In this document: positions 1-64,000 of the stretch, in pieces
Layout: each line of letters opens with the position of its first letter
Position numbering within the stretch: the stretch's first letter is position 1
Origin: Microbacterium fluvii
GTDB lineage: Bacteria > Actinomycetota > Actinomycetes > Actinomycetales > Microbacteriaceae
Length of the DNA: 64,000 nucleotides
Assembly (NCBI RefSeq): GCF_025515205.1
Contig: NZ_JAOPFX010000001.1
Span: forward strand, 1,612,001-1,676,000
Reading direction: 5' to 3'
The notes under the pieces: generated by a model
The model's database searches: none
Seen by the model: only the letters and a program-made list of their open reading frames with translations
Told to the model about the DNA's origin: nothing
Made by a program: the position numbers and the translations under genes

Positions 1-161
1 AGCCCCTCCTGCTCGAGCCTGTTCAGCGCCTCCCGCACCGGGGTGCGCGAGACGCCGTAGTGGTCGGCGATCCGCGCCTCGACGAGCTGATCGTCGGCGG
101 CGAACCGCCCGGCCACGAGGTCGGAGCGCAGCTGCGTGTGGAGGGAGGCGCGTTCAGTCAT
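1..161 (-). CDS. GntR-family transcriptional regulator, N-terminal part (cut by window edge)
   Basis: Only the first 53 or so codons are inside the window. They read as the winged-helix DNA-binding domain of a GntR regulator, ending in the recognition-helix stretch SRTPVREALNRLEQEGL, which is typical of the FadR/FCD branch. The ATG at 161 is preceded by a GAGGTG ribosome-binding sequence. The gene is divergent from the ECF importer operon that starts at 291, so it is a reasonable candidate to control that operon and itself. The effector domain lies outside the window, so the ligand cannot be inferred. Confidence 0.85.
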   Translation of the reverse strand, partial: MTERASLHTQLRSDLVAGRFAADDQLVEARIADHYGVSRTPVREALNRLEQEG

Positions 162-170
162 CACCTCAAC

Positions 171-178
171 TGTATACA
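171..178. promoter_or_regulatory. Putative GntR operator (TGTATACA)
   Basis: A perfect 8-bp palindrome TGTATACA lies ten bases upstream of the GntR start codon in the divergent region, with a related half-site (CTGCATAC) near 191-198. Sites with a GTATAC core are common for FadR/FCD-type GntR proteins. The link to the neighbouring regulator is an inference from position. Confidence 0.45.
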
Positions 179-290
179 TCTAGGCCCCCACTGCATACGC
201 CAGCTACACATGACGACACATTTGCACACCGATCACTCCCGCCGACGCATACTTGAGCGTCCCGAACCCGCTCCGCACCGAGGAAGCACC

Positions 291-935
291 ATGACCGACC
301 AGCAGACCACCACCCGCGGCGAGACCTCCGCGGTCGCCGCGCCCGCTCCCAGCCTGCTGCGCTGGCGTGTCATCGACATCGTCGTGGCCAGCGTCGTCGC
401 CGTCGCCGCCGGCCTCGTCTTCGTGCTGTGGAACATCGCCTCCAACCCGATCAGCGCTCCGCTGAGCGCACTGCTGCCGGGGCTGCAGGGACTCGTCGCC
501 GGCGGGTGGCTCTTCGCCGGCGTGCTCACGGCCCTCATCATCCGCAAGCCCGGCGCCGCCCTGTACGGCGAGCTGCTCGCCGCGAGCGTGTCGGCCCTCG
601 TCGGCAACCAGTGGGGCGTGCTGACCCTCGAGTCGGGCCTCGTGCAGGGCCTGGGCGCCGAGATCGTCTTCGCGGTCTTCCTCTACAAGCGCTGGAATCT
701 GCCGGTCGCGGTGCTCGCCGGGGCCGTCTCGGGTCTCGCGCTCGCGATCAACGACCTCATCCTCTGGTACCCGGGCTCGGGCACCGCGTTCACCGTGATC
801 TACACCGTCTCGGCGATCGTCTCCGGCGCTCTCATCGCCGGCGTGCTGTCGTGGTTCGTGGTCAAGTGGATCGCCAAGACCGGAGCCCTCAGCCGCTTCG
901 CCGCAGGTCGCGAGGCCCGCACGGCCGGTCGATGA
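291..935 (+). CDS. ykoE: ECF transporter substrate-binding (S) component, YkoE family
   Basis: A 214-residue integral membrane protein with about five or six hydrophobic segments after a short polar N-terminus. It resembles YkoE, the S component that binds hydroxymethylpyrimidine or thiamine in YkoEDC transporters (family knowledge). It is followed by a double ATPase and a T component, which is the expected YkoEDC order. The ATG at 291 is chosen because it follows AGGAAGC and gives a normal family length; the longer reading from 60 runs back through the divergent regulator. No TPP-riboswitch consensus (CTGAGA or ACCTGA) is present in 162-290, so thiamine control by a riboswitch is not supported. 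Confidence 0.8.
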   Translation: MTDQQTTTRGETSAVAAPAPSLLRWRVIDIVVASVVAVAAGLVFVLWNIASNPISAPLSALLPGLQGLVAGGWLFAGVLTALIIRKPGAALYGELLAASVSALVGNQWGVLTLESGLVQGLGAEIVFAVFLYKRWNLPVAVLAGAVSGLALAINDLILWYPGSGTAFTVIYTVSAIVSGALIAGVLSWFVVKWIAKTGALSRFAAGREARTAGR

Positions 936-2425
936 CGGCGGCTGCAGCAGCCCCGGCCCGCGGGGCGCAGATCAGCGCCGCGGGCTGGGGCTGGCGCCAC
1001 GCCGGCCGCGACGACTGGGCGGTCGAGGGGCTCGACCTGCGCATCGGCGCGGGCGAGCACGTGCTGCTGCTCGGGCCCTCGGGCGCCGGCAAGTCGACGC
1101 TGCTCCACGGCATCGCGGGCCTGCTCGGCGGCCACGAAGACGGCGACGAGACCGGCGCTCTGCTGGTCGACGGCGCCCGACCTGCGCAGCGCCGCGACCG
1201 CATCGGCATGGTGCTGCAGGACCCCGATTCGCAGGTGATCCTCTCCCGCGTGGGCGACGACGTCGCGTTCGGCATGGAGAACCTGCGCGTACCACGAGGG
1301 AGCATCTGGGCGCGCGTGCGCACGGCCCTCGCCCGCGTGGGTCTGGTCGCCCCCGACGATCACGACACCTCCGAGCTGTCGGGCGGGCAGAAGCAGCGCC
1401 TCGCCCTCGCGGGGGTCATCGCCATGGAGCCCGGCCTCATCCTCCTCGACGAGCCGACGGCGAACCTCGACCCGGCCGGCGTGCGGGAGGTGCGGGATGC
1501 TGTCGCCGCCGTCGCCGACGAGACCGGCGCGACGCTCGTCGTCATCGAGCACCGCACCGAGATCTGGCTGCCGGTCGTCGACCGCGCCGTCGTCTTCGGC
1601 GAAGGAGGCATCATCGCCGACGGCCCCGCCGCCGCCACGATCGAGCGGGAACGGGAGCGGCTGCTGGCCGCAGGAGTCTGGGTGCCCGGCGCGCCCCTCC
1701 CCCGGCTGCAGCGCACCCGCAGCGCCGACGATCGGGTCGTCCTGACCGCATCCACTCTCGCCGTCGGGTATCCGTCGGCGACCCACCTGCCGCCGCGCTT
1801 CGACTTCGAGATCCGCCGCGGGCGCACCACGGTGGTCACCGGTCCCAACGGCGCGGGCAAGTCGACGCTGGCGCTCACCCTCGGCGGCCTCATCCCCGCC
1901 GCGGCGGGCGAGCTGGCCGCATCCGCCGACTTCGCCCCCGATCCGCGCCGGCCAGCTCCCGCGACCTGGAAGTCGCGCGAGCTGCTCACTCGCATCGGCA
2001 GCGTCTTCCAAGACCCCGAGCACCAGTTCCTCGCCGCCACCGTGCGCGACGAGCTGGCGATCGGACCCCGCGCGCTGAAGTTCGACGACGCGCGCATCGC
2101 CGAGATCACCGACGACCTGCTGCGCCGCCTGCGCCTGGGCCACCTGGCCGACGCGAACCCCTACACGCTCTCGGGCGGCGAGAAGCGGCGGCTGTCTGTG
2201 GCCACGGTGCTCGCCACCGCGCCGAGCCTCATCGTGCTCGACGAGCCGACCTTCGGGCAGGACAGACGCACGTGGGAAGAGCTCGTGCGCCTCATCGCCG
2301 GGATCGTCGACGCCGGCACCGCCGTGGTCGCCGTCACCCACGACGAGGAGTTCGCCGAGCTGCTCGCCGACGACCGCATCGAACTGCCCGCGTGGGCGAG
2401 CGCCGAGGAGGTGGTCGTGCGATGA
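932..2425 (+). CDS. ykoD: ECF transporter duplicated ATPase, YkoD type
   Basis: A 497-residue protein with two fused ABC ATPase domains. The first has Walker A GPSGAGKST near residue 49, signature LSGGQKQRLA and Walker B LILLDEPTAN. The second has Walker A GPNGAGKST near residue 308, signature LSGGEKRRLS and Walker B LIVLDEPT. It energises import by the ECF complex at the inner face of the membrane. The start overlaps the ykoE stop (ATGA) and its stop overlaps the next start, so the three transporter genes are translationally coupled. Confidence 0.88.
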   Translation: MTAAAAAPARGAQISAAGWGWRHAGRDDWAVEGLDLRIGAGEHVLLLGPSGAGKSTLLHGIAGLLGGHEDGDETGALLVDGARPAQRRDRIGMVLQDPDSQVILSRVGDDVAFGMENLRVPRGSIWARVRTALARVGLVAPDDHDTSELSGGQKQRLALAGVIAMEPGLILLDEPTANLDPAGVREVRDAVAAVADETGATLVVIEHRTEIWLPVVDRAVVFGEGGIIADGPAAATIERERERLLAAGVWVPGAPLPRLQRTRSADDRVVLTASTLAVGYPSATHLPPRFDFEIRRGRTTVVTGPNGAGKSTLALTLGGLIPAAAGELAASADFAPDPRRPAPATWKSRELLTRIGSVFQDPEHQFLAATVRDELAIGPRALKFDDARIAEITDDLLRRLRLGHLADANPYTLSGGEKRRLSVATVLATAPSLIVLDEPTFGQDRRTWEELVRLIAGIVDAGTAVVAVTHDEEFAELLADDRIELPAWASAEEVVVR

Positions 2426-3192
2426 CCGTCGCCCTGGTCGACGTCACCCGCGCCAACCCCGTCGCGAGGCTGCTCTCGGCGCTGCTGATCGCCGTCGCGC
2501 TCGTCTTCAGCATCGACTGGGTGTCGGCTCTGACCGCCCTCGTGCTCGAGACGATCGTGCTGCTGACCAGCGGCATCGCGCTGCGCAAGTTCGTGCAGCG
2601 GAGCCTCCCCGTCGTGATCGCGGCGTTCTTCACCGCGGTCACGATCCTGCTCTACGGACAGGCCAGCGGCACCGTGCACGCGCAGTTCCTCCTCATCGTC
2701 GTCAGCGACGGCTCGATCGCGCTGGCCGCGGCCACCTTCCTGCGGGTGCTGGCGATCGGCCTTCCGTCGATCCTGCTGTTCCTCGACATCGACCCCACCG
2801 ATCTCGCCGACGGTCTCGCGCAGATCCTGCGGCTGCCGGCGCGCTTCGTGCTCGGTGCGCTGGCCGGCTTCCGGCTGATCGGGCTGCTGCAGCACGACTG
2901 GCAGTACCTCGGCTACGCGCGCCGCGCGCGCGGCGTCGCCGATCACGGTCGCGTGCGCCGATGGGCGGGGCAGGCGTTCGCGCTGCTCGTGTTCGCGGTG
3001 CGCCGCGGATCGAAGCTCGCCACCGCGATGGAGGCGCGCGGCTTCGGCGCCTACCCCGACCGCACGTGGGCACGCGTGTCGACGCTGTCGCGCGCCGACA
3101 TCGTCGTGATCGCGCTCGGCGCGCTCATCGGCATCCTCTCGATCGCCGCGGCGGTCACGGCAGGCACGTGGAGCTTCATCGGTGCTCGCTGA
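2422..3192 (+). CDS. ykoC: ECF transporter transmembrane (T) component, YkoC type
   Basis: A 256-residue membrane protein with several hydrophobic helices. It carries the two Ala-Arg-Gly motifs that couple T components to the ATPases: RRARGVADHG and AMEARGFGAYP in the C-terminal half. It completes the ECF importer with the two preceding genes. ATG at 2422 overlaps the ykoD stop by four bases. The S partner indicates a pyrimidine or thiamine substrate, but the T component alone says nothing about specificity. Confidence 0.85.
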   Translation: MTVALVDVTRANPVARLLSALLIAVALVFSIDWVSALTALVLETIVLLTSGIALRKFVQRSLPVVIAAFFTAVTILLYGQASGTVHAQFLLIVVSDGSIALAAATFLRVLAIGLPSILLFLDIDPTDLADGLAQILRLPARFVLGALAGFRLIGLLQHDWQYLGYARRARGVADHGRVRRWAGQAFALLVFAVRRGSKLATAMEARGFGAYPDRTWARVSTLSRADIVVIALGALIGILSIAAAVTAGTWSFIGAR

Positions 3193-3736
3193 CCTCCTCA
3201 CCGCGTTCGACGGCGCGCGCACGCTCCTCATCGACGGCCGCTCGGGCTCGGGCAAGTCGAGCCTCGCGGCAGCGATCGCCGCCGCGCGCCCCGGCACCGT
3301 CGTCGTGCGCCTCGACGACATCTATCCGGGCTGGGACGGCCTGCAGTGGGCGAGCGACCACGTGCGCGCGTCACTGCTCGAACCGCGCGCACAGGGCGAT
3401 GCCGGGCGCTGGCGCGCGTGGAACTGGGCCGGCTCCTCCCCCGCGGACTGGAGCACCGTCACGGCCGATTCCGCCCTGATCGTCGAGGGCGTCGGCGCGC
3501 TCACCCCTGCGAACCGCGCCCTCGCCGACCTCGCCGTGTGGGTCGACGCGCCCGACGACGTGCGCAAGCGTCGCGCCCTCGCCCGCGACGGTGCGACCTA
3601 TGTGCCGCACTGGGACCGCTGGGCCGCGCACGAAGACCGCTTCATCGCCGCCCACCGTCCGCAGGACGCCGCCGACCTCATCGCCCACGCCGCCGACGGC
3701 GGCTTCCGCCTCATCCCCACCGGAGTGACCGTATGA
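3182..3736 (+). CDS. P-loop kinase, uridine-kinase-like
   Basis: A 184-residue nucleotide-binding protein with a clear Walker A (IDGRSGSGKSS, near residue 19), an LDDIYPGWDG segment typical of the uridine/phosphoribulokinase-like fold, and an acidic strand LIVEGVGAL. It starts with GTG at 3182, inside the end of the T-component gene (11-base overlap), and its stop overlaps the next start. Phosphorylation of the imported pyrimidine or a related small molecule would fit the operon, but this is inference. It could equally be a generic nucleoside kinase. Confidence 0.75.
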   Translation: MLADLLTAFDGARTLLIDGRSGSGKSSLAAAIAAARPGTVVVRLDDIYPGWDGLQWASDHVRASLLEPRAQGDAGRWRAWNWAGSSPADWSTVTADSALIVEGVGALTPANRALADLAVWVDAPDDVRKRRALARDGATYVPHWDRWAAHEDRFIAAHRPQDAADLIAHAADGGFRLIPTGVTV

Positions 3737-4647
3737 CCCGCCTGAGCCTCGCCCTCGAGTACTTCCACCCGTGGCCCAACTCGGTGGGCTTCTACGTCGC
3801 CCGTGATCAGGGCTGGTACCGCGACGCCGGCATCGAACTCGAGATCCGCACCGTCGACCCCGGCATCGGCGACACGCTCGAGCACCTCGTCACGGGCCGC
3901 GCCGACCTGGGCATCTTCCCGACCAACCGCCTGCTCGTGCGGCGCGAACTCGGCCAGCCGCTGCGAGCCGTCGCCGCCGTCAATCAGCGCGGACTCGAGA
4001 CCGTCCGCACACTCGAGAGCTCCGGCATCCGCTCGCTCGCCGACCTCGCCGGCCGCCGCCTCGCCCTCAACCCCACGCCGCGGGGACTCGCGATCGTGCG
4101 CGACCTCGTCGCGCGGGCAGGCGGCGACCCCGACGCCGTCGAGATCGTCGACGCGGGGGCACGCGAACTCACCGCCGACGATCTCGAGGCGGGGCTGGCC
4201 GATGCGACCTTCGGCTCGTACTGGTCGTGGGACATCCTGCTCTCGGAACGCGCCGACCGCCCCGAGCGGGTGTGGCGCGTCGACGACGAGCTCGGCATCC
4301 GCTATCACAGCTATCTGCTCGGGGGCCGCGACGATCGGCTCGACCCCGGCCTGGTCGCCGCCTTCGTCGAGGCGACCGCGGCGGGCTTCACCCACGCCGC
4401 GGCGCATCAGGCCGAGGCGGCTGCGCTGTTCGCGACGGTGACGCCCTATTTCGCGGATGCCGTCATCCGCCGCTCCGTCGAGCTCATCGCCCCGACGTGG
4501 TTCCACGACGGCACGTGGGGTGAGATCAGAGGCGAGGCGATGGAGCCCTACGCGCAGTGGCTCGTCTCGCACGGGATCCTGCAGCATCCGCTGGCGTGGA
4601 CCGACGCGATCGCGCCGCTGTCTGGCGCCGCGGAGACAGCCGCATGA
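3733..4647 (+). CDS. THI5/NMT1-like (periplasmic-binding-protein fold) protein without signal peptide
   Basis: A 304-residue protein of the NMT1/THI5-like family, starting MTRLSLALEYFHPWPNSVGF with the typical family opening (target strand, then GWYRDAGIELEI). Bacterial members such as ThiY are usually lipoproteins that bind pyrimidine precursors for ABC importers. Here there is no signal peptide, no lipobox and no cysteine anywhere. The cysteine-rich CCCFC iron motif of fungal Thi5 is also absent, so the suicide HMP-P synthase role is not supported. Overlapping starts and stops place it firmly in the ECF operon. Its role (carrier, enzyme or sensor) is open. Confidence 0.72.
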   Translation: MTRLSLALEYFHPWPNSVGFYVARDQGWYRDAGIELEIRTVDPGIGDTLEHLVTGRADLGIFPTNRLLVRRELGQPLRAVAAVNQRGLETVRTLESSGIRSLADLAGRRLALNPTPRGLAIVRDLVARAGGDPDAVEIVDAGARELTADDLEAGLADATFGSYWSWDILLSERADRPERVWRVDDELGIRYHSYLLGGRDDRLDPGLVAAFVEATAAGFTHAAAHQAEAAALFATVTPYFADAVIRRSVELIAPTWFHDGTWGEIRGEAMEPYAQWLVSHGILQHPLAWTDAIAPLSGAAETAA

Positions 4648-5513
4648 GTGCGGTCTTCGTCTCTGCGGCCGAGCTGCGCTCCGAACTCGCCGGCGCCACG
4701 CCCCCCATCGTCTTCGACGCGACCCTCGTGCTGCGCCGGCCGCGGCACGACGGCGACTTCACCGCAGAGAGCGGGCGCGCACGGTGGGCGGCCGGCCATA
4801 TCCCCGGGTCGCGCCACGTGGCGATCGACTCCGAGTTCTCGGTGCCGCACCCCGTCACCCACGACCACCACCCCGAGCCGCAGCAGCTGGCCGATCGGCT
4901 CGCGGCCCTCGGCGTCGCCCTCGGCGACCGCGTCGTCGCGTACGACACCGTCGGCGGGCTGTGGGCGGCGCGGCTCTGGTATCTGCTGTCGGGCATCGGC
5001 GTCGACGCGCGCGTGCTCGACGGCGGCCTGGCCGCGTGGCGCGACGCCGAGGGCCCGGTGAGCGACGACGACGCCCCCGCACGGCCTCCCGTCGCACCGT
5101 GGCCCGCGCGAGCGATCCGCCCGCAGTGGGTCGAGCGCGACGAGATCGTCGCGCTGCCGCCGCACGGCAACCTCGTCTGCGGGCTCGGCCGCGCCGCGTT
5201 CGCCGGCGCCGAGCCGACCCGATATCACCGCCGCGGACACATCCCGGGGAGCGTCAACGTGCCGGCCCGTGAGCTGTTCGACGACGACGGACGCGTGCGC
5301 TCCCCCGACGAGATCCGCGACGCCTTCGCGGCGGAAGGCGTCGACCTCGACGCGGAGGTGCTGCTGTACTGCGGCGGCGGCATCTCGGCCACCGCGAACG
5401 CCCTCGCCCTCGCGCACGCCGGCGTCGATGACGTGCGTGTCTACGACGGGTCGCTCGAGGAGTGGAGCGCCGATCCCGTGCTCCCGCTCGTGACGCTCGC
5501 GCCTGCGCTCTGA
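4644..5513 (+). CDS. Sulfurtransferase with two rhodanese domains
   Basis: A 289-residue tandem rhodanese. The N-terminal domain is structural and has no active-site cysteine. The C-terminal domain carries the catalytic loop YCGGGISA near residue 240, closer to the CGSGVTA loop of mercaptopyruvate sulfurtransferases than to the CRxGxT loop of thiosulfate-type enzymes. It is the last gene of the overlapping operon (ATGA with the preceding gene). Sulfur delivery would suit thiamine or thiazole metabolism, but that link is only contextual. Confidence 0.85.
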   Translation: MSAVFVSAAELRSELAGATPPIVFDATLVLRRPRHDGDFTAESGRARWAAGHIPGSRHVAIDSEFSVPHPVTHDHHPEPQQLADRLAALGVALGDRVVAYDTVGGLWAARLWYLLSGIGVDARVLDGGLAAWRDAEGPVSDDDAPARPPVAPWPARAIRPQWVERDEIVALPPHGNLVCGLGRAAFAGAEPTRYHRRGHIPGSVNVPARELFDDDGRVRSPDEIRDAFAAEGVDLDAEVLLYCGGGISATANALALAHAGVDDVRVYDGSLEEWSADPVLPLVTLAPAL

Positions 5514-5535
5514 GGCGCGCGCCGCATGGCGCGCG

Positions 5536-5967
5536 TCAGCCGGCCGCGCGGTCGGTTCCGCCGTATGGCTCCTCGTGCAGGCCCTGCAGCGCGTTGGACA
5601 GGGTCGGCACTCCGGCGCGCAGGCGCGCGTCGAGCGCGGCGAGGCGCACCTCGGCCTCGGCCAGCGCACGGCGCCCCTTCGCCGTCACCCGCAGATCGGA
5701 AGCCGCCCCGGCGTGCGACATGTCGTCGCGGGCGAGCCCGTCGTTCACGAGTGCACGAACGGCGGTGTGCGCCGTCTGCACCGTGATCTGCGAGCGCCGC
5801 GCGAGCTCCGAGAACGAGATCCCCGGGGTCGCATCGATGTGCGCGAGCAGGCCGTACTTGCGGGTCGTCAGCCCCAGGTCCTTCAGCGCAGCGCCCAGCT
5901 GCGCGTCCCACACGCTCGACACCGTCAGCAGAGCGATGACGGGGCTGAAGGGCGGGCGCTCTGGCAT
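5536..5967 (-). CDS. MarR-family transcriptional regulator
   Basis: A winged-helix regulator of 143 residues counted from the ATG at 5967 (146 from the ATG at 5976). The recognition region reads ISFSELARRSQITVQTAHTA and is followed by the wing. I prefer 5967 because a TACCAT hexamer lies exactly seven bases before it, which would give a leaderless mRNA. It is divergent from the methyltransferase at 6032, 64 bp away, and convergent with the rhodanese gene. Ligand and targets are not evident. Confidence 0.85.
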   Translation of the reverse strand: MPERPPFSPVIALLTVSSVWDAQLGAALKDLGLTTRKYGLLAHIDATPGISFSELARRSQITVQTAHTAVRALVNDGLARDDMSHAGAASDLRVTAKGRRALAEAEVRLAALDARLRAGVPTLSNALQGLHEEPYGGTDRAAG

Positions 5968-5974
5968 GGCTCTC

Positions 5975-5980
5975 ATGGTA
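5975..5980 (-). promoter_or_regulatory. -10 hexamer TACCAT for the MarR gene (leaderless)
   Basis: On the minus strand TACCAT is followed by seven bases and then the ATG at 5967, so transcription would start at or next to the start codon. Confidence 0.45.
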
Positions 5981-6019
5981 TCGACCCCGACCCCTTCGCG
6001 GCGGTGCCGCGCGGCGCAT

Positions 6020-6025
6020 TACCGT
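6020..6025 (+). promoter_or_regulatory. -10 hexamer TACCGT for the methyltransferase (leaderless)
   Basis: TACCGT is followed by exactly six bases and the GTG at 6032. No Shine-Dalgarno sequence fits better than this spacing. Confidence 0.5.
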
Positions 6026-6031
6026 GGGCAG

Positions 6032-7141
6032 GTGACCTTCCCCTTCGATGCCCTGCGCCGGTGGCCCGACATCGAAGCGCCCGAGCTTGTCGCGGCGGAT
6101 GCTGCCGACCGCCTCATCCTCGACGAATCGGCGTCGGCGCGGGCCGGGCTCGGGGCGGAGGAGTTCGTCGTCATCGGCGACGCGTACGGTGCACTCACCC
6201 TCGGCGCGGCGGCCGCGGGGGTCACCGGCATCCGCGTGCATCAGGATCCCCTCACCGGCGAGCAGGCCCTCGCGGCCAATGCGGCCGCCCTCGGCGGCGC
6301 GGAGGCGTTCCGCTCGCTGCCGCTCGAGCCCGCGCTCGTGCGCGGCGCCCGCGTCGTGCTACTGCGCCTCCCCCGCTCGCTCGACGCGCTCGACGACATC
6401 GCGGGGCTCATCGCGGCGCACGCCGCGCCCGACGTCACGGTGTTCGCCGGCGGCCGCCTCAAGCACATGACGGTCGCGATGAACGGTGTGCTCGGCCGGA
6501 GGTTCGCGCGGCTGGATGTCACCCACGCGCGCCAGAAGTCGCGTGTGCTCGTCGCCCGCGAACCGCACGACGGCGTCGATCCGCAGCCGCGGCGCTCCGA
6601 GCACGACGGACTCGTCGTCTGCGCCTACGGCGGGGCCTTCGCCGGTTCCGCGATCGACATCGGCACGCGTCTGCTGCTCGAACACCTGCCCGCAGCGATC
6701 GACGGTGACGGGATGCTGGTCGATCTCGCGTGCGGGACGGGTGTGATCGCGACGCGGCTCGCGCTGCAGCATCCGTCTCGACGCGTGCACGCGAGCGATC
6801 AGTCGGCGGCCGCCGTGGCGTCGGCACGCGCGACGGTCGCCGCGAACGGCGTGGCCGACCGAGTGGACGTCGTGCGCGACGACCTGCTGTCGTCACTGCC
6901 CGCTGCCTCGGCCGACTTCGTGGCGCTCAACCCGCCCTTCCACTCCGGCGCGGCCGTGACCGACCTCATCGCCCCCCGGATGTTCGCCGACGCGGCGCGG
7001 GTGCTGCCGCCCGGCGGCGAGCTGTGGGTCGTGTGGAACTCGCCGCTGCGCTACCGCCCCGCACTCGAGCGGCTCGTCGGGCCCACGAGGCAGATCGCGC
7101 GCAACGCCAAGTTCACCGTCACTGCGTCGGTGCGCCGCTGA
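6032..7141 (+). CDS. Class I SAM-dependent methyltransferase, RsmC/RlmG-like
   Basis: A 369-residue protein built like RsmC/RlmG rRNA guanine-N2 methyltransferases. It has a degenerate N-terminal methyltransferase-like half, then a catalytic half with SAM motif I (LVDLACGTGVIATRL, near residue 230) and the substrate motif ALNPPFHSG near residue 300. The NPPF motif indicates methylation of an exocyclic amino nitrogen. The GTG at 6032 is chosen because the upstream reading frame is only the shadow of the divergent regulator and a -10 hexamer sits six bases before this codon. The exact RNA target cannot be read from sequence. Confidence 0.8.
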   Translation: MTFPFDALRRWPDIEAPELVAADAADRLILDESASARAGLGAEEFVVIGDAYGALTLGAAAAGVTGIRVHQDPLTGEQALAANAAALGGAEAFRSLPLEPALVRGARVVLLRLPRSLDALDDIAGLIAAHAAPDVTVFAGGRLKHMTVAMNGVLGRRFARLDVTHARQKSRVLVAREPHDGVDPQPRRSEHDGLVVCAYGGAFAGSAIDIGTRLLLEHLPAAIDGDGMLVDLACGTGVIATRLALQHPSRRVHASDQSAAAVASARATVAANGVADRVDVVRDDLLSSLPAASADFVALNPPFHSGAAVTDLIAPRMFADAARVLPPGGELWVVWNSPLRYRPALERLVGPTRQIARNAKFTVTASVRR

Positions 7142-7169
7142 CGATGCGCGATGCCACAGGTCGGCGGGT

Positions 7170-7175
7170 TATGCT
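7170..7175 (+). promoter_or_regulatory. -10 hexamer TATGCT for the lipoprotein gene (leaderless)
   Basis: TATGCT is followed by seven bases and the GTG at 7183, again consistent with transcription starting at the start codon. Confidence 0.5.
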
Positions 7176-7182
7176 CGCCGAC

Positions 7183-7542
7183 GTGTTCTCCACCGCCCGC
7201 GCCGCCGTGCCCCTGCTCGCCCTGACCGCCGTGCTGCTGGCCGGCTGCTCCGCCGCCTCCGAGGCCACGGCCGCCGAAGTCGCCGAGAAGTGCGGCGGCG
7301 AAGACGCCGGCATCGTCGTCTCGGGCGATGGGATCGCCTACACGCAGGCGCAGGACACCACCGGCGACGCCTACACGTGCCTCCTCGACGAGCTGCTCGA
7401 CGACCAGGCCGACCGCGACGAACTGCTCAGCGCGATCGAGACGGGCGCGAGCGCCCCGCAGACCACGAGCTACGGCGACCTCGCGATCGCGTGGAACAAC
7501 ACCGACGGCACCGACATGTGGATCGCGTTCGACCCGCAGTAG
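7183..7542 (+). CDS. Small lipoprotein of unknown function
   Basis: From GTG 7183 the product is 119 residues with a hydrophobic signal and a lipobox LLAGC, placing the lipidated cysteine near residue 22. The mature part is acidic and short, with two further cysteines that could form a disulfide. In-frame ATGs at 7144 and 7171 are alternatives, but the first lengthens the polar N-terminus and the second lies within the likely -10 hexamer TATGCT. No family recognised. Confidence 0.7.
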   Translation: MFSTARAAVPLLALTAVLLAGCSAASEATAAEVAEKCGGEDAGIVVSGDGIAYTQAQDTTGDAYTCLLDELLDDQADRDELLSAIETGASAPQTTSYGDLAIAWNNTDGTDMWIAFDPQ

Positions 7543-7549
7543 TCGCCGC

Positions 7550-8029
7550 TCAGTCGGTCGTGCTCCGCTCCTGGCGTCGCTCGACGCGCCGCCGGTCGTC
7601 TTCGTGCGCGCCGCGAAGCGCCTCGACCGCGCGATCGAGCGTCGCCGAGTCCGGGTTCACGATGCTCACCCACCCGTAGGCGCCGTAGAGCGGATGCGGG
7701 ATGAACACGTCGACGGCGCTGTAGTCCACCGCTGCATCGTCGGCCTGCTCGGGGGCGCGACCGATCAGCTCGGTGAAGACGGCCGATCCGACATGGATGT
7801 TCAGCCGCCAGCGGTCGGGGGCGCCGAGGCGCGACTCCTCGTCGTCGGGGTAGTCCTTCGTCACGATCGTCGCGTACGGCTGACGGTTGCGCGGCACCTC
7901 CCCGTCGGGCGCGTAGTAGAAGAAGTGATCGCCCCACGAGATCTCGGGGTGCTCGCTGCCCGGCCCGGGGGCGAGCTCGAGGATGCCGTCGAATGCGCGG
8001 ACGGCGGTGAGGATCGGGGTCATCGACAT
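7550..8029 (-). CDS. DUF6194-family protein
   Basis: A 159-residue cytoplasmic protein. It shows the pattern I associate with DUF6194: SWGDHFFYY, PYATIVTKDYPDDEESRL, an RLNIHVG strand and a late HPLYGAYGWVSIVNP segment, ending in a charged Arg/Asp/Glu tail. Function unknown. The ATG at 8029 gives MSMTP; the internal ATG at 8023 is an alternative. The gene converges with the lipoprotein gene, seven bases apart. Confidence 0.75.
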   Translation of the reverse strand: MSMTPILTAVRAFDGILELAPGPGSEHPEISWGDHFFYYAPDGEVPRNRQPYATIVTKDYPDDEESRLGAPDRWRLNIHVGSAVFTELIGRAPEQADDAAVDYSAVDVFIPHPLYGAYGWVSIVNPDSATLDRAVEALRGAHEDDRRRVERRQERSTTD

Positions 8030-8204
8030 GACTCCAGTGTGCTCTCGTGCCCGCTCTGCCGCCGCGCCGCACGGCAAGAGCACTCGGCATACCGCGGATG
8101 CGGTACGCCCCTGCCTGCGCCAGGGCGACGCGACGAGCCAGGGGGCGAAGCGAAGGTTGGTGATGCGGGCCTCGCTCGCGCCGCTTGTCGAAAGGACGTC
8201 CCCC

Positions 8205-10370
8205 ATGGCTGTGCTTCTTGCTCGTCTCGGCCGCTTCTCCGGCCGCCACCGGCGGTCGATGCTGGTCACCTGGCTGACCGTGCTCGTCGCAGCGGGCGGC
8301 ATCGCGATCGCCGGCATGAGCTTCGCCGATGGTGGCTTCGACGTGCCGGGCACCGACTCGAGCCGCGCGATGTCGGCCCTCGAAGACGCGTTCGGCGATC
8401 AGGATGCCGCTCCCACGCTCCAGCTGGTGGTCGAGCACGACTCCGGGGCGATCGCCGACGAGGCCGCGCAGCTGGAGGCGGCGAGGCAGGAAGCGGCAGA
8501 GCTGACACACGTGACGTCGGTGTCCGACCCGCTGGACCCCGCTCGGCCCGTCGTGTCGGAGGACGCCACGACGGTGGTGATCCAGGTCGAGTTCGACGAA
8601 ATGGATGAAGAGCAGGCACACGTCGCGGCCGACGGCCTCTCGGCGATCGCAGACGAGCTGCGCGCCCACGGCCTGACCGTGGAGGTCGGCGGATCGCTGG
8701 CCGGCGGCGTCCCCGAGATCCTCGGGCCGAGCGAGGTCGTCGGCGCAGCCGTCGCGTTCCTCGTCCTGTTCCTCACGTTCGGCTCCCTCGTCGCCGCAGG
8801 AGCGAACATGCTCGTGGCATTGGTCGGCGTCGGTGTCGGTGTCCTCGGCATCCTCGCGTTCTCGGCACTCTCGCCCATCGGCACCGTCACCCCCATCCTC
8901 GCCGTCATGCTCGGCCTGGCCGTCGGCATCGACTACGGACTGTTCATCCTGTCGCGATTCCGCAGCGAGCTCCAGCACGGACGGTCGGTCGACGAGGCTG
9001 TCGGACGCGCCGTCGGAACAGCCGGCTCCTCGGTCGTGTTCGCCGGTACGACAGTGATCATCGCCCTGGTGGGGCTCACCGTCGTGGGCATCCCCTTCAT
9101 CGGCGAGATGGGGCTCGCCGCCGCGTTCGCCGTCGCGGTGGCGGTCGTCATGTCGCTCACCCTGCTGCCCGCGCTGATGACGTGGATGGGACCCCGCGCG
9201 CTCTCCCGCGCGCAGCGCGCCGCGAGGCGCACCGCGGAGCGCACTCCGCGGTGGGCTGGTCTGTGGGCGCGCAACGTCACCCGCCGGCCGTGGGCCGTTC
9301 TCGTAGGGACCGCCGCCATCCTGATCATCGGCTCGCTGCCCGTGCTGGACATGCAGACCACCCTCTCCACACCGGGCGGCGAAGACCCGCAGTCCACGCA
9401 GCGCGCTGCCTACGAACTGGTCGCTGAGAAGTTCGGCGACGGCGCGCAGGATCCTCTCGTCGTCCTGGTCGAGACGGACTCCGACGTGACCCCGGCGCAG
9501 GCAGATGCGCAGGAGGCGATCAGCGACCTGTCGGATGTCGCCTCCGTGATCCCGAGCGGCGTCTCCGACGACGGACGCACGGCCATGCTCACCGTGTTCG
9601 CCGACTCCGGCCCCCTCGACGAGAGCACCGTTCAGCTGGTGCGCGATATCCGCTCTCTCGACATCGACGATGCGGAGCTGGCCGTCACCGGCGCCACCGC
9701 TGTGGGTCTGGATTCGGACGAACAGCTGCGCACCGCACTCGTGACCTACCTCGCCGTCATCGTCGGCCTCTCGCTGCTGCTTCTGGTCTTGCTCTTCCGT
9801 TCGCTGCTCGTGCCGCTGATCGCCACGGCGGGGTTCCTCCTGTCGTTGGGCGCAGGACTCGGGGCCACCGTCGCCGTCTTCCAATGGGGGTGGCTGGATG
9901 CCTTCGTGCAGGCTCCGCAGGGCAATCCGCTGCTGAGTCTGCTGCCCATCGTGGTGACCGGCATCCTGTTCGGCCTGGCGATGGATTATCAGGTCTTCCT
10001 CGTCTCGCGGATCCAGGAGGCGTACCGGCACGGCCTGACCCCGCGCGATGCGATCCGTGCCGGATTCGAGCGTTCTGCCCCCGTTGTGGTCGCCGCGGCG
10101 GCGATCATGACGGCCGTGTTCGCCGGCTTCGCGCTCAGTCCGTCGTCTCTTGTGGGCTCGATCGCCCTGGCGCTGGCCGTGGGAGTGCTCGCCGACGCCT
10201 TCCTGGTGCGCATGGTGCTCGTGCCGGCGACGCTCAGCATCCTGGGACGATCCGCATGGTGGCTGCCGCGGTGGCTCGATCGCATGCTGCCCGACCTGGA
10301 CGTCGAGGGTGCGGGGCTGGACGTCTCACCGACCCCTGCCCCCCATGTCGAGCCGGTCGGCGCACGGTGA
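8205..10370 (+). CDS. MMPL-family (RND) membrane transporter
   Basis: A 721-residue polytopic protein with two repeats, each with one helix, a large extracytoplasmic loop and a five-helix bundle. The hallmark segments GLAVGIDYGLFILSR in the first half and GLAMDYQVFLVSRIQEAY in the second contain the membrane Asp-Tyr pairs used for proton relay in MMPL proteins. ATG 8205 follows GAAAGGAC. It probably exports a lipid or an amphipathic toxic compound. The histidine kinase and response regulator downstream suggest induction by membrane or antimicrobial stress, which is inferred from context only. Confidence 0.88.
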   Translation: MAVLLARLGRFSGRHRRSMLVTWLTVLVAAGGIAIAGMSFADGGFDVPGTDSSRAMSALEDAFGDQDAAPTLQLVVEHDSGAIADEAAQLEAARQEAAELTHVTSVSDPLDPARPVVSEDATTVVIQVEFDEMDEEQAHVAADGLSAIADELRAHGLTVEVGGSLAGGVPEILGPSEVVGAAVAFLVLFLTFGSLVAAGANMLVALVGVGVGVLGILAFSALSPIGTVTPILAVMLGLAVGIDYGLFILSRFRSELQHGRSVDEAVGRAVGTAGSSVVFAGTTVIIALVGLTVVGIPFIGEMGLAAAFAVAVAVVMSLTLLPALMTWMGPRALSRAQRAARRTAERTPRWAGLWARNVTRRPWAVLVGTAAILIIGSLPVLDMQTTLSTPGGEDPQSTQRAAYELVAEKFGDGAQDPLVVLVETDSDVTPAQADAQEAISDLSDVASVIPSGVSDDGRTAMLTVFADSGPLDESTVQLVRDIRSLDIDDAELAVTGATAVGLDSDEQLRTALVTYLAVIVGLSLLLLVLLFRSLLVPLIATAGFLLSLGAGLGATVAVFQWGWLDAFVQAPQGNPLLSLLPIVVTGILFGLAMDYQVFLVSRIQEAYRHGLTPRDAIRAGFERSAPVVVAAAAIMTAVFAGFALSPSSLVGSIALALAVGVLADAFLVRMVLVPATLSILGRSAWWLPRWLDRMLPDLDVEGAGLDVSPTPAPHVEPVGAR

Positions 10371-10401
10371 CGGGCGGGCCGCGCCCGGGGAGAATGGAAG
10401 G

Positions 10402-11565
10402 ATGACGTCGACGCGGGCGCGGCTGGGGTCGCGGTGGGAGGAGTTCTTCGACCTTGTCGGCGGAGTGACGCTGGCCGGTGTCGTCGGGATGCAGGTGATC
10501 AACGGACGCCCCCTCGCGCCGCACTGGGCAGCCGCTGTGCTCCTACTCACATCGGTCGCACTCCTCGTCGTCCGCAGGCGCGCGCCCCTGGAGGCCGCGG
10601 GCGGATCGGTCATCACGAGTGCGCTCGCCCTGCTGTTCCCGCAGACGGCGCTGGTGGTCTGGGTACTGGCGGAGGTGTGCCTGTTCTCGGTACCACTGCG
10701 CCGATCACGCGGTGCGACGGTCGTGGTCGGTTCCGCGCACGCAGCGGTGCTGTACTTGGGCGCACCGCTGGCGTTCGGCGTGCCGCTGTGGGACCCCGTC
10801 GCACTCGCGCTGCCGGTGTGGACCGGAGCGGTGATGGCGTTCGGCACAGCCCTTCGCACGCAACAGGACCACGTCGACTCGCTCGAGGAGCAGGCCCGCA
10901 CATCCGCCGCGGTGCGGGAGAGCGAGGTCCTCCGGCGGGTGGGAGCCGAGCGGCTGCACATCGCGCGGGACCTGCACGACTCGGTCGCGAACTCGCTCGC
11001 CGTCATCAACCTCGAGAGCACCAACGCGCGCCGCCACCTCGAAGACGACCCCCAGCGGAGCCGCCGCTCGCTGGAGGTCATCCGGGCGGTCACACGATCG
11101 ACCATCGGTGAGCTGGCCGACATCCTCACCGTGCTGCGCGAGACCGAGGACGACTCCGACCGCACTCTGGCAACCGCCGCGAACATCCCGCGCGTGATCG
11201 AGCTGCTCGCCCGCTCCGGTCGTCGGATCGAGGCGAGCCTGGGCGCGCTGGAGACCGCCAGGCTCGACCCGCTGGCCGACGCCGCACTGTTCCGCGTCGC
11301 GCAGGAATCCCTCACCAATGCGCACCGACACGGCGCAGGCGACATCTCGATCTCGGCTGAGACCGACGTGGGCATGGTGACCCTCACCGTCGCGAACGAC
11401 CTGGCATCCCCACTGGAGCGGAGCGGCGAATCCGGTTTCGGCCTGGTCGGCATGCGCGAGCGGGTCGAACTGGCCGGCGGCAGCATCCAGGCCGGTCTCC
11501 GCGACGGTCGCTTCGTGGTTCGCGCGCGTCTGCCCCTCACCCCGGGCGAGAAGGAGAATCCATGA
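10402..11565 (+). CDS. Sensor histidine kinase, NarL/LiaS-like (HisKA_3)
   Basis: A 387-residue kinase. Roughly the first 150 residues are membrane helices without a sizeable extracytoplasmic sensor domain, suggesting sensing within the membrane. The phospho-acceptor region is RLHIARDLHDSVANSLAVI, with His near residue 193. The N box is RVAQESLTNAHRHG and the last G box GFGLVGMRERVEL. The usual Asp of the D box is replaced in VANDLASPL, a variant seen in this subfamily. It overlaps the response regulator start by four bases. A GAGAAT hexamer six bases before the ATG could be a leaderless promoter, but GGAAGG could also serve as a ribosome site. Confidence 0.9.
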   Translation: MTSTRARLGSRWEEFFDLVGGVTLAGVVGMQVINGRPLAPHWAAAVLLLTSVALLVVRRRAPLEAAGGSVITSALALLFPQTALVVWVLAEVCLFSVPLRRSRGATVVVGSAHAAVLYLGAPLAFGVPLWDPVALALPVWTGAVMAFGTALRTQQDHVDSLEEQARTSAAVRESEVLRRVGAERLHIARDLHDSVANSLAVINLESTNARRHLEDDPQRSRRSLEVIRAVTRSTIGELADILTVLRETEDDSDRTLATAANIPRVIELLARSGRRIEASLGALETARLDPLADAALFRVAQESLTNAHRHGAGDISISAETDVGMVTLTVANDLASPLERSGESGFGLVGMRERVELAGGSIQAGLRDGRFVVRARLPLTPGEKENP

Positions 11566-12236
11566 CCACCGTCGTGCTCATCGACGACCAGGCGATGATC
11601 CGTGCCGGGCTGCGCGGCATCCTCGAAGATGCCGGCATCTCCGTGGTCGCCGAGGCCGCTGACGGCAGGCAGGGTGTCGAGGCGGTCCAGCGCACCCGGC
11701 CCGATGCCGTGCTGCTCGATCTGCGGATGCCGATCATGGACGGAGTCGAGACGGTGCGACGGCTTCGCGCCGACGAGGGGACCACGGGCGTGAGAATCCT
11801 CGTGCTCACGACGTTCGACGCCGACCAGGATGTCATCGCGGCCCTCAGCGCCGGTGCCGACGGATTCCTCGGCAAGACGGCGGAGCCCGAGGAACTCGTC
11901 GCGGCAGTCGGCGCCGTCGCGCGCGGCGAAGCGAGTCTGTCGCCGCGCGCCGCGCGGGCGGTGATCGCCCACCTGGGATCGCGAACGGCGCAGCCCGCAG
12001 ACCCCGCACTCGTCTCTCGGGTCGAGAGCCTGACCGCACGCGAGCGCGACCTCGTCCGCTACGCAGCAGAAGGCTGGGACAACCAGCGCATCGCCCGCGA
12101 ACTCGTCATCTCGCCGCACACCGTCAAGACCCACCTGAACCGGGCGATGATGAAGCTCGATGCCCGCGACCGCGGCCAGCTGGTGGCCTTCGCGTTCAGA
12201 TCGGGGATGCTGCGCGACGCACCGACCGGCCACTGA
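11562..12236 (+). CDS. Response regulator, NarL/FixJ family
   Basis: A 224-residue receiver plus LuxR-type helix-turn-helix protein. The phosphorylated Asp lies in DAVLLDLRMPIMDG near residue 53, the conserved Thr in ILVLTTF and Lys in GFLGKTAEPEEL. The C-terminal DNA-binding helices read LTARERDLVRYAAEGWDNQR and then ISPHTVKTHL. It is coupled to the kinase by an ATGA overlap. The upstream MMPL gene is the obvious candidate target. Confidence 0.92.
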   Translation: MTTVVLIDDQAMIRAGLRGILEDAGISVVAEAADGRQGVEAVQRTRPDAVLLDLRMPIMDGVETVRRLRADEGTTGVRILVLTTFDADQDVIAALSAGADGFLGKTAEPEELVAAVGAVARGEASLSPRAARAVIAHLGSRTAQPADPALVSRVESLTARERDLVRYAAEGWDNQRIARELVISPHTVKTHLNRAMMKLDARDRGQLVAFAFRSGMLRDAPTGH

Positions 12237-12250
12237 CCGCGGCGCCTTGT

Positions 12251-12268
12251 CCGCTCATCCGTGAGCGG
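12251..12268. terminator. Hairpin between convergent genes, weak terminator candidate
   Basis: A 7-bp perfect stem (CCGCTCA / TGAGCGG) with a 4-base loop lies just after the response regulator stop and before the converging aldolase gene. There is no T-tract, so termination is only a possibility. Confidence 0.3.
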
Positions 12269-12300
12269 CACCCACACACATCGTCCGGGCTCTCCTCGAT

Positions 12301-13119
12301 TCAGCCGACCCAGGGGGATTCGACTCCGAACGCATCGGCGACCGCGCGGACCTCCTCGGGGAGGAGACCTTCGCCCCTGCCCCCGGCGAGAAGATTCATG
12401 TATTCGTACTTGGCGCCGGTCTCCGCGTACTCGACGCGGTCGACTGCCCGTGTCACCGAGACGTCGGATCGAGACATCGTGCCGTGCTTGCTCCACAGGA
12501 CGATCTCGACGTCGCGCAATCGGGCCACGTTGGCATCCATCAGAGTCGTGGACCCCGGCACCATGAATTCGAGCACACCGATCCCCTTCGACAGCGCGAC
12601 GATCGACTCGGGTTCCCACCGAAGGATCGCGGCATTCATCGCACGATCGCTGCGGTAGGCGGGGATATGGCTGAGGTGGGTCAGATGCGGCGGCTGCGCG
12701 TGGACGACGGCGTGGAACGGCAGGTCGCGCCGACCCACCTGGTCATCGTGCACGCCGAGGTGCGAGTTGAACTCGCTCGTGAGTCTGTCGAACGCGCGTC
12801 GCGGTGAGGTGAGCATCTCTGCCCGCAGACCGTCCCCGTCCACGACGACCGCACCGATCGCAGCCGCAGGATCGTCGGCGATCTGACGCAGGCGCCGACC
12901 CGAGCCCGTCACGAGAAGCGTGCGACCCACGAGGTGCGGTGCGGGCAGCGGCAGTTCGATGCGCTCGGAGATCGGAAAGACGTCGCGCAGGCGCGGCAAC
13001 TCGTCGACGCAGATCGAGATGTTGCCGGCGCCGGCTTCGCTCGCGTCGATCTCGCAGATCCGGCGGCCGGCGGCACCCATCGACGCCAGGTGCTCTTCTA
13101 CCGTAGGCCGCTTGTTCAT
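12301..13119 (-). CDS. rhaD: Class II aldolase, rhamnulose-1-phosphate aldolase-like
   Basis: A 272-residue protein that follows RhaD across its length: AGAGNISI near residue 30, LLVTGSGRRLRQIADDPAAA, the TSEFNSHL segment with the presumed catalytic Glu, VVHAQPPHL, GIGVLEFMVPGS and LWSKHGTMS. RhaD splits rhamnulose-1-phosphate into DHAP and lactaldehyde using zinc held by three His. By comparison with remembered E. coli RhaD (HCH then H), the second ligand is Gln here. No rhamnose kinase, isomerase or transporter is nearby, so it is an orphan and its substrate may differ. GGAGGAG precedes the ATG. Confidence 0.75.
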   Translation of the reverse strand: MNKRPTVEEHLASMGAAGRRICEIDASEAGAGNISICVDELPRLRDVFPISERIELPLPAPHLVGRTLLVTGSGRRLRQIADDPAAAIGAVVVDGDGLRAEMLTSPRRAFDRLTSEFNSHLGVHDDQVGRRDLPFHAVVHAQPPHLTHLSHIPAYRSDRAMNAAILRWEPESIVALSKGIGVLEFMVPGSTTLMDANVARLRDVEIVLWSKHGTMSRSDVSVTRAVDRVEYAETGAKYEYMNLLAGGRGEGLLPEEVRAVADAFGVESPWVG

Positions 13120-13138
13120 GACTGCACTCCTCCATGCC

Positions 13139-13150
13139 TGAAACGATTCA
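13139..13150. promoter_or_regulatory. LacI-type operator candidate upstream of the aldolase
   Basis: TGAAACGATTCA is a near palindrome (TGAA-N-CG-N-TTCA) with the central CG typical of LacI-family sites. It lies over the predicted transcription start of the aldolase gene. Confidence 0.45.
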
Positions 13151-13154
13151 TTTC

Positions 13155-13160
13155 ACCCTA
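13155..13160 (-). promoter_or_regulatory. -10 hexamer TAGGGT of the aldolase promoter
   Basis: TAGGGT on the minus strand lies between the two operator-like sites and leaves an untranslated leader of about 28 bases containing GGAGGAG. Confidence 0.45.
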
Positions 13161-13163
13161 TCA

Positions 13164-13176
13164 GTGGTCCGACCAC
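13164..13176. promoter_or_regulatory. FadR/GntR-type operator candidate
   Basis: GTGGTCCGACCAC is a perfect 13-bp palindrome about a central C and matches the TGGTCNGACCA core known for FadR-subfamily GntR regulators. It sits immediately upstream of the aldolase -10 element, an ideal repression position. No GntR gene is adjacent. Confidence 0.6.
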
Positions 13177-13207
13177 ACTGGGTGTCCTCCGTATTCCTGG
13201 AACGCGA

Positions 13208-13251
13208 AAAGGGGCCGAGGACCGCACGATGCCGCGGTTCTCGGCCCCTTT
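13208..13251 (-). terminator. Rho-independent terminator of nrdHIEF
   Basis: A long near-perfect stem joins 13208-13226 to 13233-13251 (AAAGGGGCCGAG paired with CTCGGCCCCTTT plus an inner GC-rich part) around a short loop. In the minus direction it ends in TTTT, 13 bases after the nrdF stop. The A/T flanks on both sides could make it bidirectional. Confidence 0.85.
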
Positions 13252-13264
13252 CAGGCGTCTCGCG

Positions 13265-16432
<3,168 letters not shown>

Positions 16433-16451
<19 letters not shown>

Positions 16452-16867
16452 CGTTCCAATCCGTCGCTCACGCGATCGACGTCGTCCTGCGTGCCGAAAA
16501 GTTCGAGCCGGTACAAGTGCGGCACACGGCACTTGCGGCTGATGATGTCTCCGGCGACGCAGAACTGCTCGCCGAAGTTGGTGTTGCCCGCGGAGATGAC
16601 CCCGCGGATCAGGCTCCGGTTGCCCTCATCGTTGAGGAATCGGATGACCTGCTTGGGAACGGCGCCCTTCTCCACACCGCGCCCCTGGCCTCCCCCGTAG
16701 GTGGGGGTGACCAGAACGAACGGCTCCTCGACGGTGAGCGGGCCGTCCGACGCGTGGAGAGGGATGCGCACCGCCCGCAGATCGAGCTTGTCGATGAAGC
16801 GGGCGGTGTTCCCCGAGATGCTGGAGAAGTACACGAGCAGCGGGGCGCTCGTGGCCACCGTGCTCAT
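16433..16867 (-). CDS. nrdI: NrdI flavodoxin-like protein
   Basis: A 144-residue flavoprotein with the FMN phosphate loop [12 protein letters not shown] near residue 16, the TPTYGGG loop near residue 54 and [17 protein letters not shown], all standard for NrdI. It delivers the oxidant needed to assemble the manganese cofactor of NrdF. It starts five bases after the nrdH stop and overlaps the nrdE start, so the order nrdH-nrdI-nrdE-nrdF is tightly coupled. Confidence 0.95.
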
Positions 16868-16872
16868 GAGGG

Positions 16873-17106
16873 TCAACCCAGGCGCGAGGCGAGCTCGTCG
16901 ATCTTGTCGGGGCGGAAGCCCGACCAGTGGTCTTCGTCGGTGATCACGACGGGCGCCTGCAGGTAGCCGAGCGCCTTGACCTGCTCGAGCGCGGCCGGGT
17001 CCTGCGACAGGTCGTGAACCTCGTACTCCAGGCCCTTGGAGTCCAGCGCGCGGTACGTCGCGGTGCACTGCACACAGGCCGGCTTCGTGTAGACGGTGAT
17101 CGCCAT
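16873..17106 (-). CDS. nrdH: NrdH glutaredoxin-like redoxin
   Basis: A 77-residue redoxin with the active-site motif CVQC at residues 11-14 and the typical C-terminal [10 protein letters not shown] segment that allows reduction by thioredoxin reductase instead of glutathione. It is the first gene of the ribonucleotide reductase operon. The upstream region 17107-17444 has no other gene and holds the control sites described separately. Confidence 0.95.
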
Positions 17107-17167
17107 GGTGTCCGTCTCTCCCCTCGTTCTCAACGTTCTGACCGGCAGAGCCCCCGCCGGGAGTCCA

Positions 17168-17183
17168 ATACTACATATGGGTG
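17168..17183 (-). promoter_or_regulatory. NrdR box 1 with overlapping -10 (TAGTAT)
   Basis: CACCCATATGTAGTAT (minus strand) keeps the core C-ATAT-TAGT of the NrdR box and matches 10 of 16 positions of the consensus recalled from the literature. It also contains a TAGTAT -10 candidate, so bound NrdR would block the nrdHIEF promoter. Confidence 0.6.
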
Positions 17184-17199
17184 CCGACATTGGATAGCA

Positions 17200-17215
17200 C
17201 CACAAGGGATAGTAG
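17200..17215 (-). promoter_or_regulatory. NrdR box 2
   Basis: CTACTATCCCTTGTGG (minus strand) keeps CTAT at one end and TTGTG at the other. Its phase relative to box 1 is 32 bp, about three helical turns, which is the spacing known for paired NrdR boxes. The spacing raises confidence in both. Confidence 0.55.
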
Positions 17216-17229
17216 TTACATCCGTGTAG

Positions 17230-17396
17230 TTTTCCACCGCTCTCCCCATGTACAACACAGGTTCTCCACCGTTTCATCCACAGTCGACAGGTTCGCCAAA
17301 ACGCCTGAATCATGCGGAATTCGGATGCCGCCGCATCCGCTGTCCACAGATCACACGCTAGAAGGGGCCTCCGACATCGCGAGAGCCTGTGGAGGA
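17230..17396. promoter_or_regulatory. Cluster of DnaA-box-like 9-mers upstream of nrdHIEF
   Basis: Five sequences resemble the DnaA box TTATCCACA: TTTTCCACC (17230-17238), TTCTCCACC (17262-17270), TCATCCACA (17274-17282, one mismatch), CTGTCCACA (17340-17348) and, on the other strand, TCCTCCACA (17388-17396). They fill an otherwise gene-free region between nrdH and the MFS gene. DnaA control of ribonucleotide reductase is known in E. coli; here it is a hypothesis. Confidence 0.4.
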
Positions 17397-17432
17397 CGCC
17401 CGTCGGCGTGTCGCGGCTGCGGCCGGGGCGAG

Positions 17433-17438
17433 TAGCGT
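17433..17438 (+). promoter_or_regulatory. -10 hexamer TAGCGT for the MFS gene (leaderless)
   Basis: TAGCGT is followed by six bases and GTG 17445. Confidence 0.5.
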
Positions 17439-17444
17439 TGAGGA

Positions 17445-18650
17445 GTGCCCACCTACCGCGAACTCCTGCGCACTCCGGGTGTCGGGCGCATCATCGCGGC
17501 GCAGCTGACGGCGCGGTTCCCCAACGGCATGACGAGCCTGGCGATCCTGCTGCACATCGAGCACGTCACGGGCTCCTACGGCGCGGCAGGGCTGGTGTTG
17601 GCGGCGACCTCCGTCGGGCAGGCGATCGCCGGCCCCGTCACGAGCCGGTGGATGGGCATCTGGGGCATGCGCAAGGTGCTCACCCTCACCCTCACGATCT
17701 GCGCCGTCGCCCTCACGGTGCTCGCCCTCGGCGAGATGGTGCTGCCGGCCTACATGGCGCTGGGGCTCATCGCGGGGCTGTCCACGCCGCCCGTGCAGTC
17801 GGCGGTGCGCACGATCTATCCGAAGCTCGTCAACTCCCGCCAGCTCACTCCGCTGTTCTCGCTCGACGCGTCGTTGCAGGAGATCATCTGGATCCTGGCG
17901 CCCGTTCTCATCACCTTCGTCGCGACGCAGGCGGGTACGGTGCCCGCGCTGCTGCTGATCGTCGTCATCCTGATCGGCGGCGGGGCGTGGTTCATCCTCT
18001 CCCCCGAGGTCGGGCGTGTGCGCATCCCGCGCAGCCGTCGCAGCTTCGGCAAGGTGCTCGCCAAGCCCGCCGTGCTGCTGGCGACGATCATCGGCCTGCT
18101 GCTCATCGGCGCCTGCGCGGCGGTCGAGGCCGGCGTCGTGGCCTCGTTCGGCCATGGGGGGCTGGAGGCCGGCATCGTGCTGGCCCTCTTCTCGGTGGGG
18201 AGCCTCGCCGGCGGCCTCAGCTTCGGACACGTGCCGATCGGGCCGTGGGCGATGGCGCGGCGCCTCGGGATCGTCACGGTCGGCATCGCCCTGACGACGG
18301 TCTCGCTCAACGTCTGGTGGCTGGGCGGCACCCTCGTGCTCGCCGGCATCGGCATCGCACCGGCCCTCGCGGTGCTGTTCGCGATGACCTCTGCCAGCGT
18401 CAAGTTCAGCGACACGGCAGAGGCCTACGGCTGGGTCGGCACGGGCCAGCTCATCGGCGCGGCCGCCGGCTCCGCCGTCGCGGGCTTCCTCATCGACGGC
18501 ACCGGACCGGTCGGCGCGTACTGGGCAGCGGCCGGCTTCGCCGCCGTGGGCCTGATCGTCTCGGTCGTCTTCGTGCGCGGCTTCCCCGACCTGAGGGGCC
18601 GCGACGCGAGCCCCATCCCCGACACCGAGCCGGTGCCCGTCATCACCTGA
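17445..18650 (+). CDS. MFS transporter
   Basis: A 401-residue membrane protein with about twelve hydrophobic helices and a basic central loop (VRIPRSRRSFGKVLAKP) between two six-helix halves, typical of major facilitator exporters. It opens VPTYRELLRTPGVGRI, like many actinobacterial MFS efflux proteins. Substrate unknown. The GTG at 17445 is chosen because a -10 hexamer lies six bases upstream and the preceding region is non-coding control DNA. Confidence 0.85.
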   Translation: MPTYRELLRTPGVGRIIAAQLTARFPNGMTSLAILLHIEHVTGSYGAAGLVLAATSVGQAIAGPVTSRWMGIWGMRKVLTLTLTICAVALTVLALGEMVLPAYMALGLIAGLSTPPVQSAVRTIYPKLVNSRQLTPLFSLDASLQEIIWILAPVLITFVATQAGTVPALLLIVVILIGGGAWFILSPEVGRVRIPRSRRSFGKVLAKPAVLLATIIGLLLIGACAAVEAGVVASFGHGGLEAGIVLALFSVGSLAGGLSFGHVPIGPWAMARRLGIVTVGIALTTVSLNVWWLGGTLVLAGIGIAPALAVLFAMTSASVKFSDTAEAYGWVGTGQLIGAAAGSAVAGFLIDGTGPVGAYWAAAGFAAVGLIVSVVFVRGFPDLRGRDASPIPDTEPVPVIT

Positions 18651-18661
18651 GCGCGCGGTCG

Positions 18662-18667
18662 TAGGCT
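18662..18667 (+). promoter_or_regulatory. -10 hexamer TAGGCT for the hydrolase (leaderless)
   Basis: TAGGCT is followed by six bases and ATG 18674. Confidence 0.5.
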
Positions 18668-18673
18668 GAAGCC

Positions 18674-19432
18674 ATGCCCGCACCCGTCACGCTCCCCCGC
18701 CTCTCGTGGGGCGACCCGCTCGCTCCCCGTCGTGCCCTGCTGGTGCACGGCCTCGGCTCGAACGGCGCACTCATGTGGCGCTACGGCGCGGCGCTGGCCG
18801 ATGACGGCTGGCGGGCCGACGCCGTCGACCTGCGCGGCCACGGCGCCGCTCCCCGCGCGCTGGACTACACGATCCCGGCTTACACGGCTGATATCGCCGC
18901 CACACGCCCCGACGGCGCGGCCGGCAGGTGGGACCTCGTGATCGGCCACTCGCTCGGCGGCGCGGCCGCCACCCTCGCCGCGGCCGACGACCCGGAGTGG
19001 ACCCGCCGCCTCGTGCTGATCGACCCGGCGATCCACCTGTCGGCGCACGACCGCGAGATCGTCCGCGAGAGCCAGGAGGCGTCGTTCGCCGATCCCACGG
19101 TCGCGTTCGTGCGCGCGGAGCATCCGAACTGGCATCCCCAAGACATCGAGCTCAAGGCGGTGTCGGCCCAGCAGGCCAGTCGATGGGCGGTCGAGCAGAC
19201 CAGCATCCAGAACTCGCGCTGGGACGTGCGTGAGGCCGCCCTGCGTCTGCGCGTGCCGACCCACGTCATCGCGAGCGATCCGCGGGTCTACTCGATCTTC
19301 GCGGGCGCGCTCGTCGACGAGGTGCGGGCCAATCCCGTCGTGACGGTGTCGGTCGTCGCCGGCGCCGGGCACTCGCCGCACCGCGACGACCCCGACGAGA
19401 CCCTCCGACAGCTGCGCGAGGCGCTCGCATGA
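18674..19432 (+). CDS. Alpha/beta-fold hydrolase
   Basis: A 252-residue hydrolase. It has the oxyanion-side motif LVHGLGSNG near residue 24, DLRGHGAAP, the nucleophile elbow VIGHSLGGAAA (Ser near residue 95), an acid on VIASDPRV and the late His in GAGHSPHRDDP, so the catalytic triad is complete. Substrate is not predictable. It overlaps the acyl-CoA dehydrogenase start by four bases, so the two are co-translated. Confidence 0.87.
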   Translation: MPAPVTLPRLSWGDPLAPRRALLVHGLGSNGALMWRYGAALADDGWRADAVDLRGHGAAPRALDYTIPAYTADIAATRPDGAAGRWDLVIGHSLGGAAATLAAADDPEWTRRLVLIDPAIHLSAHDREIVRESQEASFADPTVAFVRAEHPNWHPQDIELKAVSAQQASRWAVEQTSIQNSRWDVREAALRLRVPTHVIASDPRVYSIFAGALVDEVRANPVVTVSVVAGAGHSPHRDDPDETLRQLREALA

Positions 19433-20592
19433 GCGGCGTCTTCGATCCGGCGTCGATCCTTCCCGACGACCTGCTCGACCGCATCCGCGAGCGCGCCGCC
19501 GTGCACGACCGCGACAACACCTTTCCGCAGGACGACCTCGACGAGTTGACCGCGGCCGGCTATCTCGCGATCCTCGTGCCGACCGAGCTGGGCGGCGCGG
19601 GACTGGGGCTCGCCGAGGCCTCGCTGCTGCAGCAGCGTCTCGCCGGCGCCGCGCCCGCGACGGCGCTCGCGATCAACATGCACCTCGTCTGGACGGGCGT
19701 CGCCAAGGTGCTCGCCGACCGCGGCATCGACGACCTGACCTTCGTGCAGGCCGGCGCCGCCGCCGGTGAGGTGTTCGCCTTCGGCATCAGCGAGGCCGGC
19801 AACGACCTGGTGCTCTTCGGCAGCGACACGGATGCCGCACCCCAGCCCGACGGCGGCTACGCGTTCACCGGCACCAAGATCTTCACCTCGCTCGCCCCGG
19901 TGTGGACGCAGCTGGGCCTGCACGGCCTCGACACCACTTCACCAGGCGCCCCGAAGCTCGTCTACGCCTTCGTGCCGCGCACCGAGGCGGTCGTGACCCG
20001 CGGCGACTGGGACACCGTGGGCATGCGCGGCACGCAGTCGCGCACGACCGAGCTGCACGGGGCCGTCGCCCCCGCCGACCGCGTCGTGCGGCGGGTGCCG
20101 CCTGGGCCCACCCCCGACCCCATCGTGTTCGGCATCTTCAGCGTCTTCGAGCTGCTGCTGGCCTCGGTCTACACCGGCATCGCGCGACGCGCGCTCGACC
20201 TCGCGGTGGAGACGGCGAACAAGCGCCCCTCGAAGAAGACGGGTCGCAGCTATGCGCAAGACCCCGACATCCGGTGGCGCATCGCCGAGATGGCCCTCGC
20301 CTACGACGCCCTGCCCCCGCAGATCGAGGCCCTCTGCCGCGCCGTCGACGAGGTCGCGCCCACCGACGCCCGCTGGTTCTCGTACATGAGCGGCGTCAAG
20401 CACCGCGCCGTGACGACGGCGAAGTCGGTCGTCGACGAGGCCGTGCTGGTCGCCGGCGGCTCGTCGTACTTCTCCCGCTCCGAGCTCGGCCGCCTCTACC
20501 GCGACGTGCTCGCTGGCCTCTTCCACCCCTCCGACCCCGAGTCGGCGCACTCGACCGTGGCCGCGGCGTGGCTGGGGCCGGCGGAGGACTGA
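19429..20592 (+). CDS. Acyl-CoA dehydrogenase family protein
   Basis: A 387-residue flavoprotein with the acyl-CoA dehydrogenase layout: an N-terminal helical part (LVPTELGGAGLGLAEA), a middle beta domain with GTKIFTSLAP and GMRGTQSRTTELHG, and a C-terminal helical bundle ending HPSDPESAHSTVA. Members of this clade include both true dehydrogenases and flavin monooxygenases. I cannot place the catalytic base with certainty, so the reaction is left open. Confidence 0.85.
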   Translation: MSGVFDPASILPDDLLDRIRERAAVHDRDNTFPQDDLDELTAAGYLAILVPTELGGAGLGLAEASLLQQRLAGAAPATALAINMHLVWTGVAKVLADRGIDDLTFVQAGAAAGEVFAFGISEAGNDLVLFGSDTDAAPQPDGGYAFTGTKIFTSLAPVWTQLGLHGLDTTSPGAPKLVYAFVPRTEAVVTRGDWDTVGMRGTQSRTTELHGAVAPADRVVRRVPPGPTPDPIVFGIFSVFELLLASVYTGIARRALDLAVETANKRPSKKTGRSYAQDPDIRWRIAEMALAYDALPPQIEALCRAVDEVAPTDARWFSYMSGVKHRAVTTAKSVVDEAVLVAGGSSYFSRSELGRLYRDVLAGLFHPSDPESAHSTVAAAWLGPAED

Positions 20593-20596
20593 GCCG

Positions 20597-21868
20597 ATGG
20601 CACGCCCCGCCGCCGCGCCGCTGAGCCCCGCCGACCTCGAACGGCGCCGCGGGCTGCGCACGATGAAGGGCGTGGCCCTCGGTGCGCTGCTGTTCATGGC
20701 GGTGCTGTTCGTCGTCGCGTTCACGCTGCAGACCACCTACCCCGCGATGGCCTACGTGCGCGCGGCGGCCGAGGGCGGCATGGTGGGCGCGCTGGCCGAC
20801 TGGTTCGCGGTGACGGCGCTGTTCCGGCATCCGCTCGGCATCCCCATTCCGCACACCGCGATCATCCCGAACCGCAAGGACGAGATCGGGGCGACCCTCG
20901 GCGAGTTCGTCGAGACCGAGTTCCTCCGCGGCGACGTCGTGCGCGCGAAGCTCGAGACGACGGCGATCGCGGCGCGCCTGGGCGAATGGCTCGCGGTGCC
21001 CGAGCATGCCGAGCGTGTCGGCGCCGAGGCGTCGCTGATGGCCTCGGGCGTGCTCGAGGCGCTCAGCGACGACGACGTGCAGGACGTGTTGACCGACCTC
21101 GCACGCGAGCACCTCATCGCCCCCGAGTGGGCGCCGGCCCTCGGCGGATGGCTGGAGCGGATCGTGGATGCCGGCGCCCACCGCGGCGCGGTGGACCTCG
21201 CCGTCGACAGCATCGCCGTGTGGCTCGCCGCCAATCGGGCGGCCTTCGGCGGCCTCGTCTCCCGACGGCTTCCCGGGTGGGTGCCGTCCATCGCGCACCG
21301 CCTCGTCGACGACACGGTCTACAGCGAGGCGGTGAAGTTCGTGGCCGCCGTTCAGGCCGACCCGCAGCATCCGGCCCGCCGCGCCGTCGACGGCTACCTC
21401 GCCCGGCTCGCCGACAACCTGCAGCACGACCCCACGACGATCGGGCGCCTCGAAGACGCGAAGGGATCGGTGTTCGACAGCCCGCGGGTGCGCGAGCTCG
21501 CGGCGCAGGCGTGGGAGACCGCGAAGGCCGGGCTCCTGACGTCGCTGGCCGATCCGGGCAGCGCGCTGCGCCGGCGGCTGGCCGACGCCCTCGGCGAGAT
21601 CGGCACGCGCCTGGCCACCGAGAGACCGCTGCAGCAGCGGGTCGACGGGTGGGTGACCGATGCCGCCGTCTTCCTCGTCGATCGCTACCGTCACGACATC
21701 GCCTCGATCATCACCGATACCGTCGAACGCTGGGATGCCGCCGAGACGACGGCCAAGATCGAGCTCATGGTGGGGCGCGACCTGCAGTACATCCGACTCA
21801 ACGGCACGATCGTCGGAGCCCTCGCCGGACTCGCGATCTTCACCATCGCGCACGCCCTCCTCGGCTAG
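20597..21868 (+). CDS. DUF445-family membrane-associated protein
   Basis: A 423-residue protein with one hydrophobic helix near residues 30-50 and another at the C-terminus (IVGALAGLAIFTIAHALL). Right after the first helix is the DUF445 hallmark GALADWFAVTALFRHP, followed by IPIPHTAIIPNRKDEIG. The long middle part is helical and charged. Function is unknown for the family. It starts four bases after the dehydrogenase stop. Confidence 0.85.
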   Translation: MARPAAAPLSPADLERRRGLRTMKGVALGALLFMAVLFVVAFTLQTTYPAMAYVRAAAEGGMVGALADWFAVTALFRHPLGIPIPHTAIIPNRKDEIGATLGEFVETEFLRGDVVRAKLETTAIAARLGEWLAVPEHAERVGAEASLMASGVLEALSDDDVQDVLTDLAREHLIAPEWAPALGGWLERIVDAGAHRGAVDLAVDSIAVWLAANRAAFGGLVSRRLPGWVPSIAHRLVDDTVYSEAVKFVAAVQADPQHPARRAVDGYLARLADNLQHDPTTIGRLEDAKGSVFDSPRVRELAAQAWETAKAGLLTSLADPGSALRRRLADALGEIGTRLATERPLQQRVDGWVTDAAVFLVDRYRHDIASIITDTVERWDAAETTAKIELMVGRDLQYIRLNGTIVGALAGLAIFTIAHALLG

Positions 21869-21869
21869 G

Positions 21870-21875
21870 TAGCCT
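21870..21875 (+). promoter_or_regulatory. -10 hexamer TAGCCT (leaderless)
   Basis: TAGCCT begins two bases after the DUF445 stop and is followed by six bases and ATG 21882. Confidence 0.5.
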
Positions 21876-21881
21876 GAGCGC

Positions 21882-22232
21882 ATGAGCACGACCGCCGACC
21901 AGCTGCTGTTCAGCTACGGCGCGCTGCTGGGCGACGATCTGCGCAGACTCACCTTCGGGCGCATCATCGCCACGGAGGCCGCCGTGCTCACCGGCTACAC
22001 CGTCGACTACGTCGAGGTCGAAGACACCCGCTTCGGCGAGCTGACCGGCCTCGCCTCGCACCCCATGCTGCGACGGACAGGCAACTCGCACGACAAAGTG
22101 GTCGGCGAGCTGCTCCTGCTGACCGAACAGGAGCTCGACGCGGCCGACCAGTTCGAGATGTCGCTGTTCCGCCGGGGCACCGTGACGCTCGACAGCGGCC
22201 GCGAGGCGTGGGCCTACTTCTCGAGCCGATGA
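21882..22232 (+). CDS. Gamma-glutamylcyclotransferase (AIG2/BtrG-fold)-like protein
   Basis: A 116-residue single-domain protein. It has the substrate-loop motif LLFSYGALLGDD near residue 8, close to the YGSL/YGTL loop of the family, and a LTEQELDAADQFE segment that supplies the usual acidic residue. It sits just upstream of the histidine-degradation genes, but its own -10 hexamer suggests separate transcription. It may be a cyclotransferase or a fold relative of unknown substrate. Confidence 0.7.
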   Translation: MSTTADQLLFSYGALLGDDLRRLTFGRIIATEAAVLTGYTVDYVEVEDTRFGELTGLASHPMLRRTGNSHDKVVGELLLLTEQELDAADQFEMSLFRRGTVTLDSGREAWAYFSSR

Positions 22233-22275
22233 GCCCTCCCTTCGACCACCACGACCACTCCGACGACGGAAGCCG

Positions 22276-23160
22276 ATGAGCCTCAGCCACGACCCCTTCT
22301 GGCCCCGCGCAGGCGGCTGGCCTGCCTTCGACGACCTCGCGGGCGACCTCGACGCGGCCCTGCTGGGCGTGCCCGCCTGGCGCACCTCGCTCTCGCCGAC
22401 GGGCGCCCACGAGACTCCCGCCGCTGTGCGCGCGGCGCTCGCCCGTTACAGCCCGACGCTCGTGGGCGAAGCGCTCGACCTGAACGAGGCGCTGCGCATC
22501 GTGGACGCCGGCGACATCGTCGAGCCCGACGGCGCCGAGGGCGAGGCGCGCACCCGCGCCCGCGTCCGCGAGCTCCGAGAGCGGGCGGGTTTGGTGATCG
22601 CCCTCGGCGGTGACAACTCCGTCACGGTCGCTGTCGCACAGGGGTCGGCCGCGGCGGGCCTCGTCACGCTCGACGCGCACTTCGACCTGCGCGACGGCGT
22701 CTCCAACGGCTCGCCGGTGCGCCGGCTCGTCGAGGGCGGGCTCGACCCTCGACGTATCGTGCAGATCGGCATCGCCGACTTCGCCAACTCCGTGGCCTAT
22801 GCCCGGCGCGCCGCCGAATGGGGCATCACCGTCATCACGCTCGACGAGGTGCGCAGGCGCGGGATCGACAATGTCGTGGCGACCGCGCTGGAGGTCGCCG
22901 GGGCCGGCGGCGGCAGCATCCATCTCGATGTCGACGTCGATGTGTGCGACCGCGCCGTCGCCCCCGGCTGCCCCGCGTCCGTGCCCGGAGGGCTGGCCGC
23001 GTGGGAGCTACGCGCGCTCGTTCGGGGCATCGCCCGCGAGCCCAGAGTGGTCAGCGCCGACATCGCCGAGGTCGATGCGACCGCCGATACCGACGATCAG
23101 CGCACGGTGCGGCTGGCGGCGCTGTGCGTGCTGGAGCTTCTCGCGGGGAGGGTCGGATGA
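22276..23160 (+). CDS. hutG: Formimidoylglutamase / arginase family
   Basis: A 294-residue ureohydrolase with the binuclear manganese motifs ALGGDNSVT, TLDAHFDLRDG and HLDVDVDVCDR. Next to hutI, hutU and hutH this is most likely HutG, which hydrolyses N-formimidoyl-L-glutamate to glutamate and formamide. No HutF-type deiminase gene is in the window, which fits a HutG route. It overlaps the next gene by ATGA. Confidence 0.85.
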   Translation: MSLSHDPFWPRAGGWPAFDDLAGDLDAALLGVPAWRTSLSPTGAHETPAAVRAALARYSPTLVGEALDLNEALRIVDAGDIVEPDGAEGEARTRARVRELRERAGLVIALGGDNSVTVAVAQGSAAAGLVTLDAHFDLRDGVSNGSPVRRLVEGGLDPRRIVQIGIADFANSVAYARRAAEWGITVITLDEVRRRGIDNVVATALEVAGAGGGSIHLDVDVDVCDRAVAPGCPASVPGGLAAWELRALVRGIAREPRVVSADIAEVDATADTDDQRTVRLAALCVLELLAGRVG

Positions 23161-23636
23161 CGATCGAACTGGTGCTCGTGCGGCACGCCAAGAGCGACTG
23201 GGGGCACGCGGGTCTCCCCGACCACGATCGACCGCTGAACGCCCGAGGGCGCCGGGACGCGCCCGCGATGGCGCGGCGTCTGGTCGCCACCGGATTCCGC
23301 CCCGACGTGCTGCTGGCGAGCACCGCCGTGCGCGCGCAGTCGACGGCGGCGGCCTTCGCCGACGCCCTCGGGCTCGCGGTGACCAGCGACGAGGAGCTCT
23401 ACGGCGCACCCGCGTCGGTGCTGCTCGAGGTCGCGGCGGCTACCGGGCTCGGGTCGGTCATGGTCGTGGCGCACGACCCCGGCATGACGGTGCTCGCCGA
23501 GCGGCTGTCGGACGGCGGCATCTCGCACATGCCGACCTGCGCCGTCGCGCGCTTCATGTGGGCGGCCTCCAACTGGGACGTCGCGACCGCGCTCGACCCC
23601 GACCGGTGGGAGTTCGACGCCCCCGGCATCGGCTAG
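23157..23636 (+). CDS. SixA-like histidine phosphatase
   Basis: A 159-residue phosphatase of the histidine (RHG/RHA) branch: [12 protein letters not shown] near residue 8 supplies the catalytic His, with [13 protein letters not shown] and VVAHDPGM completing the active site. SixA relatives remove phosphate from phosphohistidine proteins. It is translationally coupled to hutG, which is unusual. Its stop codon is the palindrome CTAG shared with the converging hutI stop. Confidence 0.85.
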
Positions 23637-24826
23637 AGGGGCGAGCCGCTCTTCCACACGGTGCCGACGAGCGGCACACCGGGCCGGTAGGCGAGGTGCG
23701 TGCGGCTCGGAGCGTCGAGCAGTACGAGATCGGCGCGCGCCCCGGGCGTGATGACGCCCACGTCGTCGCGGCGCAGTGCCCGCGCTCCGCCCGCGGTGGC
23801 CGCCCAGACCGCCTCGGCGGGTGTCATCCCCATCTCGCGCACGGCCAGGGCGATCATGAGCGGCATCGAGCTCGTGAAGCTCGACCCCGGGTTGCAGTCG
23901 CTGGCGATGGCCACCGTCACGCCGGCATCGATGAGCCGCCGCGCGCTCGGATAGGGCTGGCGGGTCGAGAACTCGACGCCCGGCAGCAGCGTCGCGACGG
24001 TGTCGCTCTCCGCCAGCAGCGCGATGTCGTCGTCGGTCAGGTACGTGCAGTGGTCGACGGATGCCGCGGCGTACTCCACCGCGAGACGCACACCGTCGCC
24101 GGGGCCGAGCTGATTGCCGTGCAGCCGCGGCGCGAGGCCGTGCGCGATGCCGGCGGCGAGGATGCGCTCGGTCTCGTCCGGGGTGAAGGCGCCGGTCTCG
24201 CAGAACACGTCGATCCAGCGGCTGTGCGGCGCGCAGGCGCGCAGCATGGGGCCGGTGACGAGGTCGACGTAGTCGTCTCGTCGGTCGGCGTACTCCGCGG
24301 GCACGACGTGGGCCCCCAGGAACGTGACCTCCGGCGTGACTTCGGCTGCCAGCCGGGCGAGGCGCTCCTCGTCGTCGACCGTGAGCCCATAGCCGGTCTT
24401 GATCTCGAAGGTCGTCGTGCCCTGCCCGTGCAGTTCGGCGACGAAGCCGGCCAGGCGGCGGCGCAGCTCGTCATCGGTCGCGGCGCGGGTGGCTGCCACC
24501 GTCGTGCGTATGCCGCCGGCGGCATAGGGCTGCCCCGCCATGCGCGCCGCGAACTCCTCGGCCCGGTCGCCGCCGAACACGAGGTGCGTGTGCGAGTCGA
24601 CGAATCCCGGGATGACGGCGCGTCCGCCCGCGTCGACGACCCGTACGTCCAGCGGGGCGTCGGCGGCAGGGCCCACCCACGCGATGCGGTCGCCGACCAG
24701 CAGCACGGCGGCGTCCCGCAGCGTGCCGCACGGGTCGCCGTCGGAGCCGACGTTGGTGGTCAGCTCGCCGATGTTCGTCAGCAGCGTCGCCGCCGCATCC
24801 GCCTCGCCCGCCGGTATGCCGTTCAC
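23633..24826 (-). CDS. hutI: Imidazolonepropionase
   Basis: A 397-residue amidohydrolase: the metal site HTHLVFGG near residue 75, EIKTGYGL, the [12 protein letters not shown] segment, SVDHCTYL and the late ASDCNPGSS with the catalytic Asp. It hydrolyses imidazolone-5-propionate to formimidoylglutamate. The GTG at 24826 is chosen because it gives the normal family length and overlaps the hutU stop as GTGA. The upstream reading runs inside hutU. Confidence 0.93.
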
Positions 24827-26466
24827 AGCATCGGCACCTTTAGGCCGCGCTCGGCGGCCACCTCGCGGGCACGCTCGTAGCCGGCGTCGACGTGGCGCAT
24901 GACGCCGGTGCCGGGGTCGTTGATCAGCACCCGCTCGAGCTTCTCGGCGGCGAGGGCCGACCCGTCGGCGACCGTGACCTGCCCGGCGTGGATCGAACGG
25001 CCGATGCCCACCCCGCCGCCGTGGTGCAGCGACACCCACGAGGCTCCGCTCGCGGTGTTCAGCAGGGCGTTCAGCAGCGGCCAGTCGGCGATCGCATCCG
25101 AGCCGTCGGCCATCGCCTCGGTCTCGCGGTAGGGCGAGGCGACCGAGCCCGAATCGAGGTGGTCGCGACCGATCACGATGGGCCCTGCCAGTTCGCCAGA
25201 GGCGACCATCTCGTTGAACTTCAGGCCCGCCAGGTGCCGCTCCTTGTAGCCGAGCCAGCAGATGCGCGCCGGCAGCCCCTCGAAGTGCACCTTCTCGCCG
25301 GCCTTGTCGAGCCAGCGGTGCAGCGCGGCGTCTTCGGGGAAGAGCTCGGCGACGGCCCGATCCGTCTTGGCGATGTCCGCAGGGTCACCCGAGAGTGCGA
25401 CCCAGCGGAACGGTCCCTTGCCCTCGGCGAACAGCGGCCGGATGTAGGCGGGCACGAACCCCGGGAAGGCGAAGGCGCGGTTGAAGCCGCCCAGCTCGGC
25501 CTCGCGGCGGATCGAGTTGCCGTAGTCGAAGACGGCGGCCCCGGCATCCTGGAAGCCCACCATCGCCGCGACGTGCGCCGCCATCGACGTGCGGGCGCGC
25601 TCGGTGAAACCCTCTGGGTCGGCGGATGCGGCGGCCTTCCAGTCGTCGAACGCCACCCCGATCGGCAGGTACGCGAGGGGGTCGTGGGCGCTCGTCTGAT
25701 CGGTGACGATGTCGATCGGCACCCCGCGGCGCAGCAGCTCGGGGAAGATCTCAGCGGCATTGCCGACCAGGCCCACAGACAGCGCCTCGCCGGCCTCCTT
25801 CGCACCGACCACCCGCGCGATCGCGGCGTCGAGGTCGGTCGTGTACTCGTCGAGGTAGCCGTGGGCGACCCGGCGGGCGAGCCGCGACTCGTCGACGTCG
25901 ACGATCAGCACGGCGCCGTCGTTCATCGTGACGGCGAGCGGCTGCGCGCCGCCCATGCCGCCGCAGCCGGCCGTCAGGGTGAGGGTGCCGGCGAGCGAGT
26001 CGCGGCCGAGCGACCGCGCGACCGCCGCGAAGGTCTCGTAGGTGCCCTGGAGGATCCCCTGCGTGCCGATGTAGATCCACGACCCGGCCGTCATCTGGCC
26101 GTACATCGTGAGTCCGAGCTCTTCGAGCCGCCGGAACTCGGGCCACGTCGCCCAATCGCCCACCAGGTTCGAGTTGGCGATCAGCACCCGCGGCGCCCAC
26201 TCGTGCGTGCGGAACACGCCGACGGGCTTGCCCGACTGCACGAGCAGCGTCTCGTCGGGCTCGAGCTCGTCGAGGGTGCGCACGATCGCATCGAACGCCT
26301 CCCAGCTGCGGGCCGCGCGTCCGGTGCCGCCGTAGACGACGAGGTCCTCAGGATGCTCGGCGACCTCGGGGTCGAGGTTGTTCATCAGCATCCGCTTCGC
26401 CGCCTCGGCTCCCCAGCTCTTCGCGGTGCGCTCGGGGCCGCGCGGTGCCCTGATCGATCGTGTCAT
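24823..26466 (-). CDS. hutU: Urocanate hydratase
   Basis: A 547-residue urocanase with the NAD-binding and active-site stretches [34 protein letters not shown] and the C-terminal [16 protein letters not shown]. It converts urocanate to imidazolone propionate. The ATG at 26466 follows GGGGAAGACGAG; an ATG at 26490 in frame is a weaker alternative. It lies 34 bases after hutH and overlaps hutI by four bases. Confidence 0.95.
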
Positions 26467-26500
26467 CTCGTCTTCCCCTTCTCTTCCCATCCGATTACGG

Positions 26501-28072
26501 TCACGACGCGCCGTCCGACCTCGCGCCCGCGCGGCGCGTCGCGTCCGTAGACGGAAGCCCGGCGCGGGCTACGTCGCCGGCGCGCACCAGTGCGGTCACG
26601 GTCTCGATGTCGGGCGAGACCCAGTGGTCGGGCCCAGGGCCGGCGACACCGGCCGCACGCACGAGGTCGCGCACGGCGCCGGTGCCCGGCCCCGGCTGCA
26701 GCGGAGCGCGCAGGTCGAGCGCGCGGGCGCCCGTGATGACCTCGACAGCCAGCACGCGGGCCAGACCGTCGAGCGCCCGGCGCAGCTTGCGCGCGGCCGA
26801 CCAGCCCATCGACACGTGGTCCTCCTGCATCGCCGACGACGGGATCGAGTCGACCGACGCGGGCACGGCGAGGCGCTTGAGCTCCGAGACGATCCCCGCC
26901 GCCGCGTACTGCGCGATCATGAGCCCGGAGTCGACGCCGACCTCGTCGGCCAGGAACGGCGGCAGGCCGTGGCTGCGGGCGACATCGAGCGCGCGGTCGG
27001 TGCGCCGCTCCGAGATCGAGGCGACGTCGGCCACCGCGATCGCGAGGAAGTCCAGCACATACGCGACCGGAGCCCCGTGGAAGTTGCCGTTCGAGCGCAC
27101 CCGGCCGTCGTCGGCGATCACGGGGTTGTCGACGGCGGCCGCCAGCTCGCGCGAGGCGATGAGCGCGGCATGGTCGGCGGTGTCGCGGGCGGCGCCGTGC
27201 ACCTGCGGCGCGCAGCGCAGCGAGTAGGCGTCCTGCACGCGGCCGTCCTCGGGGCCGGCGTGCGAGGCGACCATGGGCGACGAGGCCAGCAGCGCACGCA
27301 GGTTCGCGGCCGACGCCGCCTGCCCCACCTGTGGCCGCAGCGCCATGAGGTCGGCGGCGAAGACGGCATCGGTGCCCAGCTGGCTCTCGATCGACATGGC
27401 CGCCGCGATGTCGGCGGTCTCGAGCAGCACCGACAGGTCGTCGAGGGCGAGCAGCAGCATCCCGAGCATGCCGTCGGTGCCGTTGATGAGGGCGAGCCCC
27501 TCTTTCTCCTCCAGCACGAGCGGGGAGAGGGATGCCGCCGCGAGCGCCTCTGCGGCGGGCTGCACGACTCCGTCCACGCGCACCTCACCCTCGCCCATCG
27601 CGGCCAGGGCCACGTGCGACAGCGGCGCGAGGTCGCCAGAGCAGCCGAGCGAGCCGTACTCCCGCACGAGCGGCGTGATGCCGGCGTCGAGCATCGCGGC
27701 ATAGGTCTCGACGACGACCGGTCGCACGCCGGTGCGGCCCGACATCAGAGTCTGCAGACGCAGCAGCTGCAGAGCGCGCACCACTTCGTCTTCGACGGGG
27801 TCGCCGGTGCCGGCGGCGTGCGAGCGGATGAGGCTCGCCTGCAGCTGACGACGGCGCTCGGGCGCGATGAAGGTCGTCGCGAGGGCGCCGAACCCGGTCG
27901 AGACGCCGTAGTGCGGGTGCGGGTCGTCGGCGAGGCGCTCGATGAGGGCGCGAGAGGCCGCCACCCGCTCGAGGGCCGCGGCGTCGAGCGAGACGCGGGC
28001 CCCGTGACGGGCGACGGCGACGACGTCGGCGGGGCTCAGCGGCGCCGCGCCGACCAGGACGGAAGTGCTCAT
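26501..28072 (-). CDS. hutH: Histidine ammonia-lyase
   Basis: A 523-residue lyase that deaminates histidine to urocanate. The self-cyclising triad that makes the MIO cofactor lies in [15 protein letters not shown]; it reads Cys-Ser-Gly where many homologues have Ala-Ser-Gly, a variation I recall from other actinobacterial enzymes. The catalytic Tyr region and [15 protein letters not shown] are present. The ATG at 28072 is preferred over 28087. It starts 61 bp from the divergent IclR gene. Confidence 0.94.
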
Positions 28073-28125
28073 GCCTCGATTCCACACCCGCGGGGTCGCC
28101 GTTGGCAGCGTGTCGTGTCATGCTG

Positions 28126-28143
28126 TGTCTGGTATGCCAGACA
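28126..28143. promoter_or_regulatory. Palindrome across the iclR start codon, probable IclR operator
   Basis: TGTCTGG and CCAGACA form a perfect 7-bp inverted repeat separated by TATG, which contains the ATG start of the IclR gene (28134). Binding there would autoregulate iclR, and it lies about 60 bp from the hutH start. Confidence 0.6.
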
Positions 28144-28898
28144 ACTCACCGGTCCCCGCGGCCGACCAGACGCTGCGGATGCTGTCGTTCCTCGCCCGCC
28201 AGCGCGGCCCGGTCGCCGCGCGCACCCTCGCCGAGCAGCTGCAGATCCCCCGATCGAGCGTCTACCACCTGCTCTCGGTGCTCGCCGCGCACGGCTACGT
28301 CGTGCATCTGCCCGCCGAGCGCCGCTGGGGCTTGGGCACCGCGGCGTTCGAACTGAGCGGCGGCTTCGCCCGGCAGGCGCCGCTCGCGCGGGTCGGCCGC
28401 CCCCTCATCGCGGGGCTGGCCGACAGGGCGGGAGAGAGCGCGCACCTCGCTGTCATGAGCGGTCGCGACGTCGTCTACATCGTCGAGGAGCGCGCGCCTC
28501 GACGTCCGGCTCTCGTGACCGACGTCGGCGTTCGGCTGCCGGCGCACCTGACTGCGACCGGTCGCGCGATGCTCGCGGCGCTCCCGGCCGAGCAGGTGCG
28601 TGCGCTCTTCCCCGATGCCGGAGCCTTCGCCGACCGCACCGGCCGTGGCCCCGGCACCCCGGGCGCGCTTCGGGCCCTGCTGAGGGCCGTGCGCGCCGAC
28701 GGATACGCCTCCGAAGACGGCGAGATCACGCTCGGCCTGCGGTCTGTCGGCGTCGCGGTGCGCGACCACACCGGGTGGCCCGTGGCTGCGGTCGCCGTCA
28801 CCTGGCCCGCGGAACAAGGCCGGGAGGCGGCATCCCTCGTCCCCTTCGTCGAGGCCGCGGCGCTCGAACTCTCCCGCCGCCTCTACGGTCGCGCCTAG
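28134..28898 (+). CDS. IclR-family transcriptional regulator of the hut genes
   Basis: A 254-residue regulator with an N-terminal winged helix (TLAEQLQIPRSSVYHLLSVL near residue 30) and a C-terminal effector domain (LPAHLTATGRAMLAAL, then GEITLGLRSVGVAVRD). It is divergent from hutH, so control by histidine or urocanate is likely by position. The palindrome over its start codon suggests autoregulation. Confidence 0.88.
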   Translation: MPDNSPVPAADQTLRMLSFLARQRGPVAARTLAEQLQIPRSSVYHLLSVLAAHGYVVHLPAERRWGLGTAAFELSGGFARQAPLARVGRPLIAGLADRAGESAHLAVMSGRDVVYIVEERAPRRPALVTDVGVRLPAHLTATGRAMLAALPAEQVRALFPDAGAFADRTGRGPGTPGALRALLRAVRADGYASEDGEITLGLRSVGVAVRDHTGWPVAAVAVTWPAEQGREAASLVPFVEAAALELSRRLYGRA

Positions 28899-28901
28899 GT
28901 T

Positions 28902-28965
28902 CCGCGACTTGGCAGCTCTTGCCGCGTGTACCTCGGCAGCAGCGACCGAAGCTGCCAACTCGCGG
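28902..28965. repeat. Imperfect inverted repeat in intergenic DNA
   Basis: CCGCGACTTGGCAGCT (28902-28917) and AGCTGCCAACTCGCGG (28950-28965) are 16-bp arms with one mismatch around a 32-base loop that itself contains a GGCAGC/GCTGCC pair. The element lies between the convergent iclR and lacI-type genes. It has no T-tract and looks more like a REP-type element than a simple terminator. Confidence 0.6.
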
Positions 28966-29002
28966 TGAGTGGAGACCGACGGCGGGCCTGGCGGGGTGGG
29001 GG

Positions 29003-30001
29003 TCAGCGCAGGATCAGCCGAGGCGGAACCAGCACGTGCGCTTCGCCGGGCACGGCGGGCCGCGGCGCGATCTGGCGGCCCTGAGCGCCCATGAGCAGGT
29101 TCAGCACTCCGGCGGCGACGAACTCGGGGCGCTGCTCGACGCTCGCCAGCCCCAGCGCCTCGGCGGCCGGGGTGTTGTCGAACCCGACGATCGGCAGCCC
29201 CGGAAGCCCCGCGGCGACGGCGGCGAGATGCGCGCCGATCGCCAGCGAGTCGCTCGCGCACACGAGGGCGTCGAACTCGTGCACGCGCAGCGCGACGGCC
29301 ACGGCCTCGCGGGCCAACGCCACGCTCTCCTCGCTCGACAGCCGCACGCCCGCACGCTCCCCCATCGCCTGGAGCCAGCCGCGCTCGCGGTCATCGCCGG
29401 TCTCCGAACCCGCCGGCCAGCCGACGAAGCCGACGCGGTCGCCGAAGCCGAGGGCGTGTGCGGTCGCCTCGCGGGTGCCTGCCGCCCCGTCGACGTCGAC
29501 CCACAGATGCGCCGGGTCCGCGATGTCGTCGGCGCCCCATGGCCTGCCGAAGGACACGAACGGCACGTCGCGCTCGGTGAGCCATCGGGTGCGCGGGTCG
29601 TCGTGGAAGGTGCCCGTGATCACGACGGCGTCGATGTCGCCGCCATCGCGGAGGTCTGCGATGCGCCGGATCTCCTCTTCGGGCGATCCGGCGGCATAGA
29701 CCAGCACCCGCATGCCGCGCGCCCCCGCCCGCTCGGTGAGCGCGTGCACGAAGCGGTCGAGCACGACGCCGGAGATCCCCCCGGCGTAGGGATCGAGGTG
29801 GATGCCGATGGTGGAACTGCGCCGAGTGCGCAGGCGCCGAGCCGACGCGTGCGGCGCGTAGCCGAGTTCGGCGATGGCGGCCTCGACCCGCTCGCGCGTC
29901 GAGAGGCGCACGATGTCTGGCGCGTTGAGCACGTTGCTCACGGTCTGCCGCGACACTCCCGCGACCCGCGCGACATCTTCGATCGTGGCGGGATGCTGCA
30001 T
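29003..30001 (-). CDS. LacI-family transcriptional regulator
   Basis: A 332-residue repressor: helix-turn-helix and hinge in TIEDVARVAGVSRQTVSNVL near residue 5, then a periplasmic-binding-protein-like effector domain (IGIHLDPYAGG, DAVVITGTFHDD, ALVCASDSLAIG, GFDNTPAAEALGLASV). ATG 30001 is chosen because it puts the helix-turn-helix at the N-terminus as in the family. It is divergent from the sugar importer and should repress it through the two operators at 30069-30117. Confidence 0.92.
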   Translation of the reverse strand: MQHPATIEDVARVAGVSRQTVSNVLNAPDIVRLSTRERVEAAIAELGYAPHASARRLRTRRSSTIGIHLDPYAGGISGVVLDRFVHALTERAGARGMRVLVYAAGSPEEEIRRIADLRDGGDIDAVVITGTFHDDPRTRWLTERDVPFVSFGRPWGADDIADPAHLWVDVDGAAGTREATAHALGFGDRVGFVGWPAGSETGDDRERGWLQAMGERAGVRLSSEESVALAREAVAVALRVHEFDALVCASDSLAIGAHLAAVAAGLPGLPIVGFDNTPAAEALGLASVEQRPEFVAAGVLNLLMGAQGRQIAPRPAVPGEAHVLVPPRLILR

Positions 30002-30022
30002 CCCGGCCTCCTTCGCAACCCC

Positions 30023-30052
30023 TTGACAGTCCTGTCGAACCGGCTCTAGCTT
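30023..30052 (+). promoter_or_regulatory. Sigma-70-type promoter of the sugar importer operon
   Basis: TTGACA (30023-30028), an 18-bp spacer and TAGCTT (30047-30052). It is the best -35/-10 pair in the divergent region and points at the importer operon. Confidence 0.7.
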
Positions 30053-30068
30053 GGCACCACTTCCCAAA

Positions 30069-30082
30069 TTTGAACGATCAAA
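30069..30082. promoter_or_regulatory. LacI-type operator O1
   Basis: TTTGAACGATCAAA, a near palindrome with central CG, lies just downstream of the promoter start site. Confidence 0.7.
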
Positions 30083-30103
30083 CCACGGCACGCGACATCA
30101 CGG

Positions 30104-30117
30104 TTTGAACGATCAAG
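30104..30117. promoter_or_regulatory. LacI-type operator O2
   Basis: A second copy of TTTGAACGATCAA lies 35 bp after the first. Two identical 13-bp copies make chance unlikely and indicate the target of the adjacent LacI regulator. Confidence 0.7.
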
Positions 30118-30141
30118 AGTTTCGTGATCGAAGGAGATGCG

Positions 30142-31407
30142 ATGCAACGGCACACAGCACAGCGCCTGCTGGCCACGGGAGGGCTCGCGGTCACCGCGAT
30201 GCTCGCCCTCAGCGCCTGCGGCGGGCAGGGGTTCGACAGCGACACCGGCGGCGGCTCCAGCGAGGGCCCGACCGAGCTCACCTCGTCGGATGACCCGCTG
30301 ACCGTCATGATCGGCTCGAGCGGCGATGCCGAGACGAAGGCGGTGCAGGACGCGACGGCCGCGTGGTCGGCCGATTCCGGCGTCGACGTGACAGTCGTGG
30401 CGGCCACCGACCTCACTCAGCAGCTCTCGCAGGGGTTCGCCGGCGGCTCGCCGCCCGACCTCTTCTATCTTGCGCCCGAGCTGCTGGCCGGCTACGCCGA
30501 CAACGGCTCGGTGATCGCCTACGGCGACATGCTCGAGAACAAAGACGACTTCTATCCGTCGCTCGTGCAGAACTTCACCTACGACGGCGCCTTCTACTGC
30601 GCCCCGAAGGACTTCTCGACGCTTCAGCTCATCGTCAACAAGGGGCTGTGGGAAGACGCGGGGCTCACGGATGCCGACCTCCCGACCGACTGGGACGGCC
30701 TCGCCGATGTGGCTGCCACCCTGACGCAGGGCGACACCACAGGGCTCGTCTTCAGCGGCGAGTACGCCCGCCTGGGCGCGTTCATGGCCCAGGCCGGCGG
30801 CCGGCTCGTCTCGGAAGACGGCGCGACGGCCACGGCGAACAGCCAGGAGAACGTCGACGCCCTCACCTACGTGCAGGAGCACCTCGCCGACGGCTCGTTC
30901 GCCTATGCGTCGGATGTCGGCGCCGGGTGGGGCGGTGAGGCGTTCGGCAAGGAGCTGGGCGCCATGACGATCGAGGGCAACTGGATCACCGGAGCCATGG
31001 GCGACTACCCCGACGTCGACTACGAGGTCGTCGAGCTTCCCGCCGGCCCCGCGGGCCAGGGCACCCTGCAGTTCACCAACTGCTGGGGCATGGCAGCCGA
31101 CAGCCCCAACCAGCAGGCTGCGCTCGACCTCGTCCAATACCTCACCTCGGCCGACCAGCAGCTCGCCTTCTCGGAGGCGTTCGGCCCGATGCCCTCGGTG
31201 CAGTCGGCCGCCGACCAGTGGAAGAGCGACAACCCCGACATGGCGGCGTTCCTCGACGGCGCCGACTACGCGCAGGGCGTGCCGTTCAACAAGGGAGTGG
31301 CCGACGTCATCAGCGACTTCAATGCCCAGCTGGCTTCGCTGAAGACCGACGATCCGAAGACCATCCTCGATTCGGTGCAGACCAACCTCGAGGCGATCAT
31401 CGGGTGA
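30142..31407 (+). CDS. Sugar ABC transporter substrate-binding lipoprotein
   Basis: A 421-residue solute-binding protein. The N-terminus has a signal peptide with lipobox LSAC (Cys near residue 24). The mature part is a family 1 type binding protein, with PDLFYLAPELLAGYADNG, FYCAPKDFSTLQLIVNKGLW and EGNWITGAMGDYPDVDYE segments seen in oligosaccharide binders. ATG 30142 follows AAGGAGAT at good spacing. It is the first gene of the LacI-controlled operon. Confidence 0.9.
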   Translation: MQRHTAQRLLATGGLAVTAMLALSACGGQGFDSDTGGGSSEGPTELTSSDDPLTVMIGSSGDAETKAVQDATAAWSADSGVDVTVVAATDLTQQLSQGFAGGSPPDLFYLAPELLAGYADNGSVIAYGDMLENKDDFYPSLVQNFTYDGAFYCAPKDFSTLQLIVNKGLWEDAGLTDADLPTDWDGLADVAATLTQGDTTGLVFSGEYARLGAFMAQAGGRLVSEDGATATANSQENVDALTYVQEHLADGSFAYASDVGAGWGGEAFGKELGAMTIEGNWITGAMGDYPDVDYEVVELPAGPAGQGTLQFTNCWGMAADSPNQQAALDLVQYLTSADQQLAFSEAFGPMPSVQSAADQWKSDNPDMAAFLDGADYAQGVPFNKGVADVISDFNAQLASLKTDDPKTILDSVQTNLEAIIG

Positions 31408-31411
31408 CGTG

Positions 31412-32545
31412 ATGACCGCGACCGCGACACCGGCGGCCCCGGTCACGAACCCCTCCTCTCGGCGCAGGCGCACTTCGGGCCTGCGCCGGGGGGAAGGGGT
31501 GGCGGGATGGATCTTCGTCCTGCCGATCCTCGTGATCCTCGGCGTCTTCCTCTTCCTCCCCGTGCTCATGGCGCTGTGGGTGAGCTTCTCCGACTGGTCG
31601 GGCAGAGGCAGCCCGCTCTCGTCGAACGTGAGCTTCATCGGCCTCGACAACTACGCCGCCATCACGGTCGACGGGGGCCTTCCCACCCGCGACTTCGGCA
31701 TCGCCCTTCGCAACAACTCCTGGTACGTGCTGCTGGTGGTGCCGCTGCAGACGGCGATCTCGCTCTTTCTCGCGGTGCTCGTGAGCCGGCGCATCCTCCG
31801 TGGCCGCGGCTTCTTCCGCACCGCCTTCTACTTCCCCTCGGTCACCAGCTCGGTCGCGATCGTGGTGCTGTGGCTGTTCCTGTTCTCGTTCACCGGTCCG
31901 GTCAACGCGATCATCGCCGCGCTCGGCGGAGAGGGACCGAACTGGTTCAACGACCCTCGGGGCATCGTGCACATCGCCCTCGGTCAGGTCGGGATCACGG
32001 CGGGGCCCGACTGGCTCGTCGACAACCGGTTCCTCGGCATCTCGTGGTGGGAGTGGCTCGCCGGCCCCTCGGTGGCGATGTCGGCGCTCATCCTCATGGC
32101 CGTGTTCACCACGAGCGGCACCTTCATGCTGCTGTTCATCGCGGCCCTGCAGAACGTCGGCTACGAGCTCACCGAGGCCGGAATGATGGACGGCGCCAAC
32201 GGCTGGCAGCGCTTCTGGCGCATCACCCTCCCCCAGCTGCGCCCGACGCTGTTCACGGTGCTCACGCTGGGATTGATCGGATGCTGGCAGGTCTTCGACC
32301 AGATCTACACCGGCACGCAGGGGGGTCCTGCCAAGACGACGATGACCCCGGCCTACCTGTCGTACTCGGCCGCCTTCATCAACCAGGACTGGGGCGTGGG
32401 CGCGGCGATCGCCTTCATCCTCTTCCTCATCATCATCGCGTTCACGATCTTCCAGCGGTGGGTGCTCCGAGAGCGACCGGTCTCGAGGCGCCGCATCCGC
32501 GCGATGCTGCCGCAGGGCTACAGGTCGAAAGGAGGCGCGCGATGA
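31412..32545 (+). CDS. Sugar ABC transporter permease (MalF-like)
   Basis: A 377-residue inner-membrane permease with six or more helices and the cytoplasmic EAA loop ELTEAGMMDGANGWQRFWRI, which contacts the ATPase. The N-terminal 30 residues are polar and Arg-rich. It starts four bases after the binding-protein stop; GTG 31409 directly before the ATG is a minor alternative. The stop overlaps the next start (ATGA). Confidence 0.9.
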   Translation: MTATATPAAPVTNPSSRRRRTSGLRRGEGVAGWIFVLPILVILGVFLFLPVLMALWVSFSDWSGRGSPLSSNVSFIGLDNYAAITVDGGLPTRDFGIALRNNSWYVLLVVPLQTAISLFLAVLVSRRILRGRGFFRTAFYFPSVTSSVAIVVLWLFLFSFTGPVNAIIAALGGEGPNWFNDPRGIVHIALGQVGITAGPDWLVDNRFLGISWWEWLAGPSVAMSALILMAVFTTSGTFMLLFIAALQNVGYELTEAGMMDGANGWQRFWRITLPQLRPTLFTVLTLGLIGCWQVFDQIYTGTQGGPAKTTMTPAYLSYSAAFINQDWGVGAAIAFILFLIIIAFTIFQRWVLRERPVSRRRIRAMLPQGYRSKGGAR

Positions 32546-33462
32546 CCGACACCGGCACGTCCGCCGCGCACGCGGCGACGGCGGAGCAGACAGCATCCGC
32601 CGCTCCCCCGCGTCCGCATCGACGCCACCTCACACCCGGCCAGCGGGCCTCGCAGCTGCTGCTCTACGCACTGCTGGCCGCGCTCGCGCTCGTCTACATC
32701 TACCCGTTCCTCGTGCAGGTGGCGACGTCGTTCAAGACCGAGCCCGAGGCCGCCGCGAACCCCATCTCGCTCATTCCGCAGACCTTCACGGTCGCCGCGT
32801 ACGAGCGGCTGTTCCTGCACAGCGACTTTCCGCTCTGGTTCGCCAACTCGGCGATCGTGACGATCTGCGTCACCATCGGGCGGGTCTTCTTCGTCTCGCT
32901 CGCCGGCTACGCCCTGGCCCGTCTGCACTTCCGCGGGCGCGGAGTCGTGTTCGCCCTCGTCGTCGCCGTGATGGCGGTGCCGGCGGTCGTGCTGCTGATC
33001 CCGCGGTTCCTCGTGCTCAATCAGCTCGGCCTGTACGACTCGTATGCCGGCATGATCCTGCCGCTGCTGGTCGATGCGGCGGGGGTGTTCATCATGAAGA
33101 ACTTCTTCGAGTCGATCCCCGTCTCAGTCGAGGAGCAGGCGCGCATCGACGGCGCCGGCTCGTTCCGCGTGTTCTGGTCGGTCGTGCTGCCGATGGCACG
33201 GCCGGCCCTCATCACGATCGTGATCCTCTCGTTCCAGGGGTCGTGGAACGAGCTGAACCACTTCATCGTGTCGACCCAGTCCCCCGAGCTGACGACGCTG
33301 ACCAAGGGCGTCGCGGGCCTGGCGTCGGGGCAGCTCAGTCAAGGCACGCAGTACCCCCTCAAGCTCGCGGCCGCGGCGATCATGACGATCCCGGTCGCGG
33401 TGATGTTCTTCGTGTTCCAGAGGCGCATCATGAACACCAGCGAAGGGGCGGTGAAGGGATGA
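32542..33462 (+). CDS. Sugar ABC transporter permease (MalG-like)
   Basis: A 306-residue second permease with an Ala/Thr/Pro-rich N-terminal tail, about six helices and the EAA loop EEQARIDGAGSFRVFWSVVL. With the preceding gene it forms the translocation pore. No ATPase gene occurs in the cluster, so a shared MsmX/MsiK-type ATPase encoded elsewhere must energise it, as is usual for this transporter class. Confidence 0.9.
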   Translation: MTDTGTSAAHAATAEQTASAAPPRPHRRHLTPGQRASQLLLYALLAALALVYIYPFLVQVATSFKTEPEAAANPISLIPQTFTVAAYERLFLHSDFPLWFANSAIVTICVTIGRVFFVSLAGYALARLHFRGRGVVFALVVAVMAVPAVVLLIPRFLVLNQLGLYDSYAGMILPLLVDAAGVFIMKNFFESIPVSVEEQARIDGAGSFRVFWSVVLPMARPALITIVILSFQGSWNELNHFIVSTQSPELTTLTKGVAGLASGQLSQGTQYPLKLAAAAIMTIPVAVMFFVFQRRIMNTSEGAVKG

Positions 33463-35327
33463 GCGCGCCACGACAGCCCTTCCTCACCGATGCGATCATG
33501 ACGCTGCACGCGCCCACCCAGGTGTGGAGCGCGCGCGACGGCGATCTGGGGACGGGTGCGATCGAGGGGATCTACCACGGCGACACGCGATTCGCGCACG
33601 TCGTCGAGCTCACGAGCGCGGGTGCACACCCTGAGGTGATCTCGACGGCGTCGCCGGCGGCATCACGGCTGAAGGTCGAGGCCGTGCTGCGCGATGTCGA
33701 CGGCGACCAGCCCGACCCCCAGGTGCGCCTGAGCCGCGACCGCACCGTCGGCGACGGGCTGGTGCGAGAGCGGATCACGGTGCGCTCGCACCGCGACGCC
33801 GAGATGCGGGTGGCTCTCGAACTGCGCCTCGTGCCCGAGTTCGCGCCTCTGCAGGAGGTGAAGGCCGGCGCCCCCGCGCCACGCGAGTGGACCGCCGAGG
33901 TCGGTGACGGGCTCGTCACCGTGACCGGCACCGGCAGCCGCATGACGCTCTCGGCCCCCGCCGCGCGGCTGAGCGCCTCCGGGGCGGTGCGGGCGGAGTG
34001 GATGCTGGTGTGCCCCGCCCGCGGTGAACTCTCAGTCGAGTGGGCGATCGCCCTGCACGATCCGTCGCTGGTGGTGCGCGGTGCTCCTCCCGCAGGCTGG
34101 GAGGCCGAGCTCGCACCGGAGGCCGACCCGCGGCTGCGCCTGTGGGTGCGCCGTGCGCTGAGCGACCTCGAGGCGCTGAGGCTCGTCTTGCCCGCCCATC
34201 CCGACGACGTCTTCGTCGGAGCGGGGGCGCCGTGGTTCCTGACGCTGTTCGGCCGCGACTCGCTGTGGGCGGCGCGCCTGCTGCTGCCGCTGGATGCCCG
34301 ACTGGCGGCATCCACGCTGCGCGTCCTCGCCCGCCTCCAGGGCACGACACACGCTCCGGAGCGCGCCGAGGCGCCGGGAAAGATCCTGCACGAACTGCGC
34401 GCCGGCGCTCTGGAACTGCCGGGCGAAGGGGTCGTGCTGCCGCCGCTGTACTACGGCACCGTCGACGCGACGCCGCTGTGGGTGTGCCTGCTCGCCGAGG
34501 CCGCCGAGCGCGGCATGCCCGATGACGAGGTACGCGCGCTGCTGCCGGCCCTGCGGGCGGCGCTCGACTGGATGCTCGAGAGCGCCGGTGACGACGGCTT
34601 CCTCGATTACGTCGACGAGACGGGCCACGGGCTCTCGAACCAGGGTTGGAAGGACTCGGGCGACTCGATCCAGTGGCGCGACGGCACGCTCGCGGCGGGG
34701 CCCATCGCGCTGTGCGAGGTGCAGGGCTACGCCTACGAGGCCGCTGTCGAGGGGGCGCGGCTGCTGGAGCGGTTCGACGAGCCGGGCGTCGCGCGCCTGC
34801 GCGCGTGGGCCGCCGGGCTGCGGGCGCGGTTCGCCGAGCGGTTCTGGGTGACCACGCCCGAGGGCACGTATCCCGCGATCGCGCTCGACCGCGACGGCTC
34901 GGCGGTCGACACGCTCACCAGCAACATCGGGCATCTCCTCGGCACCGGCATCCTCGATGCCGACCAGGAGCGCGCCGTCGCCGGGCTGCTGGTCGGCCCG
35001 ACCATGTCATCGGGGTTCGGCGTGCGCACGATGTCGACCGCTGCCGCCGGCTACTGGCCGCTCAGCTACCACGGCGGGAGCGTGTGGGCACACGACTCGG
35101 CGATCGTCGCGCACGGCATGGCGAGGGCGGGCTGCCGCGCCGAGGCCGCCGCAGTCGTCGCGGGGCTCCTCGCCGCGGCCGAGGCGTTCGATTATCGGAT
35201 GCCGGAGCTGCACGCCGGCGATTCCGACGCCGACGCGCCCGTTCCCGCTCCCTATCCCGCCGCGTGCCGGCCGCAGGCGTGGTCGGCCGCCGCCGCCGTC
35301 ACGTGCTGGGACGTGTCGAGGGAGTGA
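33459..35327 (+). CDS. Glycogen-debranching-type glycosidase (amylo-alpha-1,6-glucosidase family)
   Basis: A 622-residue cytoplasmic protein. The N-terminal beta domain (about 1-200) matches the GDE_N_bis type with GTGAIEGIYHGDTRFAHV. The C-terminal alpha/alpha barrel contains LTLFGRDSLWAAR and NQGWKDSGDSIQWRDG, which provide the acidic active-site residues. No signal peptide. Coupled to the importer by ATGA overlap, it probably trims an imported oligosaccharide. Glucose, mannose or other linkage specificity is not determined by these motifs. Confidence 0.82.
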   Translation: MSAPRQPFLTDAIMTLHAPTQVWSARDGDLGTGAIEGIYHGDTRFAHVVELTSAGAHPEVISTASPAASRLKVEAVLRDVDGDQPDPQVRLSRDRTVGDGLVRERITVRSHRDAEMRVALELRLVPEFAPLQEVKAGAPAPREWTAEVGDGLVTVTGTGSRMTLSAPAARLSASGAVRAEWMLVCPARGELSVEWAIALHDPSLVVRGAPPAGWEAELAPEADPRLRLWVRRALSDLEALRLVLPAHPDDVFVGAGAPWFLTLFGRDSLWAARLLLPLDARLAASTLRVLARLQGTTHAPERAEAPGKILHELRAGALELPGEGVVLPPLYYGTVDATPLWVCLLAEAAERGMPDDEVRALLPALRAALDWMLESAGDDGFLDYVDETGHGLSNQGWKDSGDSIQWRDGTLAAGPIALCEVQGYAYEAAVEGARLLERFDEPGVARLRAWAAGLRARFAERFWVTTPEGTYPAIALDRDGSAVDTLTSNIGHLLGTGILDADQERAVAGLLVGPTMSSGFGVRTMSTAAAGYWPLSYHGGSVWAHDSAIVAHGMARAGCRAEAAAVVAGLLAAAEAFDYRMPELHAGDSDADAPVPAPYPAACRPQAWSAAAAVTCWDVSRE

Positions 35328-35329
35328 GG

Positions 35330-35806
35330 TCAGTCGACCTTCGCGACCGTGCCGCCGGTGAGCGCGATCAGCTCGTCGTAGGTCAGCGGGAAGACGGTGT
35401 GCGGGGTGCCGCCGGCCGCCCAGATCTCATCGAAGGCGGCGAGCGCCTCGTCGACGACCGTCGTGATCGGCTGCGGGTGACCGGTCGGGGCGACACCGCC
35501 GATCGCATGGCCGGTCGCCTCACGCACCTGATCGGGCGTGGCGCGCGCGATCGTGCCGCGCCCGAGGCGCTCGGCGAGCGCTGCCGTGTCGACCCGGTGC
35601 GCGCCGCTGGTCATCACCAGCAGCGGCGCGCCGTCCGAAACGAACACGAGGCTGTTCGCGATCGCGCCCACCTCGACGCCCAGCGCCGCGGCCGCGAGCA
35701 CGGCCGTCGATGCGGCGTCGGGCAGAACAACGATGTCTCCGGCGATCCCCGCCTCGCGCAGTCGGTCGTGGACGAGTCTGCTGCGTGCGGGGAGGTGTTC
35801 GGTCAC
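35330..35806 (-). CDS. YbaK/EbsC-type aminoacyl-tRNA deacylase
   Basis: A 158-residue YbaK-fold protein with ANSLVFVSDGAPLLVMTSGA, the Lys/Arg-bearing core region and GVAPTGHPQPITTVVDEAL, typical of trans-editing deacylases that clear mischarged tRNA (for example Cys- or Ala-tRNA-Pro). The GTG at 35806 has the hexamer TAGGCT six bases upstream. It converges with the debranching gene, two bases between stops. Confidence 0.85.
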   Translation of the reverse strand: MTEHLPARSRLVHDRLREAGIAGDIVVLPDAASTAVLAAAALGVEVGAIANSLVFVSDGAPLLVMTSGAHRVDTAALAERLGRGTIARATPDQVREATGHAIGGVAPTGHPQPITTVVDEALAAFDEIWAAGGTPHTVFPLTYDELIALTGGTVAKVD

Positions 35807-35812
35807 CGCCCC

Positions 35813-35818
35813 AGCCTA
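35813..35818 (-). promoter_or_regulatory. -10 hexamer TAGGCT for the YbaK gene (leaderless)
   Basis: TAGGCT on the minus strand, six bases, then GTG 35806. Confidence 0.5.
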
Positions 35819-35942
35819 CGGCCGCGGTGAGGTCGCAGATGCAGGGCGAACCGAGCGCCGCCGGGCGACTCCGGCGGCACCCGCGCGATCCTCCCTGTGT
35901 CTGTGACACCTCGCGCCGCGGTACCCGGGTACGACCCCGGAG

Positions 35943-36785
35943 TCAGAGACTGCGCGCCGTCACGAGTCCGCGCAGCGCACGCAGCACCGCCTCCGGGTGC
36001 CAGAGGATGTCTTCCGCCACGACCCTGAGCACGGCGTACCCGCGCTCGGCCGCGGCAAGATCTCGCCGTCGATCTTTGAGTTGCTCCTCCCACGACGAGT
36101 GGAAAGCCTTGCTGTCGCACTCGACGATGAGCCACCCGTCGACGACGAAGTCGACGCGTCCCACCGCCGTGATCTTTACCTGCAGCTCGAACCGGCATCC
36201 GAGAGATCGGAGCATCAGCCGCACCATCGTCTCGGGGCCGGACTCCGCCCGGCCATCCACCAGCCCACGCAGTCTGCGGTAGCGCCGGGGCAGGGCGTCG
36301 AACAGGTCGTCCAAGTCGTCGGCCCCGATGACGCGGTGATGGAGCGCGGAATCGATCGTCGCGATCCCCGCCCGGGGCGGTTGACATCTGACGGCCTGCA
36401 CCACCGCGTCGAGCACTTCGACACTCATGGCGCACGGGTCGGGTGTGCGCACCAGCCGACAGCGGTGCACCGTGTGCCCTGCCGGCATTCTCGGCAGCCG
36501 AGACGAGGTCGACGGAACGTGGATGTGAGGCTTGCTGCGCTCGAGCACGAAGATCCCGCGCCGTTTGAGTTCGGAGACGCAACTGAGCCGCCCGTGCAGC
36601 CGAGCAGCGCCTACGCACCCCTGATTCTGATCTGGAGTGCTGAACGCCCCCTCGCGCAGACGAATCAGCGTGCCATCCGCAACGGCCGCGCGGATCGCGC
36701 GATCGCTCATCCCCTGCGCCTTCAGCTCACGTGTGCGCAGCAGCCTGGGCCCGGGTCCTGCGTCGACAACATGCTGCGTCGCCAT
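35943..36785 (-). CDS. DUF559 (PD-(D/E)XK-like) protein with AbiEi-type N-terminal domain
   Basis: A 280-residue protein. The N-terminal 55 residues (RTRELKAQGMSDRAIRAAV, then GTLIRLREGAFS) look like the winged helix found in AbiEi antitoxins. The C-terminal 100 residues look like a DUF559/Vsr-like nuclease: GRVDFVVDGWLIVECDSKAFH (Asp and Glu of the PD-(D/E)XK core), then DRRRDLAAAERGYAVLRV. Such fusions are common in actinobacteria and their role is unknown. No toxin partner is next to it. A CATGCT hexamer six bases before the ATG may be its promoter. Confidence 0.8.
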   Translation of the reverse strand: MATQHVVDAGPGPRLLRTRELKAQGMSDRAIRAAVADGTLIRLREGAFSTPDQNQGCVGAARLHGRLSCVSELKRRGIFVLERSKPHIHVPSTSSRLPRMPAGHTVHRCRLVRTPDPCAMSVEVLDAVVQAVRCQPPRAGIATIDSALHHRVIGADDLDDLFDALPRRYRRLRGLVDGRAESGPETMVRLMLRSLGCRFELQVKITAVGRVDFVVDGWLIVECDSKAFHSSWEEQLKDRRRDLAAAERGYAVLRVVAEDILWHPEAVLRALRGLVTARSL

Positions 36786-37138
36786 GAGGCGAGCATGCCC
36801 ATCGCGCGATCACGCCGGGACCGCAAGGCCTCTGATCGCGTGCAATTCGACGCGAGGTCCGAGCTGGGGAGGAGCATTGCGCCGCTCAATGGCGCCCGCC
36901 CACCTGTCACTGTCGCAGGCGCAGGCCCGATCCGATGTCGTGAGGCACCACGAGGCCACACAGCCGATTCCGACCTGCATCTGCAACTCCACGGCCACGA
37001 GCACACCCGATCCGACCTACCGCCCCGCCGCAGAATGCCCTGGATTCGCTCAGGAAGTCGTGCACAATGAAGAGCGGATGCGGCAACGCCGCCGCATCCT
37101 GAGTGCACAGCCCACAAGGCCGGCCGAAAGAGGATGCG
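36786..37138. other. 353-bp gene-free region
   Basis: No open frame here has convincing coding character. The region contains the CATGCT hexamer of the DUF559 gene at its left end, a CACAAT -10 candidate near 37062-37067, and the hairpin at 37076-37099 in the leader of the dehydrogenase gene. Between 36800 and 37050 I see nothing assignable. Confidence 0.6.
37076..37099 (+). promoter_or_regulatory. Leader hairpin upstream of the amino-acid dehydrogenase
   Basis: GGATGCGGC and GCCGCATCC form a perfect 9-bp stem with a 6-base loop, 40 bases before the start codon and just after a CACAAT -10 candidate. It may act as an mRNA-stabilising or regulatory 5' structure. Confidence 0.45.
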
Positions 37139-38206
37139 ATGACCGCTCTGCCCCTGCCCGATCTCACGCACGAACGCGTCGAGGTGATCACCGGCCCTCG
37201 GAGCGGCCTCGAGATCGTCGTCGCTCTGCACTCCTCGACGCTCGGGCCCGCTCTCGGCGGCGCGCGTCTGTGGTCGTATCCTCGCTGGAGCGACGCGCTC
37301 GGCGACGCCCTGCGCCTGTCGGCGGCAATGACGTTGAAGAACGCGACGGCCGGACTCGACGCCGGCGGCGGCAAGGCCGTCATCCGCATGCCCGAGACCG
37401 GCGAGCTCGACGCGGAGCGCCGACGCGCAGCGTTCCTCGACCTCGGCGACGCCGTCGAGTCGTTCGGCGGCCGCTACCGCACGGCCGAAGACGTGGGATC
37501 CACCGCCGACGACATGCTCGTCGTGAGCGAGCGCACCGCCCACGTCGTGGGCCTGCCCGACGCCGTCGGCGGATCGGGCGAGCCCGCCGGCCCCACGAGC
37601 CTGGGCGTCTACGAATCGCTGCGGGCGACGCTCGACGAGGTGTTCGGCTCGCCCGAGGTCGCGGGTCGGCACATCACCGTGTCGGGGCTCGGACAGGTCG
37701 GCAGCCGCCTGGCCGTGCGGCTCGCCGCCGAAGGCGCCGTGCTCACCGTCACCGACGTGAACCCCGCCAAGCGCGACCTCGCCGCAGAACTGGGTGCCAC
37801 GTGGGCGATGCCGGGCACCGAGCACCTGGTGCCAGGCGACGTGCTCGTGCCGGCCGGCATCGGAGGACTGCTGACCCCCGACGTGATCGCCAGCCTCGGC
37901 GTGCGCGCCGTCTGCGGTCCCGCCAACAATCCTCTGGCGGAGCGATCGGGCGCAGAGCTGCTCGCCGAGCGCGGCATCCTCTATGCACCCGACTTCGTGG
38001 TCAACGCCGGAGGGGTGATCTGGCTCGATCTCGAAGCGCGCGGCGTCGACTCGCGCGCCGAGATCATGCAGCGCGTCGCAGGGATCGGCGACACGCTGCG
38101 GCGCATCTACGACGATGCGCGCGAGCGCGGCATCCTTCCCCTGATCGCCGCAGAAGAGCTCGCCGCCGACCGCCTGGCCCGTGGCACATCCATGCTGGCG
38201 CGCTGA
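37139..38206 (+). CDS. Glu/Leu/Phe/Val dehydrogenase (leucine-dehydrogenase-like)
   Basis: A 355-residue NAD-dependent amino-acid dehydrogenase. The substrate domain carries GPALGGARLW, MTLKNATAGLDAGGGKAVI with the binding and catalytic lysines, and YRTAEDVGSTADDM. The nucleotide domain has GLGQVGSRLA. It oxidatively deaminates a branched-chain or aromatic amino acid; exact preference is not readable. ATG 37139 follows GAAAGAGGAT. Confidence 0.85.
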   Translation: MTALPLPDLTHERVEVITGPRSGLEIVVALHSSTLGPALGGARLWSYPRWSDALGDALRLSAAMTLKNATAGLDAGGGKAVIRMPETGELDAERRRAAFLDLGDAVESFGGRYRTAEDVGSTADDMLVVSERTAHVVGLPDAVGGSGEPAGPTSLGVYESLRATLDEVFGSPEVAGRHITVSGLGQVGSRLAVRLAAEGAVLTVTDVNPAKRDLAAELGATWAMPGTEHLVPGDVLVPAGIGGLLTPDVIASLGVRAVCGPANNPLAERSGAELLAERGILYAPDFVVNAGGVIWLDLEARGVDSRAEIMQRVAGIGDTLRRIYDDARERGILPLIAAEELAADRLARGTSMLAR

Positions 38207-38219
38207 GCGGATCTCCTGC

Positions 38220-38225
38220 TAGCCT
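38220..38225 (+). promoter_or_regulatory. -10 hexamer TAGCCT of the CAP/SH3 gene
   Basis: TAGCCT lies 33 bases before GTG 38259. Here a normal leader with CAGGAGA exists, unlike the leaderless cases. Confidence 0.45.
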
Positions 38226-38258
38226 CCCAGCCGGGGGGAGATCAGGAGACTCCTCGTC

Positions 38259-39173
38259 GTGCCTTCCCCCCGCACTTCGCGCCGCCAACCGTCCAGAATC
38301 GTCGCACTCGTCCTGACCGCCGGCCTCGCGCTGACCGGGGGGACGACACTCGTCGTCGCGCCCGCCGTGCCCGCGCAGGCAGCCGTCACGGTGTCGGGGC
38401 TCAGTACGTCGCAGATCCAGAAGCTGATCTTCGACGAGGTGAACGCGCAGCGCAAGAAGGCCGGCGTGAAGCAGCTGACGATGAACAGCGGCCTCAACTC
38501 GGTCGCGACATCGTGGTCGGGCAAGCAGGCCAAGGCCAAGACGATGTCGCACAATCCGAACTACTCGTCGCAGATCCCGAAGGGCTGGAAGGCCGCCGCC
38601 GAGAACGTCGCCGCCGGTTTCAGCCCCGCGGCGGTGGTCGATGCCTGGATGAACAGCGCCGGCCACAAGAAGAACATCCTCAGCACCTCCTACACCCACA
38701 TCGGCATCGGGGTGGGTGTCGACAGCAACGGGCGCGCCTATTACACGCAGAACTTCGGCGGTTACACGTCGGCACCGGCCGGCACCAACACCGCCCCGAG
38801 CGGTGCGACGACGACCAGCTACACGCGCTACCTCACCAAGAAGGTCGCCCTGCGCGCTTCCGCCTCGACGTCGGCGAAGGCGGTCGTCACCAAGGCCGCC
38901 TTCACCAAGGTCACCGTCACCGCGTCGAGCGGCTCGTGGCGCAAGGTCAGTGTGTCGGGAAAGACCGGCTGGGTGGCCGCGTCGAACCTCGTCGCGGGCA
39001 AGAAGACGACCGCGAAGCTCAATATGCGAAGCGGCCCGAGTACGAGCAAGAAGGTCGTACTCGTGATCCCGAAGGGCGTCTCGGTCGGTCCCGTCAAGGC
39101 GACGAGCGGCTCGTGGCGCAAGGTCACCTACAAGGGCACCACCGGCTGGGTGCACAAGGACTACCTCAACTAG
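38259..39173 (+). CDS. Secreted CAP/SCP-domain protein with two bacterial SH3 repeats
   Basis: A 304-residue exported protein: a twin-basic N-terminus and hydrophobic signal ending near AVPAQAA (residue 43), a CAP domain (about 50-168) with MSHNPNY, AAENVAAGF and HIGIGVGVDSNGRAYYTQNF, then two SH3b repeats (about 185-235 and 245-304), each with GSWRKV and TGWV. The CAP His/Glu cavity residues are present. SH3b repeats usually bind cell wall, so a peptidoglycan-associated role is likely but unproven. Confidence 0.88.
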   Translation: MPSPRTSRRQPSRIVALVLTAGLALTGGTTLVVAPAVPAQAAVTVSGLSTSQIQKLIFDEVNAQRKKAGVKQLTMNSGLNSVATSWSGKQAKAKTMSHNPNYSSQIPKGWKAAAENVAAGFSPAAVVDAWMNSAGHKKNILSTSYTHIGIGVGVDSNGRAYYTQNFGGYTSAPAGTNTAPSGATTTSYTRYLTKKVALRASASTSAKAVVTKAAFTKVTVTASSGSWRKVSVSGKTGWVAASNLVAGKKTTAKLNMRSGPSTSKKVVLVIPKGVSVGPVKATSGSWRKVTYKGTTGWVHKDYLN

Positions 39174-39273
39174 ACACCCGGTTCCACGCTTCGAGATACC
39201 CGGTCTCGCGAGCCCGTGACATGATGGTCGCCACGGCGACGATGCCGCACGCACGCGATTCGAAGGAGACCAC

Positions 39274-40863
39274 GTGTTCGAAAGCCCGTACCCGGATGTC
39301 GAGATCCCCGATGTCACCGTCTACGACTACCTGTTCGCAGACCTCTCCCCCGAAGACGCCGCGCGCATCGCGCTGATCGATCCGGGAACCGGCGCCGAGA
39401 CGACCTATGGGGCACTCAAGGCGCAGGTCGACGCCTTCGCCGGCGCACTGGCGGCCCGCGGGGTCACCGTCGGCACGGTGGTGGGCCTGCTCTGCCCGAA
39501 CGTCCCCGCCTTCGCGACCGTCTTCCACGGCATCCTGCGCCTGGGGGCCACCGTCACCACGATCAACTCGCTCTACACCGCCGGTGAGATCGAGAAGCAG
39601 CTGAAGGATGCCGAAGCCACCTGGCTCATCACGGTCTCGCCCCTGCTCGCACAGGCCGAGACCGCGGCGGCGGCATCCGGCATCCCCGCCGATCGGCTCA
39701 TCGTGCTCGACGGCGCCGAGGGCCACCCCAACCTGCGGGAGCTGCTCACCTCCGGTGCCGTGCCGCCGGCGATCGAAGTCGACCCCGCGACGCATGTGGC
39801 GGTGCTCCCCTACTCGTCGGGGACGACCGGCATCCCCAAGGGCGTGATGCTCAGCCACCGCAACCTCGTCGCCAACGTGCAGCAGTGCCGCGTCAACATC
39901 GACCTGCGCTCGAGCGACCGTGTGCTGGCGGTGCTGCCGTTCTTCCACATCTACGGCATGACGGTGCTGCTGAACCTCGCGCTGCGCCAGCGCGCGAGCC
40001 TCGTGACGATGCCGAAGTTCGATCTGGTGGAGTTCCTCACCAACATCCAGACCTTCCAGTGCACCTACCTCTACATCGCCCCGCCGATCGCGGTGGCGCT
40101 GGCCAAGCACCCGATCGTCGATCAGTTCGACATCTCGAGCGTGCACACCGTGTTCTCGGGCGCCGCCCCGCTCGACGGTGAGACGGCGGAGGCCGCGGGC
40201 GCCCGCATCCACGCACGCATGATGCAGGGCTACGGCATGAGCGAGCTCAGCCCCGTCTCGCACGCCATGCCCTACGAGCGCGACGACATCCCGGTCAGCT
40301 CGGTCGGAGTGGCTCTGCCCAACACGGCATGCAAGCTGATCGACACCGAGACCGGCGACGAGATCACCGAGCTCGAGAACGGCCAGACCCGCCCCGGCGA
40401 GCTGTGGGTGAAGGGCCCGAACGTCATGCTCGGGTACCTGAACAAGCCGGAGGCCACCGCCGAGACACTCGATGCCGACGGGTTCCTCCACACCGGCGAT
40501 GTCGCCGTCTACCACGAGGGCGGCTACTTCTCGATCGTCGACAGGGTCAAAGAGCTCATCAAGTACAAGGGCTACCAGATCGCACCCGCCGAGCTCGAGG
40601 CGCTGCTGCTCGGTCACCCCGCCGTGCTCGACGTCGCCGTCATCGGGGTTCTCGACGACGAGCGGCAGGAGATCCCGAAGGCCTTCGTCGTGGCGGCGCC
40701 CGATTCGGCGCTCACGCCGGAAGACGTCATGACCTTCGTCGCCGAGCACGTCGCGCCCTACAAGAAGGTGCGCAGGGTGGAGTTCGTCGATGCGATCCCC
40801 AAGTCGAGCTCGGGCAAGATCCTGCGCAAAGACCTGCGCGCGCGAGAGACCGCGGCGGTCTGA
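39274..40863 (+). CDS. AMP-dependent acyl-CoA ligase (4-coumarate-CoA-ligase-like)
   Basis: A 529-residue adenylate-forming enzyme. Motifs in order: the P-loop YSSGTTGIPKGVMLSHRN near residue 180, MMQGYGMSELSPVSH near 315, the hinge FLHTGDVAVYHEGGYFSIVD near 408, GYQIAPAELEALL and the C-terminal catalytic lysine in PKSSSGKILRKDL. It activates an aryl or fatty acid with ATP and CoA. GTG 39274 follows GAAGGAGACC. It stands alone, so the pathway is not indicated. Confidence 0.87.
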   Translation: MFESPYPDVEIPDVTVYDYLFADLSPEDAARIALIDPGTGAETTYGALKAQVDAFAGALAARGVTVGTVVGLLCPNVPAFATVFHGILRLGATVTTINSLYTAGEIEKQLKDAEATWLITVSPLLAQAETAAAASGIPADRLIVLDGAEGHPNLRELLTSGAVPPAIEVDPATHVAVLPYSSGTTGIPKGVMLSHRNLVANVQQCRVNIDLRSSDRVLAVLPFFHIYGMTVLLNLALRQRASLVTMPKFDLVEFLTNIQTFQCTYLYIAPPIAVALAKHPIVDQFDISSVHTVFSGAAPLDGETAEAAGARIHARMMQGYGMSELSPVSHAMPYERDDIPVSSVGVALPNTACKLIDTETGDEITELENGQTRPGELWVKGPNVMLGYLNKPEATAETLDADGFLHTGDVAVYHEGGYFSIVDRVKELIKYKGYQIAPAELEALLLGHPAVLDVAVIGVLDDERQEIPKAFVVAAPDSALTPEDVMTFVAEHVAPYKKVRRVEFVDAIPKSSSGKILRKDLRARETAAV

Positions 40864-40884
40864 CGCGTCGGCATCCCGCCGCCG

Positions 40885-40890
40885 TAGGGT
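40885..40890 (+). promoter_or_regulatory. -10 hexamer TAGGGT for the ZIP gene (leaderless)
   Basis: TAGGGT, six bases, then ATG 40897. Confidence 0.5.
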
Positions 40891-40896
40891 GAGGCC

Positions 40897-41655
40897 ATGG
40901 GAGTGTGGCTGGCCGCCCTGAGCGGTGTCATCGGCGGCGGGATGCTGTTGGTCGGTGCCGCGATCGCGTGGTTCGTCGAGATCCCTCAGCGCGTCGTCGC
41001 CGCGATCATGGCGGTCGGCGCAGGCGTGCTGATCTCGACGCTCGCCTATGAGCTCGTCGCGGAGGCCGCAGACGACGGAGGGCTGTGGCCGACCGTGGCG
41101 GGCTTCCTCGCGGGAGCGCTCATCTACACGGTGGCCGACTGGGCCGTCTCCCGGCCAGCCAAGCCGCGACCCGCCGACGCACCGGCCGGTGTCGTCGCCC
41201 GCCGCTCCGCCGCCAAGCTCGGCGGAGGAAGCGGGGTCGCGATCGCGATCGGCGCCCTGATCGACGGCATCCCGGAGTCGATCGTGATGGGGCTCTCGGT
41301 GATCGGCGGCAGCCTCAGCATCCCCATCGTCGCCGCCGTCGCGATCAGCAACATCCCCGAGGGCCTCGGATCGACCGCCGCTCTCAAGCGCGGCGGAGCA
41401 CCGGCGGGCAGGGTGTTCGCGCTGTGGAGCGGCATCGCCGCGATCACCGTCGTCGCCGCTGTCGTGGGGTTCACGGCCTTTCAGGCGGCTCCGCCCGAAC
41501 TCACCGCCGTCGTCACAACAATCGCCGCCGGCGGCCTCCTGGCGATGGTGTGCAGCACGATGATCCCGGAGGCGTTCGAGCAGCAGCACCTGCTGACGGG
41601 GCTGTGGGCCACGGCCGGCTTCCTCGCCGCCTTCGTGCTGCACGAGGTCTCGTGA
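40897..41655 (+). CDS. ZIP-family metal transporter-like membrane protein
   Basis: A 252-residue protein with about eight helices. Two ZIP signature segments are present, IGALIDGIPESIVMGL and AISNIPEGLGSTAALKR, but in both the usual metal-binding His is replaced (Asp and Ser). The metal route may therefore differ from the canonical zinc site. A cytoplasmic loop around residues 85-105 is basic. It ends 60 bp before the tRNA-Ala gene. Confidence 0.8.
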   Translation: MGVWLAALSGVIGGGMLLVGAAIAWFVEIPQRVVAAIMAVGAGVLISTLAYELVAEAADDGGLWPTVAGFLAGALIYTVADWAVSRPAKPRPADAPAGVVARRSAAKLGGGSGVAIAIGALIDGIPESIVMGLSVIGGSLSIPIVAAVAISNIPEGLGSTAALKRGGAPAGRVFALWSGIAAITVVAAVVGFTAFQAAPPELTAVVTTIAAGGLLAMVCSTMIPEAFEQQHLLTGLWATAGFLAAFVLHEVS

Positions 41656-41677
41656 CGGGCGTCCCCTGAACCAAGAG

Positions 41678-41705
41678 AGAAGCGCCCCCTCGCGGAGGCG
41701 CTTCT
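41678..41705. terminator. Rho-independent terminator
   Basis: AGAAGCGCC (41678-41686) pairs perfectly with GGCGCTTCT (41697-41705) around a 10-base loop and is followed by TCGTTT. It serves the ZIP gene and, read backwards, could also end the tRNA transcript. Confidence 0.85.
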
Positions 41706-41714
41706 TCGTTTCGG

Positions 41715-41787
41715 TGGACCTGAGGGGACTCGAACCCCTGACCCCCTGCATGCCATGCAGGTGCGCTACCAGCTGCGCCACAGGCCC
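41715..41787 (-). tRNA. tRNA-Ala (anticodon GGC)
   Basis: 73 bases folding as a complete cloverleaf. The acceptor GGGCCTG pairs with CAGGTCC, the D arm contains AGCTGGTAGCGC, the anticodon stem CCTGC/GCAGG holds loop ATGGCAT with GGC in the middle, and the T arm has GGTTCGAGTCC. The discriminator is A. CCA is not encoded. Confidence 0.95.
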
Positions 41788-41868
41788 ATCTTCTGCCGCC
41801 CCGAACCTGCCGGGGCAACTCGTCCAGCTTACTACATGCCGGGCGATGCTCCGCACCACCGGTGCCCG

Positions 41869-42249
41869 TCAGGCCGTCGGCGACGCCGGCTCCGGCAGGT
41901 CGAACGGCACCACGGGGCAGTCCTTCCAGAGGCGCTCGAGACCGTAGAACACGCGCTCCTGCTCGTGGAAGACGTGCACCACGAGGTCGCCGAAATCGAG
42001 CAGCACCCAGCGGGCCTCGGTGCGGCCCTCACGGCGCAGCCGCTTGTAGCCGGCCTCGACCATGCGGTCCTCGATCTCGTCGGCGATGGCGGCGACGTTG
42101 CGCTCGCTGCGCCCCGTGACCAGCAGGAAGATGTCGACGAGCGGCAGCGGCTGCGACACGTCGAGCGCAACGAGGTCTTCGCCGCCCTTGGCGTCGGCCG
42201 CCTCGACGGCGATCTGCAGCATGCGCTTCGCGTTGTCGGTCGCCGTCAC
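41869..42249 (-). CDS. rsfS: Ribosomal silencing factor RsfS
   Basis: A 126-residue Iojap/RsfS protein: DISQPLPLVDIFLLVTGRSERN-type core (here DVSQPLPLVDIFLL), IADEIEDRMVEAGY and WVLLDFGDLVVHVFHEQERVFYGLERLW at the C-terminus. It binds ribosomal protein L14 and blocks subunit joining in starvation. The start overlaps the upstream gene's stop by four bases. The nadD-(membrane protein)-rsfS order is typical of this family. Confidence 0.94.
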   Translation of the reverse strand: MTATDNAKRMLQIAVEAADAKGGEDLVALDVSQPLPLVDIFLLVTGRSERNVAAIADEIEDRMVEAGYKRLRREGRTEARWVLLDFGDLVVHVFHEQERVFYGLERLWKDCPVVPFDLPEPASPTA

Positions 42250-43310
42250 TGGAACACTCCGGTCACGATCGCCACGATCAGCACACCCACGAGCGCCACC
42301 GCCAGCACACCGGCGGTGATGGCGAGCGTCAGCATGAGGCGGCTGCCCTTCTCAGGCGCCGGCGGCTGGATGATCTCGCCCGCGCTCTTGACCGTGCTGA
42401 TCGCGGCGCTGGCGGCGATCGGCGTGGGCGACGAGTGCGCGGGAAGCTCGCCGTCGACCAGGACGGCGTCGACCTCTTTGCCGTCGGCGGTGCCGACGGC
42501 GTGCCCCGTCGAGCCCAGCCCCTCTGGCAGGTTGAACGTGCCCGTGATGAGGATCTCGCCCGTCGAGGTGACGGGGCCGTCGATGGGAGCGCTCGCGGGC
42601 GTCTGCGAGAGGATCAACGCGTTGGTCGCGGCGACCGACCCCGTCGCCGAACGCGACAGCAGCTGATCGAACGAGGGCGGCGTCTCGATCGACACAGGTT
42701 CGCCGCCGAGCAGCTCGGCACCCAGCTCGGGGTGCACCAGCGGGCGATCCTCGATCTCGGCGGGCGACTCGGCGACCACCGATGCGTCCTGCAGGGCGGA
42801 TGCCGCCTCTTCCGGCTGCGTGTCAGGGGTTTCCTCGACCGCTTCCGCCTCGGCGGCGGTGTCGGCGGCCTCGATGTCGGCGGCGGCCTCGGCGGCGCCG
42901 TCGGCCTCGGCGGCCGGTGCCTCGGGCTCTGCGGCCGGCACGGCGTCGACGACGGGTGCGGGTTCGGCCAGCTGCGACGCCAGGTCGGGGGTGATCACGG
43001 GCACCGACGCCGTGCGGATGCGCTCCTGCTGCCGCGCCTGGCGTCGGGTGAGGGGCGAAGTGCCCAGATCGACCGCGGCGTCTGGGGTGGGCGCCGGCGG
43101 GATGACAGCGGGCTCGGCGGCCCGCGGCAGGGGCGCCGCGACGGGAGCCGGCGCCTCTTCGACGGCCGGCTCGACGGCCGCATCGGCAGCCGAGGGCTCG
43201 TCGGAGGTCGCGTCGTCGGGGGTCACGACGGGAACGGCGCCGGTCTGGCGCAGCTCGCGCAGCTGCCTGCGGGTCAGCGCGGGGCTGTCCGGCTGGTCGG
43301 GTGTGCTCAT
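42246..43310 (-). CDS. Acidic, Ala/Pro/Glu-rich protein with C-terminal membrane anchor
   Basis: A 354-residue protein between nadD and rsfS. Two related N-terminal motifs ([13 protein letters not shown]...VPVVTPD and [13 protein letters not shown]...VPVITPD, about 12-34 and 88-110) sit in a long disordered acidic region. A small folded-looking part follows ([20 protein letters not shown], about 250-290), and there is one hydrophobic helix near the C-terminus. The N-terminus is therefore probably cytoplasmic. No function is recognised. It is coupled to nadD by a four-base overlap. Confidence 0.8.
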
Positions 43311-43903
43311 GCCTTGCTCCGATAGAGGTGGTGCTTCGCAATGTATTGGACAACCCCGTCGGGAACGAGGTACCACACCGGGTGTCCGCGACGAACACGG
43401 TCCCGGCAGTCCGTGGAAGAGATCGCCAGTGCGGGGATCTCGAGCTGGCTGACGTCTTCGGTGGGCAGGCCGTCGGTGTTGAGCACGTGCCCCGGCCGCG
43501 ACACGGCCACGAAGTGCGCCAGGTCCCACAGCTGGGCGTGGTCGCGCCAGCTGAAGATCTGGGCGACGGCGTCTGCTCCCGTGATGAAGAACAGCTCGGC
43601 CCCTGGGCGCTCGGCCTGCAGATCCCGCAGCGTGTCGATCGTGTAGGTCGGGCCCGACCGGTCGATGTCGACCCTGCTCACGGTGAACCGCGGGTTCGAT
43701 GCCGTCGCGATCACCGTCATGAGGTAGCGGTGCTCGCTGGGACTGACCTTGTGCTTCTGCCACGGCTGGCCTGTCGGCACGAACACGACCTCATCGAGGT
43801 CGAACGACTCGGCGACCTCGCTGGCCGCGACCAGGTGACCGTGGTGAATGGGATCGAACGTGCCGCCCATGACCCCGATCCGCGGGGCGCGTGCCACCGT
43901 CAT
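43307..43903 (-). CDS. nadD: Nicotinate-nucleotide adenylyltransferase
   Basis: A 198-residue NadD with the nucleotidyltransferase signature [18 protein letters not shown] near residue 11, [26 protein letters not shown] and the late [13 protein letters not shown] (ISSTxxR motif). It makes nicotinate adenine dinucleotide from NaMN and ATP in NAD synthesis. It starts nine bases after the preceding small gene. Confidence 0.95.
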
Positions 43904-43912
43904 CCAGCCGGC

Positions 43913-44137
43913 CTAGTGGCCGTGCCCCGCCTGCTGCACGTCGTTCGCGTGCGCGCGGGCATACGCCTCGGCCTTGTGCGCGTGGCGGTTGGCCACGTTG
44001 CGGTACGAGAGGGTCACGACGGCCAGTGCGCCGAAGACGAGCAGCGCCACGATGCCGTAGCCCACGGTCTCGAGGGCCACGTTGCCGTGGTGCTCGGCCT
44101 CCTCTGCGGCGAAGGCGAGAAGCGTGGCGAGAGTCAT
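43913..44137 (-). CDS. Small single-helix membrane protein, His-rich tail
   Basis: A 74-residue protein with a short N-terminal part containing EEAEHHG, one transmembrane helix (YGIVALLVFGALAVVTLSY, about 27-45) and a soluble tail with several His ending AGHGH. ACGGAGCACGT precedes the ATG, and a TAGACT hexamer lies upstream at about 44184-44189. No family recognised. It lies nine bases ahead of nadD. Confidence 0.75.
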   Translation of the reverse strand: MTLATLLAFAAEEAEHHGNVALETVGYGIVALLVFGALAVVTLSYRNVANRHAHKAEAYARAHANDVQQAGHGH

Positions 44138-44194
44138 ACGTGCTCCGTTTCGGGTCTGCGCCGGGGGGCGGCGCGCGGGTATCAGTCTAGGCGC

Positions 44195-45454
44195 TCAGGC
44201 GCGCACCTGCCCGGCGCCTCGCGCGAGCCATTTGCTGCTCGTCAGCTCGGGGAGGCCCATGGGACCCCTGGCGTGCAGCTTCTGGGTCGAGATGCCCACC
44301 TCTGCGCCGAAGCCGAACTCGGCGCCGTCGGTGAACCGCGTCGACGCGTTGGCCATCACGACGGCCGAATCGACCTCGGCCAGGAACCGCTCGGCGGAGG
44401 CGTCGTCATCCGTGATGATCGACTCGGTGTGGTGCGTGGAGTAGGTGCGGATGTGCTCCAGCGCCTCGTCGAGGTCGTCGACGACGCGCATCGCGAGGTC
44501 GAGGCCCAGATACTCCGTCGCCCAGTCCTCGTCGGTGGCGGGCAGGATGCCGTCGGCCCTGGCCGCGACGTCGGCATCGCCATGGACCGTCACGCCGCGC
44601 TCCTGCAGCGCGGCCACGACCGGCCCGATCAGCCGGTCGGCCGCCGCGCGGTGCACCAGCACCGTCTCGACGGCGTTGCAGACGCTCGGGCGCTGCACCT
44701 TGGCGTTGACGACGATGTCGCGCGACCATTCCAGCGGGGCGGAGGCATCGAGCACGATGTGCACGACGCCCGCTCCGGTCTCGATCACGGGCACCGACGA
44801 CTCGGTGACGACGGTCTCGATCAGCTGGGCGCTCCCCCGGGGAACGAGAACGTCGACGATGCCGCGCGCCTGCATGAGTTCGCGCGCACCCTCACGGCCG
44901 AACTCGTCGACCGTCTGGATGCCCTCAGGGTCGATGCCCTCTGCCGCCAGCGCCGCGCGCATGGCGGAGACCAGCGCCGCGTTGGTCTTCTCGGCCGCGG
45001 TGCCGCCGCGCAGCACGACCGCGTTGCCCGAGCGCAGCGCGAGGGCCGCGATGTCGACCGTCACGTTGGGGCGGGCCTCGTAGATCGAGCCGACGACGCC
45101 GAACGGCACGCTCACCTTGGTGAGCTCCACCCCACCGGCCACCGTACGGCGGTCGAGTACGCGGCCGACCGGGTCGGGCAGCTCCGCGACGTCTCTGACC
45201 GCGGCCGCCAGCGCAGCCACGCGCGCCTCGTCGAGCCGGAGTCGGTCGAGGAGGGCCGCACTGAGTCCCCCCGCCTCGCCGCGGGCGAGATCTTCGGCGT
45301 TGGCGGCGACGATGTCGGCCGAGGCCGCCTCGATGGCATCGGCGATCGCGCGCAGCGCGGCGCTCTTGCGATCATCGGAGAGCAGACCGATGGTGCGGGC
45401 CGCACGCTGGGCCGCCAGCATCCGATCCCGCGCGGAAAGGGCCGTCGTGGTCAT
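44195..45454 (-). CDS. proA: Gamma-glutamyl phosphate reductase
   Basis: A 419-residue NADPH-dependent dehydrogenase with the catalytic cysteine in QRPSVCNAVETVL near residue 255 and the cofactor region LRSGNAVVLRGG. It performs the second step of proline synthesis. It follows proB by four bases, yet the proB stop region contains a TAAACT hexamer spaced six bases from the proA start, so it may have its own promoter as well. Confidence 0.95.
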   Translation of the reverse strand: MTTTALSARDRMLAAQRAARTIGLLSDDRKSAALRAIADAIEAASADIVAANAEDLARGEAGGLSAALLDRLRLDEARVAALAAAVRDVAELPDPVGRVLDRRTVAGGVELTKVSVPFGVVGSIYEARPNVTVDIAALALRSGNAVVLRGGTAAEKTNAALVSAMRAALAAEGIDPEGIQTVDEFGREGARELMQARGIVDVLVPRGSAQLIETVVTESSVPVIETGAGVVHIVLDASAPLEWSRDIVVNAKVQRPSVCNAVETVLVHRAAADRLIGPVVAALQERGVTVHGDADVAARADGILPATDEDWATEYLGLDLAMRVVDDLDEALEHIRTYSTHHTESIITDDDASAERFLAEVDSAVVMANASTRFTDGAEFGFGAEVGISTQKLHARGPMGLPELTSSKWLARGAGQVRA

Positions 45455-45458
45455 CCGG

Positions 45459-47848
<2,390 letters not shown>

Positions 47849-47865
47849 TCAGTCGGATCCCGCGA

Positions 47866-48123
47866 TCACTCCGCGGCTGCGACGATGTTGACGACCTTGC
47901 GGCCGCCCTTGCTGCCGAACTCGACAGCGCCCGCCGCGAGGGCGAACAGCGTGTCGTCGCCACCACGGCCGACGTTGACGCCGGGGTGGAAGTGCGTGCC
48001 GCGCTGACGGACCAGGATCTCGCCGGCGTTGACGGTCTGGCCGCCGAAGCGCTTCACGCCGAGACGCTGTGCGTTGGAGTCACGACCGTTGCGGGTGGAG
48101 CTTGCGCCCTTTTTGTGTGCCAT
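47866..48123 (-). CDS. rpmA: 50S ribosomal protein L27
   Basis: An 85-residue L27 with the conserved N-terminus [20 protein letters not shown] reaching to the peptidyl-transferase centre, and [14 protein letters not shown]-type core. It starts directly with MAHKKG and has no cleavable extension of the kind known in Firmicutes. It follows rplU by 18 bases. Confidence 0.97.
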
Positions 48124-48141
48124 CTCTCGTGCCTCTTCCGC

Positions 48142-48450
48142 TTACTTGATGCCGGTGACCTTGACGCGCGTCAGGTCCTGACGGTGACCCTGGCGCTTCT
48201 TGTAGCCGGTCTTGTTCTTGAACTTCTGGATCACGATCTTCGGGCCGCGCTCTTCGCCGAGCACCTCGGCGGTGACGGTCACCTTCGCGAGCTTGTCGGA
48301 GTCGGTCGTCACGGCGTCGCCGTCGACCAGGAGCACAGCGGGAAGCTCGATCTTCTCGCCGACCTTCGCCTTCTGACGGTCCAGGACGACGATCGTGCCG
48401 ACCTCGACCTTCTCCTGCCGGCCGCCGGCGCGCACTACTGCGTAGACCAC
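48142..48450 (-). CDS. rplU: 50S ribosomal protein L21
   Basis: A 102-residue L21, [17 protein letters not shown] at the start and [13 protein letters not shown] near the C-terminus. The start is GTG 48450, 137 bases from the predicted transcription start, so there is a long leader that may carry ribosomal-protein control. Confidence 0.97.
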
Positions 48451-48587
48451 TTCACACCTGTTTCATCTGGGAGCGCACCGCTCCGGTTCTGTCTGGAAAG
48501 ACTTCGTCTGGGAATTCCCGAGAGTCACGGTGCGGAACCACAGCTCTCGACTGGTCGCCGTTGCGGCGGCGACACGCCACGCACCAA
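48451..48587 (-). promoter_or_regulatory. Long 5' leader of rplU-rpmA
   Basis: About 137 untranslated bases run from the predicted start site to GTG 48450. The leader can form several short hairpins. Leader-mediated feedback is known for some L21 operons; I cannot match a defined motif here. Confidence 0.4.
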
Positions 48588-48593
48588 GGATCG

Positions 48594-48623
48594 AGTTTAC
48601 CCGATGCCTGCCCGATCCTCCAA
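48594..48623 (-). promoter_or_regulatory. Promoter of rplU-rpmA
   Basis: On the minus strand TTGGAG (48623-48618), an 18-bp spacer and TAAACT (48599-48594). Confidence 0.65.
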
Positions 48624-48665
48624 AGCGTGCCGCCGGTGGCGTGTCGGCCGAGGCTCGGGCTCCCC

Positions 48666-48671
48666 TAGGAT
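48666..48671 (+). promoter_or_regulatory. -10 hexamer TAGGAT for the DUF4031 gene (leaderless)
   Basis: TAGGAT, six bases, then GTG 48678. Confidence 0.5.
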
Positions 48672-48677
48672 CGCCCC

Positions 48678-48950
48678 GTGACCATCCTGATCGACGACCC
48701 CCGCTGGCCGGCGCACGGCAGGCTCTGGGCCCATCTGGTCAGCGACACGTCGCTCGACGAACTGCACGCCTTCGCCGCGGCCAACGGCATCACTCCGCGC
48801 GGATTCGACCTCGACCACTACGACGTCCCCGATGAGATGCACGCCAGGCTCGTGGCCGCCGGCGCCCGGCATGTCGACGGGCACACGCTGGTGCGTGCGC
48901 TCATCGCATCCGGGCTGCGCGTCACGACGCGCGAGCGCCGCGGACGCTAG
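48678..48950 (+). CDS. DUF4031-family protein
   Basis: A 90-residue protein opening VTILIDDPRWPAHGRLWAHL, followed by DTSLDELHAFAAANGI, FDLDHYDVP and a basic end, the pattern of DUF4031. Function unknown. It lies on the opposite strand from its neighbours between rplU and rne, converging with rne (six bases between stops). Confidence 0.8.
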   Translation: MTILIDDPRWPAHGRLWAHLVSDTSLDELHAFAAANGITPRGFDLDHYDVPDEMHARLVAAGARHVDGHTLVRALIASGLRVTTRERRGR

Positions 48951-48956
48951 CGCCGA

Positions 48957-51377
48957 CTACTCGTCCGAGGCCGTCGCCTGCCCGACCGGCGGGTGGGCGA
49001 CCGGCGTGCCGGTGAGCGCAGCCGTCGTCACCCGACGACGGGAGCGCCCCTCACCGGGAGCCTTGGGCTCTGGGAGCGCATTGAGCACCGAGTCCAACAG
49101 CAGGTCGGTCTCGGTGCGCGCACCCGCACGGGCCGGCTCCTTGCGCTTGCGGCGCGGCTTCTTGGGCCGGTCGGCGGCGGGCTGGTCGGCGGCGGATGCT
49201 GCCGGCACCGGCTCTTCGACGGTCTCGATCGTGCCGGTCGTCGGGTGAATGGTCGAGGCCGCGATCTGGGCGAGGGCGGACTTCATGCCCTCGGTGATCG
49301 TGTGCGTTCCGGTCGACGGGGCCGCCGAGCTCGTCGGAGCGGGGCGCGAGCGGCGGTTCGAGCCGTTGGAGCCGTTCGAGGCGCCGGAGCCCGACGGGCG
49401 GTGCTTGACGACGGGGTCGTGGTGCACGATGACCCCGCGGCCGGCGCACACCTCGCACGCCTCGCTGAAGGTCTCGAGCAGCCCCAGGCCCAGCTTCTTG
49501 CGGGTCATCTGCACGAGACCGAGCGAGGTGACCTCGGCGACCTGATGCTTCGTGCGGTCGCGGCTCAGGCACTCGACGACGCGGCGCAGCACGAGGTCGC
49601 GGTTGGACTCGAGCACCATGTCGATGAAGTCGACCACGATGATGCCGCCGATGTCGCGCAGGCGCAGCTGGCGCACGATCTCTTCTGCGGCCTCGAGGTT
49701 GTTCTTGGTGACCGTCTCTTCGAGGTTGCCGCCGGTGCCGACGAACTTGCCGGTGTTGACGTCGATGACCGTCATCGCCTCGGTGCGGTCGATCACGAGC
49801 GATCCGCCCGAGGGGAGCCACACCTTGCGGTCGAGCGCCTTCTCGATCTGCTCGGTGATGCGGTACTCGTCGAACGGGTCGCCGTCGCCCTCGTAGGCGG
49901 TGACGCGCTCGAGCAGGTCGGGCGCGACGCCCTCGAGGTAGCGGGTGATCGTGTGGTGCGCCTCTTCGCCCTGGATCAGCATCCGCGAGAAGTCCTCGTT
50001 GAACACGTCGCGCACGATCTTGACCAGCAGGTCGGGCTCGGAGTGCAGCAGCGCGGGCGCCTGGCCGTTCTGAGCCTGGGCGCTGACGTGCTCCCACTGG
50101 CTGGTCAGACGCTGCACGTCGCGGGTGAGCTGCTCTTCGGTGGCGCCCTCGGCGGCGGTGCGCACGATGACGCCCGACGACTCGGGCAGCACCTCTTTGA
50201 GGATCTTCTTCAGGCGCGCCCGCTCGACGTCGGGGAGCTTGCGCGAGATGCCGTTCATCGCCCCGCCGGGCACGTACACGAGGTAGCGGCCGGGCAGTGA
50301 GATCTGGCTGGTCAGGCGGGCGCCCTTGTGGCCGACCGGGTCTTTCGTGACCTGGACGAGCACGCGGTCGCCGCTCTTGAGCGCCAGCTCGATGCGGCGG
50401 GGCTGATTGCCGGTCTCGACGGCGTCCCAGTCGACCTCGCCCGAGTAGAGCACGGCGTTGCGACCGCGGCCGATGTCGACGAACGCGGCCTCCATGCTGG
50501 GCAGCACGTTCTGCACGCGGCCGAGGTAGACGTTGCCGATGAGCGACGCCTCCTGGCTGCGCGCCACGTAGTGCTCGACGAGCACGTTGTCTTCGAGCAC
50601 GGCGATCTGGATGCGGCCGTTCTTCGAGCGCACGATCATGTCGCGGTCGACGGCTTCGCGGCGCGCGAGGAACTCGGCCTCGGTCACGACAGCGCGGCGG
50701 CGACCGGCTTCACGGCCGTCGCGGCGGCGCTGCTTCTTGGCCTCCAGGCGCGTCGACCCCTTGATGCGCTGCGGCTCGGTGATGAGCTCGACCGGGCGCT
50801 GACGGGGCTGGCGCTCGGTCGGAGCGGATGCCGCCTCCCGGCCCTCCCCCGAACCGCTGCGCGAGCGACGACGGCGCCGAGACGAGCTCGACGCGGGCTG
50901 CGCCTCGTCTTCGGGCTCTTCTGGGGGCGCCGGCAGGGCGATGACCTCGGGGGCATAGAAGTGCAGCTGCGTCGTCACCGACGAGACGAACACCTCGGGC
51001 AGGAGGCCCAGCGTCACGGCGGTGACGGGCTCGGGCGCCGTCTCGGGCTCGGTCTCCGGCTCGGGCGCGGGGTCCTGGCCGGGCTCGGGCTCGGCGGTCT
51101 CCGACTCGGGCGCGGGGTCCTGCCCGGTCTCCGACTCCGGGGCGGAGTCAGCCTCGGGCGTCGCCTCGGCCTCGGGCGTCGCCTCAGCCTCCTGCTCGGA
51201 CTCGGGCTCTTCGGCGGCCTGGGGCGCGGCGTCGGCCTCCGACTCTGCCGGGGCCTGCTGCTCGTCGGGCGCCGCGGCATCCGCTGCCGGTTCGGCCACC
51301 GTCTCGACGGGAGTCAGCGACGCGTCGCCCGCCATGTCGAGGGTCTGATCGTCGTGTGCATCTGTGCCATCGGCCAT
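48957..51377 (-). CDS. rne: Ribonuclease E/G
   Basis: An 806-residue endoribonuclease. The N-terminal 230 residues are acidic with Pro-Glu-Thr repeats and probably disordered. The catalytic core contains the S1 domain (GNVYLGRVQNVLPSMEAAFVD), DNase-I-like metal residues in VIDVNTGKF and GGIIVVDFIDM, and the zinc link EVCAGRG, followed by a basic C-terminal tail. It processes rRNA and decays mRNA. ATG 51377 follows TAGGAG; an in-frame ATG at 51554 is discussed in the findings. Confidence 0.94.
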   Translation of the reverse strand: MADGTDAHDDQTLDMAGDASLTPVETVAEPAADAAAPDEQQAPAESEADAAPQAAEEPESEQEAEATPEAEATPEADSAPESETGQDPAPESETAEPEPGQDPAPEPETEPETAPEPVTAVTLGLLPEVFVSSVTTQLHFYAPEVIALPAPPEEPEDEAQPASSSSRRRRRSRSGSGEGREAASAPTERQPRQRPVELITEPQRIKGSTRLEAKKQRRRDGREAGRRRAVVTEAEFLARREAVDRDMIVRSKNGRIQIAVLEDNVLVEHYVARSQEASLIGNVYLGRVQNVLPSMEAAFVDIGRGRNAVLYSGEVDWDAVETGNQPRRIELALKSGDRVLVQVTKDPVGHKGARLTSQISLPGRYLVYVPGGAMNGISRKLPDVERARLKKILKEVLPESSGVIVRTAAEGATEEQLTRDVQRLTSQWEHVSAQAQNGQAPALLHSEPDLLVKIVRDVFNEDFSRMLIQGEEAHHTITRYLEGVAPDLLERVTAYEGDGDPFDEYRITEQIEKALDRKVWLPSGGSLVIDRTEAMTVIDVNTGKFVGTGGNLEETVTKNNLEAAEEIVRQLRLRDIGGIIVVDFIDMVLESNRDLVLRRVVECLSRDRTKHQVAEVTSLGLVQMTRKKLGLGLLETFSEACEVCAGRGVIVHHDPVVKHRPSGSGASNGSNGSNRRSRPAPTSSAAPSTGTHTITEGMKSALAQIAASTIHPTTGTIETVEEPVPAASAADQPAADRPKKPRRKRKEPARAGARTETDLLLDSVLNALPEPKAPGEGRSRRRVTTAALTGTPVAHPPVGQATASDE

Positions 51378-51675
51378 CACTGGCTTACTCCTAGCGGGGC
51401 GACACCGCGCGTCGCCCGGCGAAATCTCGGCGGCGCCGCACCTGCGGTGCCGCGAACTCACTCGGTCTGCAGCGAGCCCGTGGCTCAGGCTGCGAAGGGC
51501 GGTCGTCGCCCTGAAGTCTTCTGTGATGTCTGTCACGGCGCGGCCGCGACACATCGACAGCCATTATCGCACCTTCGGGCATTTCTCGCTCGTTCGGCCG
51601 TTCGGCCGTGTCGTCGACGTCCACCGAGAACCCCGCTGGCACCGCCGACGGGCACTCCGATGGGATAATCCGACC
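51378..51675. promoter_or_regulatory. Divergent rne / VKOR control region
   Basis: 298 bp without a gene. A GATAAT hexamer on the minus strand (51568-51563) would start the rne transcript near 51555, giving a leader of about 178 bases with GC-rich hairpins such as GGGCGAC...GTCGCCC. Long leaders on RNase E genes are used for autoregulation in E. coli. The VKOR promoter lies at the other end. Confidence 0.5.
51664..51669 (+). promoter_or_regulatory. -10 hexamer GATAAT for the VKOR gene (leaderless)
   Basis: GATAAT, six bases, then ATG 51676. Confidence 0.5.
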
Positions 51676-52278
51676 ATGCCCGCAGAGCCCTCCCGCACGC
51701 GTCCCACCGCCCTCGCCGTCTGGCTCGTCCTGGCCGGAGCGATCGGCTGGTGGGCGGCGTTCTCGCTGACCATGGAGCGCTTCCACCTGCTGATGAACCC
51801 CGGCGCGACGGCATCCTGCGACTTCTCCCCGCTCGTGCAGTGCACGGCGAACCTCGAGTCGTGGCAGGGCAAGGTGTTCGGCTTCCCGAACCCGATCCTG
51901 GGTCTTGCCGGATGGGTCGCGCCGATCGTGGTGGGCATGGCGATCCTCGCCGGGGCACGCTTCGCCCGCTGGTTCTGGTGGGCGTTCACCCTGGGCATCA
52001 CGTTCGCGTTCGGGTTCGTGGTGTGGCTGATCAGCCAGAGCATCTTCGTGCTCGGCACCCTCTGCCCGTGGTGCATGGTCACGTGGGCCGTGACGATCCC
52101 GACGTTCTACGCCGTGTGGCTGCACGTGCTGCGCACGGGCATCGTGCCGTCGCCGTCGGCTCTGCGGCGCGGCGCGGGCACCCTGATGAGCTGGGTGCCG
52201 CTGCTGGCGGTCGTCAGCTACGCGATCATCGCGGTGCTCGCCCAGGTGCGCCTCGACGTGCTCGGCGCCCTGTTCTGA
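51676..52278 (+). CDS. Vitamin K epoxide reductase-like membrane protein
   Basis: A 200-residue protein with about five helices and the VKOR cysteines: a loop pair in CDFSPLVQC near residues 40-48 and the membrane active site LCPWCMVTW near residue 133. It would regenerate an oxidising DsbA-like partner outside the membrane using quinone. Start ATG 51676; the longer upstream frame overlaps the rne control region. No DsbA gene is adjacent. Confidence 0.9.
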   Translation: MPAEPSRTRPTALAVWLVLAGAIGWWAAFSLTMERFHLLMNPGATASCDFSPLVQCTANLESWQGKVFGFPNPILGLAGWVAPIVVGMAILAGARFARWFWWAFTLGITFAFGFVVWLISQSIFVLGTLCPWCMVTWAVTIPTFYAVWLHVLRTGIVPSPSALRRGAGTLMSWVPLLAVVSYAIIAVLAQVRLDVLGALF

Positions 52279-52319
52279 GCCGCGCCGCGGCCCTCGCCCG
52301 GCGCCATCCGCCCCTTCAG

Positions 52320-52406
52320 CCGTTCAGGCGTCGGAGCGGTGGGGCGGATGCTGCCGCCTGCGGCTCATCAGACAGCACCGGCGCCACGCATCCGACAGCT
52401 GAACGG
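52320..52406. repeat. Nested imperfect inverted repeat downstream of VKOR and ndk
   Basis: CCGTTCAGGCGTCGG (52320-52334) and CCGACAGCTGAACGG (52392-52406) pair with two mismatches. Inside them GCGGATGC and GCATCCG pair again. The element fills the gap between the convergent VKOR and ndk genes and may terminate either. Confidence 0.5.
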
Positions 52407-52427
52407 CACGCACGCGCGCGACGCGCG

Positions 52428-52841
52428 TCAAAACCAGATCGCGAGCTCGCGGGCGGCCGACTCCGGGCTGTCGGAGCCGTGCACGAGGTTCTGCTGCACT
52501 TTGAGGCCCCAGTCGCGGCCGAAGTCGCCGCGGATCGTGCCGGGGGCCGCCGTGGTGGGGTCGGTGGTGCCGGCCAGCGACCGGAAGCCCTCGATGACAC
52601 GGTTGCCGGCCAGGCGGATCGCCACCGACGGGCCCGAGAGCATGAACTCCAGCAGCGGCTCGTAGAAGGGCTTGCCCTCGTGCTCGGCGTAGTGCCGGGC
52701 CAGGAGGTCCCGGTCGGGTTCGACGAGCTTGATGTCGACGAGGGCGTAGCCCTTGGCCTCGATGCGGGCCAGGATCGCGCCGGTGAGGCCGCGGGCCACG
52801 CCGTCGGGCTTGACGAGGACGAGGGTTTCTTCGGTGGCCAT
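52428..52841 (-). CDS. ndk: Nucleoside diphosphate kinase
   Basis: A 137-residue kinase with ETLVLVKPDGVARGL at the start, the catalytic His in QNLVHGSDSPESA near residue 118, and GTIRGDFGRD. It equilibrates NTP and dNTP pools. It starts four bases after the DUF4233 stop in the conserved folC-DUF4233-ndk order of actinobacteria. Confidence 0.96.
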   Translation of the reverse strand: MATEETLVLVKPDGVARGLTGAILARIEAKGYALVDIKLVEPDRDLLARHYAEHEGKPFYEPLLEFMLSGPSVAIRLAGNRVIEGFRSLAGTTDPTTAAPGTIRGDFGRDWGLKVQQNLVHGSDSPESAARELAIWF

Positions 52842-52845
52842 GAGG

Positions 52846-53244
52846 TCAGTCTCCGTTCGAATCTGCGAGCTCTGCCGCCAGCCGCGCATTGCGGCGGTCG
52901 AGCGAGGCCCCCTTGATGGTCGCATACGCCCACATCGCCCCGAAAATGAGACCCACGAGCGCGAGGGCCGGCACGAGCAAGCCGGCGAGCACGACGAGCA
53001 GCTGCAGCATCCATCCGACCGCCATCGCCCAGCGGTGCCGCAGCAGACCGCTGACAGCGATCATGAGCACGGCGAGCACCGTGCCGCCGACGATCCCCCA
53101 CCAGGGGGCGATGCCCGCGGGCAGCACCCGCAGCCCGTAGACGGTGAGCCCGCCCAGGAACACCACGATCGACTCGAACACGAGCACGATCGACCCGAGC
53201 GACTCGGCGGCGCCGCGGCGCCGCCGCTCGCGCGGCGCGCTCAC
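52846..53244 (-). CDS. DUF4233-family membrane protein
   Basis: A 132-residue protein with four hydrophobic helices after a basic start (APRERRRRGAAESLG), matching DUF4233, a family found next to folC in actinobacteria. Function unknown. GTG 53244 overlaps the folC stop as GTGA. Confidence 0.82.
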   Translation of the reverse strand: MSAPRERRRRGAAESLGSIVLVFESIVVFLGGLTVYGLRVLPAGIAPWWGIVGGTVLAVLMIAVSGLLRHRWAMAVGWMLQLLVVLAGLLVPALALVGLIFGAMWAYATIKGASLDRRNARLAAELADSNGD

Positions 53245-54593
53245 GACTGCCACCCGCTCTTCCAGTCCTCGTCCTGGGCGAGCGTGATCGCCTCCCCGGC
53301 CAGCACGACCGAGCCGGCGATCACGACGGCACGGCCCTCGTGCCCCGCCGCCCACTCGCGCGCAGCCTCGGCCGCGTCGTCGAGCCCGGGGTGCACCGTC
53401 ACCGGCAGCCCCGCGGCCTCGGCGAGATCGGCGACGGCCTCGGCATCGCTCGCCCGATCCGAGGCGGGCGAGGTCGCGAAGACATGCGTCGCGACGGGGG
53501 CGAGCGCCGCGACGATGCCGGCGGCATCCTTGTCGGAGAGCACGCCCAGCACGACGCCCCACTCCTCGAAGGCGAACGATTCGCGCAGCGCCGAGGCCAG
53601 TGCACGCGCGCCGTGCGGGTTGTGCGCGGCGTCGACGAGCACGGTGGGCTCGACGCCGACCAGCTGGAGGCGGCCGGGCGACGTGGTCTCGGCGAGGCCT
53701 TCGGCCAGCACTCCCTCGTCGATCGGCTGCGACGCGCCGCCCACGAGCGACTCGACGGCGGCGATCGCCAGCGCCGCGTTCATGCCCTGGTGGGCGCCGT
53801 ACATCGGCAGGTACAGCTCGGGGTAGTCGCTCGCGAGGCCCCGCACCGAGATCTGCTGACCGCCGACGGCGAGCCGGCCCTCGCGCAGGGCGAAGTCGGC
53901 GCCCTCGAAGGCGATCGTCGCGCCGGCGGCGGCGGCGGCCGCGCGCAGCACGCGTTCGGCATCCGGATGCTGGCGCGCCGACACGGCGGCGGCGCCCGGC
54001 TTGATGATCCCCGCCTTGACCTCGGCGATCGCCTCGATCGTGTCGCCGAGCCGGTCGGCGTGGTCGATGTCGATCGGTGCGAACACCGCGACGTCGCCGT
54101 CGGCGGTGTTCGTCGAATCCCACGCGCCGCCCATGCCGACCTCGATCACGGCGACGTCGACCGGAGCGTCCGAGAAGACGACGAAGGCGAGCACCGTGAG
54201 CAGCTCGAAGAAGGTCAGCGGCGGCTCGCCGGATGCGGCGAGCTCGTCGTCGACGATCGCGACGAACGGCGCGATCTCGTCCCATGCGTCGGCCACGGCC
54301 GCGTCGGCGACCGGCTCGCCGTCGACCATGATGCGCTCGGTGTAGCGCTCGAGATGCGGACTCGTGAACAGTCCGGTGCGCAGCCCGTGGGCCCGCAGCA
54401 CGCTCTCGACGATGCGACTGGTCGAGGTCTTGCCGTTCGTGCCGGTCACGTGCACGACGCGGTAGGTGCGCTGCGGGTCGTCGAGGTACTCCAGCACGCG
54501 GCGGGTGCGCTCGATGCGCGGCTCGACCCAGCGCTCGCCCTGGCGCTGCAGCAGCTGCTCGTAGACGGCGTCGGCCCTGCGGCGGTCGTTCAT
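53241..54593 (-). CDS. folC: Folylpolyglutamate / dihydrofolate synthase
   Basis: A 450-residue Mur-ligase-type enzyme with the P-loop [12 protein letters not shown] near residue 48, [24 protein letters not shown] and the C-terminal [13 protein letters not shown]. It adds glutamate to folates. ATG 54593 overlaps the ileS stop (ATGA), so ileS, folC, DUF4233 and ndk form one coupled operon. Confidence 0.94.
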
Positions 54594-57500
54594 GCCGTCA
54601 CCTCCGATCGGCTCACGGCGACGGCGAATGCGCCGCGGTTGGCGTAGGTGCCGGCGGTCACGAGACCGACGTATTCCGGCGCGAACCCGGGCGAGGGCGG
54701 CCAGGCGGCTGCCGCCGCCTCGGCGGTGCCCTCGACATCGGCGCCCGCCTGCAGCAGGACGAGGTCGACGGCGAGCGTCTCACCGGCGACGTCGGCCGCG
54801 CTCTGCCCCAGCCCGACCGCGACCGCGTCGGCCGCGTCGTCGAAGACGAGGCGCAGGCGGATACGGTCGCTGACCTCGAAGCCTGCGGCCTTGCGGGTGT
54901 CCTGCACGGCGCGGATCACGTCGCGCGCGAGGCCCTCGGCCTCGAGCTCGTCGGTCGTCGTGGTGTCCAGCAGCACGAAGCCGCCGTCCTTGAGCAGCGC
55001 GATCGCGGTGCCCTCCGCGACCCCGCCGGCCTCGAGGGTGAGGTCGTACTCCCCCGGCTCCAGGGCGACGCCGTCGACGACGACGCCTTCGGCGGTCGCC
55101 TCCCACAGCCCTGCGCGAGCGCCGGCGATCACGTGCTGGACCTGCTTGCCCAGCCGCGGACCCGCCGCGCGGGCGTTGACGCTCAGGCGCTGCGAGATGC
55201 CGTAGCGGTCGGCCACCTCGTCGCTCAGCTCGACCAGCTCGACCGCCTTGACGTTGAGCTCGTCGCGCACGATGCCGTCGAACTGCGCCAGGGCGGCAGC
55301 ATCCGTCACCGCGACGGTGAGCTTCGGAAGGGGCAGGCGCACGCGCTTGCCCTGCTTCTTGCGCAGCGCGTTGGCGACGCTCGAGACCTCGCGCACGGCG
55401 TCCATCGCGTCGCGGATGTCGGCAGCGGGGGCGAAGGCGTCGGCATCCGGCCAGTCCTGCAGGTGCACACTGCGCCCGCCGGTGAGCCCCTGCCATACCC
55501 GCTCCGCCACGAGCGGCAGCAGCGGCGCGGCGACCCTCGTGAGGGTCTCGAGCACCGTGTAGAGGGTGTCGAAGGCCTCGGTGGATGCGGGGGCGTCGGT
55601 CACTCCGACCCAGAACCGGTCGCGCGATCGACGGATGTACCAGTTGGTCAGCACCTCGACGAAGTCGCGCAGCTTGGCCGCCGCCGTCGTGGAGTCGAGG
55701 GCCTCGAGGTCTTCGGCGACGCCGCGCACGAGGTCGCCGGTGAGGGCGAGGATGTGGCGGTCGAGCACATCGGTCGAGTCGGTGCGCCAGCGTGCCTGAT
55801 ATCCGCTGCCTTCGGGGCCGCCGGCGGCAGATCCCGCTGAGCCTGTCGAAGCGGACCCCGCTGAGCCTGTCGAAGCGGACCCCGCTGAGCCTGTCGAAGC
55901 GGACCCCGCTGAGCCTGTCGAAGCGGACCCCGCTGAGCCTGTCGAAGCGTTCGCGTACGTCGCGAAGAAGTACCAGGCGTTCCACAGCGGCAGCATGAAC
56001 TCGCGGACCCCCGCGCGGATGCCCTCTTCGGTGACGATGAGGTTGCCGCCGCGGAGCACGGAGCTGGCCATGAGGAACCACCGCATGGCGTCGGAGCCGT
56101 CGCGGTCGAACACCTCGGAGACGTCGGGGTAGTTCCGAAGCGACTTCGACATCTTCTGTCCGTCGCTGCCCAGCACGATGCCGTGGCAGGCGACGCCGGT
56201 GAAGGCGGGGCGGTCGAACAGCGCGCCCGAGAGCACGTGCATGACGTAGAACCAGCCGCGGGTCTGCCCGATGTACTCGACGATGAAGTCGGCCGGGGCG
56301 TGCGAGTCGAACCACTCGCGGTTCTCGAACGGGTAGTGCACCTGCGCATAGGGCATCGAGCCCGAGTCGAACCATACGTCGAAGACGTCTTCGATGCGCC
56401 GCATCGTGCTCCGGCCGGTGGGGTCGTCGGGGTTCGGGCGGGTGAGATCGTCGATGTAGGGGCGGTGCAGGTCGACCTCGCCCTGCTCGTTGCGGGGCAG
56501 CCGGCCGAAGTCGCGCTCGAGCTCTTCGAGCGAGCCGTACACGTCGACCCGCGGGTGCTCGGGGTCGTCGCTGCGCCACACCGGGATGGGCGAGCCCCAG
56601 TAGCGGTTGCGGCTGATCGACCAGTCGCGCGCGCCCTCGAGCCACTTGCCGAACTGGCCGTGCTTGACGTTCTCGGGTGCCCACGTAATCTGCTCGTTGA
56701 GCTCGACCAGGCGGTCCTTGATCTGCGTCACGCGCACGAACCAGCTCGAGACGGCCTTGTAGATGAGGGGGTTGCGGCACCGCCAGCAGTGCGGATACGA
56801 GTGCTCGTAGCTCGCCTCGCGCACAAGACGCCCGTTCGCCTTCAGCAGGCGGATGAGCGGCCGGTTGGCGTCCATCCACAGCTCGCCGGCCACATCGGTC
56901 ACCTGCGGGAGGAACCTGCCGCCGTCATCGAGCGAGAGGATCGTCGGCATGCCGGCGGCCTCGGCGACCCGCTGGTCGTCTTCACCGTAGGCGGGCGCCT
57001 GGTGCACGATGCCGGTGCCGTCGGCGGTCGTCACGTAGTCGTCGACGAGGATGCGCCACGACGTGCCGGTGCCCCACGTCTCGGCGTCGGCGTAGTAGTC
57101 GAACAGGCGGTCGTACGACACGTCCGCAAGGTCGGCGCCGAGCACCGTCGCGGTCACGGCGTCGCGCGCAGCATCCGCCGATTCGTAGCCGAGGTCCTTC
57201 GCATAGCCGCCGAGCAGGTCTTCTGCCAGCAGGTAGCTGTGCGAGGTCGCCTCGAGCGGGTCGTCGCCGGCGTGCACATCGGCAGCGCCCAGCGGGCCGC
57301 CCGGCACCACGACGTAGCGGATGCCGGGGCCCACGGCCAGGGCGAGGTTGGTCGGCAGCGTCCACGGCGTCGTCGTCCACGCCAGCGCGCGGACGCCGGT
57401 CAGGCCCAGCGCCTCGGCCTTGACGCCGACGAGCGGGAACGACACGGTCACCGACGGATCCTGCCGCATCTTGTAGACGTCGTCGTCCATGCGCAGCTCG

Positions 57501-58111
57501 TGGTTCGACAGGGGCGTCTCGTCTCGCCAGCAGTAGGGCAGCACGCGGTAGCCCTGGTAGGCGAGGTCTTTGTCGTAGAGCTGCTTGAACGCCCACAGCA
57601 CCGACTCCATGAACCCGGTGTCGAGCGTCTTGTAGCCCCGATCGAAGTCGACCCAGCGCGCCTGGCGGGTGACGTAGTCCTGCCACTGCTGCGTGTATTC
57701 GAGCACCGACTCGCGCGCCTTGCTGTTGAAGGTGCCGATGCCCATCTGCTCGATCTCGCTCTTCTCGGTGATGCCGAGCTGCTTCATCGCCTCGAGCTCC
57801 GCCGGAAGACCGTGCGTGTCCCACCCGAACACGCGGTCGACCTTGTGGCCGCGCATCGTCTGGAACCGCGGGAAGAGGTCTTTGGCATAGCCGGTGAGCA
57901 GGTGCCCGTAGTGCGGCAGGCCGTTGGCGAAGGGCGGGCCGTCGTAGAAGACCCACTCGTCGGCGCCCTCGCGCTGCGAGATGGAGGCGCGGAAGGTGTC
58001 GTCGCGCTCCCAGTACTCGAGGATCTCGCGCTCGACGTCGGGGAACCGAGGACTCGGGACGAGCGGCTCGCCGGTCCCTGAGGGTGTCGAAGGGTCGAGA
58101 GGATAGGTCAT
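54590..58111 (-). CDS. ileS: Isoleucyl-tRNA synthetase
   Basis: A 1173-residue class I synthetase of the long, eukaryote-like IleS type. It has the HIGH-equivalent [13 protein letters not shown] near residue 66, the editing domain, KMSKS in [12 protein letters not shown] near 655, then the anticodon-binding domain. Between the catalytic and anticodon domains (about residues 720-760) is a five-fold in-frame repeat of Ser-Ala-Gly-Thr residues. ATG 58111 is chosen at the end of the T-box leader; the longer reading translates riboswitch sequence. Confidence 0.95.
55833..55952. repeat. Five-copy 24-bp tandem repeat inside ileS
   Basis: The unit GACCCCGCTGAGCCTGTCG plus AAGCG (24 bp) repeats five times, the later copies being identical; the first copy starts GATCCC. 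It encodes ASTGSAGS units in frame. The core CTGAGCCTGTCGAAG resembles an interspersed intergenic repeat known from several actinobacterial genomes. A related sequence (CCCTGAGGGTGTCGAAGGG) occurs near the 5' end of the same gene at about 58076-58094. Confidence 0.95.
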
Positions 58112-58312
58112 TGTCACTCCGGCAGGTTGCGATGCTTCCTGCGAGGACGATCGTGCGACCGCGGTACCACCCCGCTTGCGGACTCCAGACCTTCTGATCC
58201 GTGGTCGCGCCACTCGTGCTGCGGCTGTGACGGGCCTGCCCCGCTCGGTTCTACTGGGCGGCGGACCGCTGTTCTTCCGAGAGCTCCCCGGTGATGGCCG
58301 GATCGATGCTTT
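58112..58312 (-). promoter_or_regulatory. T-box riboswitch of ileS, ultrashort Stem I type
   Basis: On the minus strand, after the predicted start near 58312, a short hairpin CCGG-CCATCA-CCGG carries the Ile specifier ATC (58295-58293) in its loop, followed by GGGAGCTCTCGGAAGAAC. Near 58158-58173 is the T-box GGGTGGTACCGCGG. A specifier in a terminal loop is the ultrashort Stem I arrangement described for actinobacterial ileS, which acts on translation. Uncharged tRNA-Ile should expose the ribosome site. Confidence 0.88.
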
Positions 58313-58318
58313 CGCGCC

Positions 58319-58324
58319 AGTCTA
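58319..58324 (-). promoter_or_regulatory. -10 hexamer TAGACT of ileS
   Basis: TAGACT on the minus strand lies seven bases before the predicted start of the T-box leader. Confidence 0.55.
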
Positions 58325-58460
58325 CCCGGCCGCGGAGTACTACGACCATCGGGCAATGGTGCTCGTCCGCGCGGCCTCGAAGACTGGTGGGCGATGAGAG
58401 ATGCCTCATACAGCCCATGCGGTTGCATGCGGCACGACACAATCGACGAAGGACGATGAC

Positions 58461-58973
58461 ATGAAGCGACTGATTCTCGGAAGCACCGCCGCCCTCACCA
58501 TCGCGGCGGTACCCGCCGTGTTCGGACTGTGGGGCAACGCCTCGTTCTCCCAGGAGGTGCCCGTCGTGGTGCCGGCGTCCGCAAAGATCGTGGAGGCGCC
58601 GGCATCCACTCCCACGGCCACGCCGACGGCCACGCCGACGGCGACCCCCACAGCGACGCCGACGGCCACGCCGACTCCGAAGCCGGACAAGACGAAACAG
58701 GACCACGTCAAGGGCGACCCTGCCGCGGTGAAGCCCGACAAGACCAAGAGCGACGACGAGCGCACGAAGAACGACAGGGAGTGCGACGACCGCGACGCGA
58801 AGAACGACGGGTCTCGCGACACGAAGTCGGAGCGCGACGACAGGAGTTCGAGCGATCAGCAGGCCAAGGGCGACCGCAGCGGGAAGAGCGGCGGTCATGG
58901 CGACAAGCGCGGCGGCGACCACGGCGGTGATCGCGGCGGCAAGGGCGGCGGCGACCGCGGAGGGCGCGGCTGA
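58461..58973 (+). CDS. Small secreted low-complexity hydrophilic protein
   Basis: A 170-residue protein: a signal peptide (MKRLILGSTAALTIAAVPAV), a PTAT repeat of about six units (residues 50-75, coded by a 12-bp repeat at about 58609-58680), a Lys/Asp/Arg-rich middle and a Gly/Asp/Arg-rich end (GGDHGGDRGG). No hydrophobic core, so it is probably disordered outside the cell. Its stop abuts the histidine kinase GTG with no gap. Similar small secreted hydrophilic proteins next to sensor kinases occur in actinobacteria. Confidence 0.82.
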   Translation: MKRLILGSTAALTIAAVPAVFGLWGNASFSQEVPVVVPASAKIVEAPASTPTATPTATPTATPTATPTATPTPKPDKTKQDHVKGDPAAVKPDKTKSDDERTKNDRECDDRDAKNDGSRDTKSERDDRSSSDQQAKGDRSGKSGGHGDKRGGDHGGDRGGKGGGDRGGRG

Positions 58974-60362
58974 GTGACCCCGGATGCGCCGGTCGCGGCC
59001 CCGACGGAAGACGTCGTCGGGGCCGCGACTGCGCGCGCGGAGTGGATCGTCGTCGCCGCTGCGGACGGCGCGTCGGCGGCGCGGCCGCGGATGCTGTCGA
59101 CCCGACGCGTCGTCTGGGGGCTGGTCGGCGGGCTCGCGCTCGTGCTGGTCGCGGTGTCGCTGCTCGGGATCTGGGCGGGGCGGCTGCTCGCCGAGCGCGA
59201 GGCCGTCAACGGGGCGGCGGGATTCGCCGATCTGTTCGCCGAGGCGATCGTGCAGCCGGCCCTGGGCGAGGGCATCGCCGAGGGTGACGACGAGGAGATC
59301 GCGGCGTTCGGCAGAAGTGCACGGGAGGGCATGCTCAGCGACGCCGTGCTCGGCATCCGCCTGCAGACCCCCGAGGGCACGATCCTCTTCGACGCCGACC
59401 CGTCGCTGATCGGGCAGACGCGGCCGCTCGACACACCGCGCGCCGCCGCGCTCAGCGACCCGCAGACCCGCGCACAGGTGATCGACGCGGAGGAAGGCGA
59501 GCGCATCGTCGACGTCTACCGCCCGGTGTGGACCTCGTCGGGCCGCGAGCTGCTGCTGGAGCTGCACCTGCCCTCGTCGTCGGTCGCCGGGCGTTCGGCC
59601 GACCTCTCGCGCGGCTTCGCCGGCGTCACCCTCAGCAGCCTGCTGCTGCTGGCCGCGCTGGCCGCTCCCCTGGTCTGGCAGCTCGTGTGCCGCGTGCGCG
59701 ACGCCGAGGCGCAGCGGGCGATGCTGCTGCAGCGGGCGATCGACGCCTCCGACGCCGAGCGGCGGCGCATCGCCGGGTCGCTGCACGACGGCCCCGTGCA
59801 GGAGCTCATCGCCACGAGCCTGGCCCTCGAAGGCTCGGCCGCGCAGGCCGCGTCGGAAGGCGACGGCGACGGGGCCGCGCGGCTGCGCCGGGTCGCCGGC
59901 CAGGTGCGCGGCGGGGTGCGGGCGCTGCGGTCGCTGCTGGTCGACATCTATCCGGCTACCCTCGCCCGCGCGGGGCTCGGCCAGGCCCTCGCCGACCTCG
60001 CCGATACCGTGACGACCCACCGCACCCGCGTCGAGCTCGACCTTGCCCCCGTCGCGCTCACCGAGCGGCAGCAGAAGCTCGTCTACCGGGTCGCCCAGGA
60101 GTGCCTGCGCAATGCCGCCGCCCATGCCGGCCACTGCACCGTGACGGTGCGGCTGAGCGCCGAGCCGCGCGGCGTGCAGCTGGAGGTCGCCGACGACGGA
60201 ATCGGGTTCGACCCCGCGCTCCTGAACAGCCCCGCCGAGGGCCATCTCGGTCTGCGTGTGCTCGCGGACCTCGGCGAAGAGGCCGGCGCCGAACTCTCGC
60301 TGCGCACGGCACCCGGTGCCGGCACCGCCTGGCGCCTCGTGATCCCGGACGGCCTCACGTGA
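58974..60362 (+). CDS. Sensor histidine kinase, NarL family
   Basis: A 462-residue kinase with a first transmembrane helix near residues 45-65, an extracytoplasmic region to about 205, a second helix, then the dimerisation/phosphoacceptor helix RRRIAGSLHDGPVQELIATS (His near 269), N box RVAQECLRNAAAHAG and G box VADDGIGFDPALL. The outer region begins after LLAEREAVNG. GTG 58974 follows the preceding stop directly; the stop overlaps the next start. Confidence 0.92.
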   Translation: MTPDAPVAAPTEDVVGAATARAEWIVVAAADGASAARPRMLSTRRVVWGLVGGLALVLVAVSLLGIWAGRLLAEREAVNGAAGFADLFAEAIVQPALGEGIAEGDDEEIAAFGRSAREGMLSDAVLGIRLQTPEGTILFDADPSLIGQTRPLDTPRAAALSDPQTRAQVIDAEEGERIVDVYRPVWTSSGRELLLELHLPSSSVAGRSADLSRGFAGVTLSSLLLLAALAAPLVWQLVCRVRDAEAQRAMLLQRAIDASDAERRRIAGSLHDGPVQELIATSLALEGSAAQAASEGDGDGAARLRRVAGQVRGGVRALRSLLVDIYPATLARAGLGQALADLADTVTTHRTRVELDLAPVALTERQQKLVYRVAQECLRNAAAHAGHCTVTVRLSAEPRGVQLEVADDGIGFDPALLNSPAEGHLGLRVLADLGEEAGAELSLRTAPGAGTAWRLVIPDGLT

Positions 60363-60967
60363 TCCGCGTGCTGGTGGTCGACGACCACGCGATGGTGCGG
60401 GCGGGCCTGTCGGCCGTGCTCGCGACCGACGGCGACATCGAGGTCGTCGCGCAGGCCGAGAACGGCACGGATGCCGTGGCCCAGGCCCGCACGCAGCGCC
60501 CCGACGTCGTGCTGATGGACCTCTCGATGCCCGTCAGCGACGGCATCGAGGGAACCCGCGGCGTACGCGCCGCGGTTCCCGATGCGGCGGTCGTGGTGCT
60601 GACGTCGTTCTCCGACCGCGAGCGCGTCGAGCGCGCGCTGCGCGCCGGAGCGGTGGGCTACCAGCTCAAGGATGCCGAGCCCGAGGCCCTGCGGGCCGCG
60701 GTGCGGGCAGCATCCGTCGGTCAGGTGCCGCTCGACCCGCGGGTCGCGGGCGCCCTGCTGCCGAACGCGCCCACGCATGCGCTCAGCCCCCGCGAGCGCG
60801 AGGTGCTGCTGCTGGCCGCGAAGGGCCTCGCCAACAAGCAGATCGCGCGGGCGCTGGAGATCACCGAGCGCACCGTCAAGGCGCACCTCGGCAGCGTCTA
60901 CCGCCAGATCGGCGTCGCCGACCGCACCAGCGCCGCACTCTGGGCCCGCGACCACCTCTCCGCCTGA
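60359..60967 (+). CDS. Response regulator, NarL/FixJ family
   Basis: A 202-residue receiver and LuxR-type DNA-binding protein. The phospho-Asp is in PDVVLMDLSMPVSDG near residue 54, Lys in VGYQLKDAEPEAL, and the helix-turn-helix reads LSPREREVLLLAAKGLANKQ and then ITERTVKAHLGSVY. It starts with GTG 60359 overlapping the kinase stop. Targets may include the secreted protein gene upstream. Confidence 0.93.
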   Translation: MIRVLVVDDHAMVRAGLSAVLATDGDIEVVAQAENGTDAVAQARTQRPDVVLMDLSMPVSDGIEGTRGVRAAVPDAAVVVLTSFSDRERVERALRAGAVGYQLKDAEPEALRAAVRAASVGQVPLDPRVAGALLPNAPTHALSPREREVLLLAAKGLANKQIARALEITERTVKAHLGSVYRQIGVADRTSAALWARDHLSA

Positions 60968-60990
60968 GTCTCCTTCTCCGGGCCAGGGCG

Positions 60991-60996
60991 TAGAAT
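60991..60996 (+). promoter_or_regulatory. -10 hexamer TAGAAT of valS
   Basis: TAGAAT lies 63 bases before ATG 61060; the leader contains GGAGAC as ribosome site. No T-box motif is present. Confidence 0.5.
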
Positions 60997-61059
60997 CGAG
61001 CCACATCCCACACTCAGGCACGCTCACACAGTGCCGCACATAACGCTCTGGAGACTCCC

Positions 61060-63639
61060 ATGGCCGACGCCACCATTCCCGACAAGCCCGCCCTGGAAGG
61101 TCTCGAGCAGAAGTGGGATGCCGCCTGGAGCGCGCAGGGCACGTACCTGTTCGACCGCGACGCCGCCAAGGCCAAGGGCCGCGCGGGCGTGTTCTCGGTC
61201 GACACGCCGCCGCCCACGGCATCCGGATCCCTGCACATCGGGCACGTCTTCAGCTACACGCACACCGACGTGAAGACCCGCTTCGAGCGGATGCGGGGCA
61301 AGACCGTGTTCTATCCGATGGGGTGGGACGACAACGGGCTTCCCACCGAACGCCGGGTGCAGAACTACTACGGCGTGCGCTGCGACACCTCGCTGCCCTA
61401 CGACCCCGACTTCACTCCCCCGTTCCGCGGCGACGCCAAGAGCCTGAAGCCCTCGGATCAGGTGCCGATCAGCCGCCGCAACTTCATCGAGTTGTGCGAG
61501 GCCCTCACCGAAGAGGACGAGAAGGCGTTCGAGGCGGTCTTCCGCCAGCTGGGTCTGAGCGTCGACTGGACCCAGACCTACCGCACGATCTCCGATGAGA
61601 CGATCCGCACGAGCCAGCTCGCGTTCCTGCGCAACCTCGAGCGCGGCGAGGCCTACCAGTCGCTCGCGCCGACCCTGTGGGACATCGACTTCCGCTCGGC
61701 GATCGCCCAGGCGGAGCTCGAAGACCGCGAGCAGCAGGCCAGCTACCACCGCATCGCGTTCCACAAGACCGACGGCTCGGGCGACATCCACATCGAGACG
61801 ACCCGCCCCGAGCTGCTGGCGGCCTGCGTCGCCCTCGTTGCCAACCCCGACGACGAGCGCTACCAGCCCTACTTCGGCAAGACCGTGCGCACGCCGGTCT
61901 TCGACGTCGAGGTGCCCGTGCTCGCCCACCACCTCGCCCAGCAGGACAAGGGCTCGGGCATCGCCATGATCTGCACCTTCGGCGACGTCACCGACATCGT
62001 GTGGTGGCGCGAACTCGACCTGCCCAACCGCACGATCCTCGGCATGGACGGCCGCATCATCGCCGAGGCGCCGGAGGCGCTGACGACGGATGCCGCCAAG
62101 GCCGCCTACGCCGAGCTCGCGGGGCTCACCGTCTTCAGCGCGAAGAAGAAGATGGTGGAGCTGCTCACCGCCTCGGGCGAGCTTCTCGAGGTCTCCAAGC
62201 CCTTCAGCCACCCCGTGAAGTTCTACGAGAAGGGCGACCGGGCGCTCGAGATCGTCTCGACGCGCCAGTGGTACCTGCGCAACGGCGCCCGTGACGAGGC
62301 GCTGCGCGACAAGCTCATCGCGTTCGGCCGCGAGATGGACTGGCACCCCGATTTCATGCGGGTGCGCTACGAGAACTGGACGAACGGCCTCACCGGCGAC
62401 TGGCTCGTGAGCCGCCAGCGCTTCTTCGGCGTGCCGATCCCGGTCTGGTACGGCCTCGACGAGAACGGCGAGCGCGACTACGACCGCGTCATCACGCCCG
62501 ACCTCGCCGCCCTGCCGGTCGACCCGACCACCGACGCGCCGCACGGGTACACGGAAGACCAGCGCGGCGTCCCCGGCGGATTCGAGGGCGAGAAGGACAT
62601 CTTCGACACGTGGGCGACCTCGTCGCTCACGCCCCAGCTCGCCGGCGGCTGGGAGCGCGACGAGGAGCTGTGGAACCTCGTGGCGCCCTTCGACCTGCGC
62701 CCGCAGGGGCAGGACATCATCCGCACGTGGCTCTTCTCGACCATGGTGCGCTCGGTGCTCGAAGACGACCGCGCCCCGTGGACGGATGCCGCCATCAGCG
62801 GCTTCATCGTCGACCCCGACCGCAAGAAGATGTCGAAGTCGAAGGGCAACGTCGTGACCCCGGCCGACATCCTCGAGGCGCACGGCACGGATGCGGTGCG
62901 GTATTGGTCGGCCTCCAGCCGCCTGGGCGCTGACGCCGCCTTCGACCCGCAGAACCCGACGCAGGTCAAGATCGGCCGGCGCCTGGCGATCAAGGTGCTC
63001 AACGCCGCCAAGTTCGTGCTGTCGTTCCCGGTGCCGGAGGGTGCCGAGGTGACCCACTCCCTCGACGCAGCGATGCTCGCGACCCTCGATCGGGTGGTGC
63101 GCGAGGCGACCGCGGCGTTCGAGGCCTACGACCACGCCAAGGCCCTCGAGGTGACCGAGGCCTTCTTCTGGACGTTCTGCGACGACTACCTCGAGCTCGT
63201 CAAGGAGCGCGCCTACAACCGGGCGGATGCGGGCCAGGCTTCTGCCGCCCTCGCGCTGCGACTCGCGCTGTCGACCCTCCTGCGCCTGCTCGCCCCCGTG
63301 CTCGCGTTCGCCACCGAAGAGGCGTGGTCGTGGTTCGAGGAGGGCTCGATCCACACCTCGAGCTGGCCGGAACCCCTCGGCATCGAGGGTGACCCGGCGG
63401 TGCTGAGCGCCGCCAGCGCCGCACTCATCGGCATCCGTCGCGCGAAGACCGAGGCCAAGGCGTCGCAGAAGACGCCGGTGAGCCGGCTGGTGCTGCGCGC
63501 CGACGACGTGACCATCGCGGCGCTGCGCCTGGCCGAGGGCGACCTCAAGGCCGTCGGCCGCATCGCCGAGCTCGAGCTGCTCGACGGCGCCGAGGCGCTC
63601 GTGGTCGACACGGTCGAACTCGCCCCGCAGGAGGCATGA
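61060..63639 (+). CDS. valS: Valyl-tRNA synthetase
   Basis: An 859-residue class I synthetase: ASGSLHIGHVFSYTHTD (HIGH) near residue 50, the editing domain with TTRPELLAA, KKMSKSKGNVVTPADIL (KMSKS) near 592, and an anticodon domain ending soon after RRAKTEAKASQKTPVSRLVL. It is shorter than the E. coli enzyme, apparently lacking the C-terminal coiled-coil arm. In contrast to ileS it has no T-box leader. Confidence 0.96.
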   Translation: MADATIPDKPALEGLEQKWDAAWSAQGTYLFDRDAAKAKGRAGVFSVDTPPPTASGSLHIGHVFSYTHTDVKTRFERMRGKTVFYPMGWDDNGLPTERRVQNYYGVRCDTSLPYDPDFTPPFRGDAKSLKPSDQVPISRRNFIELCEALTEEDEKAFEAVFRQLGLSVDWTQTYRTISDETIRTSQLAFLRNLERGEAYQSLAPTLWDIDFRSAIAQAELEDREQQASYHRIAFHKTDGSGDIHIETTRPELLAACVALVANPDDERYQPYFGKTVRTPVFDVEVPVLAHHLAQQDKGSGIAMICTFGDVTDIVWWRELDLPNRTILGMDGRIIAEAPEALTTDAAKAAYAELAGLTVFSAKKKMVELLTASGELLEVSKPFSHPVKFYEKGDRALEIVSTRQWYLRNGARDEALRDKLIAFGREMDWHPDFMRVRYENWTNGLTGDWLVSRQRFFGVPIPVWYGLDENGERDYDRVITPDLAALPVDPTTDAPHGYTEDQRGVPGGFEGEKDIFDTWATSSLTPQLAGGWERDEELWNLVAPFDLRPQGQDIIRTWLFSTMVRSVLEDDRAPWTDAAISGFIVDPDRKKMSKSKGNVVTPADILEAHGTDAVRYWSASSRLGADAAFDPQNPTQVKIGRRLAIKVLNAAKFVLSFPVPEGAEVTHSLDAAMLATLDRVVREATAAFEAYDHAKALEVTEAFFWTFCDDYLELVKERAYNRADAGQASAALALRLALSTLLRLLAPVLAFATEEAWSWFEEGSIHTSSWPEPLGIEGDPAVLSAASAALIGIRRAKTEAKASQKTPVSRLVLRADDVTIAALRLAEGDLKAVGRIAELELLDGAEALVVDTVELAPQEA

Positions 63640-63887
63640 TGCAGCTCGGAACCCGCTGGGCCGCCCGCACGCAGCCACCGGCTGCCGTGCCGGCCGCGCT
63701 GCACGCTCAGATCGCGGCGGTGGAGGCATCCGTCCCGCCCGATGCCCTCGGGCAGCCGGCGCCGTACTGGACGCTGACGTGGCTCGAGGGGCGGCCGGTC
63801 GTCGAGCTCGACACCGGCGTGATCGTGACCCTCGATCGCGACGGCACGGTCGTCGTGCGCCACGACGACGAGGACGAGTTCGCCTAG
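63636..63887 (+). CDS. Small hypothetical protein downstream of valS
   Basis: An 83-residue acidic protein, translation-coupled to valS by ATGA overlap (a second ATG follows at 63639). A central WTLTWLEGRPVVELDTG and VIVTLDRDGTVVV suggests a small beta-rich fold. No family recognised. Its stop TAG is part of a CTAG palindrome shared with the converging gene. Confidence 0.7.
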   Translation: MMQLGTRWAARTQPPAAVPAALHAQIAAVEASVPPDALGQPAPYWTLTWLEGRPVVELDTGVIVTLDRDGTVVVRHDDEDEFA

Positions 63888-64000
63888 GAGTCTGCGGCGA
63901 ACTCCGCACCCGCGCGACGGGTGCCGCCGATCAGCAGCGGCAGCGACACGAGCACGGCCACGAGCATGATCGCACCGGCGAGGTAGAACGGCAGCCGCAG
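63884..64000 (-). CDS. MFS transporter, C-terminal end (cut by window edge)
   Basis: The last 38 codons read LRLPFYLAGAIMLVAVLVS, a final transmembrane helix, then a short polar tail ending AADS. The helix and tail resemble the last helix of a drug-type MFS exporter. The rest lies beyond 64000, so assignment rests on a small part. Confidence 0.55.
   Translation of the reverse strand: MRLPFYLAGAIMLVAVLVSLPLLIGGTRRAGAEFAADS

Follow-up and report, generated by a model that had tools for sequence, protein, structure and literature searches.

Cyanobacterial small dispersed repeats are very short mobile hairpins. The Rickettsia palindromic elements (RPEs), 100-150 bp long and described from Rickettsia and Wolbachia, reside inside open reading frames without breaking them, fall in solvent-exposed areas of the encoded proteins, including the phenylalanyl-tRNA synthetase beta subunit, and occupy the same places in orthologues (PMC3767692). 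The GTAG- and CGTC-tagged REPs are small palindromes of uneven copy number that occur singly, paired or clustered; some lie within genes, including those of tRNA synthetases, and the CGTC REPs, whose loops measure 4-5 nt, have no known transposase (PMC3733652). The REPIN/RAYT system comprises interspersed hairpins and doublets (PMC3116915), and a REP survey published in 2025 shows three Actinomycetota species (PMC12306157). The main text of PMC3733652 mentions neither Actinobacteria nor Microbacterium, and that of PMC12306157 contains neither Microbacterium nor parts of the motif described here.

The repeat that we describe from the isoleucyl-tRNA synthetase gene (ileS) of Microbacterium fluvii resembles the RPEs, as portrayed in that article, in being a palindromic repeat placed in frame in protein genes, including one for a tRNA synthetase. 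It differs from them in its size (a core of 15 bp and a hairpin of about 19-27 bp), its occurrence in Actinomycetota, its scattered distribution on the species tree and its in-frame tandem units. An RPE-like placement, in frame in conserved genes whose orthologues lack the repeat, was observed in the ileS loop of 19 of 167 distinct IleS sequences and in 9 of 11 proteins compared for a second genome. With the GTAG/CGTC REPs, as PMC3733652 presents them, it shares small palindromes, uneven copy number, the occurrence of singles, pairs and clusters, and some intragenic copies, but the GTAG tag is absent, CGTC-like words are sporadic and the unpaired centre is longer than the 4-5 nt of the CGTC REPs. 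Interspersed hairpins and doublets also recall the REPIN/RAYT system of PMC3116915, whereas a Y1 transposase was detected in only one of 198 genomes of the genus. The core strings returned no description of the repeat from the full-text literature (one unrelated match), and no description of such repeats in Microbacterium or Microbacteriaceae was found at the level of titles and abstract starts. Intragenic REPs and RPEs are already established; hence the Microbacterium repeat is a new form of a known phenomenon.

The DNA analysed, a stretch of 64,000 nucleotides referred to as the window, contains the features collected in Table 1. The earlier note had placed five in-frame 24-bp units between the catalytic and anticodon-binding domains of ileS, and Tandem Repeats Finder, the core positions and Pfam all bear this out. 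Tandem Repeats Finder reported 55833-55949 with a period of 24, 4.9 copies, 100% matches and a score of 234, the runner-up among its 36 rows scoring 91. The exact core CTGAGCCTGTCGAAG starts at 55837, 55861, 55885, 55909 and 55933, and at two or fewer mismatches the window holds six matches against 0.23 expected, a number reached by none of 100 shuffles. The array encodes STGSAGSA five times over (ASTGSAGS is the other register), and its last unit on the coding strand diverges at its end. The open reading frame scores 781 bits against NCBIfam TIGR00392 (cut-off 621), and its true start is likely at 58111 (MTYPLD...), where it matches relatives. According to Pfam, the catalytic domain ends at residue 721 and the anticodon-binding domain begins at residue 818, with the array between them. 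Among the best 80 of 574 relatives from a protein search, the segment joining the two domains spans 35-47 aa in 78, the two exceptions having 57 and 59 aa; in the window it measures 81 aa, which equals the common 41-aa form plus exactly five times eight residues (40 aa). This segment falls in a stretch omitted from the two displayed alignments to solved IleRS structures, and the AlphaFold2 model of the protein is poor (mean pLDDT 46.2).

Table 1 Features of the ileS region in the window
Feature	Coordinates	Strand	Basis
ileS isoleucyl-tRNA synthetase ORF	54590..58213	-	1207 aa from the listed GTG; NCBIfam and Pfam matches
Array of five 24-bp units, STGSAGSA x5	55833..55952	-	TRF, core positions, 40-aa addition relative to relatives
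Exact 15-bp core CTTCGACAGGCTCAG (coding strand), five copies	55837..55947	-	Core search of the window
Candidate decayed core near the IleS N-terminus	58078..58092	-	Two mismatches, flanks GACC..GGGACC

The sixth match codes an 11-residue peptide near the N-terminus of IleS. It is a probable decayed copy of the core: its flanks resemble those of the repeat, and the ileS genes of other species also carry copies near the equivalent place, although its two mismatches leave a chance match possible. Adjoining ileS, a small open reading frame (58401-58973), whose product looks secreted, contains 12- and 18-bp tandem repeats at 58606-58680 that encode a TPTATPTATP stretch.

The core CTTCGACAGGCTCAG has 22 exact copies in its own genome, 17 of them outside ileS, and the reversed core used as a control has none; the whole-genome search that the earlier note had set as a test thus refutes an absence of copies elsewhere. 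The note's description of an intergenic interspersed repeat holds as regards interspersion, while copies lie in genes as well as between them. Eleven of the 17 non-ileS copies are CCCTTCGACAGGCTCAGGGACC-like, with CC before and GGACC after the core, and short tandem runs of 18 bp occur at five places. A Pfam search of ten open reading frames over eight non-ileS places found a family for five; repeat-bearing frames include an Lhr-type helicase, an FAD-linked oxidase and a flavin monooxygenase, and in those of a PepX-type peptidase and an MnhB-type protein the copy lies at the extreme end.

The repeat is a hairpin with covarying arms. We compared 124 distinct copies (at most one core mismatch) from 20 fetched stretches of six other Microbacterium genomes, in which the two variable positions adjacent to the core are paired in 119 and 117 copies, whereas shuffles gave means of 60 and 62 and none of 2000 was as high. 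At the third stem position pairing is not in excess (53/124, shuffles 50), and the fourth and fifth positions are nearly invariant. In the own genome the first arm position is paired in 19 of 23 copies (12.5 expected by shuffles) and the second also in 19 of 23 (17.4 by shuffles, not significant). The repeat has the form nnCTGAGCYTGTCGAAGn'n', often lengthened to GGTnn...n'n'ACC; 49 of the 53 places matching GGTnnYTGAGC-4-CGAARnnACC have fully paired arms. Common forms carry GGTGG/CCACC or GGTCC/GGACC arms flanking CTGAGCYTGTCGAAG and stand singly, in inverted pairs or in arrays. One genome (G063; L138, L139, L134) contains big hairpin arrays with GGTGG and GGTCC arms and up to 15 cores per cluster. 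A search of 83 kb of repeat-rich DNA yielded nothing above the Rfam thresholds.

Across the genus, the exact core was found in 106 of 198 genomes including its own, at 0-379 copies each, with at least ten copies in 52; the reversed core matched once in each of three genomes. When one position was relaxed to A or G, the family search detected the repeat in 42 of 150 genomes, which belong to 31 of 85 genera, with a maximum of 583 copies, single-copy genomes being near background because the reversed control gives single matches in a few genomes. The same search at the level of the phylum identified 11 of 149 genomes, including the own genome, the other ten holding one or two copies each. The hairpin form also occurs in three viral contigs, two of which have about 40% G+C and other paired arms (GGTTAC/GTAACC and GGTTGC/GCAACC), and sphingomonad plasmids gave short, weak matches to 40- and 66-base queries (best E-value 0.01). 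These matches suggest that the repeat probably extends beyond Actinomycetota.

To compare the same loop in relatives, we assembled 191 ileS sequences (the window's own, 80 and 110), of which one (L230) yielded no loop and the remaining 190 represent 167 distinct IleS. A WYFFxTY DNA pattern for ileS matched in 184 of the 198 genus genomes; the sample comprises 30 loci returned by the pattern and 80 fetched stretches, omits several high-copy genomes (e.g. G019, G070, G084) and is enriched for carriers, since 61 fetched stretches came from copy-bearing and 19 from copy-free genomes. The core was present in the loop of 12 distinct IleS exactly, of 17 at one or fewer mismatches and of 19 at two or fewer, the sites of L058 and L198 being weaker two-mismatch matches. 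Its position varies among carriers, following ANA in some and GGP in others, and the copy of L183 is reversed. Neither unit number nor sequence is kept across species in this alignment, the other check that the earlier note had set.

On an IleS tree (FastTree, 167 sequences, 1087 columns, poorly filled columns dropped), the 19 carriers require at least 17 changes, 16 of them forced by starred branches; shuffled carriers required a mean of 18.3, and 70 of 500 shuffles were as low as 17. The tree counts changes, some of which may be losses, and gains are the simpler reading because single carriers stand among empty relatives, positions differ and one copy is reversed. Such repeats have most likely entered the ileS loop many times, with about 16 apparent arrivals. 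The identical loop peptide of L203 and L231 is one case in point for caution, as some loops may be common to species by recombination. The IleS nearest to that of the window is 86% identical over the kept columns, and we infer from the comparison that the window's own ancestral loop was free of the repeat.

Unit number also varies between relatives. The close species L087 and L208 have three and two 24-bp units in the loop, respectively, and form a well-supported clade with L120, whose loop is empty. Two in-frame 24-bp units are present in each of L179 and L242, four irregular units occur in a CP1-like stretch of L204, and the loop of L111 contains a 24-bp duplication of unrelated sequence.

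Cores at two or fewer mismatches were also observed at three other places in ileS: near the N-terminus in 14 species (some copies possibly ahead of the start codon), in what its position marks as the CP1 editing insertion in six, and in the loop after RDRFW in four. Altogether, ileS contains 46 cores in 26 species at one or fewer mismatches, with none for the reversed control, and 56 in 31 species at two or fewer, with 12 for the control, 11 of which are one conserved ileS stretch. Two hundred letter shuffles of the core gave a mean of 0.155 one-mismatch matches in ileS, yet one shuffle alone gave 26. The two-mismatch sites (L058, L198, several at the N-terminus and the window's own at 58078) are weaker because controls also match at that stringency. 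A contig filed as Stenotrophomonas maltophilia (L065, JACEFY010000162.1) contains a Microbacterium-type ileS at 78% identity, and the public genome behind it is probably contaminated.

Setting a genome with 67 copies (G078) against G099, its neighbour on the tree with seven copies, revealed gains in other genes. The flanks of 15 of 16 copies were located in G099 at 78-96% identity, and the core at two or fewer mismatches was absent from all 15 orthologous G099 loci (46.8 kb) and from 13 of 13 in G004 (40.6 kb). The empty loci indicate that G078 most likely acquired the compared copies. Nine of the 11 proteins compared with G099 acquired residues in frame, L270 and L271 being dropped for want of a convincing frame: HemB (+6 aa), SerS (+3), PntA (+7), a xylulokinase-like kinase (+6, LRQAQG), a PepO-type peptidase (+7, PEPVEG), an Lhr-type helicase and three further proteins, some of these names resting on partial open reading frames that score below the full-length cut-off. 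The inserts use several reading frames. The Lhr-type helicase frames of G078 (L273) and of the own genome (L001) both bear the repeat, and this gene is possibly a second recurrent landing place.

A second hairpin repeat has reached the same ileS loop. L180, L187 and L224 have ERAERDET-type peptides there, derived from a partly decayed GGTCGnTGAGCGAGCGnAGCGAGACGAAACG-like repeat, and the genomes of these species contain 114, 132 and 26 copies of it. Its core GAGCGnAGCGAGACGAAA was found in 99 of 198 genus genomes, the own genome containing 37 exact copies, and its distribution is unlike that of the first repeat. Among 49 copies, arm positions one and two are paired in 43 and 46 against 32 and 36, exceeding all shuffles; the third position, paired in 39 against 34, hardly departs from them, the highest shuffle giving as many. 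The ends YTGAGC...CGAAR look like those of the first repeat, a likeness to be read with the fact that the search pattern already contained TGAGC and CGAA. We tentatively propose, at a confidence somewhat short of even, that the CTGAGCYTGTCGAAG and TGAGCGAGCGnAGCGAGwCGAA repeats would represent two families within a single superfamily of tiny hairpins, with ends nnYTGAGC...CGAARn'n' and a variable tip. Non-Y1 machinery would spread this superfamily in Actinomycetota and in other phyla, and in essential enzymes it would recurrently generate in-frame peptide inserts at the same tolerant loops.

For the window itself, a short mobile hairpin repeat that entered the ileS loop and was amplified in frame is the highly probable origin of the array. 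Many Microbacteriaceae genomes contain scattered copies of this repeat, and one copy would have entered the loop that connects the catalytic domain to the anticodon-binding domain, where the enzyme tolerates the flexible peptide of Ser, Thr, Gly and Ala that the copy adds. The repeat together with adjacent bases would then have served as a 24-bp block for in-frame duplication, giving five units; replication slippage or unequal recombination would be the simplest mechanism. An activity that recognises structure may move the repeat, selection against damaging insertions may leave copies concentrated in the ileS loop, and the inserted peptide may have no function of its own. The earlier note had likewise envisaged entry at a tolerant loop followed by in-frame amplification; the comparisons between species suggest both steps, with the amendment that entry most likely happened many times and not once.

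A mobile hairpin recognised by its structure is most likely, and spread driven by uptake or repair is its main rival, which we consider unlikely. Under this alternative, biased uptake, template switching or repair would disperse the motif without a transposase, in keeping with the lack of any known transposase, the small size of some gains (SerS, +3 aa) and the use of several reading frames. By eye, no target-site duplication was noticed in 15 filled/empty alignments of G078 copies (L267 failed to align), and the bases adjoining copies often differ between filled and empty sites. Because no target-site duplication was seen and adjoining bases differ at several copies, 'insertion' may instead be templated replacement. 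The conserved pairing of variable arms and the tandem arrays, however, are unexpected for a fixed uptake motif.

It is improbable that the inserted peptide is itself selected, for example in tuning the domain movement of the enzyme. In its favour, use of the loop far exceeds an even spread: 2372 copies in 110 genomes would be expected to give 0.04 loop matches, whereas 17 genomes have them. Loop carriers are richer in genomic copies (17 genomes, median 40, versus 93 non-carriers; p = 1.5e-7), counts that include the carriers' own ileS copies. We take the excess to reflect survival of insertions at a permissive site and do not regard it as proof of target preference. Against selection, the ERAERDET-type peptide of the second repeat lies in the same loop, most relatives have no insert, and three further places in ileS have been struck.

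A classic REP or REPIN moved by a RAYT (an IS200/IS605-type Y1 tyrosine transposase) has, in our judgement, a slightly smaller chance still. Interspersed hairpins, inverted pairs, BIME-like arrays and the absence of visible target-site duplications all agree with this explanation. A search for PF01797 in 198 genus genomes, however, was positive only in G041 (L133, G041:C15:20980-21342, an IS200-type transposase), a genome that has no exact copy, and among 14 control genomes the same search was positive in 5, E. coli being one of them; mobilisation as a REPIN, which calls for a repeat-flanked Y1 gene, finds no support here. The tetranucleotide tag speaks against membership in the GTAG/CGTC superfamily, whose self-complementary stem is present (119/124 and 117/124 paired): GTAG occurred in neither 10-base flank of any of 147 distinct copies, and other words, counted anywhere in these flanks, were sporadic (GTGG 20, CGTC 12, TGTC 14 and CCTC 4). 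In the first 60 places of G184 (1.32 Mb, GC skew weak), single copies also lie in both orientations, 21 plus and 20 minus, the replication strand there not being established. All five two-copy inverted pairs are plus-then-minus.

A single ancient ileS insertion, inherited and then lost repeatedly, is very improbable. It would account for the shared loop and the often shared reading frame (STGS), and changes on the tree can be losses, but the minimum of 17 changes with 16 forced, the predominance of single carriers among empty relatives, the varying position and orientation within the loop and the other ileS places struck all stand against it. An ordinary minisatellite, produced by slippage of native ileS sequence and resembling genomic repeats by accident, has a precedent in the unrelated duplication of L111 but is the least credible account given the 17 further copies of the 15-bp core (control 0), the identical CC...GGACC flanks of 11 of them and the single copies in the loop of other species.

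Taken as the product of a mobile hairpin, the ileS loop constitutes a replicated natural experiment, in which one essential gene and one loop have seen about 16 apparent arrivals and both empty and filled relatives are available. The system opens three questions to study: by what means a hairpin of 20 bp that lacks any known transposase moves, how protein structure filters insertions and how a landed repeat becomes a coding minisatellite. Peptides such as PSTGSGT, PEPVEG, LRQAQG and ERAERDET in actinobacterial proteins may be derived from such repeats.
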